NCBI GenBank assembly: GCA_902586925.1
Contig: CACIJE010000001.1
Span: 458,104-522,103 of the forward strand
DNA length: 64,000 nt
Source: an uncultured SAR86 cluster bacterium
GTDB taxonomy: Bacteria > Pseudomonadota > Gammaproteobacteria > Magnimaribacterales > D2472
Direction: 5' to 3'
The position numbers and the translations under genes are program-made. The notes under the pieces were generated by a model. That model had not been told where the DNA came from. It did not search any database and saw only the letters and a program-made list of their open reading frames with translations. Position 1 is the stretch's first letter. Each line of letters begins with the position of its first letter. This document shows, piece after piece, positions 1 to 64,000 of this stretch.

Positions 1-454
1 GATTAAATCTTATTGCAACATCAACGATTGTTTTTTCTTTTTTAGCTATTCTTTCAATTCTCAGCATTTCTGATTCTGATTCGATATTGAATGAAAGAAT
101 ATCTTTTTTTATTCCTTGGATAATTTCAGCATTAGTTTTTGCAATACCAGTAAAAATAATTTTTTTTGGATCAGCTCCTGCAGAAATCACTCTTTCTAAT
201 TCACCTCCTGAAACAATATCAAAACCACTACCTTTTTCATTTAATAATCTTAATATAGAAATATTACTCAGAGACTTTACGGAGAAACAAACTATTCCCT
301 CATTTTTTACAAAAGCATTTGAATAGGCATCAAAATTGTCCTCAAGAGTTTTTTTTGAATAAACATAAGATGGCGTACCATACTTTGATGCTATATCTGA
401 AACTGGCACATCTTCACAAAAAAGAACACCATTTTTATAAAAAAAATTACTCAT
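1..454 (-). CDS. lysA: Diaminopimelate decarboxylase (N-terminal part, truncated by window edge)
   Basis: Reverse-strand reading gives MSNFFYKNGVLFCEDVPVSDIASKYGTPSYVYSKKTLEDNF...GSGFDIVSGGELERVISAGADPKKIIFTG, typical LysA fold type III PLP motifs. Not in the ORF track because it runs off the edge. Confidence 0.93.
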   Translation of the reverse strand, partial: MSNFFYKNGVLFCEDVPVSDIASKYGTPSYVYSKKTLEDNFDAYSNAFVKNEGIVCFSVKSLSNISILRLLNEKGSGFDIVSGGELERVISAGADPKKIIFTGIAKTNAEIIQGIKKDILSFNIESESEMLRIERIAKKEKTIVDVAIRFN

Positions 455-470
455 TTATCAAAATATAATT

Positions 471-551
471 CTAGAATATCAAAGGGCCTTTTACCCCACA
501 TCCAAATACAAGGGTCAGCAAAAGTAAACAAAAAACACTTTTTAAATTCAT
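471..551 (-). CDS. lptM: Small lipoprotein LptM/YifL-like, 26 aa (MNLKSVFCLLLLTLVFGCGVKGPLIF)
   Basis: Signal peptide + lipobox FGC followed by GVKGPL, directly upstream of lysA as in other gammaproteobacteria; below ORF-track size cutoff. Confidence 0.8.
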   Translation of the reverse strand: MNLKSVFCLLLLTLVFGCGVKGPLIF

Positions 552-596
552 GACATTATTATGAATTTAAATAGTCAAAATTGATATAAAAGCTTT

Positions 597-1991
597 TTAG
601 TATTTATAACTTTCTTCTTTGAAAGGCCCATCTTTTGGAACATTAATATAATCTGCTTGCTCTTCAGTAAGCTGTGTTACGGTTCCTCCAAAACCTTCCA
701 CCATTAGGCTGGCCACCTCTTCATCAAGTTTTTTTGGAAGAACTTCCACTGTAATCATTTCTGCTTTTTTGTCAGCATCATTTACATTAGCAAAACCTTG
801 TTTATATAAATGAATTTGAGCCAAGACTTGATTGGCAAATGATCCGTCCATAATTCTACTAGGATGCCCTGTTGCATTACCGAGATTAACCAGTCTTCCT
901 TCGGCAAGTAAGATCACATAATTTTTACTTGAAAGATCTGGTGTTCCATCTGGAGCAGTGTCTCTAAATACTCTATGAACTTGAGGTTTTATTTCATCCC
1001 AATAATAGTTTTCTCGCATAAAAGCCGTATCAATTTCGTTATCAAAATGTCCAATATTACAGATTACAGCTGTATTTTTGAGAGTATCTATCATTGCAGA
1101 ATCACAAACGTTTACGTTTCCAGTTGTTGTTACAATAAGATCCGTATCTCCCATAACAGACATATTTATGTCTTTTGGATCTCTAGTAACAACTCCATTC
1201 TTATAGCAAGAAACAACGGAGAAGCCATCCATGCATGCTTGCATTGCACAAATCGGGTCAGATTCAACAACACTAACAATCATTCCTTCTTGCGCCAAAC
1301 TTGCTGCAGAGCCTTTACCCACATCACCGTAACCAATTACAAGACCTTTCTTTCCTGAAAGAAGCATATCTGTGCCTCTCTTTAACGCATCATTAAGACT
1401 ATGTCTGCATCCATATTTGTTATCATTTTTTGCTTTTGTTACTGAATCATTAACATTAATTGCTGGAATCTTAAGCTCACCCTTTTCAAGCATTTCTTTT
1501 AATCTATGAACGCCAGTAGTGGTTTCTTCAGATACACCATGAATAGTTTCTAACATATCTGGAAATTTTGAGTGGACCATTGAAGTAAGGTCGCTTCCAT
1601 CATCAAGAATCATATTTGCATCCCATGGTTTTCCATCTTTACATATGGTTTGCTCAATACACCATTCGTATTCCTCATCAGTTTCACCTTTCCATGCAAA
1701 AACAGGTATCCCTATTGCTGCCATTGCAGCTGCAGCATGATCTTGAGTTGAAAAAATGTTACATGACGACCACCTTAACTCTGCTCCGAGATCTACAAGT
1801 GTTTCCATTAGGACTGCAGTTTGAATTGTCATATGAATGCATCCCATTATTTTTGCCCCAGCTAGAGGTTGTTCATCTCTATATTTATCTCTGAGGGCCA
1901 TTAAGGCTGGCATTTCATTCTCAGCAAGAGATATTTCTCTTCTTCCAAATTCAGCAAGTTTTATATCAGCTACTTTGTAATCATTATCCAT
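597..1991 (-). CDS. ahcY: Adenosylhomocysteinase
   Basis: [31 protein letters not shown]...; NAD-binding [11 protein letters not shown]-term [11 protein letters not shown]. Start set at 1991 (preceded by AAAAGGAAAA RBS), not the ORF-track start inside metK. Confidence 0.96.
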
Positions 1992-2007
1992 ATTATTTTC
2001 CTTTTTA

Positions 2008-3165
2008 TTATAGTTGTGAGATTTCTGAAGCTTTATCAGTTTTTTCCCAAGAAAGATCAATGTCAGTCCTCCCAAAATGCCCGTATGCAGCAGTTGGAAG
2101 ATATATTGGCCTTTTAAGGTCAAGCATATTTATAAGACTCTTTGGTCTTAAGTCAAAATTTTCTTCTACTAATTTTTCAATATCTTTTTTTGATATTTTT
2201 TCACTATCAAACGTATTTACGTTTATAGAGGTTGGCTTAGCAACACCAATTGCATATGAAACTTGAATTTCACAAAAGTCAGCAAGCCCAGCTGCAACAA
2301 TGTTCTTAGCCACATATCTTGCTGCATATGCTGCAGACCTGTCTACTTTTGAGGGGTCTTTACCAGAAAAGGCACCACCACCATGTCTAGCCATCCCACC
2401 ATATGTATCCACAATTATTTTTCTTCCAGTAAGACCACAGTCACCAACTGGACCACCAATAACAAATTTTCCAGTTGGATTGATATATATCTTTGTTGAA
2501 TCTAGTATCCATTCCATTGGAACAATTGGTTTAATAATGTTTTCCATCACGCCTTCTTTAATTTCATCTTGAGTTATATCTTCATCATGTTGTGTTGATA
2601 AAACAATTGCTGAAAGGCCTTCAATTGTTTTGCCATCATCTGAATAAATAGCGCTTACTTGGCTTTTTGCATCAGGTCTCAGCCATGAAAGCTCATTATT
2701 TTTCATAACTTCTGCCTGCTTTCTTACTAATCTGTGTGATAGATCGATTGGAAGGGGCATCAATGATTCCGTTTCAGTACATGCATATCCAAACATTAAG
2801 CCCTGGTCGCCTGCACCCTGTTCTAAGTTTTCACCTTCGCCCTCAGTGACACCTTGAGAGATATCAGGCGATTGCTCAAAAACAAGGTTTGTAAATTCAC
2901 AAGTATCTCCATTGAACCCATAATCATCAGTGTTATAGCCAATATCATTGATTGTTTTTCTAACTACTGGTTCTAAATCAGGACTTCCTGAAGATGTAAT
3001 TTCACCTGCAATAAAAACCATATTATTTTTAATCATTGTTTCACACGCAACCCTGCTATTTGGATCTTCACTTAAATATGCGTCTAGCACAGCATCTGAA
3101 ATTTGATCACAAACTTTATCTGGATGGCCTGCCGACACAGATTCTGATGTAAATATATAACTCAT
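2008..3165 (-). CDS. metK: S-adenosylmethionine synthase
   Basis: [56 protein letters not shown] motifs. Confidence 0.98.
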
Positions 3166-3227
3166 TTTCTTCTCTCCCTGAAATTTAACTGTGAAGAATT
3201 TTTTTGCAGATGTATTCTAAAAAAAAG

Positions 3228-3241
3228 ATTGTGATCACAAT
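3228..3241. promoter_or_regulatory. Perfect 14-bp palindrome ATTGTGATCACAAT in the divergent metK/tkt intergenic region (putative operator)
   Basis: Direct reading: ATTGTGA|TCACAAT. Overlaps a possible -35 (TTGTGA) for metK on the minus strand; TAGAAT lies 15 bp downstream. Confidence 0.5.
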
Positions 3242-3261
3242 TTGTATATTTTAATACAAAT
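3240..3261. promoter_or_regulatory. Second inverted repeat ATTTGTAT-N6-ATACAAAT adjoining the palindrome
   Basis: Direct reading; 8-bp perfect arms, 6-bp spacer. Confidence 0.35.
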
Positions 3262-3344
3262 AAGAAAAATATGAAAAAATCGAATATTTCCTATGCTTTT
3301 TATTTTAAAAATATTATTATCCATAATTAATTGGGGAAATACTC

Positions 3345-5333
3345 TTGCAGCAAAAAGATCCTATAAACGCCTTAAGATTTCTTTCTATTGATGCAGTTCA
3401 AAAGGCTAATTCAGGGCATCCAGGAATGCCAATGGGCATGGCAGAGATAGCCACTGTTTTATGGAGTAATCATTTAAAACATAATCCATTAAATCCATAT
3501 TGGTTCAATAGAGATAGATTTGTACTATCCAATGGACATGGGTCTATGCTTTTGTATAGCTTACTTCACTTGACTGGATACAATCTTTCAATAGATGATC
3601 TTAAAGATTTTAGAAAACTCAAATCAAAAACTCCTGGACATCCGGAATATGATTTAGATATTGGTGTTGAGACTACCACAGGACCCTTGGGTCAAGGCAT
3701 TGCTAATGCTGTTGGTATGGCAGTATCAGAAAAGATATTAGCTGCTGAATTTAACGAAGAAGATATTAAACCTATTGATCACTATACCTATGCCTTTCTT
3801 GGTGATGGCTGTCTAATGGAAGGAATATCACACGAGGCCTGTTCATTTGCAGGAACTCATAATTTAGGAAAATTGATTTGCTTTTACGACCAAAATGGAA
3901 TTTCAATTGATGGTGAAATCAAAAATTGGTTTACAGATGATTCTGTACAAAGATTTGATAGTTATGGCTGGCAAACAATATGTGTAGATGGCCACAATTC
4001 AGATGAAATTAATAAAGCTATTTCAAAAGCAAAAAATGAAGTTAGCAAGCCCTCAATGATTTTTTGTAAAACAACTATTGGTTTTGGATCTCCAAATAAA
4101 TCTGGTACTGCTGATGTTCATGGAGCACCATTGGGTGAGGAAGAGGTAATTAAGACAAGAGAAGCCTTAAATTGGCATTATGGTGAATTCGAGATACCTC
4201 AAGAAATTTATGATTTTTGGAACTCTACTGAAAAAGGTACCGCACTTAATTCTGAATGGAATGAATTATTAAAAAGTTATGAAGAGAAATATTCTCAAAA
4301 ATCTAAAGAGTTGCAAAGGCGAATTGATGGAGATTTGCCAGAAGGATTTGAAAGTAATTTTAAAGATTTTCTATCAGAGTGTGATTCTCAAAATTCGCCA
4401 ATGGCTACAAGAAAAGCTTCGAAAGCCTGTCTTGATTTTTTTGTTAAGCAAGTACCAGAGTTAATAGGTGGTTCTGCTGATTTAACTCCATCAAATAATA
4501 CATTTTCTGCATCTAGTTCAACATTTTCAAATGAAAATCCATCAGGGAATCATATAAATTACGGTGTTAGAGAATTTGGAATGTCTGCAATTATGAATGG
4601 TATGGTTCTTCATGGTGGCATAAAACCATATGGCGCAACATTTTTAGTTTTTACAGACTATGCAAGGAATGCGGTTAGACTGTCAGCATTAATGGGGCTT
4701 CCTAATATATTTGTTTATACGCATGACTCTGTAGCTTTGGGAGAGGATGGACCCACTCATCAACCTATAGAGCATATCGTTACTTTAAGATCTACCCCTA
4801 ATTTAAATAATTGGAGACCTGCTGATCTTGTTGAGACAGCAGTTGCATGGAAAAATGCTGTTTGTTCCAAAATAACACCGACATGTCTTATTTTTAGCAG
4901 GCAGGGAACCTCAGCAATAAGACGAACACCAGAACAACTCTCTGCAATTGAAATGGGCGGATACCTTCTTAAAGAAAAAAAAGATAATGACATAACTATA
5001 GTTGCTTCTGGTAGTGAGGTCCAATTAGCCCTAGATGCAGCAAAAGAATTAGAGAATAAATCAATTAATGCAAACGTGGTTTCAATGCCTTCTTTGGATA
5101 TTTTTCTTCAACAAAGCAGTGAATTTCAAAAAATGGTTATTGATCCTCATAAACCAGTGCTGGTTGTAGAGTGTGCGCATCCAAACTCTTGGTATAAGAT
5201 CTTGAATAGAAGTGACAAAGTTATAGGAATAGAAACATTTGGAGAGTCTGCGCCTGGTGGTGAATTGCTTGAACACTTTGGATTTAATAAAGAAAAAGTA
5301 ATTCAGGCAGCAAAGTCATTAATAGATGATTAA
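3345..5333 (+). CDS. tktA: Transketolase
   Basis: Full-length transketolase: LRFLSIDAVQKANSGHPGMPMGMA, LGDGCLMEG, HDSVALGEDGPTHQPIEH. TTG start. Confidence 0.97.
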   Translation: MQQKDPINALRFLSIDAVQKANSGHPGMPMGMAEIATVLWSNHLKHNPLNPYWFNRDRFVLSNGHGSMLLYSLLHLTGYNLSIDDLKDFRKLKSKTPGHPEYDLDIGVETTTGPLGQGIANAVGMAVSEKILAAEFNEEDIKPIDHYTYAFLGDGCLMEGISHEACSFAGTHNLGKLICFYDQNGISIDGEIKNWFTDDSVQRFDSYGWQTICVDGHNSDEINKAISKAKNEVSKPSMIFCKTTIGFGSPNKSGTADVHGAPLGEEEVIKTREALNWHYGEFEIPQEIYDFWNSTEKGTALNSEWNELLKSYEEKYSQKSKELQRRIDGDLPEGFESNFKDFLSECDSQNSPMATRKASKACLDFFVKQVPELIGGSADLTPSNNTFSASSSTFSNENPSGNHINYGVREFGMSAIMNGMVLHGGIKPYGATFLVFTDYARNAVRLSALMGLPNIFVYTHDSVALGEDGPTHQPIEHIVTLRSTPNLNNWRPADLVETAVAWKNAVCSKITPTCLIFSRQGTSAIRRTPEQLSAIEMGGYLLKEKKDNDITIVASGSEVQLALDAAKELENKSINANVVSMPSLDIFLQQSSEFQKMVIDPHKPVLVVECAHPNSWYKILNRSDKVIGIETFGESAPGGELLEHFGFNKEKVIQAAKSLIDD

Positions 5334-6480
5334 TCTTTCTTCAATAGACATATCAAAAAAAAATCTTGTAATAAGAGTTGATATGAATGTTCCAATAAGA
5401 GATGGAAATGTTCAAGATTCCACAAGAATACGATCATGCATCCCTACTATTGAATATGCATTGACAAATAATGCTAGAATTTTATTAATAAGTCACCTTG
5501 GTAGACCAACTGAAGAAAAGTTTGAGGAGAAGTTTTCTTTAAAGCCAGTAGCAGATTATCTTAGCAAAATAATTAATAAACCTTGTAAGTTAATAGGTCA
5601 CCTAGAGTCAGAAGAAATATTTGATGGGAAAACAGATATTCAGTTATTAGAAAATATAAGATTTTTTAAAGGCGAAAAAGAAAATTGCCAAGATCTGGGA
5701 AAAAAGTTAGCTGGTTTGGGAGATATATATGTCTTTGATGCTTTTGGAACTGCCCATAGAGAGCAGGCCTCAACTCATTCAGCAATTAAGAGTGCAACTA
5801 AAGCATGTGCAGGCCTTCTTTTAGAGAGAGAAACTGAATTCTTGTCAAAGGCATTAAATAATTATGATCATCCATACATAGCAGTAATTGGAGGAGCCAA
5901 AATTTCTACTAAACTTGAATTAATTAAGCATATTAATTCAGTTGCTGATCAAATAATTGTTGGTGGTGGAATAGCCAACACATTTCTTAAAGCCTCAGGT
6001 CTAAAAATTGGGAAATCTCTTGTTGAAGATTCAATGTTAGATATTGCAAAAGATTTACTTGTTCAAGGAAAAATAGTTTTACCAAATGTAATTATTACCT
6101 CTAAGACATTTGAGGGAGAGGGTATAAGAGAAACATCTGTTAAAGATGTCAAAGATGATGAGATGATTTTAGATTTACATTTAAGTGATGAAATATTAAC
6201 TTCGTTAAATCAAGCCAAAACCATTTTATGGAATGGTCCAATGGGCGTATTTGAAAATAAATTATTTTCAAAAGGTACCAAAGATCTTTCAATAGCAATA
6301 GCAAATTCTTCAGCATTTTCTATTGCTGGAGGTGGCGAAACATTGTCCGCAATAAATAAGTATATTAAATCAGATGATGTATCATATTGTTCTACAGGTG
6401 GAGGAGCCTTTTTAGAATTTATGGAGGGCAAAAATTTGTCATCAATTGATGTTTTAAATTCAAAAGAAATAGGGAGTTAA
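5326..6480 (+). CDS. pgk: Phosphoglycerate kinase
   Basis: KNLVIRVDMNVPIRDGNVQDSTRIRSCIPTI; LLISHLGRPTEE; STGGGAFLEFMEGK. Overlaps tkt by 8 nt. Confidence 0.97.
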   Translation: MINLSSIDISKKNLVIRVDMNVPIRDGNVQDSTRIRSCIPTIEYALTNNARILLISHLGRPTEEKFEEKFSLKPVADYLSKIINKPCKLIGHLESEEIFDGKTDIQLLENIRFFKGEKENCQDLGKKLAGLGDIYVFDAFGTAHREQASTHSAIKSATKACAGLLLERETEFLSKALNNYDHPYIAVIGGAKISTKLELIKHINSVADQIIVGGGIANTFLKASGLKIGKSLVEDSMLDIAKDLLVQGKIVLPNVIITSKTFEGEGIRETSVKDVKDDEMILDLHLSDEILTSLNQAKTILWNGPMGVFENKLFSKGTKDLSIAIANSSAFSIAGGGETLSAINKYIKSDDVSYCSTGGGAFLEFMEGKNLSSIDVLNSKEIGS

Positions 6481-6486
6481 ATAATA

Positions 6487-7503
6487 ATGATATTTAATAA
6501 TATTGAAGAAATTGCAACTTTTATAGTTAAAGATGGAAAAGGCATCCTTGCAGCTGATGAAAGCAATCCAACTTGTGGTAAAAGATTTGATTCTATTGGT
6601 GTTGAATCTACAGAAGAGAATAGAAGAGACTATAGAGAGATGCTTTTTAGATCAAAAGGAATGAAAGGAAACATTGGAGGAGTAATTCTTTTCGATGAGA
6701 CTTTAAGGCAGTCATCTAAAGACGGATCTTTGCTTAGAGATTTAATTTTGAATCAAGGCGCCCTTCCAGGAATTAAAGTTGACAAAGGATTGCAGCCAAT
6801 TGATGATTGCCCAGGCGAGACAGTAACAATAGGATTAGATGGTCTTGATGAAAGACTAAAAGAATATTCTTCAATGGGTGCGAAATTTACAAAATGGAGA
6901 GCTGTAATTAATATTGGTAATGGAATCCCAACAGATAAATGTATTGACGCAAACATGCAGGCTTTAGGTGAATATGCAAAGTGTGCTCAAGACAATGGGA
7001 TGGTTCCAATAGTAGAACCCGAAGTTTTAATGGATGGAGAACATTCTATTGAGGATTGTTTTTCTGCAACAGATCGCTCGCTAAAGTCATTATTTGCTCA
7101 CTTAGAGAAATATAGCGTTAATATTAAAGGAACCCTCTTAAAACCTAATATGGTTACCTCGGGTAAAGAATCTACTGAACAAGCAGGAATTGAAGAAGTT
7201 GCAAAGAAAACATTAGATTGTTTAGTTAAGAATGTTCCACAAGATCTTCCAGGGATAACTTTTCTTTCTGGTGGGCAGTCAGATATCTTAGCAACAGCTC
7301 ATCTTGATGCTATGAATAAAATAGGAGGCTTTTCATGGAAGTTAAGTTTTTCTTATGGCAGAGCTCTTCAAGCAGCAGCTTTAAAAGCTTGGGGAGGAAA
7401 ACAGGAAAATGTATTTATCTCACAAGATGAATTATCTCATAGGGCAGAAATGAATAAGCTTGCATCACTTGGTCAATGGAATGAGAAGCTTGAAGATGTA
7501 TAA
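6487..7503 (+). CDS. Class I fructose-bisphosphate aldolase
   Basis: GKGILAADESNPTCGKRF; Schiff-base region GTLLKPNMVTSG; FLSGGQSDILATAHLDAMN - class I (eukaryote-like) family. Confidence 0.93.
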   Translation: MIFNNIEEIATFIVKDGKGILAADESNPTCGKRFDSIGVESTEENRRDYREMLFRSKGMKGNIGGVILFDETLRQSSKDGSLLRDLILNQGALPGIKVDKGLQPIDDCPGETVTIGLDGLDERLKEYSSMGAKFTKWRAVINIGNGIPTDKCIDANMQALGEYAKCAQDNGMVPIVEPEVLMDGEHSIEDCFSATDRSLKSLFAHLEKYSVNIKGTLLKPNMVTSGKESTEQAGIEEVAKKTLDCLVKNVPQDLPGITFLSGGQSDILATAHLDAMNKIGGFSWKLSFSYGRALQAAALKAWGGKQENVFISQDELSHRAEMNKLASLGQWNEKLEDV

Positions 7504-7506
7504 AAT

Positions 7507-7944
7507 TTGTTAGCTACCGTTCAAATAGTTTCGTGTGCTGAAATTTTTATAAATGGTCAAACCCTATCATCTATAGGAAGTGGTTGTTTAGCTTTTGTTT
7601 GTATTGAAGAAAATGACTCTTTAAAACAAGTTAAAGAAATGGCTGAAAAAATAATTAATTTTAGAATGTTTGATGGACCAAAAGGTATAACATCAAGTTC
7701 TTTAAAAGAGTCTGACAAAGAAATTTTAATTGTGAGCCAATTTACTCTAGCTGCGGTTACCAACAAAGGTACAAAGCCAAGTTTTCATAAGGCTGCCAAG
7801 CCAGACAATGCAAAATTACTGTATGATAAATTTGTAACTGAATTTAGGTCTTCATTTCCTAGAGTTAAAGAGGGAAAGTTTGGAGCCCTAATGGAAATTA
7901 AACTTGTAAATAAAGGACCGTTAACTTTTAACTTTAAAACTTAA
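7507..7944 (+). CDS. dtd: D-aminoacyl-tRNA deacylase
   Basis: SQFTLAAVTNKGTKPSFHKAAKP and C-terminal NKGPLT (Gly-cisPro motif region). TTG start. Confidence 0.92.
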   Translation: MLATVQIVSCAEIFINGQTLSSIGSGCLAFVCIEENDSLKQVKEMAEKIINFRMFDGPKGITSSSLKESDKEILIVSQFTLAAVTNKGTKPSFHKAAKPDNAKLLYDKFVTEFRSSFPRVKEGKFGALMEIKLVNKGPLTFNFKT

Positions 7945-7951
7945 ATATTTT

Positions 7952-8533
7952 ATGAACAACGTATCAATTTTTTGTGGTGCTCATGAGGGCAAAAATCCAG
8001 AATATGCTAAAGCTGCAAAGCTTGTTGCAGAACTTATCGCTAAAAAAGGTATTAATGTAGTTTTTGGAGGTGGCAATGTTGGCCTTATGAAAATCATTTC
8101 TGATACTGCTTTAGATAACGGAGTTGAGGTTTTGGGCATATCTCTTAAATCGTTACATGCGTTAGAACTAGCTAATCCACGATTGAATCAGATAGTTGTA
8201 TCAGAAACATTGCTCGATAGAAAAGACGAATTTATGTCTAGATCTGATGCATTTATTGTTCTTCCAGGTGGGGTTGGATCATTAGATGAGTTGGCAGAAA
8301 TTATGGCAAGTAACCAATTAGGTATAATAAATAAACCTGTTGGCATCTTAAATACTGAAGGATATTATGATGATCTTCTAAAGTGGTTTAGTAAAGCAGT
8401 TGATGAAGGATTTATTTCATCTGAAAATCTGAAAGAATTATTAGTCTCTGATTCTCCAGAAAAGTTAGTAGAGATGATAACAAGCCATCAAAGGCCTTCA
8501 GATGAGAATTGGACTGAGCGGCTGGGCTTATAG
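7952..8533 (+). CDS. LOG family / TIGR00730 Rossmann-fold protein (putative cytokinin riboside 5'-monophosphate phosphoribohydrolase)
   Basis: FGGGNVGLM, DEFMSRSDAFIVLPGGVGSLDEL motif. Confidence 0.9.
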   Translation: MNNVSIFCGAHEGKNPEYAKAAKLVAELIAKKGINVVFGGGNVGLMKIISDTALDNGVEVLGISLKSLHALELANPRLNQIVVSETLLDRKDEFMSRSDAFIVLPGGVGSLDELAEIMASNQLGIINKPVGILNTEGYYDDLLKWFSKAVDEGFISSENLKELLVSDSPEKLVEMITSHQRPSDENWTERLGL

Positions 8534-9127
8534 TTGATTTCTTTTGAAGAAATTAGAGTAATAACTGTAGTTTATTTAGCAGTTTTTTTGCCGTTAATAA
8601 TATATTTTAAAAATAAAGATAAATTACCAAATTGGATTCCCACCTTTTATATTGTTGGTGTAGTAGTTTGCTCATTAGGTTGGGAGCTGTGGTTTTCCTA
8701 TGGCTGGATAAACGGAGATGGAGTAGATTTAAGAAGATCTGAATCTCTAAATACTTGGCTGCCAAAGGATATAAATTGGCTAATGAACTCAATGGGTGAT
8801 GCAGGGACTGTGCTATTGGGAGGCACTTGGCTAATGTGGGTAACTCATAAGAAAGATCAGATAGTTTTTAAAGAATGGAAGTGGAGTGGATTTTGTGTAT
8901 TGTTAACATGGTGCGTGACTCAAAATATACTAGTTGAGTTGTTTCTTTATCAGGATCAATTAGCAGAGGATAAGCTTTTGTCCTGGGCTCCTCTATCACC
9001 ATTTGGACCCTACTTTAATCCTATTCTTTTTGAATATAATGATCGAACAATCATGCTTCAATCCCAAATGCCTTGGTTAATATTGCCTTGGTTTTTTTAT
9101 AGAACTTTAATAAATTTGAATAATTGA
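8534..9127 (+). CDS. Hypothetical multi-spanning membrane protein
   Basis: 197-aa ORF with several hydrophobic Trp-rich segments, starts immediately after the LOG gene stop; no family recognised. Confidence 0.7.
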   Translation: MISFEEIRVITVVYLAVFLPLIIYFKNKDKLPNWIPTFYIVGVVVCSLGWELWFSYGWINGDGVDLRRSESLNTWLPKDINWLMNSMGDAGTVLLGGTWLMWVTHKKDQIVFKEWKWSGFCVLLTWCVTQNILVELFLYQDQLAEDKLLSWAPLSPFGPYFNPILFEYNDRTIMLQSQMPWLILPWFFYRTLINLNN

Positions 9128-9829
9128 TTATTTGTTTTTTGCAAAAAATATACCAATTTCAAATAATATCCACATGGGGATTGCTAAAAACAATTGTGAG
9201 AAAATATCTGGAGGGGTTAGCAACATTCCAATGATTAAGAATAGAATTATTAGGTAAGGCCTCGCCTTAATTAAAGAAGCTTTTGAAGTTATGCCATTAT
9301 TTATTAATAAAATAGTTGCTATTGGAATCTCAAAAGCTATGCCAAAAGCAAAAACAAGTTTAAAAATAAAGCTTAGATACTGACTTATATCTGTCATGAC
9401 TTGAATAGAATCAGGCGCCATACTAATAAAGAATTTAAAAATAATCGGACAAACAACAAAAAAAGCAAAACCAATTCCACTAAAAAATAAAACAATAGTT
9501 GAAAGCATTAATGGAGCAGTAAATTTTTTTTCGTCATTATAGAGTCCTGGAGATATGAACATCCATGTTTGATAAAAAAGCCATGGCATTGAGAACAATA
9601 TAGCTACATAAACGACTAACTTTATTGGTGCCATGAATGGTGAGGCAACTTCAGTTGCAATCATGGAACTTCCATCAGGAAGTAAGTTGATTAAAGGAGC
9701 TGAAACAAAGGAGTATATTTCTCCAGCAAAAGGAATACCCCCGATTACTAAAATACCAAATAAGATAATCACTTTTATTAATCGGGATCTTAGCTCTAGC
9801 AAATGATCTGAGAAAGACTCTTTAATCAT
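9128..9829 (-). CDS. tatC: Sec-independent protein translocase TatC
   Basis: SDHLLELRSRLIKVI; SPGLYNDEKKF; FGIAFEIPI; PPDIFSQ. Confidence 0.97.
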   Translation of the reverse strand: MIKESFSDHLLELRSRLIKVIILFGILVIGGIPFAGEIYSFVSAPLINLLPDGSSMIATEVASPFMAPIKLVVYVAILFSMPWLFYQTWMFISPGLYNDEKKFTAPLMLSTIVLFFSGIGFAFFVVCPIIFKFFISMAPDSIQVMTDISQYLSFIFKLVFAFGIAFEIPIATILLINNGITSKASLIKARPYLIILFLIIGMLLTPPDIFSQLFLAIPMWILFEIGIFFAKNK

Positions 9830-10067
9830 CTTTTGAGTTATTATTATTTTCTAGCTCTTCCATTCTTAGCTCATTGAACACATCTTTTTTAAGTTCATTA
9901 GCTCCGATGTCTTCTTCAAATTCTTTTTGGAAAATACCAAGTTTTCTCTCTATTCGTTTATAAAGCTTAATCAGAGTTTTAATGAGGTCAGGTAATCTTT
10001 TAGGACCAATAACTATTAATCCTAGAATTAAAATAATTAAAATTTCTAGAAAGCCAATTTGAAACAA
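9822..10067 (-). CDS. tatB: Sec-independent protein translocase TatB
   Basis: MFQIGFLEILIILILGLIVIGPKRLPDLIKT; between tatA and tatC. Confidence 0.93.
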   Translation of the reverse strand: MFQIGFLEILIILILGLIVIGPKRLPDLIKTLIKLYKRIERKLGIFQKEFEEDIGANELKKDVFNELRMEELENNNNSKDD

Positions 10068-10069
10068 CT

Positions 10070-10237
10070 TCAGTCTTCTTTTTCGTTTGAGTCTTCTTCT
10101 TTTAATGCTTTTTTAAAGCCTTTGATGCTGGAACCTAAATCAGATCCAAGTGATTTTAGCTTTCCACTACCAAATATAAGAAACACAACGACTAAAATAA
10201 TTAATAACTGCCATAAACTTATTCCACCAAAACCCAT
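10070..10237 (-). CDS. tatA: Sec-independent protein translocase TatA, 55 aa
   Basis: [55 protein letters not shown]; below ORF-track cutoff. Confidence 0.95.
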
Positions 10238-10245
10238 ACATACTC

Positions 10246-11727
10246 CTAAGAAGCTATTAACACCATAGCTAAAATTATAATTATACCAATACCAAATGCT
10301 CTATTAAGAAATTTTTGTTTAGATAATTGTATTTCTAAATCTTTAACTCTGCCATTGTTTGCATTCTTACTACTTGAATAACTTCTAATTTCATCAAGAG
10401 TTTCAAAAATGATAGCCGGTATTTCCGATGCTTTTAATAAAATATCCTCTTTATTTTCAACAATATAATCTTTCAACTTTAATGGACTAAATTGTTCATT
10501 TAACCAATTATCTAGATATGGTTCTGCAATACCCCAAAAATCAAGTTCAGGATATATTTGCCTGCCCATCCCCTCAATGTGGATCAGTGTTTTTTGAAGT
10601 AATACAAGCGAGGTTTGAAGAGATAAACCATATTGTCTTGTGCTTTGAAATAAATATAGGAGCAGCTTGCCAAATTCAATTTCAGATAATGGTTTTTCAA
10701 ATATAGGTTCACAACATGCTCTTAATGTATTTTCAAGCTCAATAGAGTTCGTACTGGAATTAACCCATCCAGAACTTATAAATAGATTAGCTAAGTTTTT
10801 ATAATTTTGTTTCAGAACAGACTGCAGCATCCTTGCTAGAATGTACCTTTCTTCGTTTGATAAGGATCCTGTTATTGCACAATCAACAGCAATATATCCT
10901 GGATTCTCTATATTTGCTTTTGAAACAAATATATTGCCAGGATGCATATCTGCGTGGAAGAAATTATCTCGAAATACCTGATTAAGAAAAATCATGACAC
11001 CATTTTCAGCAAGTAATTTTTTATCTATTCCATGTTTTTCAATCTGCTCAATATCTGTACATGGTATGCCATCTATCTTTTCAAGTACCATTACCTTTGA
11101 AGTAGTAAGATCCCAATATACTTCAGGTATATAAAGTTCATTAGAATCTATAAAATTCTTTCTAGTAAGATTTGTATTAGATGCCTCAAGCCTTAAATCA
11201 AGCTCTTTCATGATTGTAGATTGATAGTCAAGAACAACATCATTAGGCTTTAGACGATAACTTTCTTTATATAAATAAGAGAATATTTTTGCAGCTGCTT
11301 TTAGTAATCTTAGATTTCTCTTTACTTTTTTTTCTATATTTGGCCTGAGGACTTTTATAACTACCTGATTGCCATTTTTTAATACGGCTGAATGAACTTG
11401 AGCTAATGATGCTGCAGCCAAAGGCTCTTCATCAAACGACTCAAAAATATTTTCAATTGAATCACCCAGTTCAGACACAACTATCCTTTTAAGTATATCT
11501 ACTCTAAATGGTTTGCAATTATCAGTTAAAGTCTCTAACTCTTTTGCTGTTTTGGCATCAAGGATGTCAGTCCTTGTTGAAAGTAGCTGCCCAAATTTTG
11601 TAAATATCGGACCCATAGATTCTAGATATGATGCAAGCTTTACTCCGTTAGGTTTATAAAATACTCCTTTCTGCAATCCAATGGCGGACATTCTTAATAA
11701 CTCAAAAATAATAATGATAAAATTCAT
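10246..11727 (-). CDS. ubiB: Ubiquinone biosynthesis atypical kinase UbiB
   Basis: [46 protein letters not shown] (KxGQ and ADCK motifs). Confidence 0.95.
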
Positions 11728-12236
11728 ATTTGTTTTATTGCTTCTAACCTATCAAGTCTTATAGAAATATCTCGTAGCTTTTTTTGGATATTTACGTATT
11801 CATTATCTAAGTTTTTTTTGTCAGATGTAGAAAAAAGTTTTAATAAACTATAAACAAATGTTGAAGAGATGCTGCCAAAATACTTGTCAATTATATAAAC
11901 AATATCCACTTTTGATTTTAAGATAATATTTGCAAAAACTATTGCTTTTTCAGAATCACCATTAATTAAATTCTTATTAAGCTTTCTTGAAGCCAATAAA
12001 TTAAGTAATTCGGTCAGAGTTCCATTGATTTCAAATTGATGTTCATTTGCATGAAAAGAAATATGAGAATTCGTGCCATCGATCTTAATGTATATCTTTT
12101 TGTGCCCCTTTATATTGAGACAAAACTCTACAGGTGATATTTCATTAAGAGATTTCTTTAGAGAAGGTGATGACTCTTCAAGGTCACTTAAAAACTGAAT
12201 AAAAACTTTATTGAGATTAATCATTTCTAGCAACAT
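11724..12236 (-). CDS. ubiJ: UbiJ-like SCP2-domain ubiquinone accessory factor (divergent)
   Basis: Position between ubiE and ubiB; SCP2-like N-terminus; C-terminal coiled-coil IRLDRLEAIKQ. Confidence 0.75.
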   Translation of the reverse strand: MLLEMINLNKVFIQFLSDLEESSPSLKKSLNEISPVEFCLNIKGHKKIYIKIDGTNSHISFHANEHQFEINGTLTELLNLLASRKLNKNLINGDSEKAIVFANIILKSKVDIVYIIDKYFGSISSTFVYSLLKLFSTSDKKNLDNEYVNIQKKLRDISIRLDRLEAIKQI

Positions 12237-12966
12237 GAATGGCTACTATCCCATTAAGGAGATTGTAAAACTTACAGTCTTTAAATCCAGTCTTTAAGAC
12301 CATGCTTTTAAGAGATTCTTGATCTGGATGCATTCTTATTGATTCTGCAAGGTACTGATAGCTTTCAGAATCATTAGCAAATATTGATCCAAGCCTAGGA
12401 AGCACATTAAAAGAGTACCAATCATATACTTTTGAAAATAAGGGATTTATTGGCCTAGAAAATTCTAAAATTAACAGTTTCCCATTTTCAGATAAACATC
12501 TTTTCATCTCTAATAGACCTTTCTCTTTGTCTGTAAAGTTTCTTAAGCCAAATCCGACTGTTACTAAATCAAAAGAGTTATCCTTAAACGGTAAATTCTC
12601 GCCATTAAGCTGACAAAAAGAACAATTTGAATCGAAGCTTTCGTTAATTGCTCTATTTCTTCCTTCACTAAGCATATCAAAGTTAATGTCACTCATAAAA
12701 ATTGTTGTATTTGGATACTCTCTTGAAATCATTTTTGAAATATCTCCTGTGCCACTTGCAATGTCTAAAATGATATCTTTATCATCAATTGCAGCTAGTT
12801 CCACCATAATTTTTTTCCATAATCTATGCATTCCAAAGGACATAGCATCATTCATAATGTCATAGCTCTTCGATACTGAAGTAAAAACATCTCCAACAAA
12901 TTTACTTTTCTCAGCCTCATTAACTTCACGGTAGCCAAAATGCGTTTTTTTATTTGTATCTTTCAT
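12217..12966 (-). CDS. ubiE: Ubiquinone/menaquinone biosynthesis C-methyltransferase UbiE
   Basis: THFGYREVNEAEKSKFVGDVFTSVSKSYDIMNDAMSFGMHRLWK; LDIASGTGDI. Start likely MKDTNKK (~12966/12969) rather than ORF-track 13017. Confidence 0.95.
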   Translation of the reverse strand: MKDTNKKTHFGYREVNEAEKSKFVGDVFTSVSKSYDIMNDAMSFGMHRLWKKIMVELAAIDDKDIILDIASGTGDISKMISREYPNTTIFMSDINFDMLSEGRNRAINESFDSNCSFCQLNGENLPFKDNSFDLVTVGFGLRNFTDKEKGLLEMKRCLSENGKLLILEFSRPINPLFSKVYDWYSFNVLPRLGSIFANDSESYQYLAESIRMHPDQESLKSMVLKTGFKDCKFYNLLNGIVAIHVARND

Positions 12967-13819
12967 CATCTCTAAATTTAATGAAGTTATTGTATCTGCT
13001 TTGATTGATTTGACCATTATCCAAACACTTCATTACAAAACAACCTTCATTATTAATATGGTTGCAGTCTGAAAATTTACAATATTTTGAGGCATTTAGA
13101 ATTTCTTCAAAACCATAAATTATTTGTTCTTTTGGGTAGTTGTTTATCTGAATATCTCTCATCCCTGGTGAATCAATAATTTTTGTATTATTTTCTAACG
13201 CATAAAGTGATGACAAAGAAGTAGTATGAACCCCTTGATTATTTGATAGATTGTTGGTTTTTAGACTTTTACCAATAAGCCTAGATGTAAGTGAAGATTT
13301 GCCAGCGCCTGAGTTGCCAACAAAAAGAATAGATTTATTTTTTAGGAACTTTATAAGATAACTAATATTATCACCATATTTTGCTGAACAATTGATGATT
13401 GTAATATCGATTTTTCTATATACATCAAGTTTATCTTTGTATTCCTGATCTGATTCTAAATCCATCTTATTATTAATGATGAATGGCACAATATTTGATA
13501 ATTTTGACTTCAATATCCATTTATCAATAAATTCTAAAGAAGTCTTTGGACTTGGAGTTGCAATAATTCCAACATGACTTATATTTGCAGCAAACAGTTT
13601 ACTCTTATCTCCTTCTATTTTAGAAAGTTTAGTTTGCCTTTCGAGAATATTTAGAATTTTGCCTTTAAGAGCTTTACTATCTTGGATAATTTCTAATTCA
13701 ACATAGTCACCAACAACAATATTTTTTATTGCCATTGAGGAGACCTGGCCAAACTCTGTCTCAACCAGACAGCTATTTGAATAAAACTCTATTACTTGTC
13801 CAGTTTGAACTTTTTTCAT
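12950..13819 (-). CDS. rsgA: Ribosome small subunit-dependent GTPase RsgA
   Basis: Circularly permuted GTPase: NNKMDLE, VGNSGAGKSSLTSRLIG, DSPGMRDIQ; C-term Cys/His zinc region CKFSDCNHINNEGC. Start chosen at MKKVQTG to avoid overlap with orn. Confidence 0.94.
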   Translation of the reverse strand: MKKVQTGQVIEFYSNSCLVETEFGQVSSMAIKNIVVGDYVELEIIQDSKALKGKILNILERQTKLSKIEGDKSKLFAANISHVGIIATPSPKTSLEFIDKWILKSKLSNIVPFIINNKMDLESDQEYKDKLDVYRKIDITIINCSAKYGDNISYLIKFLKNKSILFVGNSGAGKSSLTSRLIGKSLKTNNLSNNQGVHTTSLSSLYALENNTKIIDSPGMRDIQINNYPKEQIIYGFEEILNASKYCKFSDCNHINNEGCFVMKCLDNGQINQSRYNNFIKFRDDERYK

Positions 13820-13860
13820 AATAGGAACAAAATACACTAAAGAAGCGATTATAAAAAGAT

Positions 13861-14409
13861 ATGAAAACTTTACAATCAAGAGATAACCTTATATGGATTG
13901 ACCTAGAGATGACTGGTTTAGATCCGAATAAAGAAAAAATTATTGAAATAGCCACATTAATAACTGATTCAGATCTTAATGTTATTTCTGAAGGCCCAAA
14001 TTTAATTATTTCACAACCAAAAGAAGTTCTTGATGAAATGGATGACTGGAATCAAAATCAGCATGGTTCGACTGGATTAATTGATGAAGTTATGAAAAGC
14101 GATATTACTGAACAGGTTGCAGAAATAGAAACCTTAGAATTTGTTTCTAAATATGTTGGTGAAAAGGCTTCTCCAATGTGTGGGAATACAGTTTCTCATG
14201 ACAGACGTTTTCTCTCAAAATACATGCCTAGGTTAGAAGCATACTTTAATTACAGGCATATAGATGTTTCCTCATTTAAAGAAGTTGCAGTTCGTTGGAT
14301 GAATGAAGCACAAACATATGAAAAAAAAGGCTCACATAGAGCACTTGGGGACATAAAAGAATCTGTTGAAGAATTAAGATTTTATAAAAAATTATTCATG
14401 TCAGAATAG
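13861..14409 (+). CDS. orn: Oligoribonuclease
   Basis: LIWIDLEMTGLDPNKEKIIEIATLITD; DEFYK-family motifs; HRALGDIKESVEELRFYK. Confidence 0.97.
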   Translation: MKTLQSRDNLIWIDLEMTGLDPNKEKIIEIATLITDSDLNVISEGPNLIISQPKEVLDEMDDWNQNQHGSTGLIDEVMKSDITEQVAEIETLEFVSKYVGEKASPMCGNTVSHDRRFLSKYMPRLEAYFNYRHIDVSSFKEVAVRWMNEAQTYEKKGSHRALGDIKESVEELRFYKKLFMSE

Positions 14410-14413
14410 AGAG

Positions 14414-14737
14414 CTATTTTTTGTTTGAAGGTTGTATATTGATTGGAAAAGGACTTATTTGACCTTTATTCTCTTTAATTTTAGCTTCGCCTGATTCATT
14501 CACTTGATCAATCCTTACAATCGAGTTAATAGGTATATAGCTTCTTTCAACCATTGAAAATTCATTTTTTAATTTTTCTGAGCTTGGATCTACAACTAGC
14601 TGTTTGTCTTTATTGAAGATATACTCTTCTACCTCGATAAACCCATACATATCACTTTGGTAAATTTGTTTCGCAAAAACTTCATAAATTTCACCAAGCT
14701 GAATGAAAATTATCTTGTAAACGCATTTTGTTTTCAT
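14414..14737 (-). CDS. DUF1820 family protein
   Basis: VYKIIFIQLGEIYEVFAKQIYQSDMYGFIEVEEYIF...VVDPSSEKLKNEF...SYIPINSIVRIDQV resembles DUF1820. Confidence 0.8.
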   Translation of the reverse strand: MKTKCVYKIIFIQLGEIYEVFAKQIYQSDMYGFIEVEEYIFNKDKQLVVDPSSEKLKNEFSMVERSYIPINSIVRIDQVNESGEAKIKENKGQISPFPINIQPSNKK

Positions 14738-14795
14738 AATACTTAATTATATGGGATTAAATTCAGAGAAATAAAGTTATAAATAGCTAATAAAA

Positions 14796-16121
14796 ATGAC
14801 AAAAAAATTATTTATAAAAACTCATGGCTGTCAGATGAACGAATATGATTCTGCAAAAATGTTTGATATTTTAAAAGAAAAAGAAAACTTTGAGCTCGCT
14901 AAAAACGAAGATGAGGCTGACCTTCTGATATTGAATACTTGCTCTATTAGAGAGAAGGCACAAGAAAAAGTGTTTCATCAGATAGGAAGATGGAGAAAAA
15001 TTAAGGACAAAAATCCTGATTTAAAAATAGCTATTGGTGGTTGTGTTGCATCTCAAGAAGGAGAAAATATTATTAAGAGAGCTCCCACTGTGGATATTGT
15101 TTTTGGTCCACAAACTCTTCATAAGCTGCCAGAATTATATGACGAAAAAAGCAAAACCAATCTTGATCAGATTGATGTATCTTTTCCAAAATTAGAAAAA
15201 TTCAATCATATGCTTGTTAATGGAACAGGGGAACCATCAGCATTTGTTTCAATCATTGAGGGATGCAATAAATATTGCTCCTTCTGTGTTGTTCCAAAAA
15301 CAAGAGGACATGAAGTATCTAGAAAAATTGAAGATATATTGAATGAGGTATCAGCTCTTGCAGAAAAAGGTACAAGAGAAATTCATTTGCTTGGCCAGAA
15401 CGTAAACAATTTTAAAGGTACTTATAAAGGTGAAAAGTCATCTTTAGCTAAATTAATAGAGCTAACAGCAAAAATTGATAATATTGAAAGAATTAGATAT
15501 ACAACCAGTCATCCTCATGAATTTAAAGATGACCTCGTAGAGGTTTATGACAGGGTGCCTGAACTTGTTAGCCATGTTCATCTACCTGTACAAAGTGGTT
15601 CAGATAGAATATTAAAATTAATGAGAAGAAGGTACAACATTGATAAATATCTTGGTCTTGTTAATAGAATAAGAGAAGTTAGACCAGATATGAGTTTTTC
15701 TTCAGATTTTATTATTGGCTTTCCTGGAGAAACAAATGATGACTTTTTAGATACTATGAACGTAATAAATGAAGTAAGATTTGACGAATCTTTTAGTTTT
15801 ATTTACAGCCCGAGACCAAATACAACTGCATCAGAGATGGAAGATAATGTTTCGAAGGAAGAAAAAAAAGAAAGATTAAATATTCTGCAAAGTAGAATTA
15901 ATCAACTTTCATTCGGGTACAGCAGAAAAAAAGTTGGAACAAATCAGAGTTGTTTGATATATGGACAGTCCAAGAGAGATCCTGGACAGCTTCAGGGAAG
16001 AACAATTTGTAATCGAGTAGTAAATTTTCCATCAAATGATATTGATTTAGTCGGACAATTGATTAATATTCAAATTAATGAAGCTCTTCCAAATTGTCTG
16101 AGAGGTAAATTACAGAATTAA
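14796..16121 (+). CDS. miaB: tRNA-2-methylthio-N6-dimethylallyladenosine synthase
   Basis: [15 protein letters not shown]; radical-SAM [12 protein letters not shown]-term TRAM. Confidence 0.97.
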
Positions 16122-17077
16122 TGCCAACTGATTCATCACTAAAAAATTTAGAATTGAAATCAAATGACGCTAATGTCATGGTTAGGTTTGTTGGTGAATT
16201 GAATGAAAATCTCAAATTTGTTGAAAAAACATTCAATGTTAAGATTTTTCAAAACGGCAATAATATTAAAATTCAAGGATCAAAGCAAAGTGTTGAACAA
16301 TCCGCAGATGCTTTAAGAAAAATTTATCATATCGCTGGCCAAGGAGAAGAAATTAATAAAGAAACCCTTCATTTATGTATTCAACAATCAGATGAAAAAA
16401 TTATGAATGATGTTAGGTTTAAGACTCCTAAAAAAAGTATTGTACCAAGGGGTAAAAATCAAAAAATTTATACTGATAATATTTTTAAATATGAAATAAA
16501 TTTTGGCATTGGACCAGCTGGCACAGGAAAAACATATTTAGCTGTCGCTGCTGCTGTTGATTATCTATTAAAAGAAAAGGTTGATAGGATTATCTTAATT
16601 CGACCAGCGGTTGAAGCTGGTGAGAAGCTTGGATTTCTTCCTGGAGACTTATCACAAAAAGTTGATCCTTATCTCCGCCCTCTTTATGACGCTTTATATG
16701 AAATGTGCGGTATTGAAAAAACAGAAAAGCTTATCGAGCGAGGCGCAGTTGAGATTGCTCCATTAGCTTACATGCGTGGAAGGACTTTAAATAATTCATT
16801 TATTATTGTTGATGAGAGTCAGAATACTACTAAAGAACAGATGAAAATGGTTTTAACAAGAATGGGTTTTGGCTCGCGTCTTGTAATTAATGGAGATCTA
16901 ACTCAAATTGATCTCCCAAAAAATATAAATTCGGGATTGTCAGATGCTATTGAGATTTTAAAGAATACTAAGGGCATTGGATTTACTAATTTTTTGTCAT
17001 CCGATGTTGTAAGACATCCCTTGGTTAAAAAAATTATAGATGCTTACAAATTTGTAGAAGATAAAATAGGTTTGTAA
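16121..17077 (+). CDS. ybeZ: PhoH-like ATPase (YbeZ)
   Basis: GIGPAGTGKTYLAVAAAVD; RPAVEAGEKLGFLPGDL; VDESQNTTKEQMKM; synteny miaB-ybeZ-ybeY. Confidence 0.96.
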   Translation: MPTDSSLKNLELKSNDANVMVRFVGELNENLKFVEKTFNVKIFQNGNNIKIQGSKQSVEQSADALRKIYHIAGQGEEINKETLHLCIQQSDEKIMNDVRFKTPKKSIVPRGKNQKIYTDNIFKYEINFGIGPAGTGKTYLAVAAAVDYLLKEKVDRIILIRPAVEAGEKLGFLPGDLSQKVDPYLRPLYDALYEMCGIEKTEKLIERGAVEIAPLAYMRGRTLNNSFIIVDESQNTTKEQMKMVLTRMGFGSRLVINGDLTQIDLPKNINSGLSDAIEILKNTKGIGFTNFLSSDVVRHPLVKKIIDAYKFVEDKIGL

Positions 17078-17078
17078 T

Positions 17079-17525
17079 TTGAGTCTCTATATCACAGTCA
17101 CAAAAGATTTTTCTTTAAGTAAAGAATTAGAAAATAAGCTTAATAAAGCTTTTCTATTTATTTGCAACGAGGAAGAAATTTCAAACAGTTCTGTAAATTT
17201 AAAAATTTTAAATAATACAGACATCCAAGAGCTAAATAAAAAATATAGAAAAATAAATAATCCAACAAACGTATTGTCTTTTACAAATGAAGATATTTCT
17301 AAGTCTATTACAGGAGATTTGGGTGATATAGCTATTAGTTATGAATATTTACAAAAAGAATCATATCAACAAAACAAAAAATTTGATGACCATTTTATTC
17401 ACATGTTAATACATGCCGTATATCATATATTAGGGTTTGATCATAAAAATGATGAAATGGCGAAACTCATGGAAAGTAAAGAAATTAAAATATTAAAAAA
17501 ATTAAACATCAATAATCCATATTAA
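17079..17525 (+). CDS. ybeY: Endoribonuclease YbeY (rRNA maturation)
   Basis: NVLSFTNED; GDLGDIAIS; HMLIHAVYHILGFDHKND (H3xH5xH). Confidence 0.95.
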   Translation: MSLYITVTKDFSLSKELENKLNKAFLFICNEEEISNSSVNLKILNNTDIQELNKKYRKINNPTNVLSFTNEDISKSITGDLGDIAISYEYLQKESYQQNKKFDDHFIHMLIHAVYHILGFDHKNDEMAKLMESKEIKILKKLNINNPY

Positions 17526-17528
17526 TTA

Positions 17529-18383
17529 ATGAACGAAAAACAAAATCAAGAAGAAGCTCAGCCTCCGTCGGGAATTATCGGCAAACTAAAAAAATACTTT
17601 AGAAATCCATTTTTCATAAAAACTCAAAGCGTTTCTGAGGTTACTGACTTTTTGAAGGACGCAGCTGAGCAAAAAATTATTGATAAAGAAGCAGAGTCAA
17701 TTGCAACTAAAGCAATTAAATTGGGAGATATTACAGTCAAAGAGATAATGATTCCAAAAGTCGACATGGTTACTGTTCAAATAAAAGAGGATACAGATGA
17801 CATTATTAAGAAAATTATAGACTCTGGTCATTCTAGATATCCTGTACTGGGTGATGAAAGAAATGAGGTCGTTGGAATATTGTTAGCTAAGGACATATTA
17901 CCGAAACTTTTCAAAGGAATGAAAGACTTTGATATAAATGAAATGTTAAGAGATCCAAATGTAGTCCCAGAGACAAAAAAAGCAGATTCCTTGCTAGAAG
18001 AATTTAAACAAGATAGATCACATTTGGCAGTTGTAATAGATGAATATGGAGAAATTTGTGGATTGATAACAATTGAGGATATTTTAGAGGAGCTTGTTGG
18101 CGAAATAGAAGACGAACATGACATTGATGAGGAAGAAATTATAGAAATAGCTAAAAAAACATATAGTGTTGATGCAAAAATAGAACTCGAGGAGTTTATA
18201 AACTATTTTCAGATAAACATAGATCCTTTATCGATAGACGCAGAAACGTTAGGAGGATTTTTTATCTCTAAATTTGGTGTTCTTCCTAAACTTGGAGACA
18301 AGATTCAAATAGATAATATTACTGTTAAAGTTTCTGACACTGATAATCGTAGAATAAAGAAATTCATAGTTTCTCTAAATTAA
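17529..18383 (+). CDS. corC: CorC/HlyC-family transporter-associated CBS domain protein
   Basis: IMIPKVDMVTV; SRYPVLGDERNEVVGILLAKDILP; DEYGEICGLITIEDILEELVGEIEDEHD. Confidence 0.94.
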   Translation: MNEKQNQEEAQPPSGIIGKLKKYFRNPFFIKTQSVSEVTDFLKDAAEQKIIDKEAESIATKAIKLGDITVKEIMIPKVDMVTVQIKEDTDDIIKKIIDSGHSRYPVLGDERNEVVGILLAKDILPKLFKGMKDFDINEMLRDPNVVPETKKADSLLEEFKQDRSHLAVVIDEYGEICGLITIEDILEELVGEIEDEHDIDEEEIIEIAKKTYSVDAKIELEEFINYFQINIDPLSIDAETLGGFFISKFGVLPKLGDKIQIDNITVKVSDTDNRRIKKFIVSLN

Positions 18384-19873
18384 TGAAAATAAAAGAACTT
18401 ATCATGCCTTTTTTATTTGGTTTGATAGGTATTTTTGCATTTTCCCCCTTCTCTATTAAATTTTTAATATATTTGTCATACGCATATTTAATTCACCTAG
18501 TTTTATTTTCTAAGACATCAACATTGTCCAAAATATTCGCTTGGGGAATAGGCCATTGGGGATTCGGTATGTCATGGATAATAGTAAGTATTTACTATTA
18601 TGGAGAAACCCATATCTTTGGAGCTTTATTAATTTTTATTTTCTTAATAATTTTATTAACAATTGTATTTACTTGTCCTATATACCTCATAAGAAAACTA
18701 TCAAAATTTGTCTTTTTCAATAACATAATTACAAAAACTTTATATGTTTCATCTTTTATATTATTGATTGAGCTTACTAAATATCACTTTCTAAATGGTG
18801 TGCCATGGCTAATACCTGGTAACATTTTTCTAGATACTTATTTTCAAAATATTTATGACTATTTAGGAGTATCTTTTGCTTCCTTTACAATATATTTATT
18901 ATGTTCCCTTTTAGTTTTTAATATTGATAATAAGGCTATATATCCGATAGCACTCTTAATAGTTGTTAGCGTTATTCCAGAATCAAAAGTAGTTGATGAT
19001 GAAGTTAACTATGCTGTTTCAATAATACAACCATCATCAGATCCTTTTTTAAAATATGACGAGAATTATTCAAATAAAATAGAAGAAAATCTCATTGATT
19101 TGATTAATAAGACTTCGCTTGAAAGCAAAGTAATAGTTTTGCCAGAAGCTGAACTCCCATATGCTCTTCAAGACACAAGATTTAAAAATTTTCTTAATTC
19201 ACTACCTCATTCTAAACAAATTATCATGGGTGCATGGAGTTATGATGATTATAAACTTTACAATACTGTTTATAGCTCTAAATATGGTGATATATATAAA
19301 AAAAGACATTTAGTACCATTTGGCGAATATATACCTTTTTTTTCGTTTCTACGTGGTCTTATTGATTTTTTTGACTTGCCAATGTCAAACGTTGAAAAAG
19401 GCCCTAAAAGTCAGTTAAACATTGATTCTGTGAGAAATAATGATGGGAACCCATCAAAATTTGGCGGTATTGCAACACCAATATGTTTTGACATTGCATT
19501 TGGAAACACAGTCAGAAAAATGAACAAAAGTTCACTATATATGATAAATGTATCTAATGATACATGGTTTGGCAGGTCAATAGGTCCTCATCATCATTTA
19601 AGTATTGCAAGAATAAGAGCTATAGAAAATAACAGATGGATAATAAGAGCAGCCAATGACGGTTACTCAGCAATTATTGCAAATAATGGAACAATAGTTG
19701 ATTATTTGGATAAAGAAAGTAGAGGCGTTATCAATAGTAAAATTAATAATACTATGAAAGAAAGAACATTTTTTAACAAATATGGCTATGCTATACCTTA
19801 TTTTATAGTTTTTTTACTTATATTATGGCAATCTTACGGACTATATGTTTATTTTAATAAAAAATACTCTTAA
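18383..19873 (+). CDS. lnt: Apolipoprotein N-acyltransferase
   Basis: Polytopic N-term + nitrilase domain (VLPEAELPYA, KRHLVPFGEYIPF, CFDIAFGN, NVSNDTWFG); after corC. Confidence 0.95.
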   Translation: MKIKELIMPFLFGLIGIFAFSPFSIKFLIYLSYAYLIHLVLFSKTSTLSKIFAWGIGHWGFGMSWIIVSIYYYGETHIFGALLIFIFLIILLTIVFTCPIYLIRKLSKFVFFNNIITKTLYVSSFILLIELTKYHFLNGVPWLIPGNIFLDTYFQNIYDYLGVSFASFTIYLLCSLLVFNIDNKAIYPIALLIVVSVIPESKVVDDEVNYAVSIIQPSSDPFLKYDENYSNKIEENLIDLINKTSLESKVIVLPEAELPYALQDTRFKNFLNSLPHSKQIIMGAWSYDDYKLYNTVYSSKYGDIYKKRHLVPFGEYIPFFSFLRGLIDFFDLPMSNVEKGPKSQLNIDSVRNNDGNPSKFGGIATPICFDIAFGNTVRKMNKSSLYMINVSNDTWFGRSIGPHHHLSIARIRAIENNRWIIRAANDGYSAIIANNGTIVDYLDKESRGVINSKINNTMKERTFFNKYGYAIPYFIVFLLILWQSYGLYVYFNKKYS

Positions 19874-20405
19874 AAAAACTTTTTTTATATTTATATCATT
19901 AAATTGTCTTGCATTAGATATAAATAATACTGAATTGATTATTGATATATCTGAGCAGCGCTTATATCTTAAAGAAAATAACAAAATTACAGAAAGCTTT
20001 CCTATCTCTAGCTCTAAATATGGCGAGGGCAGCATTGTTAACAGCCTTAAAACACCTTTAGGAATGCATGAAATTAAAGAGAAAATAGGAGATAGTGTTA
20101 TTAAAAATACTATATTTATATCAAGAATTAATACACAAAGGCTTGCTGAAATAATATCTAATGATATTGACTCACAAAATGATTATGTAACATCAAGAAT
20201 ACTTTGGCTTTCAGGCCTAGAAGATGGAAAGAATAGAGGTCCAGGAATAGATTCTTACAGTAGATACATATATATTCATGGAACTCAAGAGGAGGGCCTT
20301 ATTGGACAGAAAGCATCTGATGGGTGCATAAGAATGTTCAACGATGATGTTATATACTTGTACAAAAAGGTATCAAAAGGGACAAAAGTTTATATTAAAG
20401 CTTGA
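19845..20405 (+). CDS. L,D-transpeptidase (YkuD) family protein
   Basis: IIDISEQRLYLKENN; YIHGTQEEGLIGQKASDGCIRMFNDD catalytic HG...S.GC.R motif; signal-like N-term. Confidence 0.9.
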   Translation: MFILIKNTLKKTFFIFISLNCLALDINNTELIIDISEQRLYLKENNKITESFPISSSKYGEGSIVNSLKTPLGMHEIKEKIGDSVIKNTIFISRINTQRLAEIISNDIDSQNDYVTSRILWLSGLEDGKNRGPGIDSYSRYIYIHGTQEEGLIGQKASDGCIRMFNDDVIYLYKKVSKGTKVYIKA

Positions 20406-20406
20406 T

Positions 20407-22560
20407 TTAGAAATTATTTGCAACTGACGACATAGTAAAATCCAATTTTTCTTTCCTTTCTGCTTTATTTGGAGCTTCACCAAGTTTACCACCCTCTTTA
20501 GCTAGTTTTAGTAGCATATCACTTGGTTTATAGACATCATTTCCTGTGATTTCCCTATATTTTTCAAGTTTTTCGATTACTTTATCCAGTCCCATAGCAT
20601 TTGCATGGTGCATTGGACCGCCTCGCCATATCGGGAAGCCATAACCATTTATGTACACCACATCTATATCTGCAGCTCTTTGAGCTACTCCTTCAGATAA
20701 AATATCAGCACCTTCGTTTATTAGAGCTAAAATACATCTATCTACAATTTCTTCGTCTGATATTTCTCTTCTTGTAAAGCCATTCTCAGAAGATATCTTT
20801 TTATATGTTTCTTCATTTTCAGGAGCTGGATTAGGAGCTCTCGAGCCTTCTGAATAATTATAATATCCTGCTTTACTTTTTTGACCATATCTATTTTGTT
20901 CGCAGAGCTCGTCACCTATTTTTGCATGAAGTGGAGATTCTTTACCGCTAAGTTTTCTTGCTCTCCAACCTAAGTCTAAACCAACAAGATCCATCATTCT
21001 GAATGGACCCATGTTTAATCCAAAAGACTCAAGTGCCTGATCAACTTGATGAGGTAGGGCACCTTCAAGTAGTAACATATTTGCTTGAGCTGTGTACCCA
21101 AATAACATTCTATTTCCAATAAATCCAGGTGCATTCAAAGATACCACAGCAGCTTTCCTAAGTTTTTTACCAATGGCCATAACAGTTGCTAATGTTTCAT
21201 CTGATGTTTGCTTTCCTCGAACAACTTCAAGTAGCCTCATTATATTAGCAGGACTAAAAAAGTGAGTACCCACTACTAATTCAGGCCTATTTGTTACCGA
21301 TGCTATGGAATCTATGTCCAAACCAGAAGTATTACTTGCTAATATCGCTCCTTTCTTAACTATTTCATCTAATGATTTGAAAATTTCATGTTTTAATTCT
21401 AAATTTTCATAAACTGCCTCTATGACAATATCGCAATCAGATAAATCTTTATAATCTAAACCTGTAGATATAGATCCAAAAATTGTCTCTTTTTGTTCAG
21501 ATGTAAGGCGACCTCTATTAACCATAAAGTCATAATTTTTTTCAATAACTGAAATACCCCTGTCAAGATTTTCCTGGTCTTGATCAATAATATGAACAGG
21601 TATTCCTGCATTCGCAAAACACATAGCAATTCCGCCACCCATTGTTCCTGAACCAATAATTCCAGCTTTATTAATGTCCATGATTTTTGTATCTTTTGAC
21701 ACATCTGAAATTTTTGAGGCTGCTCTTTCTCCAAAAAAGATATGAATCATTGCTTCTCTCTGAGGATGAACTAAACATTCAAGAAAATAATCTCCTTCTT
21801 TCTTAAGTCCTTCATCAAAATCATCAATATTTATAGCAGCTTCTACGCATTTAATTATTTGTCCAGGCGCAAACTGGCCTTTTCTTCCTTTAGCAGCCAT
21901 TGCTTGCGCTTCGAGTAGTACTTTATCGTTTCCTCTAGCTTCAATCATTTTTTCATTAAAATCCCTAACTTTTGGGTGACTTTCAGTACTTTTTGCTTTT
22001 TCTTTTATAAATTCTATTGATTCAGCGACTATATCATCAGCAATATTATCAATTATGCCTAAATCTAAGGCTTGTTTTGCTGAAACATGTGATCCAGTTA
22101 ACATCATTTTTAATGCTTCAGCCGGTCCTGCCAGTCTTGGTAGTCTTTGTGTACCACCACCACCTGGCAGAAGTCCTAGATTAACCTCTGGAAGACCTAC
22201 AAATGCAGTTTTGCTCGCAATTCTGTAATTACAACATAATGCAGTTTCTAGACCACCACCCAAAGCAATTCCATTTATAGCTGCGACTATTGGTTTTTTG
22301 CAGAATTCTAACTTTTTAAAGACATCATTTAAGCTTATTCCTTCAACATTTCCACCAAATTCTGATATGTCTGCACCGGCAATAAAAGCCCTACCATTAC
22401 CTGTCAATACAACAGCGTCGATAGAATCATCATCTTCAACTTTAGTTATACATTCATATAAACCAGTTCTTACACCATCACTTAGTGGATTAACAGGGGG
22501 GTTATCTACAGTTAAAATAGCAACGTTTTCCTGTACTTCGTATAAAACAGTACCTTTCAA
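20407..22560 (-). CDS. Bifunctional enoyl-CoA hydratase/3-hydroxyacyl-CoA dehydrogenase (FadJ/FadB-like)
   Basis: VDNPPVNPLSDGVRTGL; GRAFIAGADISEF; ALGGGLE; GSGTMGGGIAMCFANAGI; NTSGLDI; GTHFFSPANIMRLLEVV. Confidence 0.93.
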   Translation of the reverse strand: MKGTVLYEVQENVAILTVDNPPVNPLSDGVRTGLYECITKVEDDDSIDAVVLTGNGRAFIAGADISEFGGNVEGISLNDVFKKLEFCKKPIVAAINGIALGGGLETALCCNYRIASKTAFVGLPEVNLGLLPGGGGTQRLPRLAGPAEALKMMLTGSHVSAKQALDLGIIDNIADDIVAESIEFIKEKAKSTESHPKVRDFNEKMIEARGNDKVLLEAQAMAAKGRKGQFAPGQIIKCVEAAINIDDFDEGLKKEGDYFLECLVHPQREAMIHIFFGERAASKISDVSKDTKIMDINKAGIIGSGTMGGGIAMCFANAGIPVHIIDQDQENLDRGISVIEKNYDFMVNRGRLTSEQKETIFGSISTGLDYKDLSDCDIVIEAVYENLELKHEIFKSLDEIVKKGAILASNTSGLDIDSIASVTNRPELVVGTHFFSPANIMRLLEVVRGKQTSDETLATVMAIGKKLRKAAVVSLNAPGFIGNRMLFGYTAQANMLLLEGALPHQVDQALESFGLNMGPFRMMDLVGLDLGWRARKLSGKESPLHAKIGDELCEQNRYGQKSKAGYYNYSEGSRAPNPAPENEETYKKISSENGFTRREISDEEIVDRCILALINEGADILSEGVAQRAADIDVVYINGYGFPIWRGGPMHHANAMGLDKVIEKLEKYREITGNDVYKPSDMLLKLAKEGGKLGEAPNKAERKEKLDFTMSSVANNF

Positions 22561-22631
22561 AGTATTTCTCCAATAAAAATTAACAAATACTATTATACCT
22601 AAAAATAATTTAAATTATTTTATAAATAATG

Positions 22632-22659
22632 TTGATAATTAATTATAACTATATATAAT
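22632..22659 (+). promoter_or_regulatory. Putative sigma-70 promoter: TTGATA-N16-TATAAT
   Basis: -35 TTGATA 22632-22637, -10 TATAAT 22654-22659, predicted start ~22666 just before the hairpin leader. Confidence 0.65.
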
Positions 22660-22665
22660 AATACA

Positions 22666-22740
22666 AGTCAGCACTCCTCTCCCCTATTATATTTTGCTGA
22701 CACTCTGGAATAAATGGAGGGCTTTGTCCCTCCATATCTT
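22666..22740 (+). ncRNA. Unannotated structured RNA leader: two perfect 7-bp hairpins (candidate sRNA/riboswitch/attenuator)
   Basis: GTCAGCA(22667-22673)/TGCTGAC(22695-22701) with pyrimidine-rich 21-nt loop; TGGAGGG(22715-22721)/CCCTCCA(22728-22734) followed by TATCTTTT. GC-rich island in AT-rich intergenic DNA. Confidence 0.55.
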
Positions 22741-22759
22741 TTAAGCGAGGTGTACTTTA

Positions 22760-22846
22760 ATGAATAAATATAAAGATAATATCGAAATTATTTTCCTTAT
22801 ATGCATTTTTATTTCATCATTATCCGCTATTACGCCTTTAACATAA
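22760..22846 (+). CDS. Putative 28-aa single-TM small protein MNKYKDNIEIIFLICIFISSLSAITPLT
   Basis: ATG preceded by GAGGTG Shine-Dalgarno with 7-nt spacing; hydrophobic core; preceded by strong promoter and structured leader; below ORF-track cutoff. Confidence 0.55.
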   Translation: MNKYKDNIEIIFLICIFISSLSAITPLT

Positions 22847-22863
22847 GTTAAAATACAGCTTCA

Positions 22864-23388
22864 ATGAAATACTTTAACTTTTTGCCTATTTTTTTTCTTT
22901 CAGCTTATACATTATCATGCTCAGATCTATTGGACACAGAGATAAGAGTTTTGGATTCTAGCGAAACTGTTAATTTATGCGAATATACTGATCATGTTGT
23001 TCTTGTTGTAAATGTTGCAAGCAGATGCGGCTACACTTATCAATATTCTTCACTTCAAAAATTATATGAGAGCTATAAGGAAAATGACTTTGTAGTTCTT
23101 GGAGTACCTTCACGTGACTTTATGCAAGAATATTCTAACGAAGGTGATGTTGCAGAATTTTGTTCAACAGAATATGGTGTTGATTTTCCAATGTTTGCCA
23201 CATCAAAAGTAAGAGGGCAAAAAGCAAGTCCTCTTTATAAAAAGCTAATTGCACAATCTGGAGTTTCTCCAAAGTGGAATTTTAATAAGTATTTAATTTC
23301 AAGAGAGGGCAAAGTGGTCTCAACATATGGATCAAGCGTTAAACCAGACTCAATTGAATTAATTTCTAAAATAGAAGAGCTTTTATAG
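22864..23388 (+). CDS. Glutathione peroxidase family protein, predicted lipoprotein/exported
   Basis: VVNVASRCGYTYQYSSLQKLYESY; KWNFNKYLISREGKVVSTYGSSVKP; N-term signal with LSCS lipobox-like. Confidence 0.93.
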   Translation: MKYFNFLPIFFLSAYTLSCSDLLDTEIRVLDSSETVNLCEYTDHVVLVVNVASRCGYTYQYSSLQKLYESYKENDFVVLGVPSRDFMQEYSNEGDVAEFCSTEYGVDFPMFATSKVRGQKASPLYKKLIAQSGVSPKWNFNKYLISREGKVVSTYGSSVKPDSIELISKIEELL

Positions 23389-23393
23389 TATTT

Positions 23394-24032
23394 TCAATCC
23401 GCTACTAGAACTACATGCGGTTTATTGAAAGCAAAAATTCCGTTATCAACTACTCCAGGTATATTATTTAAAAGAGCTTCAAGTGTTTCAGGCTCTTCAA
23501 TATATAAGTTCTTCACATCTATTATTTGATTTCCTTGATCAGTTATAAAACCTTCTCTGTATTGAGGAACTCCACCAAGCGCAATGATTCTTCTAGAAAC
23601 CAAACTTCTACTCTCAGGAATTACCTCTATAGGCAGAGGGAAGGATCCTAGCTTATCAACCAATTTACTTTTATCAATAATACAAATAAACTCTTTTGCT
23701 GCAGCTGCAACAATTTTTTCTCTTGTATGAGCCCCACCACCTCCTTTGATAAGAAAATTTTCAGGAGAAACTTCATCTGCTCCATCTATATAAAGATCTA
23801 TTTGGTTAACATCATTAAGGCTAAAAACATCTATATTAAGTTCTTTTAATTGCTCTGATGATGCCTCAGAAGTAGATACCACTCCATGAAATTGATTTTT
23901 TAGAGCCTTTAATTCCTGAATAAAAAAATTTACTGTAGAACCAGTCCCTATGCCAAGTATCGTTTTTTGCGTAATTTTTTTTTCAATATGTCTTATAGCT
24001 TTTTTAGCAACACTTATCTTTGCAGCGTTCAT
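23394..24032 (-). CDS. rpiA: Ribose-5-phosphate isomerase A
   Basis: [40 protein letters not shown]. Start likely MNAAKIS (24032). Confidence 0.96.
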
Positions 24033-24071
24033 ACAGTTATAATACAAGAAAATTATTGAGTGTGATTTAAA

Positions 24072-25622
24072 TTGAGATTAAAAATAAAAAAAACGGGTAC
24101 CTATAAATATTCCAAAAAGTATCTTAAGTTAATTAAAGATGCATCTGTTTATGATGTAGCTATTGATTCACCAACAACTCATGCACCAAATCTATCAATT
24201 AAGGAAAAGAATAATATTTATTTAAAAAGGGAAGACCTACAGCCAATTTTTTCTTTCAAAAATAGGGGAGCATACAACAAAATCTTTAATCTTTCTGAAA
24301 AGAAAAAATCTTTGGGGATAATAGCTGCCTCCGCAGGTAATCATGCGCAAGGAGTTGCTCTTGCATGCAAACATCTTGGCTTAAATTGTAATATTGTAAT
24401 GCCTGTAACGGCTCCAGAAAATAAATTAAATGCTGTAAAAAGGCTAGGTGCTAAAATTACACTTTTTGGTGAAAATTTAGCTCATGCACTCACTAAAGCA
24501 AAAGAAATATCAGAAAGACATAAATATACATTCGTTCATCCTTTTGATGATAAATACACCATTGCGGGACAAGGCACTGTAGGAAAAGAAATATTAACAG
24601 ATGGAATAAATTACGATTTTATATTTGTGCCTGTTGGTGGTGGAGGACTATTAGCAGGAGTATCAGCTTGGGTGAGACAAAATAAGAAAAAAATTAAAAT
24701 CATTGGAGTAGAAGTGGATGACTCTGCTTGTTTGACTGAAGCACTTAAATCTAATAAACGAGTTACTCTTGAAAAAGTAGGATTGTTTGCAGATGGAGTT
24801 GCTGTTTCACAAGTAGGTAAAAATAATCTCGACGTTATTAAAGAGTGTGTTGATGAAGTTATCACAGTAAATATTGATGAAGTTTGCGCAGCAGTAAAAG
24901 ATATTTTTGAAGATACTCGAATTCTCTCTGAACCATCTGGTGCGGTTGCACTTGCAGGACTAAAAATTTTTTCTAAAAAATTAAAAAATAAAAATCTTTT
25001 GGCAATTAGTTCCGGCGCTAATGTAAATTTTCAAAAATTAGGTTATATAGTTGAAAGATCAGAACTCGGTGAAAACCGTGAGAAAATTCTCAGCATAAAG
25101 ATACCAGAATCACCTGGCAGTTTTTTAAAACTCGCAAAGATTTTTGGCAAATTATCCATTTCAGAATTTAATTATCGCAAATCAAGTGATGTAGATGCTT
25201 TTGTACTAGTAGGTATTAGAACAACCTCAGAAGAAAATTTTAATAAGTTAAAAAACAAACTTAAGAAGTTTAAATATAAATTTAGTGACTATACTGAAAA
25301 TAAAATTTCTAATGACCACTTGAGACATATGGTTGGAGGAAGAAGCAATACTTCAAATAATACAAAAAGTGTTGAAAGAATCTTTAATGGAGAGTTCCCA
25401 GAGAAGCCTGGAGCTCTTTTGGACTTTTTAAGTAACTTTGGTCAAAAGTGGAATATATCTTTATTTCATTACAGAAACATAGGTTCTGCATATGGAAATA
25501 TTTTAATTGGAATTGAGGACCAAAATAAAAACAAAAATATTTTAATAAATCATTTAAATAAATGTGGCACTCTTTTTAAAGAAGAAACAAATAATAAAGC
25601 GTATTTAGATTTTCTTAAGTAG
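24072..25622 (+). CDS. ilvA: Threonine ammonia-lyase, biosynthetic
   Basis: [41 protein letters not shown]; two C-terminal ACT-like regulatory repeats. Confidence 0.95.
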
Positions 25623-25625
25623 ATA

Positions 25626-27908
25626 TTAAAACTTTAATCTTATTTTTAAAGAAAAAATTTCGTTGCCAGGATTTTCCCAAGGATCTTTAAAAATTTGCGA
25701 AGTATCTCTTGTAATATTATCATCAAAAACTCTTCCACCTCTTGTATAGACAAGATATATGTATGACAAAGGCGCAATTTCGTATTTATACCTTACTTGA
25801 AATGACGTAATTCCATCAGAAAATGGATTAACTTCTTTATTACTCTGATTGAGATAGCCATTATCATCAACAACTAAACTACTAGGATTTTTTGCTTGTA
25901 AAGCAACAAATTGACTTTTGAGTCTTATTTCATGTTTGATGCCTCTATACCAATTCATATTAATGGAGATAATTTTTTGAGATAAATCATAAACAGCTAA
26001 ATCATTATTTTCTATCCAATTTAGCCATTCTTTCTCGTTCCTAATTCTTGTTGTGAAACCTACTTTAAAGTTATCTGATGGATAGAAAGATCCACCTATC
26101 TTTGCATACCTTCTTTTATATCCATTGGAATTAAATGACCTATATTTATCAGCATTTTCATATCCAACTCGCCAATCATACTCCCAAACTCCCAAACTTG
26201 GTGACTCATAGTCTAAGTTAAAGCTAAAACTTCCCTTCGTTTTTACATAAGGAAAATCTATATTTTTTCTTGTAATAGTTGTATCTTTTCCAGATGTTTT
26301 TAAATCCCAAGTAAATTGAAATTTTGAGGTGTTGAGGAATGTAAACTCATTTTTCTGTCCAATACGAAATGGATTTGAATTACCAGAAATATCTGAATCA
26401 TAATTAAAATCTATGCCTAATTCCAACTCTTTAATTTTTTTGAACTTACTAAAATCTATTAACGAAATATCAGATCCAATACCGATATGAAACCAATCAT
26501 TTTTTTTGAGATAACCAAAATCATTTAATATGAGATTATCATCAAAATAGAGGATGCTTCCAGATCTTCTTGATAATGGTGTTGGCTTATAATTAAATTG
26601 AGATCTATAGCCAAATCCGGTTTTCCCATCTCTTTCAGATGATATTAAGTCGTTATATATGGTTAATTTATTAGATTTTACATTTGCAAAATCTATGACG
26701 TTGACTGTTGCACTTTCATTAAGAAAATTATTTTCAACATGTGTTAAAAAATAACCTATCGTTCTATTATCAACTTTCTTTTTTGATCTAATTGCATAAA
26801 AATCTTTTCCATTTGAATATCTTTCATCCGATTCTTTTGCAATAAAAATTCCAAAGTCTAAGTTATTATTTTTTTGAGTATATCTAAGAGCATAGTCAAT
26901 ATCTGTATAATTTTTTTTTGAATTAATGCAGTCATTCTCATTCAATGTTGAGGAGCATAAATAGTTGCTTCCTGCACCTATTCTTCTTGTATTAATTATT
27001 CTGTATCTATCGTAATGATTTAAATCAAACAGGGATTGATTTTCATTAAAAAAAGCCCGCTTTTCAGAATAGAATGTTTCCTGCGCAGAAAAATTAACAA
27101 TAACTTCGTCACTCTCAGCTTGTCCAAAATCAGGATTGATTGTGAGGTTGATTTGTTTCCCAGTGCCAGTATTTAAAAATATCTCTGCACCAAGTTTATT
27201 TTCGTTAAAGCCTGTAACTGAATTGTATGTCTTTGATATAAAAGGAAAAAAGTTTAGTTTTCGTTTAGAAAAGCTATTTATTTCAATTGTTCTTAAATTA
27301 GAAAGAAAATTTGCTCTAAATAAATTTGTTTTTGTATCGTTTAACCAAACCTTTTCATTTGCTAGATATCTATAGGTTGTAATATTGATTTTTCTTTTAA
27401 TATCTATCTCAGGCTTCATTAGAACGACATTCCAAGGTATTAAAAACTCTGAAACCCAATAGCCATCATATTTTTTTGTTTGCGCTTTCCAATCTCCATC
27501 CCAATCAAATTCAGGAGAGCCGCCCAACATTCTAATTCCATCTCTTTGAATATTTGCTAGGGTGATAATAAACACGTAAGCTTTTGCTCCATCACTATCA
27601 AAATCAATAGCTATACCATTTTGTTCAGAATTTGAGCTCCACTCATCACGCAAAGATTTGTTTGAAATCATTGATGAGTTTTCTTGATAATTAATAAAGC
27701 CAACATATATTCCGTCTTCATTTGAAAAGATTTTTGTACTTGTTTTTACTTTTGCTGGACTCAGTGTAAAAGGAACAACTTCATAATATTGAGTTATTTC
27801 AAATGAACTTTCCCACTCCGATTCATCTAAATTTCCATCAAGAATTATGGTATTGCTTGATATTAGAGGAACCCAAAGAATTAATATACACTTTATGATT
27901 ATTTTCAT
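25626..27908 (-). CDS. DUF5916 / CBM9-like-domain outer-membrane beta-barrel protein
   Basis: N-term DGNLDESEWESSFEITQYYEVVPF (CBM9-like), DFGQAESDEVIVNFSAQETFYSEKRAFFNEN typical of DUF5916; long beta-barrel-like C-term ending in ...IRLKF. Confidence 0.82.
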   Translation of the reverse strand: MKIIIKCILILWVPLISSNTIILDGNLDESEWESSFEITQYYEVVPFTLSPAKVKTSTKIFSNEDGIYVGFINYQENSSMISNKSLRDEWSSNSEQNGIAIDFDSDGAKAYVFIITLANIQRDGIRMLGGSPEFDWDGDWKAQTKKYDGYWVSEFLIPWNVVLMKPEIDIKRKINITTYRYLANEKVWLNDTKTNLFRANFLSNLRTIEINSFSKRKLNFFPFISKTYNSVTGFNENKLGAEIFLNTGTGKQINLTINPDFGQAESDEVIVNFSAQETFYSEKRAFFNENQSLFDLNHYDRYRIINTRRIGAGSNYLCSSTLNENDCINSKKNYTDIDYALRYTQKNNNLDFGIFIAKESDERYSNGKDFYAIRSKKKVDNRTIGYFLTHVENNFLNESATVNVIDFANVKSNKLTIYNDLISSERDGKTGFGYRSQFNYKPTPLSRRSGSILYFDDNLILNDFGYLKKNDWFHIGIGSDISLIDFSKFKKIKELELGIDFNYDSDISGNSNPFRIGQKNEFTFLNTSKFQFTWDLKTSGKDTTITRKNIDFPYVKTKGSFSFNLDYESPSLGVWEYDWRVGYENADKYRSFNSNGYKRRYAKIGGSFYPSDNFKVGFTTRIRNEKEWLNWIENNDLAVYDLSQKIISINMNWYRGIKHEIRLKSQFVALQAKNPSSLVVDDNGYLNQSNKEVNPFSDGITSFQVRYKYEIAPLSYIYLVYTRGGRVFDDNITRDTSQIFKDPWENPGNEIFSLKIRLKF

Positions 27909-27930
27909 ATATTGGCCGACATTTTATAGC

Positions 27931-28521
27931 TCAGTCATATGAAAGTACACGAGATTCAGTAATAACCACATCATATTTTATATCATGACTTCTACCAAAA
28001 CATTTATCTAAAATCTGGAAGTCATATCCTAGTCCAACAAAGAGAGGCCTGTCTTTTTCAGATTTTAATTTTTCAAGTGTTCTGTCAAAAAAACCACCTC
28101 CATATCCTAACCTATATCCATTCTTATCTACCCCTACAAAAGGTATGAACATAGTATTTAGCATTTTAGGATCGATGTAATTTTCGTTTACAGCTTCTTT
28201 TATACCGTATTTATTTTTTTTTAGAGACTCACCATCTTTATATATATTGAATCTCAATTTATTTTTAGAAACTATTTTAGGCATGAATATATTATTAGAG
28301 TGCTTTTTTAACTCACTTAGTATTTGATCTATCGCAATCTCGTTTTTATACGGAAAATAAAGAAGGGTATTTTTAGAAGACTTAACATCGATTTCATTCA
28401 ATACATTTTTTTGAATGTTATAGTTTAATTCTTCAATATCACTTTTAGATAGAAGTTGCCCCTGCTTAAAAAGTGATTTTCTGATTATATTTTTCACCAT
28501 AATTATTGCAGAGGCTAACAA
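27931..28521 (-). CDS. fthC: 5-formyltetrahydrofolate cyclo-ligase
   Basis: IIRKSLFKQGQLLSKSDIEE; FIPFVGVDKNGYRLGYGGGFFDRTLE; ygfA position next to 6S RNA and zapA. Confidence 0.92.
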   Translation of the reverse strand: MLASAIIMVKNIIRKSLFKQGQLLSKSDIEELNYNIQKNVLNEIDVKSSKNTLLYFPYKNEIAIDQILSELKKHSNNIFMPKIVSKNKLRFNIYKDGESLKKNKYGIKEAVNENYIDPKMLNTMFIPFVGVDKNGYRLGYGGGFFDRTLEKLKSEKDRPLFVGLGYDFQILDKCFGRSHDIKYDVVITESRVLSYD

Positions 28522-28690
28522 ACCAGGTCACCGCTATGTGTTATACCTGAACCGAAAGTTCAGGTGGTGAACATCTTGTCAGATCAGGCTTCCCATTATG
28601 GTAATGCTCAACAATGACAGTGGAAAATCACCTATTTTTTAGTATCGGTTCAAATTTATTAACACATTAGCAAATGAACCAGAATGTATT
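28513..28690 (-). ncRNA. ssrS: 6S RNA
   Basis: Minus-strand reading has TTGAACCGATACTA...TTGTTGAGCATTACCATAATGGGAAGCC...GTTCACCACCTGAACTTTCGGTTCAGGTATAACACATAGCGG, matching the organisation of enterobacterial 6S; conserved locus between zapA and fthC. Ends approximate. Confidence 0.85.
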
Positions 28691-28724
28691 AAGAGTATAG
28701 ATTAGATGAGATTTAAGTTAAAGA

Positions 28725-28991
28725 TTATTTTTGAAGTACTTTTTCAATTTTTTTTATAAGTTTTGAGTAATCCGTGGTTTGTTTATTATATGAACTTTGA
28801 TCATTAGTAAGAAGCTTATTAGATAACGTCAATCCAGCAATGATTAATGCATTATTTTTATCGCTAATATTATCAAGCTCTTCATTTAAAAGTGCGGCAG
28901 CTTTTAATAAATTATTCTTTTCTTTTGGGGGACAGGAGATTGTAAGATCTCTTCCAAATATTCGCAAAGAAACAGTCTCAACCTTACTCAT
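28725..28991 (-). CDS. zapA: Cell division protein ZapA
   Basis: VSLRIFGRDLTISCPPKEKNNLLKAAALLNEEL; locus context with 6S RNA. Confidence 0.9.
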   Translation of the reverse strand: MSKVETVSLRIFGRDLTISCPPKEKNNLLKAAALLNEELDNISDKNNALIIAGLTLSNKLLTNDQSSYNKQTTDYSKLIKKIEKVLQK

Positions 28992-29178
28992 TTGTGGCTT
29001 TTCTCAAATCTCTTTCTAATTGAGATATTTCTTTTCTGTGAAGAGCTTTATCTCTCTTCCAATCTCTTTCTCTTTTAACGTAAGAATCAATAATTCCTTT
29101 TTGTTCTTCAAATCTTTTTATCAAAAGGTCAATCTTCTTCTCTAAATCTTTTGAACTTAAATCATTGTCTTTAGGCAT
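28984..29178 (-). CDS. TIGR02449-like small coiled-coil protein
   Basis: 64-aa charged coiled coil directly upstream of zapA, as for TIGR02449 members. Confidence 0.65.
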   Translation of the reverse strand: MPKDNDLSSKDLEKKIDLLIKRFEEQKGIIDSYVKRERDWKRDKALHRKEISQLERDLRKATNE

Positions 29179-29240
29179 TTTTATAGTTTAATTCTACTTT
29201 AATGAATTGGAAAGTTACTTTAAATGAGTAAAATACACAC

Positions 29241-30536
29241 ATGGATAATACTATATATAAAAAAAGAAGAATTAATTTATCAGAACAGCTACCAATAAAC
29301 TCGGCTTTATTAATTCCTTCGGCTGACATTCAATATAGAAATGCTGATTCAGCTTATGCATTTAGACAAGATAGTAACTTTTATTATTTATCCGGATTTT
29401 GTGAACAAGAATCCTTAATAGTAATTTTAAAAGGTGATGATTCTTGCTCTTCGATAGTATTTGTCCCACCAAAAGATAAATTAAAAGAAATCTGGGATGG
29501 TTATAGGTCAGGTCCAATTGGCGCTGTCGATCAATATTTATTTGATAAATCATATGACAATACTGAAATAGAGAAGCTCTTGCCAGAAATACTTAAAGGG
29601 TGTGAGCAAGTTTTATACCCAATTGGCAAAAAAAATGGATTTGATCAATTGGTAATAGATTGGACAACTGAAGCAAGATCAAAGGATAGGCACAGTAAAA
29701 CAATAAATATATTAGATGCTTCATCTCTAATTGGAAATGCTCGACTTATAAAAGATGATCATGAGATATCATTGATAAGAATTGCTTGTGATATCTCAGC
29801 CAAGGCACATATCGAAGCAATGAAGAATGTTAAAGATGCTGGTTCTGAACAAGATATTGAAAGCCTTTATATTCACGAGTTTTCAAAAAATGGAGGTAGA
29901 TTTCCAGCGTATACGCCAATTGTTGCAAGTGGAGAAAATGCGTGTGTTCTTCACTACATAGAAAATAACAAAAAATTTAATAAGGAAGATTTACTGCTAG
30001 TTGATGCTGGGTGTGAATATGAAATGTACGCCTCTGACATAACAAGAACTTATCCTATAAGTGGAAAATTCTCAAAAGAGCAGCTTGAAATATATGAAAT
30101 AGTTTTAGAAGCTATGAACTCAGCTATTGATAAAGTAAAAGTAGGAAATAATATAATGGAACCTCAGGAAATCTCTGAAAAAGTTATAACGAAAGGTTTG
30201 GTAAAGCTTGGTTTGCTTGAAGGAGATCCAGAGAGACTTCATAAAGAAGGAGCTTTTAAAGACTTTTACATGCATAAAATAGGCCATTGGCTTGGACTCG
30301 ATGTACATGATGCTGGTGATTATATGGAGGGAGATGACTTTATGAAGTATAAGCCTGGCATGATTACAACCATTGAACCAGGTATTTATATTAGTAGCTC
30401 AATGGATGTAGATGATAAGTGGAAAGGAATTGGAGTAAGAATAGAAGATGATATTTTGGTGACAAAAGAAGGCAATGAAAATCTTACAAAGAAAGTTCCT
30501 TCAAACCCTGATGAGATTGAATCATTAATGTCCTAA
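29241..30536 (+). CDS. pepP: Xaa-Pro aminopeptidase
   Basis: FRQDSNFYYLSGF; LLVDAGCEYEMYASDITRTYP; HKIGHWLGLDVHDAGDY; TIEPGIYI. Confidence 0.95.
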   Translation: MDNTIYKKRRINLSEQLPINSALLIPSADIQYRNADSAYAFRQDSNFYYLSGFCEQESLIVILKGDDSCSSIVFVPPKDKLKEIWDGYRSGPIGAVDQYLFDKSYDNTEIEKLLPEILKGCEQVLYPIGKKNGFDQLVIDWTTEARSKDRHSKTINILDASSLIGNARLIKDDHEISLIRIACDISAKAHIEAMKNVKDAGSEQDIESLYIHEFSKNGGRFPAYTPIVASGENACVLHYIENNKKFNKEDLLLVDAGCEYEMYASDITRTYPISGKFSKEQLEIYEIVLEAMNSAIDKVKVGNNIMEPQEISEKVITKGLVKLGLLEGDPERLHKEGAFKDFYMHKIGHWLGLDVHDAGDYMEGDDFMKYKPGMITTIEPGIYISSSMDVDDKWKGIGVRIEDDILVTKEGNENLTKKVPSNPDEIESLMS

Positions 30537-30540
30537 TATA

Positions 30541-31698
30541 GTGAATCCAGTAGTTACAATATCTGGTGGTGGAATAATTGGAAATTATATTTCATTGAGA
30601 TTAGATAAAAGCAATATTAAATCAGTGATTATTGAAAAATCAAAAGGACAAAATAGTAAAAAAGAAAACATAAGAACATTAACACTTAATCGCTTTTCGA
30701 AAAAACTTTTAGATGACATTGGTATTAAGGTTCCTTTCGCAGCCATTAAAAATATTTATGTTTTTGATGGCGATGGCTCTGGAAAAATTGATTTCTCATC
30801 ATCAGAAATTGATGAAGATGATCTATCTTATGTTGTTTTCTTCAATGATCTCTATGACCAACTACAGAATCAAGAATGTCACCAGATATTCTTTGACAAT
30901 GAAATAGAAAAAATTGTAATAGATAAAGAGACAAGTACCTCTGAGGTTATTCTTTCAAGCAAAGATAAAATTAATACGAAATTTATTGCAGGCTGTGATG
31001 GAAGAAATTCTAATGTTGCGAAGATTGCTTCTCTGAATGAAAAGAAGTCAAGTTATGATCAAACAGCTATAACATTTACCGCTAAGTGTGAATTAGATAA
31101 TGTTGAGGACGCACATCAAATATTCTCTGAGAAAGGTATATTTGCAATTATGCCAGTTCCAAAAAATGAAGCTGACTCGTCTCATACCATTGTTTGGTCT
31201 GTCGATAACAAAAATATTACAGATAATAATATTGAAAACTATGTCTATAGTAATATTTCTTACTTTGAAAAAAAGCTTGCTAGAAAGATCGAAGTAAATT
31301 CAGAAATTTTAAACTTTAAACTTTTTAATCATCATTTTGAAGACTATATTTCTGATCATATTGTACTAGTTGGAGATGCTGCTCATTCTATTCATCCTTT
31401 AGCTGGACAAGGAGTAAATTTAGGATTTGCAGATGCAGACGCTTTGTGTGAGGAGATTGCAGATTCTTATGAGAGATCTATATATATTGATCAAACTACT
31501 ACATTAAAAAGATATGAAATTAGAAGAAAAAATATGAATCTACTTATGCTCAAATCTATGGATTTTTTTGTAAATCTCTTTGGTTCAAAAAATTTATATA
31601 TAAAACTACTAAGAAATTTTGGATTGTCTAGAGTAAATAAAATGCAGTTCTTAAAAAATTTTTTCATTAATCATGCTGCTGGAAAGAATAAGCTATAA
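30541..31698 (+). CDS. UbiH/UbiI/VisC-family FAD-dependent monooxygenase (ubiquinone biosynthesis)
   Basis: GGGIIGNYISLRL; GCDGRNSNV; VLVGDAAHSIHPLAGQGVNLGFADADAL; downstream of pepP. GTG start. Confidence 0.9.
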   Translation: MNPVVTISGGGIIGNYISLRLDKSNIKSVIIEKSKGQNSKKENIRTLTLNRFSKKLLDDIGIKVPFAAIKNIYVFDGDGSGKIDFSSSEIDEDDLSYVVFFNDLYDQLQNQECHQIFFDNEIEKIVIDKETSTSEVILSSKDKINTKFIAGCDGRNSNVAKIASLNEKKSSYDQTAITFTAKCELDNVEDAHQIFSEKGIFAIMPVPKNEADSSHTIVWSVDNKNITDNNIENYVYSNISYFEKKLARKIEVNSEILNFKLFNHHFEDYISDHIVLVGDAAHSIHPLAGQGVNLGFADADALCEEIADSYERSIYIDQTTTLKRYEIRRKNMNLLMLKSMDFFVNLFGSKNLYIKLLRNFGLSRVNKMQFLKNFFINHAAGKNKL

Positions 31699-31744
31699 TT
31701 TACTTAGCACACCTAAAAGTAACTCAAATCAAATGAGGTATAAA

Positions 31745-32743
31745 ATGAAAAAAATTTCAATATTACTTTCTGTGCTTTTACTTGTTTCATGCTCAAATGA
31801 AAATGAAATAGAAGAACTCACAATATACACATCTAGACAACCACAACTATTAGAACCAATTATTGAGGACTTCTATGATGATACAGGCATCAAAGTAAAT
31901 CTGTTATCCGGAAATGCTCAAGAGCTTATGGAAAGAATTGATATTGAAGGAAATGATTCATTGGCAGATATTTTTATGACGGTGGATGCAGGAGTCTTAT
32001 GGCAAGCAGCTGAAAGAGATATTTTCTCAAAAGTTGACTCAGAAGTATTAGAAGGAAATGTGCCTTCGTATTTAAAAGATCCTGAAAATAAATGGTTTGG
32101 GCTTTCAAAAAGAGCAAGAACAATAGTATTTTCAAGTGATCAATTTACTCCAGACGACTTTTCTACCTATGAAGATTTAGCTGATCCTAAGTGGAAGGGA
32201 AAACTATGCTTAAGAACGTCAAAGAAAGTTTACAACAGATCTCTCATAGCAAGCATGATTGATGAATATGGTTTCGATCAAGCAAAAGAAGTTGTATCTG
32301 GTTGGATTTCAAACTTAGCTACTGAAGTTTTTTCAAATGATACAAATGCTTTAAAAGCTGTTTCAAGTGGACAATGTGGGATGACTATTGTTAATACATA
32401 CTATTTAGCAAGACTTTTGGATGATCCTCAATATAATAATTTGAATTTATTTTGGGCAAATCAAAATGACAGAGGAGTGCATATAAATATATCTGGAGCT
32501 GGGATTGTTAAAACTTCAAAAAATAAGGAAAATGCTATTTCTCTTTTAGAGTATCTTTCATCTGATAGAGCTCAAAATTTTTATGCTTCAGCAAATAAAG
32601 AATACCCAGTATTGATTGGTGCAAAGGCGCATGAGTCTATTCAGGCATGGGGAAACTTTAATGAAGATAATATTAATGTCAGTAAATTAGGTTCTTTGCA
32701 GAAACAAGCTGTTTTGTTAGCCCAAGAAGTTGGATATAAATGA
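31745..32743 (+). CDS. Iron(III) ABC transporter substrate-binding lipoprotein (FbpA/FutA family)
   Basis: MKKISILLSVLLLVSCSNENE lipobox; LTIYTSRQPQLLEPIIEDFYDDTGI; TNTYYLARLL; start reset to 31745. Confidence 0.9.
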   Translation: MKKISILLSVLLLVSCSNENEIEELTIYTSRQPQLLEPIIEDFYDDTGIKVNLLSGNAQELMERIDIEGNDSLADIFMTVDAGVLWQAAERDIFSKVDSEVLEGNVPSYLKDPENKWFGLSKRARTIVFSSDQFTPDDFSTYEDLADPKWKGKLCLRTSKKVYNRSLIASMIDEYGFDQAKEVVSGWISNLATEVFSNDTNALKAVSSGQCGMTIVNTYYLARLLDDPQYNNLNLFWANQNDRGVHINISGAGIVKTSKNKENAISLLEYLSSDRAQNFYASANKEYPVLIGAKAHESIQAWGNFNEDNINVSKLGSLQKQAVLLAQEVGYK

Positions 32744-32750
32744 GATCTAA

Positions 32751-32987
32751 TTAGACTTTTTCGCCGCGTGCTCTTATTTCTTTAAGAACTTGGCTTATAC
32801 CTTTTTTATCAATAATTCGCATACCTTTGGCAGATACTTTTAGGTTTACAAACCTATTTTCAGATTCAACCCAAAATTTGTGCATATGTAGATTAGGAAA
32901 GAACTTTCTTTTAGTTCTATTGTTAGCGTGAGAAACGTTATTTCCTGTTTGAGGAATCTTTCCTGTTACTTGGCATTTTTTACTCAT
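32751..32987 (-). CDS. rpmB: 50S ribosomal protein L28
   Basis: [33 protein letters not shown]...[13 protein letters not shown]. Confidence 0.98.
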
Positions 32988-33043
32988 AGAAACGCGATTT
33001 TATAGAACAGAAGCCTACATATCAATACTATAATGCATTAAAT

Positions 33044-33538
33044 ATGAAAGAAATATATGTACTTAGACATGCTAAATCCTCATGGGACAATTCTAATCTT
33101 AGCGATTTTGAAAGACCTCTTGCAGATAGAGGCATTAGTGATGCAAAGAAGATGTCTAAATTTTTAAAAGATATGGATTTAAAGATAGATAAGGTTTTTT
33201 GTTCAAATGCTTTAAGAGCAAAAGAAACCTTTGACTTAACTGCTGATGGCTTTAACTTTGAAATTGATAAAGCAACCTATACAGACAAACTATATTTTGG
33301 TGATACAACTAATATTATTAAGAGCTTGAAAGAGCTAGATGAAAGCTTAAAAAATATTTTAATAGTTGGACATAATCCTACGCTACATTATTTAGTAGAA
33401 TTATTAACTAATAAACCAATTGACAGATTTACAACATGTAATTTGGCAATAATTTCTCATGATGGTGAATGGATTTCATTAAACTCACAACAATGTAGAC
33501 TAAAATCATTAACTAAACCAAAGGAATTAAGAAATTGA
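33044..33538 (+). CDS. sixA: SixA-type histidine phosphatase
   Basis: [43 protein letters not shown]. Confidence 0.87.
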
Positions 33539-33990
33539 AAAAGGTTAAAGTCAAAATATTAAATAAACTTATTGGCAATGAAATACCTATACCCAAATAC
33601 GAGACTAAAGGTTCTGCAGGTTTAGATCTTAGAGCATGCATAAAAGATAAATTAATACTGAAACCGGGAAAAACTGAAATGATTCCAATGGGATTTGCAA
33701 TGCATCTTGAGGATGAGAAATTAGCAGCTCTGGTTGTTCCAAGATCAGGCCTTGGTTCAAAACATGGGATAGTGCTAGGTAATTTAGTTGGATTGATAGA
33801 TTCTGACTATCAAGGTGAATTAATGGTTCCTGCATGGAATAGATCAGAGAGGGAGTTTGTAATTAATTCTGGCGATCGAATTGCTCAAATGATAATAGTG
33901 CCAATAGTTCAAGCAAATTTTGAAATAGTTGAAGATTTCATAAAATCAGATAGGGGTACTAAAGGTTTTGGCAGTTCAGGTATAGACTAA
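33535..33990 (+). CDS. dut: Deoxyuridine 5'-triphosphate nucleotidohydrolase
   Basis: [67 protein letters not shown]. Confidence 0.97.
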
Positions 33991-33992
33991 AT

Positions 33993-34238
33993 TTATTTCT
34001 TCTTACCAAATCTTTCTTCGAACTTTTGAACTCTTCCACCGGTATCAATAATCTTTTGTTTTCCAGTATAAAAAGGATGTGAGGCAGAAGAAACCTCAAC
34101 AGTGTAGTATGGGTACTCTTTTCCTTCCCATTCCTTTGTTTTATCTGTTTTCAGAGTAGAGCGAAGTAAAAAATATTCATCCACACTGATATCATGGAAT
34201 AGAACTTCGCGGTATTCAGGATGTATATCTTTTTTCAT
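33993..34238 (-). CDS. rpmE2: 50S ribosomal protein L31 type B (zinc-independent)
   Basis: [18 protein letters not shown]...[32 protein letters not shown]; no cysteine. Confidence 0.95.
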
Positions 34239-34296
34239 AATAAAATATATTTAGGATGAGAACTATATCAAAAATTAAATCCATTACAATTAAAAA

Positions 34297-36276
34297 ATGA
34301 ATATTTTTTACTATGATATTGCTGTTGGATTGCCTTTAAGACAATGTTTTACCTATAAATCAAAAGAAGTAATAAAAAAAGGTAAAAGGGTAATAGTTCC
34401 TTTTGGAAGCAAGTCAATTGTTGGAATAGTTGTAAAGAAAATAGCAAAACCCAAGTCACTAAAAGGCTTAAAAGAAATAATCTCAATAACCGATGAACAT
34501 TCTTGTTTTAATGGATCAATATTTGAAGCAATTACATGGGCCTCAGATTACTATCATCATCCAATTGGCGAGGTTTTCTTTTCTTTCATGCCAACCCTCT
34601 TAAGAAAACAAAACGATAAAATTATTATCGACCTTGATGATAATACTGAATATAAGTTAAATGAAGAAGACAAGAAATTAAAATTAACTAAAGAACAAAA
34701 CATTAATCTATCTGAACTTAATAAAGTTGAAAAATTTAGTCCTTCATTAATATACGGGGTTACTGGCTCTGGTAAAACAGAAATATATCTTCAGTTAGCT
34801 GAAAAATTTATTCTTCAAAATAAATCGGTTTTGATTCTAGTACCAGAAATTAATCTGATACCACAATTAGAAAAAAGATTTAAGGATCGTTTTATTGGTG
34901 ATATTGGCGTATATCATTCCAGACAAACTCCAAACCAAAGGTTGAAGGTTTGGCTGCGATCTAAATTTGGTGGAATAAGAATCGTTATTGGAACAAGATC
35001 ATCAGTTTTGATGCCGTTAAAAAATTTAGGATCAATTATTATTGATGAGGAGCATGATCAGTCATATAAGCAAGCTGAAGGTTTTAAGTTTTCAGGAAGA
35101 GATTTGGCTATAAAAAGAGCTCAGATAGAAAATATACCGGTTTTTTTAGGTTCTGCTACACCATCCCTGCAAACTCTAAAGCTTGTAAAAGAGAAAAAGT
35201 TCAAAAAGTTTGATTTATTGAGAAGAGTAGATGGCAAAAAGCCACCAAAATTAATTCCTTTGGATATTAGTGACTCTCCTCTTCTTGGAGGAATTGCTAT
35301 TCAAACCATGAGCATCATTGAAGCAGCAATCAACAAAGGAGAGCAAGTATTGATTTTCCTCAATAGAAGAGGTTTTGCTCCATTGTATGAATGTGATAAT
35401 TGTGGCTGGGTTGCAAAATGTTCATCATGCGAATCAAATTTAGTCTTTCATAAGTCAAAAAACAGACTAATTTGTCATAAATGTGAATCCGTTTATGGGT
35501 TAAATAAAACATGTCCAGATTGCCATTCAAATGAAATAAATACTCTTGGAACCGGCACTGAAAGAGTTGAAGAGGTGCTTAGAAGTACATTTAAAAAAGT
35601 ACCTGTTATTAGAATGGATTATGATTCAACAAGACTGAAGGGATCAATTGAAGCAATTTATGAAAAGGCTAATAAAAGCAACGAGGCAATATTGGTGGGA
35701 ACACAAATGCTATCTAAAGGTCATGACTTTCCTAAAGTAACGCTATGCGTAATTCTTAATGCTGATGGAGGTTTATTAAGCCCAGAAATAAATGCAATTG
35801 AAAAAATCTCACAACAATTAATTCAGGTTTCTGGTAGAGCAGGTAGAAATAATAATCTTGCAAAAGTAATTATTCAGACTAGATATCCTAATGATGAAAA
35901 TCTAAAACAAATTAAAACTGGAGACTACAGGCTGGTTTCTGAGCAATGTCTTAAAACTAACAAAGCTTTGAATATGCCTCCATACTCAACAGTTGCAATA
36001 TTAAGAGTGACCTCACCCAGTCCAGAAAGTTGCTACAAATTTTTAGATAAGGCGAACAATCTCTTAAATGATAAGAAAAATGTTTATGTTATTGGACCAC
36101 TTCCATCGATACCATTAAAGGTTAAAGGGAATACAAGAAATCATCTGATTATTAAGTCCGAAACAAGAACTTATCTAAACAGAGTGCTTAAATATCTTAC
36201 TAATGAAATTCAAAATTGGTCTGAATCAAAGAAAGTTAAATGGACTTATGACATAGATCCATATGACATGTCTTAG
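34297..36276 (+). CDS. priA: Primosomal protein N' (PriA helicase)
   Basis: YGVTGSGKTEIYLQ; DEEHDQSYKQ; CDNCGWVAKCSSCESNLVFHKSKNRLICHKCE zinc cluster; GTQMLSKGHDFPKVTL. Confidence 0.97.
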   Translation: MNIFYYDIAVGLPLRQCFTYKSKEVIKKGKRVIVPFGSKSIVGIVVKKIAKPKSLKGLKEIISITDEHSCFNGSIFEAITWASDYYHHPIGEVFFSFMPTLLRKQNDKIIIDLDDNTEYKLNEEDKKLKLTKEQNINLSELNKVEKFSPSLIYGVTGSGKTEIYLQLAEKFILQNKSVLILVPEINLIPQLEKRFKDRFIGDIGVYHSRQTPNQRLKVWLRSKFGGIRIVIGTRSSVLMPLKNLGSIIIDEEHDQSYKQAEGFKFSGRDLAIKRAQIENIPVFLGSATPSLQTLKLVKEKKFKKFDLLRRVDGKKPPKLIPLDISDSPLLGGIAIQTMSIIEAAINKGEQVLIFLNRRGFAPLYECDNCGWVAKCSSCESNLVFHKSKNRLICHKCESVYGLNKTCPDCHSNEINTLGTGTERVEEVLRSTFKKVPVIRMDYDSTRLKGSIEAIYEKANKSNEAILVGTQMLSKGHDFPKVTLCVILNADGGLLSPEINAIEKISQQLIQVSGRAGRNNNLAKVIIQTRYPNDENLKQIKTGDYRLVSEQCLKTNKALNMPPYSTVAILRVTSPSPESCYKFLDKANNLLNDKKNVYVIGPLPSIPLKVKGNTRNHLIIKSETRTYLNRVLKYLTNEIQNWSESKKVKWTYDIDPYDMS

Positions 36277-36280
36277 GTGC

Positions 36281-37534
36281 CTATATTTCTATTCTTATTA
36301 TTTGGCCAGGAAATATAGATTTATTTTCTAAATTATTAGTTTTGTTTATTGAATCAACTGTCACGCCAAATCTAATAGCGATCTCGGATAAAACGTCACC
36401 TTTTTGAATTTCGTAATTAAGATAGTTTTGATAATTCTCTAGAAGGGTGCCTGAAACTGTCACTTCTTTGAAATAGTTGTGAATGCCAAGAAAAATCGAT
36501 CTTGCAATCATTCGTCTTCCTGCCTTAGTTTTAAGTCTTCTTGCATCATCAGGATTAGTTATAAATCCTGATTCAACTAAAACAGATGGTATATCAACCG
36601 ATTTAAGTACTCTGAAATCAGCATATTCAACATTTTGTTTATGAATTTTAGTGAACGGATCTCTTTTTAGTTGATCTAAGATCTTCGTTCCTAATTCTTT
36701 GCTTTGATCAACTTTTTTCTTATAGGTATTTGGATAAAGAACTCTTGCAGCATCTTCATTGAAATCGTAAGACTTAATATTTTTTATTTGAGCTTGAATT
36801 CTCTTCCGTTCTTTTTCTGAAAGATTTCTAGCAACACTGCTTGAAGATTCTTCAGACCATATGAAAACTGATGCGCCTTTAACAGATGCTAGTCTAAAAC
36901 CGTCTGCATGGATTGAAATGAAAGCATCTGCACCAAACTTTCTTGCATTCTGATATCTTTCATTAAGATTAACCGTACTATCATCATTTCTAATTAGCAC
37001 TGCTTCATAACCTTCTGTATCTCTAAGAGTTCTTTGTAACTCTTTAGCTATCAACAAAGTAATATCTTTTTCTAAAATATTGTTACTACTTACAGCTCCA
37101 GGATCTTTTCCACCATGGCCAGCATCAATTGCTACTACAATATCTCTTATGTTATTTTTTAGCTCCTTATTTTTTTTAACATTAATTTTTAATAAAATTC
37201 CTTCATCTGTTTTCTCTTGAGTTGGTTTACTCCAATTAACATATTCATATAAATCAATAACTATTCTTGTTAACTCCTCTTTTGACGAAGCCCTTACTAA
37301 CTTGATAGGGTAATTATATTTTTTCTCAACGTCTGACTTTAAATCACTTTGGTATACATCTATAACAATTCTTGAGGGATCTACGAGAGAATAAGATTTT
37401 ATAAATGACACCTTGTCTAAAAGAAAGGATATTTCAGAAGATTCATCATCAGAATCTTTTATTTCATAAAATGAAATTTCATTTGAGAACACAAATGAAG
37501 AAAGAACTAATAAAAAAGATAAAATTTTATTCAT
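36281..37534 (-). CDS. amiC: N-acetylmuramoyl-L-alanine amidase with AMIN and LysM domains
   Basis: VVAIDAGHGGKDPGAVSSN; SIHADGF; SVLVESGFITNPDDARRLKT; C-term LysM YEIQKGDVLSEIAIRFGVTVDSI. Confidence 0.92.
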   Translation of the reverse strand: MNKILSFLLVLSSFVFSNEISFYEIKDSDDESSEISFLLDKVSFIKSYSLVDPSRIVIDVYQSDLKSDVEKKYNYPIKLVRASSKEELTRIVIDLYEYVNWSKPTQEKTDEGILLKINVKKNKELKNNIRDIVVAIDAGHGGKDPGAVSSNNILEKDITLLIAKELQRTLRDTEGYEAVLIRNDDSTVNLNERYQNARKFGADAFISIHADGFRLASVKGASVFIWSEESSSSVARNLSEKERKRIQAQIKNIKSYDFNEDAARVLYPNTYKKKVDQSKELGTKILDQLKRDPFTKIHKQNVEYADFRVLKSVDIPSVLVESGFITNPDDARRLKTKAGRRMIARSIFLGIHNYFKEVTVSGTLLENYQNYLNYEIQKGDVLSEIAIRFGVTVDSINKTNNLENKSIFPGQIIRIEI

Positions 37535-37988
37535 AATGTCTAATCAAACCTGAAAATAATTCATCATTATCATTAATCAACACATTTCTTCCATCCTCGA
37601 AATGCTCAAAAGATATTTTTAAGTCAAAATTTCTTTTTATAACAAGTTTCTCTGGCCACTCAATAATTATAATTTTTTTTAAGTGAGTTTTTCTATCTAA
37701 ATCAAAAATATCAATATCCTCAGGTTCATTGGTTCTATATAGGTCAATATGCAAGAAAATTACATCTCCAAGGTCATACTCTTCACATAAGGTATAAGTT
37801 GGACTTTTTACCAAGCCCTTCCAACCTGAATTAGATATAATCGACCTAGTTAAAAATGTTTTTCCAGCACCGAGATCGCCCTCAAGATGGATCTCAATTA
37901 TAGATTTATTAATTTCTTTTAGTTTCTCAGATATATGTGCACCAAGCTTATTGGTTGACTCGTCATTTTCTAGGTAAATTTTATTCAT
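37527..37988 (-). CDS. tsaE: tRNA threonylcarbamoyladenosine biosynthesis ATPase TsaE
   Basis: LEGDLGAGKTFLTRSII; SPTYTLCEEY; HIDLYR. Confidence 0.94.
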   Translation of the reverse strand: MNKIYLENDESTNKLGAHISEKLKEINKSIIEIHLEGDLGAGKTFLTRSIISNSGWKGLVKSPTYTLCEEYDLGDVIFLHIDLYRTNEPEDIDIFDLDRKTHLKKIIIIEWPEKLVIKRNFDLKISFEHFEDGRNVLINDNDELFSGLIRHYE

Positions 37989-38809
37989 TTATTAAGTAAA
38001 TCTCTTATGGTTGGTATCAATGATGATGCATTTAAGCCGATTTCACCTGTTTTATTTCTAAATTCTTCTCCTGCTCTAGCATGAACAGCAACAGAAATTT
38101 TGCAAGCATCAATAATATCAACTTTTTGGGCTATTAGGGCTGATAGAACTCCAGCAAGAACATCGCCTGTGCCTCCAGAAGATAACTCTGGCCCACCTTC
38201 AGTACATATAAATAATTCCTCGTCACCATGAGTACAAATAATCGTCTCTTTACCTTTAAGAATTACAGAAGCTGAAAATTTATTTGATATTGATTTCGCA
38301 GCACTAACTCTATCCTCTTGAACTTCATTATTTGAAATACCCAAAAGCTTTGCAGCTTCGCCTGGATGAGGAGTAAGAACTTTATCTTTGCTTGTCTCTA
38401 AATTATTCTCACCTATAAAATGAAGTGCACCTGCATCCAATATTACTACTTCAAAATTATTTACTGAAATAACTTCATTAAAGATATTTTTAGACCATCC
38501 GTCATTTTTTAATCCTGGACCGCATAGCAAAACATCAATGTTCTCAGGCATAGAAAAACTTTTTTCAATGCCATATGCCATTACTTCTGGATTTCTTTTT
38601 AGGCTTGCCTCAACATTTATTGGATGTGTACTGAGATGAACTAGTCCAGCGCCAGAAAATAAACTTGCTTCAGATGATAATATTGCGGCACCTCCCATCC
38701 CTTCCGAACCTCCAACAACCATCACTTTTCCAAAATCACCTTTATGAGAGTTACTAGATCTTTCTAGAATACTTTTTTCAAGTGAATCGAAGTCGAATTC
38801 TTTTATCAT
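37985..38809 (-). CDS. ADP-dependent NAD(P)H-hydrate dehydratase
   Basis: KVMVVGGSEGMGGAAILSSEASLFSGAGLV; LTPHPGEAAKLLG; GGTGDVLAGVLSALIAQ. Only the dehydratase half of Nnr. Confidence 0.9.
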   Translation of the reverse strand: MIKEFDFDSLEKSILERSSNSHKGDFGKVMVVGGSEGMGGAAILSSEASLFSGAGLVHLSTHPINVEASLKRNPEVMAYGIEKSFSMPENIDVLLCGPGLKNDGWSKNIFNEVISVNNFEVVILDAGALHFIGENNLETSKDKVLTPHPGEAAKLLGISNNEVQEDRVSAAKSISNKFSASVILKGKETIICTHGDEELFICTEGGPELSSGGTGDVLAGVLSALIAQKVDIIDACKISVAVHARAGEEFRNKTGEIGLNASSLIPTIRDLLNK

Positions 38810-40180
38810 TTAGTTAATTTCTACTATCCCTAATCTGTCAGAATGGAATGACCCTAAAAAAACTTCATCCTCTATTGGAACAGCAACGGTGGGAAGACCA
38901 AAAACAGTTTTGGAAAATGAATATTCATTTTTTATTTCTAAATTATTTCTATCTAATTGATAAATAGAAAATGGTAGGGAACAACTTTTTTTAAACTCAC
39001 AATCTCCAACATCATTTGGTTGAAAATCTGATGAGGTAATCCAAATGTCATTACCATCTATATAAGGATTATCTGGTGCCTCAATAAACTTTTTATCTAA
39101 TTTTTTATTAAGGGAAAGATCAAATTTTGTTATCGAATCACCTTGGTTATAGCTTATATAAATAATATTCGAGTTTTCATCCAAAGCAATACCATTAGGA
39201 CCGCTTCCATCGGAGCCATCTATTTTTTTAAATTTATTTTCTATCCACTCAACAAGAAACCCTGTATCAGTTTTAATTATTGAAACGAGAAGCCATTCGT
39301 TAAGAGTTATTTCCCTATCGTACATATGAGAAGCATAGAAACTTCCATTTTTTCTTAAACTAATGTCATTAAAATAAAACTCATATGGCACATCTATACA
39401 TCCCCTCCAAACCATATTCCATGAATTTTCCTTTTTTACCATCTCAAACATTTCTATAGTTTCATCTGGATAATGGTTAATGACTCCAAGTTGATAACGC
39501 CCGTCATTTCTTTTTATTAAGTCAATTCCATGAGGACCATATTTTTTATTAATTGATCTTGTGCATCCTGGGTCGCCCCAAATATTTTCTTCAATTGCAA
39601 TATTTGGAATGATTTTAGTTTTTGTTTTTAAATCTAGTAAAGCAAAGTAGCCTGACTTTTGTTCTTCATATGGACCAATGCCTCCAAATTCTGACATAAA
39701 CAGAAATTTTTTATCAGGCGTTATCACTATATCCTCAGGATTTTTAAAATTACAGATCACTTCTAATTTTTTATCAGAACTACAATTACTTATATCTTTT
39801 TGAGGTCCAACATAGTCAGAGGAAACAGTATAAAATGCCAATGCAAAAAACATTATTGAAATAGCGCTCATAAATTTAAAATAATGGTGGAAGACAAAAG
39901 GTAGAGCTTTTTTTATTTGATTAAAAAAGATCAAGACAGCTAAGCCTCTTATGATAATCAATATTCCCAAAGAAAAAGTTACAATTTTCCATACTCTTTC
40001 ATACCAATATTGATCAGTTAATGGAACGTAAACACATATCAAACCAATTATTATTGTTATACCTGCAATAATATTAATGTAATTACTTGAAGTAATTTTA
40101 TCTTTTAGAAATTCAGTAAATGGTTTAATCAAGACTACAATACCTAAAGAAATAAAAAAAAAGAAATAAAAATAGTTCAT
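38810..40180 (-). CDS. Membrane-anchored paraoxonase/SMP-30-like beta-propeller protein
   Basis: N-terminal hydrophobic segments, then propeller with PHGID...GVINHYPDETIEMFE, FYFNDISLRKNGSFYASH, GPNGIALDENSNIIYISYNQGDSITKFDLS resembling PON-family motifs. Confidence 0.6.
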   Translation of the reverse strand: MNYFYFFFFISLGIVVLIKPFTEFLKDKITSSNYINIIAGITIIIGLICVYVPLTDQYWYERVWKIVTFSLGILIIIRGLAVLIFFNQIKKALPFVFHHYFKFMSAISIMFFALAFYTVSSDYVGPQKDISNCSSDKKLEVICNFKNPEDIVITPDKKFLFMSEFGGIGPYEEQKSGYFALLDLKTKTKIIPNIAIEENIWGDPGCTRSINKKYGPHGIDLIKRNDGRYQLGVINHYPDETIEMFEMVKKENSWNMVWRGCIDVPYEFYFNDISLRKNGSFYASHMYDREITLNEWLLVSIIKTDTGFLVEWIENKFKKIDGSDGSGPNGIALDENSNIIYISYNQGDSITKFDLSLNKKLDKKFIEAPDNPYIDGNDIWITSSDFQPNDVGDCEFKKSCSLPFSIYQLDRNNLEIKNEYSFSKTVFGLPTVAVPIEDEVFLGSFHSDRLGIVEIN

Positions 40181-40182
40181 AT

Positions 40183-41097
40183 TTAAAATAAACGTTTTTT
40201 AACAATATCAATAATTTCCAATGGCTTATCCAATGGAACATGATGAGCCGCACCAGGAATTTCTTCAAACTCCATAATGTCTGAATACATTTTTTTAATA
40301 TTGCCAAGAATATTTCCTGACATCAATAAACTATTTGCACCATGAATAAATAGAGCAGGACATCCAAATGAAAATTGATAACCAAACAATCTTTCCAAGC
40401 TATTAAACATAGAATCATCAAACTTCCATCGCCATCCTTCATCTGTTTTTCGAACAGAATGATCTGCTATATATCTTACAAACCAATCATTAAGGCATTC
40501 CTGCTCAGGTAAAAGCCTGAACCTTTTTAAAATAGTAACCTTATCTGGATAATATTTGATCATTCTTAAAGGACCGCCTTCGTGTTGCGAAGGATCCCAG
40601 TCGGGTGGCCTTATAAAGGTATCGATCATGATTAAGCTAGAAACAAGTTCTTTTTTTTCAGAGGCAACATATGCCGCAACTTGACCACCTAGAGAATGTC
40701 CAACAATGAAGACATTATCAATGAGCTTAGCTGATTTTTCTTTTTCAATAATTGAAATAATACATTGACCAAAATCTTTGATGCTGTATTCATCTCTAAA
40801 ACCAGAATCACCCATGCCTGGAAGATCAACCGCGATCACATTAGTATTTTCTGTAAAATGTGGAGCTATTGGATACCACCATTTTTTATGTGCTCCAGTA
40901 CCATGGATAAATATAAGCAGGTTTTTACTTTCTGAGTCACAATCCCATTGTGAATAAGAGAGATTTCCTTTTGGATTCTCAATTTTGCATTCTATTGGCT
41001 CTACTTTAATGGCTTCAAAAAACCATTCAGGAGCATTTGCTATATCTTTAATTAGATTGTCAGTGATTCTCATAAGCAGTATTCTAAGCCATATCAA
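40183..41097 (-). CDS. Alpha/beta hydrolase
   Basis: FIHGTGAHKKWWYPIAPHF; VIAVDLPGMGDS; VFIVGHSLGGQVAAYVA nucleophile elbow; GAAHHVPLDKP. Confidence 0.88.
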   Translation of the reverse strand: MIWLRILLMRITDNLIKDIANAPEWFFEAIKVEPIECKIENPKGNLSYSQWDCDSESKNLLIFIHGTGAHKKWWYPIAPHFTENTNVIAVDLPGMGDSGFRDEYSIKDFGQCIISIIEKEKSAKLIDNVFIVGHSLGGQVAAYVASEKKELVSSLIMIDTFIRPPDWDPSQHEGGPLRMIKYYPDKVTILKRFRLLPEQECLNDWFVRYIADHSVRKTDEGWRWKFDDSMFNSLERLFGYQFSFGCPALFIHGANSLLMSGNILGNIKKMYSDIMEFEEIPGAAHHVPLDKPLEIIDIVKKRLF

Positions 41098-41105
41098 TTA
41101 AACAT

Positions 41106-41897
41106 ATGAATAAAAATTTAACTCCTGCTGCAACTATTCTTGTTTTAAGGGATTCGAAAGAGGGAATTGAGGTCTTAATGGTAAAAAGATCTAAAAAACC
41201 ACCCTTTGGAAACTTATATGTTTTTCCTGGTGGAAAGATTGATGAAGATGACCTTCAAAAAGAATGGAAATCATACTGTGATGGATATAATGATTCTATA
41301 GCTTCTGAAATTCTTGGTGTAAACGAGTGCGGTTTGAGCTATTGGATAGCTTGTATTAGAGAGAGCTTTGAAGAGGTCGGAATATTATTAGCAAAAAGAA
41401 AGTCTGGAGAAAAACTTGACTTAGAAGGTAAGGATAAAAATAAGTTTGACAAATATAGAAACGATCTAATCAATCATGAGATATCTTTTTTAGAAATTTG
41501 TAAGAGAGAAGAGCTAATTCTAACTGCTAAAAATATTGCACCATTATCTCATTGGATTACGCCTGATTTTGAAATAAAACGTTTTGATACAAGATTTTTT
41601 ATTGCATATTTGCCTGAAAATCAAATTGTTCAGCATGATGGTATGGAATTAACTCATAGCTTATGGATAAATCCAAATAACGCACTAAAAAAGGCAATGG
41701 AAGGTGACATGCAGATGATTTTGCCTACAACGGAAAATCTAAAATTATGTTCAAATTTTACTTCTGCAAGAGAAATGCTTGAAAACCAAAAAAATTTAAC
41801 GAAAAATGATATAAAACCTATATTACCTAAGTTTTTTAAAGATAATGGAACATGGAATGTTTTGTTTCCAGAAGATGAAGGTTACGAGAATTACTAA
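41106..41897 (+). CDS. NUDIX hydrolase (NUDT19/CoA-diphosphatase-like)
   Basis: KRSKKPPFGNLYVFPGGKIDEDD ... ACIRESFEEVGILLA Nudix-like box with insertion. Confidence 0.82.
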   Translation: MNKNLTPAATILVLRDSKEGIEVLMVKRSKKPPFGNLYVFPGGKIDEDDLQKEWKSYCDGYNDSIASEILGVNECGLSYWIACIRESFEEVGILLAKRKSGEKLDLEGKDKNKFDKYRNDLINHEISFLEICKREELILTAKNIAPLSHWITPDFEIKRFDTRFFIAYLPENQIVQHDGMELTHSLWINPNNALKKAMEGDMQMILPTTENLKLCSNFTSAREMLENQKNLTKNDIKPILPKFFKDNGTWNVLFPEDEGYENY

Positions 41898-42700
41898 TGC
41901 ATGAACTAATAAAAAAAATTACTGCTAATAATGGGGGTGTCTTTACTGGAAGTGGTACCAATACTTATTTAATAGGATCTGAGGATATTACTTTGATTGA
42001 TCCCGGCCCAAATTTACCTGATCATGTTGAAAAAATTCTCTTAGAAGGTGGAGATAAAATTAAAAGAATTCTAGTTACTCATACTCATAAAGACCATTCG
42101 CCTGCTGCATCACCAATTGCAAAAAAACTTAATATTCCACTATTTGGCAGATTAGTTGATAGAGAGTCTCAATGGGAGGATGAAACTTTTGTTCCAGATA
42201 CAGTGTTAAGTCATGGAGATAAAATTACAACTAACGAATACTCGATTGAAGCTATACACACGCCAGGGCACGCATCCAATCATTTATGTTTTTATCTTGA
42301 AAAACAAAAGTGTTTGCTTACAGGTGATCATATTATGGATGGTTCAACTGTTGTAATTGCGCCTCCAGATGGTGACATGACCGAATATATTAACTCTTTG
42401 AAACTCCTTGAGAATTATGAAATTGATTATTTTGCACCTGGGCATGGAAATTATATGGAGGAACCATCAAAAACTATTCAATCTATAATTCGACATAGGC
42501 TATCAAGAGAAACAAAGGTTATTAGATGTGTTGAAAAAAATAAAGATTCTAGTATCGATGAGTTGTTATTACTAGTTTACGATGACGTTCCTGATATGCT
42601 TCTTCCTATTGCAAAAATGAGCTTACTGGCTCACCTAATTAGATTGGAATCGTACGGAAAGATAGAAAATATTGATAATACTTATTCATTACTTTCTTGA
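41897..42700 (+). CDS. MBL-fold metallohydrolase (LACTB2-like)
   Basis: GSGTNTYLIG; LVTHTHKDHSPAA; HTPGHASNHLCF; LTGDHIMDG; FAPGHGNYM. Confidence 0.9.
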   Translation: MHELIKKITANNGGVFTGSGTNTYLIGSEDITLIDPGPNLPDHVEKILLEGGDKIKRILVTHTHKDHSPAASPIAKKLNIPLFGRLVDRESQWEDETFVPDTVLSHGDKITTNEYSIEAIHTPGHASNHLCFYLEKQKCLLTGDHIMDGSTVVIAPPDGDMTEYINSLKLLENYEIDYFAPGHGNYMEEPSKTIQSIIRHRLSRETKVIRCVEKNKDSSIDELLLLVYDDVPDMLLPIAKMSLLAHLIRLESYGKIENIDNTYSLLS

Positions 42701-43026
42701 TTTTTGTTGTTATCTTGATCTTTTAAGCTAATATCAAGTTTAAATTTTTTCTTATCTTTTTTCTCATTATTGATTTTTTTTGTTTCATTTTCAGCAACTT
42801 TATTGTCAAAGCAGTCGTTAGAATCATACATTTGATTGTTAGTAACTTCATGAGATACATTAATTGGAGTTGGTGGCTGTGGGACTGGAACCTGCATACA
42901 AGATATTAAAATTTTAGAATTTACTTTGCTTAAAGTTGCAGGTTCAGCATTTGGAAGTAAAGATTTATCGTAATTTTGATTAGTGTTACATCCAAATAAA
43001 ATCAATAAAGGAATTATTTTCTTCAT
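42682..43026 (-). CDS. Hypothetical small lipoprotein with Lys/Asn/Asp-rich tail
   Basis: [17 protein letters not shown] signal/lipobox; 4-nt overlap with acs stop; 3' end overlaps MBL gene antisense. Confidence 0.65.
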
Positions 43027-44945
43027 AGTTTTTTACTGTGTTTAAGAAGAGATTCTACAACTGCTGGCTCTGCTAGAGTAGTTGTATCACCAAGATTTTC
43101 AAAGTCACCTTCAGCAATTTTTCTCAAAATTCGTCTCATAATTTTACCTGATCTAGTTTTTGGCAGGCCAGGGGCATTTTGTATGAGATCTGGTTTAGCA
43201 ATAGGACCTATTTCTTTAGAAACAAATTTTATAAGGTCTTTTTCTAAGTCAATGTTAAATTCTATACCTTTCATCAAGGTTACAAATGCATAAATACCTT
43301 GACCTTTAATTGGATGATGAAACCCAACTACTGCAGCTTCTGCAACAGAGTCATGGAGAACTAAAGCACTTTCAACTTCAGCAGTTCCTAGCCTATGTCC
43401 TGATACATTGAGCACATCATCAACTCTTCCAGTTATCCAGTAATAACCATCTTTATCTCTTCTTGCACCATCACCGGTGAAATATATATTTTCATAAGTT
43501 TTGAAATAAGTAGATATCATTCTTTCATGATCGCCATATACACTTCTAATTTGACTAGGCCATGAGGATTCAATAACCAAATTACCTGAAGCTGCTCCAT
43601 CTAAAGGATTGCCTTGTTCGTCATATAAAGCTGGTTTTACACCAAAAAAAGGCAATGTTGCAGACCCGGGTTTTACTGGAGTGATGCCTGCAATAGGAGA
43701 TATTAAAACAGACCCAGTTTCTGTTTGCCACCAAGTATCAATGACATCACATGTTCCTTTACCAACTACTTTATGATACCAATCCCATGCTTCTGGGTTA
43801 ATAGGTTCACCAACTGTTCCTAAAACTCTTAGACTTTCTCTTTTTGTTTTAAGAACCGGTTCATTACCTTGTGACATTAGAGCTCTTATTGCTGTTGGGG
43901 CAGTATAAAATATATTTACATTGTATTTATCACATATTTCCCAGCATCTTGAAAAATCTGGATAGGTTGGAATTCCTTCAAACATAATAGAAGTTACTCC
44001 ATTTGAAAGAGGGCCATATAAGATATATGAATGTCCAGTTATCCAACCAACATCTGCTGTACACCAGTATATGTCAGTTTCATTTGCACCAAAAAGATAT
44101 TTGAAACTTAAATGAGCACCAAGTAAGTATCCAGCAGTTGTATGTAATACACCTTTTGGTTTTCCTGTAGAACCAGAGGTATAAAGAATGAAAAGTGGAT
44201 CCTCTGAACTCATTGGCTCAGGGTCACATGAAGTTGATACATCTTTTACAAGATCTTCATACCATAGATCTTTATCATAATTCCAGTTTATTTTATTGCC
44301 TGTTCTTTTAATTACAATTGTATTTTTAACTTTTGGACACTTTTCTAATGCTTCATCAACATTTGATTTTAAAGGAACTATTTTTCCTCCTCGAACACCT
44401 TCATCTGCTGTAATAACAATTTCACAATCAGCATCTAAAATTCTATCTTTCAAAGATTCAGGAGAGAATCCTCCAAAAACAACAGAATGAATTGCTCCAA
44501 TTCTTGAGCAAGCTAGCATTGCAAATGCAGCCTCAGGAATCATTGGCATATATATACAAACTCTTGAACCTTTAGACACTTTTAGGTTTTTTAGTACATT
44601 TGAGAATCTACATACCTCTTCATGTAATTCTTGAAAAGTGAATGATTTTGAATTTCCAGGTTCATCACCTTCCCATATCAAAGCTTTTTTTTCAGATCTA
44701 TTTTTGAGATGCCTATCAATACAATTTTCACTTACATTTATTTTCCCATCAGCAAACCATTTTGCATTTGCAAATTTATTGTTGTGAACTTCAGTAAAAC
44801 CATTTATCCAAGAGAGGTTATCATTTGCCATTTTTTTAAAAAATTCTTTAGGATTTTCAATTGATTGATCATAAAGCTTTTTATATTCATCAAAGCTTTT
44901 TAAATGTGGATTAGAAGCATGGGCTGCAATTAAATTTTCTGCCAT
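43023..44945 (-). CDS. acs: Acetyl-CoA synthetase
   Basis: [84 protein letters not shown]. Confidence 0.97.
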
Positions 44946-44948
44946 AAA

Positions 44949-45614
44949 CTATATTATTGACGGCTGAGGGTTAATGAAATTTTTTCCTTTAGGATTAGAC
45001 ATTATCATTGAAACTAAGGACTCATAATCTGCTTCGTTTGATTCGAGATTAATATCTGCAGCATTTATTATTAATAGAGGAGCATCCTTATAGTCAAGAA
45101 AAAAACGTGAATAGGCATCATTAAGTCTCTCAAGGTATTCTAATGTTAAGTATTGTTCATTAATATTACCTCTTTTTGTAATTCTTTCTTTTAAAATTTC
45201 TATTGGAGCTTGTAAATAAATTACAAGGTCAGGTGAGGGAGCATCGATTGTAATATGTCCATAAACTTTATCATACAAATGCATTTCTTCTGGTGAAAGA
45301 GTAACCTCTGCAAATAACCTATCTTTTTCTATTATAAAATCTGCAACACGAACGTTTTCGAAAAGGCTTCTTTGCTTAAGATCTTGAATCTGTTGCATTC
45401 TTTGAAAGAGAAAAAAAAGTTGTGTTGCCAATGCTGATTGACTTGGATTTCTATAAAAATTGTTTAAAAACGGATTTTCAGCAGGTTGCTCAAGAAAGGC
45501 ATCATAGTTAAATGTCATTGCAATTTTATTTGCAAGAGTAGTTTTTCCAACACCAATTGGACCTTCAATAGCAATATATTTTGGTAAGGGTATATTGTTT
45601 AAAGCTGGCTTCAT
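44949..45614 (-). CDS. Deoxynucleoside kinase family protein
   Basis: YIAIEGPIGVGKTTLANKIA; LEQPAENPFLNNFY; VRVADFIIEKDRLFA. Confidence 0.88.
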   Translation of the reverse strand: MKPALNNIPLPKYIAIEGPIGVGKTTLANKIAMTFNYDAFLEQPAENPFLNNFYRNPSQSALATQLFFLFQRMQQIQDLKQRSLFENVRVADFIIEKDRLFAEVTLSPEEMHLYDKVYGHITIDAPSPDLVIYLQAPIEILKERITKRGNINEQYLTLEYLERLNDAYSRFFLDYKDAPLLIINAADINLESNEADYESLVSMIMSNPKGKNFINPQPSII

Positions 45615-45641
45615 TTAAATAAATAATATCAATCTTATAGA

Positions 45642-46874
45642 TTATATTAACTCTTTAGAGAAACCAAATGTTTTAAATGATTCTTGTATATCTTTTTCTT
45701 TAAGTGAACTTATAAGTGACTTTTTTAATTTTTCATCATTTTTTTGAAAATTAGTCCACCATTTACCAAGATTTTTTGTTTCACAAAAAGATTTTTCTCT
45801 AATAAGCATCAGGTCATATGCAGCTCTAAACCTTGGATGCTTCAAAGTTTTATAGGGCTGCTTACCAATTCGACTATGAAGCTTTAATTGCAGAACCCAA
45901 ATATCTTTTATGTATGAATGAAATTTTCTTGGGATTGCTGTAATTTTTTGTTGTTTCCTTAATATTGGATCCATAGACCTGAAAAATTTTCTTAAGTTAA
46001 TTTCCCCTTTAGTTAATGATTTATTTATTAAATTTGGCCACAACAGGGCAGCTATCAGAAAGCCTGGTGTTACAGACTGATTATTTTTAATTCTCCTATC
46101 TGTATTTCTTAGAGCTTCAAAAATGACATTATGTAAAAATTCATTTACTTTTGGCTCAATAGTTATTAAAAATTTACTTAAGCCAAAAGAGTTTAGCTTA
46201 TTAAAATTTTTTTCAGCCATGCCACTTAAAAAGATTTTACAAAATTCATCAAATATTCTTGCATTTGAAATATTTGATAAAAGATATCCTTTTTCGTAAA
46301 TTGCATTTTTTATTTTTTTGTCAATTTTAAAACTGAGTTTATTACTAAACCTAATTGCTCTTAGGCTTCTTACAGGATCTTCTGAGAATCTATGTCTTGG
46401 ATCTCCAATTGAAACAATTTTCTTTTGTTTGATATCTTTTATGCCATCCTTATGACCAATTATCTTTTTTGAAATTGGACAATAATACAGCGCATTTAAC
46501 GTAAAGTCTCTTCTGTATATATCTTGATCTAAATCACCCCAAATATTATCTCTAATTATTTTTCCAGATTGATCTTTTATTAAGTCTCCTTGATTATTTT
46601 TTTCTTCACCAGATCTAAAGGTTGCTACTTCAATAAGCTCAGATCTGTTAAAAACGTGAACCAATTTAAATCTTTTACCTATTATTCTAGATGCTTTAAA
46701 AACTTTTCTAACTTGATCAGGCGTAGCATTAGTAGCAATATCAAAATCTTTTGGCTCGATTCCACATAGAAGATCTCTCACACATCCTCCAACAAGATAT
46801 CCTTGATATTTATTACGTTTGAGTTTCTCAATAATTGAGATAGCAAATTTACTTATTTTTTTGTTGTTTATCAA
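45642..46874 (-). CDS. pcnB: Poly(A) polymerase I
   Basis: GYLVGGCVRDLLCGIEPKDFDIATNATPDQVRKVF; RRDFTLNALYY; EDPVRSLRAIRFSNKL. Confidence 0.93.
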   Translation of the reverse strand: MINNKKISKFAISIIEKLKRNKYQGYLVGGCVRDLLCGIEPKDFDIATNATPDQVRKVFKASRIIGKRFKLVHVFNRSELIEVATFRSGEEKNNQGDLIKDQSGKIIRDNIWGDLDQDIYRRDFTLNALYYCPISKKIIGHKDGIKDIKQKKIVSIGDPRHRFSEDPVRSLRAIRFSNKLSFKIDKKIKNAIYEKGYLLSNISNARIFDEFCKIFLSGMAEKNFNKLNSFGLSKFLITIEPKVNEFLHNVIFEALRNTDRRIKNNQSVTPGFLIAALLWPNLINKSLTKGEINLRKFFRSMDPILRKQQKITAIPRKFHSYIKDIWVLQLKLHSRIGKQPYKTLKHPRFRAAYDLMLIREKSFCETKNLGKWWTNFQKNDEKLKKSLISSLKEKDIQESFKTFGFSKELI

Positions 46875-46901
46875 AATGAATTTTTGATAAAAATTTTGAA
46901 A

Positions 46902-47414
46902 TTATCCACTAAGTTGTTTTTCTTTGATCTCATCAAGAGTTTTGCAATGAATGCAATGAGTAGCAGTTGGCCTTGCTTCAAGTCTTTTTATCCCAATCTC
47001 ATCACCACATGAGTCGCACCAGCCATAGTCATCTTGTTTAATCTTCTCAATTGAAATGGCAATTTTATTTGTGAGTTTTCTTTCTCTATCTCTAGTTCTA
47101 AGTTCAAAAGCAAACTCTTCTTCTTGTGATGCACGGTCAACAGGATCAGCATATGTTTCTCCTTTTGTTTTTAAGTGATCAAAGGTTTTTTTCATCTCTT
47201 CTTTTAGATGTTCTTTCCAAAGTAGAAGAACAGCAATAAAATGTTTTTTCATTGCTGCACTCATATATTTTTCGTTTTTTTTTGGTTTATAGGGCGCAAT
47301 CTTTGACTTATTGTTTGCAATTCTTGAAGAGGGATTTGCATTTGCTTTATTAACTTTTTTAGTTGTTTTAGAAGCTTTTTTTATTGATTTCTTTTTAGTT
47401 TTTGTTGTTGCCAT
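46902..47414 (-). CDS. dksA: RNA polymerase-binding transcription factor DksA with Lys-rich N-terminal extension
   Basis: DPVDRASQEEEFAFELRTRDRERKLTNKI; CDSCGDEIGIKRLEARPTATHCIHC. Confidence 0.95.
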   Translation of the reverse strand: MATTKTKKKSIKKASKTTKKVNKANANPSSRIANNKSKIAPYKPKKNEKYMSAAMKKHFIAVLLLWKEHLKEEMKKTFDHLKTKGETYADPVDRASQEEEFAFELRTRDRERKLTNKIAISIEKIKQDDYGWCDSCGDEIGIKRLEARPTATHCIHCKTLDEIKEKQLSG

Positions 47415-47467
47415 TTGTTGATAAAAAAAATTAAGGTGAGAAAAATATCAGATACTGATTCAATTTA

Positions 47468-48469
47468 CTAGCTTTTTTTTAATTTTTTTAAAACTTCTTT
47501 ATATCCTTCAGGTGTAAGTCTTGGCCCAAAGGTTTCTACAATCTTAGATGAAGCGTAATTTGCAAATTCTGCACACTTTGATAATTCAAACCCTCTTAGG
47601 TAAGCATGCATAAATGACCCTGCATACATGTCTCCCGCACCATTTGTGTCAATTGGTTCAATTGAAACGGCTGGAGAAAATATTTCTTTACCTTTATTAA
47701 TAATAATACTTCCTTCAGATCCTTTTGTGATGACAGTCATATATGATTTATTTTTATAAAAGTTAATTGCATTACCAAAATTTTCTGCCTCAGCAAAAGC
47801 TATTGCCTCATCATCATTACAAAATATCATATCAATTCCGTAGGACTCTATTTCATTGAATTTCTCTTTAAAGCCTTGGACTATTCCAGCATCGGACAAA
47901 GATAGAGCCTTAATAGTTTCTTTATTTTTAATACTACTCAAAACTGATTTTACTGCACCAAAATTCTCATCACTTGTAACCATATAGCCTTCAATATAAA
48001 AAATTTTAGAATTTTCTACAGCATCATAACTTATATCTTTGGAACCTAGGTGGGCACTGATACCTAACATGCTACTCATTGTTCTCTTTGCATCTGGTGT
48101 AACAAATATAAGACATTTACCAGTTGGCATATTAGATTCCTCTTTACTGAAGCCTATATGTTTTACACCAGCTTTTTTTAGACTATCTAAGTATTTTTTA
48201 CCATCAATATCATCTGCAACTCTGCATACGTGGTGACAATCTGAACCATAATATGAAGCTGCAACTAAAGAGTTTGTTGCAGATCCTCCACAATCTGATA
48301 TCGAATTAACCCCCATTGATTCAAGTTTTTTTATTATAGGAGAATGCTCATCTGCAGTTGCTAGAGTCATAGAGTCAGGTTCAAGACCAATTTCATTTAA
48401 AAACTCATGATCAACCATATATTGTGTATCAACTAGAGCATTTCCAAGAGCGCTTATATCATATTTCAT
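47468..48469 (-). CDS. Adenosine kinase-like PfkB family sugar kinase
   Basis: MKYDISALGNALVDTQYMVDHEFL; GGSATNSLVAASYYG; PIDTNGAGDMYAGSFMHAYLRG. Start reset to 48469. Confidence 0.88.
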   Translation of the reverse strand: MKYDISALGNALVDTQYMVDHEFLNEIGLEPDSMTLATADEHSPIIKKLESMGVNSISDCGGSATNSLVAASYYGSDCHHVCRVADDIDGKKYLDSLKKAGVKHIGFSKEESNMPTGKCLIFVTPDAKRTMSSMLGISAHLGSKDISYDAVENSKIFYIEGYMVTSDENFGAVKSVLSSIKNKETIKALSLSDAGIVQGFKEKFNEIESYGIDMIFCNDDEAIAFAEAENFGNAINFYKNKSYMTVITKGSEGSIIINKGKEIFSPAVSIEPIDTNGAGDMYAGSFMHAYLRGFELSKCAEFANYASSKIVETFGPRLTPEGYKEVLKKLKKS

Positions 48470-48470
48470 T

Positions 48471-49760
48471 TTACATTCCCTCATCCAAAATCTTTTTAAC
48501 AACATTTATTGTATGATTTATTTCTTTATTAGTATGTTTTGTAGAAATAAAACCTGCCTCAAATTTGGATGGCGCAAAATAAATACCATTTGCCATACAT
48601 CTATTAAGAAATTTTTTAAAGTGAATATCATTTGAATTCTCAACATCTTTGAAATTATTTGGTAATTCTTTTGAAAAAAAGAAACCAAACATTCCTCCAA
48701 TTTGGTTTGTAGTAAAGGGTATGTCTCTATTAAGGAATAGATCTTTCATCTGACTTAAGAGAGTTGAAGCTTTGAGTTCGAGATTTTTGTAAGGATTTGA
48801 TTTGATTAATAATTTTATTAATGTAGAACCTGCCGCCATTGCTAAAGGATTTCCAGATAAGGTACCTGCTTGATAAACAGGACCATTTGGAGCAAGATAA
48901 TCCATAATTTTATTTTTTCCTCCAAATGCACCAACAGGAAGACCACCCCCAATCACTTTACCAAGTGTTGTAATGTCAGGTTTTATTCCATATATTTCTT
49001 GAGCTCCACCAAGAGATACTCTAAATCCAGTCATAACCTCATCAAAAATTAATAATGATTTAGATTCATTAGTTTTTTTTCTTAGTAATTTAAGAAAAGA
49101 TTTATCACTTGGCACAAAGCCCATATTCCCTGCAATTGGTTCAATTATTACTGCTGCTAGGTCTTTTTTTACTTTATTAAAAATTTTAAGAAAGTCTTCT
49201 TTGTTATTAAATTCACAACTTAAGGTCTTTTTTGCAAGTTCATTTGGAATACCAGGAGAATCTGGAAGGCCAAATGTACTGACACCTGAACCAGCTTTGA
49301 TAAGTAAAGAGTCCACATGACCATGATAACAGCCATCAAATTTTATAATTTTATCTTTTCCTGTGTATCCTCTTGCTAATCTGATAGCACTCATAGTTGC
49401 CTCAGTACCAGAATTTACCATTCTAATTTTTTGTATTGAAGGAAAACATTCTTTTATGAGTTTTGCTGTATCTGATTCAATACTTGTCGGAGCTCCATAA
49501 CTCGTACCCAAGTTGAGTTGCTTTGTAACAGCTTTAACTATTTTTGGATTAGTATGACCCAGTATCATTGGACCCCATGAACCAATGTAGTCAATATATT
49601 TATTATCATCAGCATCGTATACATAGGGACCTGATGCTTTTTTAAAAAATATTGGATTCCCACCTATATTTTTAAATGCTCTCACAGGAGAATTTACACC
49701 ACCTGGCATGTGAATTTGAGCTTCTTTGAAAAGTTCTTGAGATTTTTTAATTTTGTTCAT
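48471..49760 (-). CDS. hemL: Glutamate-1-semialdehyde 2,1-aminomutase
   Basis: PGGVNSPVRAFKNIGGNPIFF; MVNSGTEATMSAIRLARG; TTLGKVIGGGLPVGAFGG. Confidence 0.97.
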   Translation of the reverse strand: MNKIKKSQELFKEAQIHMPGGVNSPVRAFKNIGGNPIFFKKASGPYVYDADDNKYIDYIGSWGPMILGHTNPKIVKAVTKQLNLGTSYGAPTSIESDTAKLIKECFPSIQKIRMVNSGTEATMSAIRLARGYTGKDKIIKFDGCYHGHVDSLLIKAGSGVSTFGLPDSPGIPNELAKKTLSCEFNNKEDFLKIFNKVKKDLAAVIIEPIAGNMGFVPSDKSFLKLLRKKTNESKSLLIFDEVMTGFRVSLGGAQEIYGIKPDITTLGKVIGGGLPVGAFGGKNKIMDYLAPNGPVYQAGTLSGNPLAMAAGSTLIKLLIKSNPYKNLELKASTLLSQMKDLFLNRDIPFTTNQIGGMFGFFFSKELPNNFKDVENSNDIHFKKFLNRCMANGIYFAPSKFEAGFISTKHTNKEINHTINVVKKILDEGM

Positions 49761-50269
49761 AAGTTTAAGTCTTTACTAAAAATTTTTACCTCATCCCAGT
49801 CAGTAAACTCATAAGTTTGAGAAGTATCAGTTGGGCCATTAGTAACAAACATAATAAACTTGATTGCATACTTATCAAAAAATTTATATTTTGGATAATC
49901 TATCTTACCTGCAAATACAGCCATCTTTTTTGGAACCCAATTTGTTTGTTCTAAAAATTTAATCAAGTATGGATTATTTTCTGGCCTATTCTTATTAGGC
50001 TTTCTGGCAACAGCATTCACAGAAAAAAATGCGTTTTCTTTAGAGTTTAGGAGTTCTAAATTGCTTTCAATAAAATCAAAAACATCTTCTCTATATTTTC
50101 CATATCTTATACTTGCACCTATTATAATGCTTTTATATTTACTAAGTTCAATATCAGCACTTAAAGGTAATATATCTATTTCATCTTTTCCTAAATGTTG
50201 TGCTATTTTTTTACAAATAGCTTCAGTATGACCATCAATTGACGAGTATATTAAAAGAGTTCTTTGCAT
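49757..50269 (-). CDS. hemG: Flavodoxin-type protoporphyrinogen oxidase
   Basis: LLIYSSIDGHTEAICKKIAQ; IIIGASIRYGKYRED; NGPTDTSQTYEFTDWDEV. Confidence 0.9.
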   Translation of the reverse strand: MQRTLLIYSSIDGHTEAICKKIAQHLGKDEIDILPLSADIELSKYKSIIIGASIRYGKYREDVFDFIESNLELLNSKENAFFSVNAVARKPNKNRPENNPYLIKFLEQTNWVPKKMAVFAGKIDYPKYKFFDKYAIKFIMFVTNGPTDTSQTYEFTDWDEVKIFSKDLNL

Positions 50270-50354
50270 TAATTTATATGCCCAATTAAATTGTGAGGAT
50301 TCAATTGCTATTATATTTTATACTTTGTAATAATTAAATTTATAATATTAATAT

Positions 50355-50894
50355 ATGCGGTATATTTTCATTTCAATTCTAAGTTTTAATGTTTCATATT
50401 TGATCGCAAAGGATTCTGCCTCTGACTGCTCTAAAATTAAGTCAGACATAGAAAGATTGGCTTGTTACGATAATATATTCCAAGTAAAGGAAAATTTATC
50501 AAAAGAAACAGAACCAAAAGCTCAAGAGGAACCAACTGATAATATTGAATCATCTACCGCTGAAATCAAAACTGATAAAAGATCTAAAAAAATAAACAAT
50601 CAAAAGATTGCAGAATTTGGTTTGACAGACAGTCAGAAAAAAGCCGTAAATATTCAAGTTGATAAAATAACAATTTCTACTTCTATTTTAAATGTAGTAA
50701 AATCCACTGGCGGAAAATCAAGATTTAAACTTGCAAATAAACAACTATGGGAGTCACAATCTGCGCTTTCTTCGATCAAAAAAATAAATTTCAAAGCTAA
50801 AAATGAAATTACTATTGAAGAGACTGCTTTAGGTGGATTTTGGATGATAAATAAAAAATCTAATGTAAGAATTAAAGTTAAGAGAATTACATAA
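50355..50894 (+). CDS. Hypothetical exported protein
   Basis: N-terminal signal-like segment and CSKIKSDIERLACYD motif; immediately precedes erpA. Confidence 0.7.
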   Translation: MRYIFISILSFNVSYLIAKDSASDCSKIKSDIERLACYDNIFQVKENLSKETEPKAQEEPTDNIESSTAEIKTDKRSKKINNQKIAEFGLTDSQKKAVNIQVDKITISTSILNVVKSTGGKSRFKLANKQLWESQSALSSIKKINFKAKNEITIEETALGGFWMINKKSNVRIKVKRIT

Positions 50895-51239
50895 ATGGAA
50901 CAAGATTATAAAACTTCAATTGTTTTAACAGATAGTGCTTCAAAAAGGATTTTGCATGTAATTAAAAAAGACTCTGAAGTCAGTCCAAACTTTCGCATTT
51001 ATGTCACAGGGGGAGGTTGCTCGGGTTTTCAGTATGGATTTAAGTTTGATGATGATATTGCATTTGATGACGATGTTATTAAATTTGATAACTTTTCAAT
51101 TTTATTAGATTCTATGTCATATCCGTATATATTTGGCTCAACTCTTGATTTTGTTGAAGATTTATCAGGGTCAAAGTTCGTTATTGATAACCCAAATGCC
51201 AAAACAACCTGTGGTTGTGGAGAGTCATTCACTACTTAG
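50895..51239 (+). CDS. erpA: Iron-sulfur cluster insertion protein ErpA
   Basis: FRIYVTGGGCSGFQYGF; NPNAKTTCGCGESF A-type carrier cysteines. Confidence 0.95.
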   Translation: MEQDYKTSIVLTDSASKRILHVIKKDSEVSPNFRIYVTGGGCSGFQYGFKFDDDIAFDDDVIKFDNFSILLDSMSYPYIFGSTLDFVEDLSGSKFVIDNPNAKTTCGCGESFTT

Positions 51240-52251
51240 ACAAAAATAATTCACCTTTTTTTAAATAAGCAAGATAAGCGAAGCCAGCAGATTCTACGAA
51301 TTGTGATGGAACTTTGTCTTTTGAAGTTTTAACTGCTCCTGATATTTTATCTTTAATTAGCCCCATTAAAAAAATATTTCTTGTTCCTCCACCATGGATA
51401 ATTACCTCTTCAGGTTTTTCACAAAAATCATAAAAATCTTTCATTTTAAGAGCTGTAAACTCGGTAACTGTCCTAAGAATTATATTTGAGGATATATCTC
51501 TAAAAGAATTATCTAAAAGTTTATAGTAATCTTGCTTATCGTCTGCTCTTGGATAATTCATTTCACTTGATTTACTCAATAACATGTCTAAAAAATTCTG
51601 ATTTATCTCTCCTTTCGAAGCGTTTTCACCTTTATTATCAAAAGGCATATTAAATTTTTCTGTCATAACCAAGTCTATAAGACAATTTCCCGGCCCAACA
51701 TCAGATGCTATTAAAATTTCATTATTTTTTAGGTGAGTTCCGTTTGCGATACCTCCGATATTAAATATAACCTTATTTTTTTCAGGTTCTGAAAAGAGAT
51801 AGTGGTGAAATTGAGGAATTAATGGAGCCCCCATACCACCATTTTTTATATCAAAATTTCTAAAATCAGAATAAACATCAATTTCTGTCTTTGTTGCAAT
51901 ATAAGATGGATTGCCTATTTGATAGCTTACTTTGTATGTATGAAAAACTGTCTGCCCAGAAAATCCTACATACGAAATATCTGAAATATTAATTCCAGAT
52001 TTATCTATAAGAATGTTAATTAAATTAATCGTTTTTTCATTTACTTCTTTCTCTAGTCTTTGAATTATTTCTGATTCAGATGATAATTTATGTCCAAGAT
52101 TTATAGCTATCTCATAATCTCTTTTATAATTAATTTCAAAATCAAGACTTGCAGATTCAATAAACTGAAAGTCATTCTCAAAAGAGACAATACAACCATC
52201 AATTGCATCCGCACTTGTTCCAGTCATAATACCAATAAAATAATTACTCAT
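51232..52251 (-). CDS. anmK: Anhydro-N-acetylmuramic acid kinase
   Basis: FIGIMTGTSADAIDGCIVSF; FSGQTVFH; NIGGIANGTHL; DVGPGNCLID; IHGGGTRN. Confidence 0.95.
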   Translation of the reverse strand: MSNYFIGIMTGTSADAIDGCIVSFENDFQFIESASLDFEINYKRDYEIAINLGHKLSSESEIIQRLEKEVNEKTINLINILIDKSGINISDISYVGFSGQTVFHTYKVSYQIGNPSYIATKTEIDVYSDFRNFDIKNGGMGAPLIPQFHHYLFSEPEKNKVIFNIGGIANGTHLKNNEILIASDVGPGNCLIDLVMTEKFNMPFDNKGENASKGEINQNFLDMLLSKSSEMNYPRADDKQDYYKLLDNSFRDISSNIILRTVTEFTALKMKDFYDFCEKPEEVIIHGGGTRNIFLMGLIKDKISGAVKTSKDKVPSQFVESAGFAYLAYLKKGELFLSK

Positions 52252-53488
52252 ATTTAGTCAAATTATAATCAATAAGTTTTTTAAGATTTGAGTTTAATAA
52301 ATTATTGAATTCATTTCTTTGTGATGAGTTTACTGGATTTGCAGATGGTAGTTTTACCTTTACTGGATCTGTTCTAACTTTGCCTTGCCAAAATTCAAAA
52401 TGGAGATGAGGGCCTGTTGCCTGACCAGAATCACCAACATATCCGATAATATCCCCTTGTTCGACATTAGTTCCTACTTTAAGTTTATTCTCAAATTTTT
52501 CTAGATGAGCATATAAAGTTTTTATATTACCGCCATGTTTTATTTCAATTGTCTTACCATATCCACTTTGTCTGCCAAGAAAAGATATAACACCATCACC
52601 AGAAGCCATAATTGGAGTATTTCTTTTTGCAGCATAATCCACTCCATTATGTGCTTTTATTTTATGTAATATTGGATGCATTCTATTTGGATTAAAGTGC
52701 GAACTTATATAGGCAAAATCAAGGGGAGCTCTTAGGAAAGCTTTTTTAACGTTTTCTCCATTTTCATTAAAATATTGTTTACCCTGTTCTTTATCAAAAA
52801 ATCTTTGTGCTACATATTTCTTGCCTTTATTAATGAATTCAGCCAATACAATGTCTCCACTTGAGATTTTTTCTCCTTCAGAATACTCGGTTTCGAAAAT
52901 AACTGAAAATTTATCACCATTTCTTACATCAAATATGAAGTCGATATCCCAACCAAAAATATATGCAAAATCCATAATAATGCTATCAGGAATACCTACA
53001 CTAAGTGCACTTTCATAGAATGAATTGTTTATTGTGCCAAAACTGTAAGATGTAATTATTTTTGTTTCTTTTTTAATTTTTTGGATTGATATATCTTCTT
53101 CTATATTTATTAGTATTGAATTAATATCATCTTTTACTATTTCTATGCTTATTAAATCACTACCAACATAACTAAACTCCATAACATCACCAGGGATAAT
53201 GTTTGATAACAAGTTATTTCTATCAAAATCAAAAATTTTGTATGCTAAATTGAGAGGTACTTTCTTATCTTCAAAAATCACAGATAGATTGTCGCCTTTT
53301 TTTACTTGGTGAATTTGTTTAGTATTAATTAAAGAAAGCTCATCATTTAATTTTTTTGAAATCGTAATTTCTTCAATCGGTAAAGGATTATTCGATGTGG
53401 TATCTACATAAATCAGTAATATTGAAAGCAAAGATAAAAAAAATATGCTTAAGACTAATTTAATTGGAGTTTTTTTAAATCCAATCAT
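52244..53488 (-). CDS. M23 family murein endopeptidase (MepM-like) with OapA/LysM-like N-terminus
   Basis: RMHPILHKIKAHNGVDYAAKRNTPIMASGDGVI; GNIKTLYAHLEKF; GPHLHFEFW. Confidence 0.92.
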   Translation of the reverse strand: MIGFKKTPIKLVLSIFFLSLLSILLIYVDTTSNNPLPIEEITISKKLNDELSLINTKQIHQVKKGDNLSVIFEDKKVPLNLAYKIFDFDRNNLLSNIIPGDVMEFSYVGSDLISIEIVKDDINSILINIEEDISIQKIKKETKIITSYSFGTINNSFYESALSVGIPDSIIMDFAYIFGWDIDFIFDVRNGDKFSVIFETEYSEGEKISSGDIVLAEFINKGKKYVAQRFFDKEQGKQYFNENGENVKKAFLRAPLDFAYISSHFNPNRMHPILHKIKAHNGVDYAAKRNTPIMASGDGVISFLGRQSGYGKTIEIKHGGNIKTLYAHLEKFENKLKVGTNVEQGDIIGYVGDSGQATGPHLHFEFWQGKVRTDPVKVKLPSANPVNSSQRNEFNNLLNSNLKKLIDYNLTKYE

Positions 53489-56400
53489 AGATCATCTTGA
53501 AGATTTAGTAACTCTGTGTTTCCACCAAAGGCTACTGAATTTTTTGAAATCACCTTTTCATTTAAAAACTGCAACAGATAATTTGGACCACCAGCTTTAA
53601 AGCCGCTCCCTGATAATCCAACTCCTCCAAATGGTTGAGAGCCCACTGTAGCTCCAATCATATCTCTGTTGATATAAATATTTCCTATATTGGACACTGA
53701 ACTAAAATGATCAGCTCTTGATTCAATTCTTGTATGAATCCCCATCGTTAAACCATAGCCGCTATTATTTATTTGATTAATTAGGCCATCAATTTGATTA
53801 GACTTGTATTTAAGAACATGGAGTATTGGCCCAAACTGCTCATCTTCCAAATCTGAGATATTTTTTATATTTATTAAAGTTGGACCAATATGACTTTTTG
53901 GATCATTAACTTCAAACTTAAGCACTTCCATGCCTTTTTTTTCACATGTTGAAATATAGTTATTTAAGTTTTCTAAAGATTTTTTGTTAATAATTGGACC
54001 AATATCTACATCAAACTCATTTGGATCGCCTAAAGTTTGTTCTGAAATACTTCCCTGTATCATACTAATTAGTTCATCATAAATTTCTTCTTGTATGCAT
54101 AAGACTCTTAATGCAGAACACCTTTGTCCAGCACTATCAAATGCAGATCTAATGACATCATCAGTCACTTGTTCTAATAGAGCACTTGAATCAACAATCA
54201 TAGTATTAATGCCTCCAGTTTCAGCAATTAAAGGTACAATTTGGTTTTGATTTTTCAACAGATTATTTTGTATTTTTTTTGCAGTTTGCAATGAACCTGT
54301 AAAAGCTACTCCATGAAGAGGAACGATTTTTGTTAATGCCTCACCATAATAACCATTACCAAGTATAAGCTCTAGCGCATCTGAAGGAATTCCAAGATCA
54401 TGAAATTTTTTAACAACTAAATAACCCAATATTGATGTATGCTCAGAAGGTTTAACTATTACCTTATTTCCACATGCGAGTGCAGCAGAAATTTGTCCTA
54501 TAAGGATCGCAACTGGAAAGTTCCAAGGACTAATACATAAGAATCTTCCTTTGGGAGTATAAGAAATTATATTTTCTTCTCCAGTAGGCCCCTCAAGTTT
54601 ACTGGTATCTGATATTTTGAGAATCTGATTAGAGTAATACCTCAAAAAATCTACAGCCTCTCTTATTTCATCAACTGCATTTTGTATAGTTTTTCCTGCC
54701 TCATTTATTAGGTAATATATAATTTCATAAGGATCTTCTTCTATATCATCTGCAATTTTATTAAGAACGACGTATCTATCCTCTGGTTTTGATTTCTGCC
54801 AGTTTGATAAAGAGTTCTTATTAAGAGACTTTATGATTTTTTCAGAATCGTCAAAAATAACTGACCCGATTTCTTTTTTAGATGAAATAGAAAATATTTT
54901 TTCATTATGAGTATTATCTTTTTCTCTTCCCTCATAGAGGGACTTAGCAATAATCAATTTATTATCAAAACTCTTAAGCTTAGTTTTAAGTTCATCTAAA
55001 TTTTCAATCTCAGATATATCTAATCCTGATGAATTTTTTCTGTTATCAAAAATATGCTTTGGAAGTGGAATTTCTTTTCTTTCACTTTCCATTCTAATGT
55101 ATGGATTTTCAGCTAACCACTCAGCACTAGTTTCAGGATCTAGTAATCTATTTATAAATGAGCTATTAGCTCCATTTTCTAAGAGTCTTCTTACTAGATA
55201 GGGTAGTAAATCCTTATAACTTCCAATTGGAGCATAGACAGATGGATCATTATTAATACCTAGAATTTGGGACGCACTTTTATATAAAAGCTCACCCATT
55301 CCATATAATCTCTGAAATTCATAATTACAATTATTTCCAATATGATGAATTGAAGAGATAGTATGAGCATTATGAGTAGCAAATTTTGCAAATATTTTTT
55401 TATTTTTTAGTATTTCTTTTGCACATGCTATGTATGCAATGTCTGTAAATGATTTTTTTGAAAAAACTGGATATCCTTCATAACCTGCAACTTGAGCATG
55501 TTTTATTTCATAATCCCAGTAAGCACCTTTTACAAGCCTTAGGTGCATCTGTTCTCTTTTCTTTAAAATATTATTTAACCAGTTAATAACATCTAATGAC
55601 CTTTTCCCATATGCTTGGAGTGCAATTCCAAATCCTGACCAATCTTTAATATTTTTTTCATATGCAATTTTTTCTATGATATAGAGGCTTAAAGAAAGTC
55701 TATCTTGTTCTTCTGCATCAATTGTTATTTCAACATTTTTTGAATATGCGTAATTTACTAATTCTTTTAATTTCGGCAATAACTCAGATTTAATTTGAGC
55801 TTTTTTTCTCATTTCATATCTTGGATGAAGTGCTGAGATTTTTATTGATACTCCATTACTCAAGTTTCTTGCTGTATTAATTTTTCCAACTTCCTCTATA
55901 GCATTTCTATATGATTCAAAATAATCATTAGCTTGTTTTGGAGTTCTTGCTGCTTCACCAAGCATATCAAAAGAAAAAACTTCTTTTTCTAAGCCAGATA
56001 TTTTATTAATATCTTTAAAATTTCTTCCAATTACAAATTCTTGACTAAGTATTTGCATAGCAGCAAGCACAGCATTTCTTATAGGCATCTCACCGGATTT
56101 TGATACTAGTTCTGAAAAAAAATTGTTTGGATTTTCTGACCATTTAGAGGGAGTTTTTACAATCTTTCCAGCAAGCAGCAAGCCCCATGTAGATGCGTTT
56201 ACAAAGATACTATCTGCTTGATTTAAATGATCTATCCACTTTCCCTCAGATAGTTTTTCAGAAATAATAAGATCTCTAGTTTTTTTATCAGGAATTCTTA
56301 ACACTGACTCGGCTAGACACATTAAAGCAATACCTTCTTTGTTATCTAAGCCGTATTCATTAAGAAATGCGTCTAGTTTTGTTCTGTCTTCTTTGTTTTT

Positions 56401-56526
56401 TCTACAAAGCTCTATTATTTTTTGTGCATTTTTAGATATTTCTTTATTTTCTAAAAACTTAGTTTCCTCAGACAAACTAGATAAAATCTTTTCTTCACAA
56501 ATAAATTTATTTTTTGCTTCAAGCAT
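53485..56526 (-). CDS. putA: Bifunctional proline dehydrogenase/L-glutamate gamma-semialdehyde dehydrogenase
   Basis: PRODH: SIKISALHPRYE, LRLVKGAYWDYEIK; ALDH: ISPWNFPVAILIGQISAALACGNKVIVKPSE, FDSAGQRCSALRVLC. Confidence 0.96.
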   Translation of the reverse strand: MLEAKNKFICEEKILSSLSEETKFLENKEISKNAQKIIELCRKNKEDRTKLDAFLNEYGLDNKEGIALMCLAESVLRIPDKKTRDLIISEKLSEGKWIDHLNQADSIFVNASTWGLLLAGKIVKTPSKWSENPNNFFSELVSKSGEMPIRNAVLAAMQILSQEFVIGRNFKDINKISGLEKEVFSFDMLGEAARTPKQANDYFESYRNAIEEVGKINTARNLSNGVSIKISALHPRYEMRKKAQIKSELLPKLKELVNYAYSKNVEITIDAEEQDRLSLSLYIIEKIAYEKNIKDWSGFGIALQAYGKRSLDVINWLNNILKKREQMHLRLVKGAYWDYEIKHAQVAGYEGYPVFSKKSFTDIAYIACAKEILKNKKIFAKFATHNAHTISSIHHIGNNCNYEFQRLYGMGELLYKSASQILGINNDPSVYAPIGSYKDLLPYLVRRLLENGANSSFINRLLDPETSAEWLAENPYIRMESERKEIPLPKHIFDNRKNSSGLDISEIENLDELKTKLKSFDNKLIIAKSLYEGREKDNTHNEKIFSISSKKEIGSVIFDDSEKIIKSLNKNSLSNWQKSKPEDRYVVLNKIADDIEEDPYEIIYYLINEAGKTIQNAVDEIREAVDFLRYYSNQILKISDTSKLEGPTGEENIISYTPKGRFLCISPWNFPVAILIGQISAALACGNKVIVKPSEHTSILGYLVVKKFHDLGIPSDALELILGNGYYGEALTKIVPLHGVAFTGSLQTAKKIQNNLLKNQNQIVPLIAETGGINTMIVDSSALLEQVTDDVIRSAFDSAGQRCSALRVLCIQEEIYDELISMIQGSISEQTLGDPNEFDVDIGPIINKKSLENLNNYISTCEKKGMEVLKFEVNDPKSHIGPTLINIKNISDLEDEQFGPILHVLKYKSNQIDGLINQINNSGYGLTMGIHTRIESRADHFSSVSNIGNIYINRDMIGATVGSQPFGGVGLSGSGFKAGGPNYLLQFLNEKVISKNSVAFGGNTELLNLQDDL

Positions 56527-56604
56527 AGAAACTATTTTAATGTTTAAGCACTAACTAGCAACTTTGTGATTCTAATAATCTTCCAAAAATACTATGATAG
56601 TAAT

Positions 56605-57792
56605 ATGAATGATGAATTAAAGCTTATTAAAAGGGGTTCTGATGAAATTTTGACTGAAGAAGACCTTCAAAAAAAGCTTCAATCAGGAAAGCAGCTTATT
56701 GTAAAAGCTGGATTTGATCCAACAGCTCCAGATCTTCACTTTGGACATACTGTTTTACTTAATAAGTTGAGACATTTTCAAGATTTAGGTCATAAGGTTA
56801 TTTTTTTAATAGGTGATTTCACTGGAAGAATTGGTGACCCATCTGGCACAAATAAAACTAGACCAATTCTTGATTCTGAAGACCTAGTTAAAAATGCAAA
56901 AACATATGAAAAACAAGTTTTTAAAATTTTAAAAAAAGAACTTACTGAGGTTAAATTTAATTCTGAATGGTGTGATGAATTAGGAGCAGACGGACTGATA
57001 CAACTCGCCTCTAAATATAATGTTGCAAGAATGCTTGAAAGAGATGATTTTAATAAGCGCTTTTCATCAAATAAAAGCATTGCGATTCATGAGTTCTTAT
57101 ATCCACTTGTTCAAGGATATGATTCTGTCTGTTTAAAAGCTGATGTTGAGTGTGGAGGAACTGATCAAAAATTTAATCTTCTAGTAGGAAGAGAGTTGCA
57201 ACGAGATTACGATCAGGAGCCCCAAGTTGTGATCACTGTTCCAATCTTAGAGGGCCTGGATGGCATAAACAAAATGTCAAAATCTTTAGATAACTATATC
57301 GCCATTGATGAAGAGCCAAATGAAATGTTTGGAAAAATTATGTCTATCTCTGATGATTTGATGTGGCGCTGGTTTGATTTGCTAAGCTTTATTCCGGAGG
57401 AAGATATCTCAAGTTTAAAAGACGAGATGCAAAATGGAAAAAATCCTAGAGATATTAAATTTTTATTAGCTGAAGAGCTTGTTGATAGATTTCATAATAA
57501 GGGCGAAGGTGAAAAATGCAGAGAAGTATTTTTAAGCAGGTTTCAAAAAGGTAATATTCCTGATGAAATCCAATCAAAAATTTTGAAAATCAATGAAAAT
57601 TCTATTTTATTGGTTAATTTGTTGAAAGAAACAGGCATGATTGAAAGTATTTCAGAGGGTAATAGATTAATTAAACAAGGTGGAATCAAAATTAATTCAG
57701 AAAAGGTTTTGGATTCAAAGTTTGAAATATCTAAGGGAACTGAAAATATCTATCAAGTTGGTAAAAGAAAGTTTCTGAAAATTAAAGTATGA
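56605..57792 (+). CDS. tyrS: Tyrosyl-tRNA synthetase
   Basis: [40 protein letters not shown]-term S4. Start reset to MNDELKL at 56605. Confidence 0.97.
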
Positions 57793-58244
57793 ATAAATTA
57801 TTTTTAGCCTTTTGTTTTTTATTAATATTATCTGGCTGTGTTCAAGATAGTCCAAATATTAAACAGATAGAAAATTTACAGTTCTTCATAGATAACAAAT
57901 CTAATAACCGTGTTATAGAAATTGAACCTGGACTTCAATACATTGAACTAAAAAAGGGAAGTTCAGATGGTATGAATCCTAAACTGAATCAGATTATTTC
58001 AGCACATTTCCATGGCACACTGACCAATGGCGAAGTCTTTTGGAGCTCATTAGATTCAGAGCCTCTAACCATTGAATTATCAAAATTAATTGTTGGATGC
58101 CAAAAAATAATTTCAATTATGGAAGTAGGCGATAAATGGAGAGCATTTATTGATCCAACTATGGCTTATGGAGAAGAAGGCAGGCCAGGCATACCTTCAA
58201 ATTCTATTCTTGTTTTTGAGATAGAATTATTAGAGGTAAATTAA
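57789..58244 (+). CDS. FKBP-type peptidyl-prolyl isomerase, lipoprotein
   Basis: [10 protein letters not shown] lipobox; [46 protein letters not shown]. Confidence 0.88.
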
Positions 58245-58258
58245 TTCTTTTAAAAATT

Positions 58259-58337
58259 TGGTGGGCCTGGGAAGACTCGAACTTCCGACCTCTCGATTAT
58301 CAGTCGAACGCTCTAACCAAAACTGAGCTACAGGCCC
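58259..58337 (-). tRNA. tRNA-Ile (anticodon GAT), encoded CCA
   Basis: Minus strand GGGCCTGTAGCTCAGTTTTGGTTAGAGCGTTCGACTGATAATCGAGAGGTCGGAAGTTCGAGTCTTCCCAGGCCCACCA; full cloverleaf, anticodon loop CTGATAA. Confidence 0.96.
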
Positions 58338-58386
58338 TATCAAAGAAATAGCATTCTACCTTTGAATAGTAAATTCGACAATTAAT

Positions 58387-59061
58387 CTATGTAACTTTAA
58401 TTGACTTGTATAGAGTAAAGTAAATATATCCCAATGGAATAATAATGATGTATTCAGCTAAAGCTAGTGCAAATGCCTGTAAAATTCCGTCAGGCAATAA
58501 ACTGGAAAGTATTAAGGTCACAATTATTAATAATGAAATAAATAGCAAAGTAAACATGAATAATCTTGAACCATGTTCATCTGTTTTTTCCCAAGATGCA
58601 CCAATTGACTTAAAAACTTTTTTATTTTCGAACATTATATGTGCTGCAAACAAAGAAAATCTTGCTGACAGATAAATGCCAGGAAGAATTAACAGCAGAA
58701 AACCGAAGGCGGATACAATATTTACAATAATATATGCTCCAAACAACGGAAAAAATTTTGAAAGCCCTGCATAGAGAGCATTAATTGGATTAATATTTTT
58801 TTGTGAATCAAGAGCCATATAACTAACCCAAAGACCTCCAATTAGAGATATTTGTATCAATATTCCAACAACACCAACTAATGCAATGATTAAGGAATTT
58901 GTTTCAAAAAATACTATAAAATCTTCTGGTTGTGTAATTTCTTGAAGAGGTAATACAAGATATCCAGTTAAACTTTCGATTGCTATTAAAGGCATCCCTA
59001 AAACTAAAAAATACTTCCAATTAGCAAAAGAGAAACCCCATGAATTTTTAAATTGATTCAT
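58387..59061 (-). CDS. Hypothetical polytopic membrane protein
   Basis: 224 aa with multiple hydrophobic segments and LLILPGIYLSARFSLFAAHIMFENKKVFKSIGASWEKT, a pattern seen in uncharacterised integral-membrane domain families. Confidence 0.75.
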   Translation of the reverse strand: MNQFKNSWGFSFANWKYFLVLGMPLIAIESLTGYLVLPLQEITQPEDFIVFFETNSLIIALVGVVGILIQISLIGGLWVSYMALDSQKNINPINALYAGLSKFFPLFGAYIIVNIVSAFGFLLLILPGIYLSARFSLFAAHIMFENKKVFKSIGASWEKTDEHGSRLFMFTLLFISLLIIVTLILSSLLPDGILQAFALALAEYIIIIPLGYIYFTLYKSIKVT

Positions 59062-59080
59062 ACAGCAATTGTAAAGTAAT

Positions 59081-61189
59081 ATGCAAACTATGTATAAAGT
59101 ATGTAGAAATTTATTTTTATTGATATTGTTAATTTCTTGTTCTAACCAAGATAGCTCAGATTATCCTGAATCTAAAAAAGAAAAATTCACAGAAATAATT
59201 CATGGTTACGAAATTTCAGATTCCTATAGATGGCTTGAAGATTTTACAAGTGATGATTCAGTAGATTGGGTAGACAGACAAAATAAATTTACGAAAAGAT
59301 TTATAAATAAAAATAAGTATAAAAGTGATATAAAAAACTACCTTGAACAAATCTGGGAAAATGAATCTATTTCAATTCCATATAAAATTGAGGATAAAAC
59401 TTTTTATTACTTTAATGATGGAACTTTTCAGCAAAGCAAATTAATGATTAAAGATTGTGAAAAATGTGATGAGCGAGTGCTTATAGATCCAAATACTTTT
59501 TCAAATGATGGAACTATTTCACTTGGAGGAACCAGTGTTAATAATTCAGCAAGTTTAATTGCTTATTCAATATCAGATGGAGGTTCTGATTGGAGAGTAT
59601 GGAAAGTTATGGATATCGAAACTGGAATAGTTTTAAACGATGAGATTAAGTGGGCAAAATTTTCTGGAGCTTCTTGGGAAAATGACGATTCAGGATTCTT
59701 TTACCAAAAATATGACAAGCCAAATGGAGAGCTTTTAAAAGAAATAAATGAATCTCCAAAATTAATGTTTCATAAAATTGGTACAAATCAATCTGAGGAT
59801 TATGTTGTTTATGAGAATCCAAATCAACCAAGGTGGGGTTGGGGGATAAATGTAATAAAAGACACTAATATAAAGATCTTATCCATATCTGAGGGAACCG
59901 ATGAGAGAAACAGGCTTTATATTCAACTAAATCCAGGTAATAAATTTATACCTTTAATTGATGAATTGATTGGAGCATATAGTTTTATAGACAGTAAAGA
60001 CAATATTTTATGGTTTTATACAACAGAAGGTGCTCCAAATGGAAAAATCGTCAATTTAGAGATAAAAAATGGCTCTTTTGTATGGAATGAAGTAATTTCA
60101 GAGTCTGAAAACTCTATAAGATCAGTAAATGTTTTAAATAACTCATTTGTTATTAATTATTTAGAAGATACTTTTTCCAACATTAAAATTTTTGACTTAT
60201 CAGGAAATTTTGTTCGAGAATTGGAGTTACCAAAAAAAGGAACCATTGGTGGATTTGGTGGACAAATTGATGATATTAAAACCTACTTCTCAGTTTCAAA
60301 TTATGTTACTCCAAGAGAAATATATGAAATTAATTTAGATTCATTAGAGACAAAACTTTTTTGGAAAGAAGAAATTGATGGGTATAACGCTGAAGATTAT
60401 GTTTCTGAATTAAAATTTTATCCTACAAAAGATGGAACAAAAATTCCAATACACATTAGTTATAAAAAAGGATTAGAAATTAGTAAAGATACCCCATTGA
60501 TGTTGTATGGGTATGGAGGGTTCAATATTTCTCTTTTACCTGGCTTTAGAAAAACACAAGCTGCCTGGAAAAACTTAGATGGAGTTTATGCTGTTGCAAA
60601 TTTAAGAGGTGGAGGAGAATATGGAAGCGACTGGCATGAAGCAGGAATGCTATTAAACAAACAAAATGTTTTTGATGATTTTGCATTTGCTGCAAAATTT
60701 CTTCATGCAAATAATATTGGCTCTGAAAATACTACTGCAATTATTGGTGGTTCAAATGGAGGACTTCTTGTTGCTGCTACTATGTTGCAGAATCCAGATT
60801 TATTTAAAGTTGCTATTCCACAAGTTGGAGTTTTGGATATGTTGCGTTTTAGCAAATTTACAATTGGCTGGGCATGGGAAAGTGACTATGGGTCAGTAGA
60901 TAAAAAAGATGAATTTGAAAATCTTCTAGCATATAGCCCACTACATAATATTGAGAAAGGTAAATGTTATCCAACTACAATGGTGACAACAGCAAGTCGT
61001 GATGACAGAGTTGTCCCGTCTCATTCATATAAATTTGCAGCTAAATTACAAGAATATCAAGGCTGTGAAAATCCAATATTAATTCGTATTGAAGATAGGG
61101 CAGGACATGGTGCAGGAACTCCAAAAGATAAAATTATAAATCAGATTTCAGAAATTTATGGTTATGCTCTTAAATCTATAAATAACTGA
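59081..61189 (+). CDS. Prolyl oligopeptidase family (S9A) serine peptidase, predicted lipoprotein
   Basis: LILLISCSNQD lipobox; DSYRWLEDFTSDDSVDWV; GGSNGGLLVAATMLQNPDLF; SRDDRVVPSHSYKFAA; AGHGAG. Confidence 0.94.
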   Translation: MQTMYKVCRNLFLLILLISCSNQDSSDYPESKKEKFTEIIHGYEISDSYRWLEDFTSDDSVDWVDRQNKFTKRFINKNKYKSDIKNYLEQIWENESISIPYKIEDKTFYYFNDGTFQQSKLMIKDCEKCDERVLIDPNTFSNDGTISLGGTSVNNSASLIAYSISDGGSDWRVWKVMDIETGIVLNDEIKWAKFSGASWENDDSGFFYQKYDKPNGELLKEINESPKLMFHKIGTNQSEDYVVYENPNQPRWGWGINVIKDTNIKILSISEGTDERNRLYIQLNPGNKFIPLIDELIGAYSFIDSKDNILWFYTTEGAPNGKIVNLEIKNGSFVWNEVISESENSIRSVNVLNNSFVINYLEDTFSNIKIFDLSGNFVRELELPKKGTIGGFGGQIDDIKTYFSVSNYVTPREIYEINLDSLETKLFWKEEIDGYNAEDYVSELKFYPTKDGTKIPIHISYKKGLEISKDTPLMLYGYGGFNISLLPGFRKTQAAWKNLDGVYAVANLRGGGEYGSDWHEAGMLLNKQNVFDDFAFAAKFLHANNIGSENTTAIIGGSNGGLLVAATMLQNPDLFKVAIPQVGVLDMLRFSKFTIGWAWESDYGSVDKKDEFENLLAYSPLHNIEKGKCYPTTMVTTASRDDRVVPSHSYKFAAKLQEYQGCENPILIRIEDRAGHGAGTPKDKIINQISEIYGYALKSINN

Positions 61190-61195
61190 TATACG

Positions 61196-61219
61196 GCTAT
61201 AAAAATAGCATAAGTTTTT
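61196..61219 (+). terminator. Weak candidate intrinsic terminator after the prolyl oligopeptidase gene
   Basis: GCTAT-AAAA-ATAGC hairpin followed by ATAAGTTTTT. Confidence 0.3.
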
Positions 61220-61284
61220 AAAATATATTTTTCTTTATTAAGTTACTTCTAAATTGTTAAAATATTTATTAAGATATTATTTAG

Positions 61285-61366
61285 ATGCAAAGGGGTGGCA
61301 TTTTTGCCTGAGATCTTTTGAAACTCTTTGAACCTGATCAACACAATAGTTGCGGAGGAATTGCAT
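61285..61366 (+). promoter_or_regulatory. TPP (thiamin pyrophosphate, THI-box) riboswitch
   Basis: ATGCAA-AGGGGTGGCATTTTTGCCTGAGATC...TTTGAACCTGATCAACACAATAGTTGCGGAGGAA-TTGCAT; hallmark GGGGTG, CTGAGA, ACCTGATC and GCGNAGGA elements with closing P1 ATGCAA/TTGCAT. Confidence 0.92.
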
Positions 61367-63466
61367 ATGTATGTCAGTAACAAATTTTTATTTTTATTGC
61401 CCGTATTGTTTTCACTTATTGTCTTTTCACAAGACATTGAAGAAATAATTGTTAAAGGTGAGTATCGAGAAAAATCTATCAGTGAGGAAGATTCAAGTAT
61501 TTTTATTATTCAGTCTGAAAAAATTAAGTCACAAGCTATAAAACATTTTCAGCAACTTTCGTATCTTGTACCAAATTTAAATTATGCAGCCTCAGATTCG
61601 AGAGCAAGATATTTTCAAATACGAGGTATTGGAGAAAGATCTGGTTATCAGGGAACACCAAATTCTTCGGTTGGATTTCTTATCGATGACATTGACTATT
61701 CCGGTCAGGGAGGCATTGCAACTTTATTTGATGTTGATCAAGTTGAAGTATTTCGTGGACCCCAAGGTTCTAGAACAGGCGCTAATGCTTTAGCAGGATT
61801 AATTTATATAAAGACTAAAGATCCAACAGATAAATTTGAAGGAACTTCCGAACTAACTCTTGGAGATTATGGAACTCAAAACATTGGAGTTGCGTTTGGA
61901 GGACCATTAAAGAATAAAAAAATGAAATATCGATTAGTAATGAGAACTGACTATGCTGATGGATTTAGAAAAAATATTTACTTGAATAAATCAGATACTT
62001 CAAAAAAAGATGAGCTAACTTTGCGTTACAAACTTGATTGGGAAATTGATGAAACTACAAATATAAATTTTCTTGTTTCAAAAGTTGATATGGATGACCC
62101 AGCTGATATTTGGACAATTGATGGAAGTTTAAATACTTTATCAGATCGTCCTGGAATGGATTCACAAATAACAGACTCGATTCGAATAAAAGTAACTAAG
62201 AATTTAAATAATTTTGATATGCAAAGTTTAACAAGTTCAACAAAAACTGATGTTGTTTTCAGTTATGATGCAGATTGGGGCAATCCTGACTCACATTATC
62301 CATATACCTATGATTATTTTTCTGAAACATTAAGAAAAAGAGATACTTTTAGTCAAGAAATTCGTTTTTTGTCAAAAAATAAGGATTTTTCTCAAAATAA
62401 TCCATTTGAATGGGTCTTTGGTTTCGATTTCAGTAAATTAGATGAATCAAATGTAACCAAAGATGATGGGATTTATGGAGATCCGTCTGATCCATTTGGT
62501 CCATATGCAAGTGAATCTTTAATTTCAAGAAATTATAAATCTGAAAATTTATCAGTTTTCGGAAATATTGATTATTTTTTAACAAATAAAATTAAACTTG
62601 CTTTCGGTTTGAGATTGGAAAATTGGGATTCAAAATACAAAGATTCAAATAATGAATCTTTTAGTCCTTCAGATAATATGAGTGGTGGAAAAATTTCACT
62701 AGTCAAAAAAACCAATGATGATTCAAATATTTATTTTTCAATAGCAAGAGGATATAAACAAGGTGGATTTAATTTAGGTCTTGATGCTACAGATAACTTA
62801 GTGAAACAATCTCTTATTTACGATCCTGAATATTTAACTAATTACGAATTGGGTTTAAGTTCTTACTTAAAAGATAGCGATCTAAATTATTCACTTGTAA
62901 TATTTTTCTCTGAAAGAAAAGATCAACAAGTTTTAATATCTAGACAAGTTGATCCAAGTGATCCTAATACTTTTTCATATTTAACTCAGAATGCTGCAGA
63001 GGGAGAGAACTATGGGATTGAAATTACTTCAAATTATTTATTAACAAATAATTTATATATATATGCTAATTTAGGTTTTCTTAAAACAAAGATAAAAAAT
63101 TGGGAATCAAGAATTGATCTAGAAGACAGATCACAAGCTCACGCACCTGAGAGATCATATTCTGTAGGTGGAAATTTAAATTTCAAAAATAACTACTATT
63201 TAAAATTAGATATTAATGGAAAAAGTAGTTTTTATTATTCAGATTCACATGATAATCAGTCTAAAAGCTATCAATTAACTAACTTAACTTTTGGATATAC
63301 AAATGCTAATTTTTCTGTTGATCTGTGGATAAGAAATTTGTTTAATAAATACTATTCAACAAGAGGATTTTTCTTTGGAAATGAAGCGCCAAATTTTATT
63401 GATACTCTATATAGAAGACAAGGAGATCCTAAGCATATTGGCATATCACTTAGATATAATTTTTAA
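61367..63466 (+). CDS. TonB-dependent outer-membrane receptor, predicted thiamin(-related) uptake
   Basis: Plug domain (NYAASDSRARYFQIRGIGERSGYQGTPNSSVGFLIDDIDYSGQGG...VDQVEVFRGPQGSRTGANALAGLIYIKTKDP) and barrel ending SLRYNF; under TPP riboswitch. Start at 61367. Confidence 0.93.
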   Translation: MYVSNKFLFLLPVLFSLIVFSQDIEEIIVKGEYREKSISEEDSSIFIIQSEKIKSQAIKHFQQLSYLVPNLNYAASDSRARYFQIRGIGERSGYQGTPNSSVGFLIDDIDYSGQGGIATLFDVDQVEVFRGPQGSRTGANALAGLIYIKTKDPTDKFEGTSELTLGDYGTQNIGVAFGGPLKNKKMKYRLVMRTDYADGFRKNIYLNKSDTSKKDELTLRYKLDWEIDETTNINFLVSKVDMDDPADIWTIDGSLNTLSDRPGMDSQITDSIRIKVTKNLNNFDMQSLTSSTKTDVVFSYDADWGNPDSHYPYTYDYFSETLRKRDTFSQEIRFLSKNKDFSQNNPFEWVFGFDFSKLDESNVTKDDGIYGDPSDPFGPYASESLISRNYKSENLSVFGNIDYFLTNKIKLAFGLRLENWDSKYKDSNNESFSPSDNMSGGKISLVKKTNDDSNIYFSIARGYKQGGFNLGLDATDNLVKQSLIYDPEYLTNYELGLSSYLKDSDLNYSLVIFFSERKDQQVLISRQVDPSDPNTFSYLTQNAAEGENYGIEITSNYLLTNNLYIYANLGFLKTKIKNWESRIDLEDRSQAHAPERSYSVGGNLNFKNNYYLKLDINGKSSFYYSDSHDNQSKSYQLTNLTFGYTNANFSVDLWIRNLFNKYYSTRGFFFGNEAPNFIDTLYRRQGDPKHIGISLRYNF

Positions 63467-63471
63467 CTTAC

Positions 63472-64000
63472 ATGTTAAATTTTATTCCTGAAATTATTGC
63501 TGTTATGACAGCAATACTCTATTTAGTCTTAGCTGCCAAAGAAGACATAAAGTGCTGGTATGCGGCAATAATTAGTTCATCTCTATACTTTTTTATAATG
63601 TTTGATGCTGGCCTAATAATGGAGTCAATTTTACAAATTTTTTATATTTCTATGGCCATTTATGGCTGGAATCAATGGAATAAGGTATCAAATGAAGGAT
63701 GTGTAATAAGGATTAAAAAATGGAAAAAAATTAAGCATGTATATGTAATAAGTTTAGTATTGATATTGGCAATAATTTCAGGAAAAGTTCTAGAAAAATA
63801 TACAAATGCAGTATTTCCATTTTTAGATGCATTTACAACATTTGGAGCCATTATCACAACATATATGGTTGCAAAAAAGATCATTGAAAATTGGATCTAT
63901 TGGTTTGTGATTGATTCAATATCTATATATCTATTTTTCTCAAGGGAGTTATATCTAACCTCATTATTATTTTTAATATATCTAATAATTATTATTTTTG
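63472..64000 (+). CDS. PnuC-family transporter, PnuT-like (probable thiamin transporter), truncated at window end
   Basis: MLNFIPEIIAVMTAILYLVLAAKEDIKCWYAAIISSSLYFFIMFDAGLIMESILQIFYISMAIYGWNQWNK; same strand, 5 nt after the TPP-regulated receptor. Not in ORF track because no stop. Confidence 0.85.
   Translation, partial: MLNFIPEIIAVMTAILYLVLAAKEDIKCWYAAIISSSLYFFIMFDAGLIMESILQIFYISMAIYGWNQWNKVSNEGCVIRIKKWKKIKHVYVISLVLILAIISGKVLEKYTNAVFPFLDAFTTFGAIITTYMVAKKIIENWIYWFVIDSISIYLFFSRELYLTSLLFLIYLIIIIF

Follow-up and report, generated by a model that had tools for sequence, protein, structure and literature searches.

What is encoded between a divergent fadJ-like gene (enoyl-CoA hydratase/3-hydroxyacyl-CoA dehydrogenase; positions 20407 to 22560, minus strand) and a glutathione peroxidase gene (gpx; 22864 to 23388, plus strand) in the genome of an uncultured SAR86 cluster bacterium? 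A sequence-only reading of the window, i.e., the whole 64,000-nucleotide stretch analyzed here, had proposed an unannotated unit made of a near-consensus promoter, a two-stem leader, and a 28-codon open reading frame (ORF) for a small membrane protein or for a leader peptide controlling gpx. To our knowledge, hardly any base-pairing small RNAs (sRNAs) have been described in uncultured ocean bacteria with streamlined genomes, in which few regulators are left. A full-text search of the literature collection used here found no study of an sRNA in SAR86, and the RNA upstream of gpx is previously undescribed. The comparative data led us to a reading that we hold with a probability of roughly three in four: the interval specifies a trans-acting sRNA and, after it in one unit, the genes for a membrane mini-protein and glutathione peroxidase, and the sRNA loop would block ribosome entry on the mRNA of a 72-amino-acid (aa) membrane protein encoded elsewhere.

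Results

A conserved two-hairpin RNA upstream of gpx

The unit opens with the promoter TTGATA-N16-TATAAT (22632 to 22659, within a feature extending to 22660; plus strand, like all elements that follow), which lies where the sequence-only reading had placed it, matches the consensus at 11 of 12 positions, and is conserved. Since sigma-70-like matches alone occur at chance level in the region (5 found versus 4.6 expected), the promoter is significant by virtue of its conservation and not of the match itself. Transcription is predicted to start 7 nt past the −10 box, at 22666, and to yield an sRNA of ~76 nt (22666 to 22742) whose end was placed from the terminator hairpin. The 5′ hairpin (22667 to 22701) has a 7-bp stem, GTCAGCA (22667 to 22673) with TGCTGAC (22695 to 22701), and a 21-nt loop that contains the invariant C-rich stretch CUCUCCCC-UAUUA and displays the seed CUCUCCCCUAUUA (22677 to 22689). 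The second hairpin (22714 to 22742) pairs TGGAGGG (22715 to 22721) with CCCTCCA (22728 to 22734) and carries a TCTTTT tail (22737 to 22742), which makes it a probable intrinsic terminator, a trait that the sequence-only reading had missed. It is the sole terminator-like site in the region (one found by scanning versus 0.1 expected in shuffles). The T-tract is weak in the window's genus (UCUUUU) and strong in family f4 (GGGGCTTCGGCCCC-AAACTTTTTTT); being short, it may terminate transcription inefficiently in the former. Folding gave z-scores of −3.5 (22667 to 22860) and −3.2 (the 77-nt RNA by itself), and none of 200 dinucleotide shuffles did as well.

Scanning of the whole window with Rfam returned nothing at gathering score besides a 6S RNA (28516 to 28688, minus strand), a tRNA (58262 to 58337, minus strand), and a TPP riboswitch (61281 to 61377, plus strand). 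Sub-threshold matches in the interval were at chance level, and no covariance model of a known cis-regulatory leader matched there.

The interval is single copy in its own 1.18-Mb genome, and a DNA search of 60 relatives recovered it in 36. Thirty same-genus loci retain every component, from the promoter through both stems and the loop to the ORF. In their oriented alignment, near-constant sequence covers the promoter, all of stem 1, stem 2, the linker ACTCTGGAA, and the 5′ half of the loop (CTCCTCTCCCC-TATTA), and the flanks of the interval vary freely. Of the order's 204 genomes, a covariance model (R1) built from 28 sequences matched 118, namely nearly all of family f1 (12 genera) and 18 f4 genomes, plus 5 f3 matches. 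The f4 matches score only 27 to 34 bits; the four inspected have the same promoter type on the 5′ side and the mini-ORF and gpx on the 3′ side. The f3 matches (27 to 31 bits) proved false in both genomes inspected (L108 and L109), where just a terminator between unrelated genes matched and the promoter element was absent. Antisense matches within some loci reflected the palindromic terminator and were left out of the final alignment. Class-level R1 matches outside the order, three in number (27 to 34 bits), are unproven; the one at G488:C1:1437956-1438025, in another family, scores 34.4 bits.

The sequence-only proposal of a real unannotated unit is thus borne out by its conservation across f1 and f4: promoter, two-hairpin RNA, and ORF are kept in most of f1 and in f4, always upstream of gpx, whose position relative to the RNA is preserved in both families, and the fadJ-like gene is the constant neighbor throughout f1. 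Both stems proposed from the sequence also hold. Stem 1 is invariant within the genus; comparison across genera shows covariation, with two-sided changes at 6 of its 7 pairs. Compensatory two-sided changes affect 14 of 16 pairs when 29 diverse copies are aligned to the model (shuffles, 5.3; slid controls, 0 to 4), an alignment biased toward that model, and 6 of 16 pairs (shuffles, 1.5) in a structure-blind MAFFT alignment independent of it.

RNA paralogues in three genera (g2, g3, and g17) share promoter type, loop, and terminator hairpin with the gpx-linked copy but lack both the ORF and gpx. They lie beside apt (L034, g2), adjoin a tRNA and apt (L036, g3), have no ORF after them on their own strand (L101 and L102, g17), or are divergent from an alternative oxidase (AOX) gene (L103, g17). 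Such copies indicate that the RNA is a gene in its own right, more than a leader.

A coding mini-ORF and the terminal peroxidase gene

Downstream of the RNA, the Shine-Dalgarno (SD)-like GAGGTG (22747 to 22752) precedes the 28-codon ORF (22760 to 22846; MNKYKDNIEIIFLICIFISSLSAITPLT), whose product carries the C-terminal motif (S)AITP(I/L)x. In relatives, AAAGG or GAGG usually occupies the place of this SD. Across 21 distinct sequences, pS is 0.67 and pN 0.145 (pN/pS, 0.22; the two alternative frames give 1.5 and 2.5), with 16, 11, and 27 variable sites at codon positions 1, 2, and 3, respectively. Judged from this substitution pattern, the ORF is a genuine gene under purifying selection, with a one-helix membrane mini-protein as the predicted product. 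In the remaining f1 genera, gpx is preceded by homologues of 25 to 33 aa with C termini such as AITPx, AISPxV, and VAPxV, and f4 has a relative (...GISPNG) located after, or overlapping, that place 5′ of gpx. In two f4 loci (L105 and L107), the RNA and the AITP-type mini-protein are separated by an extra ORF of 34 to 35 aa (MKEYMNN...YLIGEIYVV and MSKHISD...YLIGLSIS). Comparison of the mini-protein with Pfam and NCBIfam profiles yielded no family above chance. The locus adds a conserved 28-aa membrane protein outside known families. The last gene of the unit encodes a protein of the GSHPx fold (PF00255, E = 9.7e-27) with a signal- or lipoprotein-like stretch at its N terminus.

A promoter element common to the RNA and pseudoazurin

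The promoter is embedded in a conserved element, TTGATAAT-NN-ATTATAA-NTA-NN-TATAATA (22632 to 22660), in which an imperfect inverted repeat spanning the spacer and −35 region is combined with the −10 box. The element TTGATAWTNNATTATAANTANNTATAATA has two to three relevant sites per f1 genome, i.e., the RNA unit, pseudoazurin, and any stand-alone RNA copies. Control patterns gave zero to one site, and the few additional element matches with three mismatches look like chance. The 29-bp element common to the pseudoazurin promoter is found in the window's own genome (G000:C3:42465, L055) and at L053 and L057; at L053, AOX is the next gene after pseudoazurin (one genome). In genus g1, a serine-hydrolase-like gene is divergent from pseudoazurin. 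These sites suggest that the element defines a small regulon of respiratory or oxidative flavor. A Fur/PerR-type operator was considered and set aside, since the spacer is 2 nt instead of 1, and no regulator is named.

Coevolution of the loop with a distant ribosome-binding site

Every called gene of the near-complete genomes G016 (1,231 genes) and G034 (1,239 genes) was ranked by the longest contiguous pairing of its 5′ region with the loop. A gene for a 72-aa small membrane protein came first in G016 with 13 contiguous bp (runner-up, 11) and second in G034 with 12, between proteorhodopsin (13) and a GcvT-family gene (10). In the window's own genome, CUCUCCCCUAUUA is complementary over 13 contiguous bp (one G-U) to UAAUAGGGGGGAG, where ribosomes would bind the mRNA of the 72-aa protein (G000:C1:691241); across the genomes searched for this protein, the site marks the ribosome-binding region, 5 to 9 nt before the ATG. 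GGGGG is rare before genes (7 to 9 of ~1,230), and a noncoding GGGGGAG/GGGGGGA precedes orthologous called genes in both G016 and G034 only at the 72-aa gene (12 to 13 nt before the ATG) and proteorhodopsin (44 to 46 nt). When 31 genomes were searched for the 72-aa protein and proteorhodopsin, 29 encoded the former, a two-helix membrane protein of 72 to 75 aa, and a second, divergent copy of it lies ~290 nt downstream. Its loci (L241, at G000:C1:691241-691722, L232, L239, L244, and others) have the conserved 5′ untranslated region ACATAAATAAACCTAATAGGGGGGAG, and searches of Pfam, NCBIfam, and PHROGs gave the protein no convincing match.

Loop and site also change together in their flanks, which read UAUUA/UAAUA in g1, g2, and g17, UAUG/CAUA in g14, g16, and g18, UAUUU/AAAUA in g15, and CCCCCAUGA/UCAUGGGGG in the f4 genome G038. 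In a permutation test over 13 genus-level units, which controls genus relatedness only partly, the loop/target score was 45 versus 26.1 ± 4.2, with none of 20,000 permutations as good; P was 0.0007 for f1 alone and 0.0065 for distinct combinations. Flank pairing is broken in g13, in the f4 genome G041, and in G018 (g1). Among the tested genomes of families without the RNA, those of f2 lack the G-run in the 72-aa leader and the f3 genome G037 lacks the gene. Because RNA and target are unrelated in sequence, shared descent of one sequence cannot yield their covariation. Duplex energy was rejected as sole evidence for a target, since shuffled C-rich seeds score nearly as well (mean, −34.5; best, −44.7) as the top pair (−40.1). 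The locus displays two hallmarks of a trans-encoded sRNA: conserved structure with compensatory changes and an unpaired seed complementary to, and conserved with, mRNAs from distant loci. The conserved promoter element and the terminator-like hairpin, whose T-tract is weak in the window's genus and strong in f4, may provide a start and a stop of its own. The sRNA loop has coevolved with the ribosome-binding site of the 72-aa gene, and the RNA very likely switches that gene, perhaps together with proteorhodopsin, down.

Proteorhodopsin and a GcvT-family gene as further candidate targets

Proteorhodopsin is a probable second target in part of f1, as suggested by its leader: GGGGGAG lies 44 to 46 nt before the ATG in G016 and G034, and runs of the GGGGGA type occur in g1, g2, g12, g14, g16, and g17 and are absent from g3, g13, g15, g18, and the f2 and f3 genomes. 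In f4, GGGGGA is the SD itself. The match in the window's own genome is weak (9 contiguous bp, −17.1 kcal/mol). Proteorhodopsin leaders of the window's genus (L268, 1400 to 1510, minus strand; L262 to L282) contain GGGGGGAGUAA...ACUCC-type hairpins, whose CUCC arm could instead pair with the AAGGAGU SD, a possible translational switch.

The GcvT-family gene, which from its sequence we take to be DMSP-demethylase-like (DmdA-like), has an AGGGG(G) ribosome-binding site that could pair with the core of the sRNA loop in 8 of 11 genomes (G008, G016, G034, G124, G130, G134, G152, and G161); the site is absent in the window's own genome. We treat this gene as a lead, a possible third target.

Discussion

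Several features of the locus would also suit a cis-acting attenuator or riboswitch-like leader, in which transcription of the mini-ORF and gpx would be gated by hairpin 1, acting either as a sensor or through pairing of its loop with the GGAGGG arm in hairpin 2: the terminator-like hairpin 2 lies 17 nt before the ORF, leaving no space for a further promoter, the order promoter-RNA-ORF-gpx is kept across families, and a weak loop pairing with the GGAGGG arm is feasible. We nevertheless consider this arrangement unlikely, as the stand-alone copies have nothing to attenuate, the loop nucleotides outside the C-run track a distant gene, which a cis element would not need, and the two hairpins remain separate in minimum-free-energy folding. 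The two roles suggested by the sequence-only reading fare differently. The small membrane protein stands as a real gene, whereas a leader peptide or RNA devoted to gpx control finds no support, given copies lacking gpx, a loop that covaries with a distant gene, and a stem 2 that looks like the terminator of the RNA itself.

That the RNA is a mere untranslated leader of the mini-protein/Gpx mRNA, its stems acting as stability elements, seems highly improbable given the paralogues without the ORF, the invariant loop, and the loop/target covariation, even though the ORF is conserved, coding, and always beside the RNA at the gpx locus. Equally little credit is due to a general anti-SD decoy or ribosome-binding element devoid of a specific target. 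The loop does include CUCCU, resembling the 16S anti-SD, and many strong-SD genes score moderately; against this, GGGGG is rare before genes, and the match runs 4 to 5 nt past the SD and covaries there.

In the trans-acting sRNA model that we favor, the dedicated promoter element would start transcription at ~22666, and the second hairpin would probably stop most transcripts at 22742, releasing the ~76-nt RNA with its C-rich loop displayed by hairpin 1. Pairing of this loop with UAAUAGGGGGGAG on the mRNA of the 72-aa two-helix membrane protein would block ribosome entry. The same loop probably pairs with the G-rich proteorhodopsin leader and possibly with that of the GcvT-family gene. Read-through past hairpin 2 would supply Gpx as well as the mini-protein. 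Given that pseudoazurin shares the promoter element and that Gpx is part of the unit, induction most likely responds to a respiratory, redox, or oxidative signal. A broader and far more tentative, indeed doubtful, extension is that one order-specific sRNA serves streamlined marine bacteria as a posttranscriptional switch between light-driven membrane energetics and an oxidative or respiratory backup. The element inducing RNA, mini-protein, Gpx, pseudoazurin, and in places AOX would at once lower proteorhodopsin along with an abundant small membrane protein; DMSP demethylation might fall as well. Our literature search on SAR86 with proteorhodopsin and AOX retrieved nothing relevant. Comparative data from more than 100 genomes now supply the RNA, its seed, its main predicted target, and candidate regulation of proteorhodopsin, opening the regulation of phototrophy in proteorhodopsin-bearing small-genome cells to direct tests in metatranscriptomes or a surrogate host.

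Transcription units that deliver both a base-pairing RNA and a small protein are exemplified by SgrS/SgrT, where a single RNA carries the ORF on the 5′ side of the pairing region. In the unit described here, by contrast, the RNA and the ORF are set apart by a terminator-like hairpin, and the ORF is succeeded by a complete enzyme gene.

The RoxS/RsaE sRNAs of Bacillus and Staphylococcus, which are under redox/NO regulators, pair with SD sequences through C-rich regions (PMC8216469). The new RNA resembles them in the predicted pairing of its C-rich loop with an SD and in its redox-linked promoter set. No sequence or genomic relation was evident. No RoxS/RsaE match reached the Rfam gathering score, and none of the best sub-threshold matches in the interval was to that family; moreover, the new RNA has one 7-bp hairpin plus a terminator, heads a mini-protein/gpx unit, and is predicted to target membrane proteins. 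The stress-defense sRNAs CcsR1-4 of Rhodobacter (alphaproteobacterial CIN1 loci) are cotranscribed with the small protein CcaF1, a 71-aa DUF1127 RNA-binding protein encoded before them (PMC10253847). The SAR86 unit has no adjacent DUF1127 protein, its mini-protein having no Pfam match and its neighbors being fadJ and gpx; it differs from CcsR/CcaF1 in its promoter element and in that its 28-aa membrane protein comes after the RNA.
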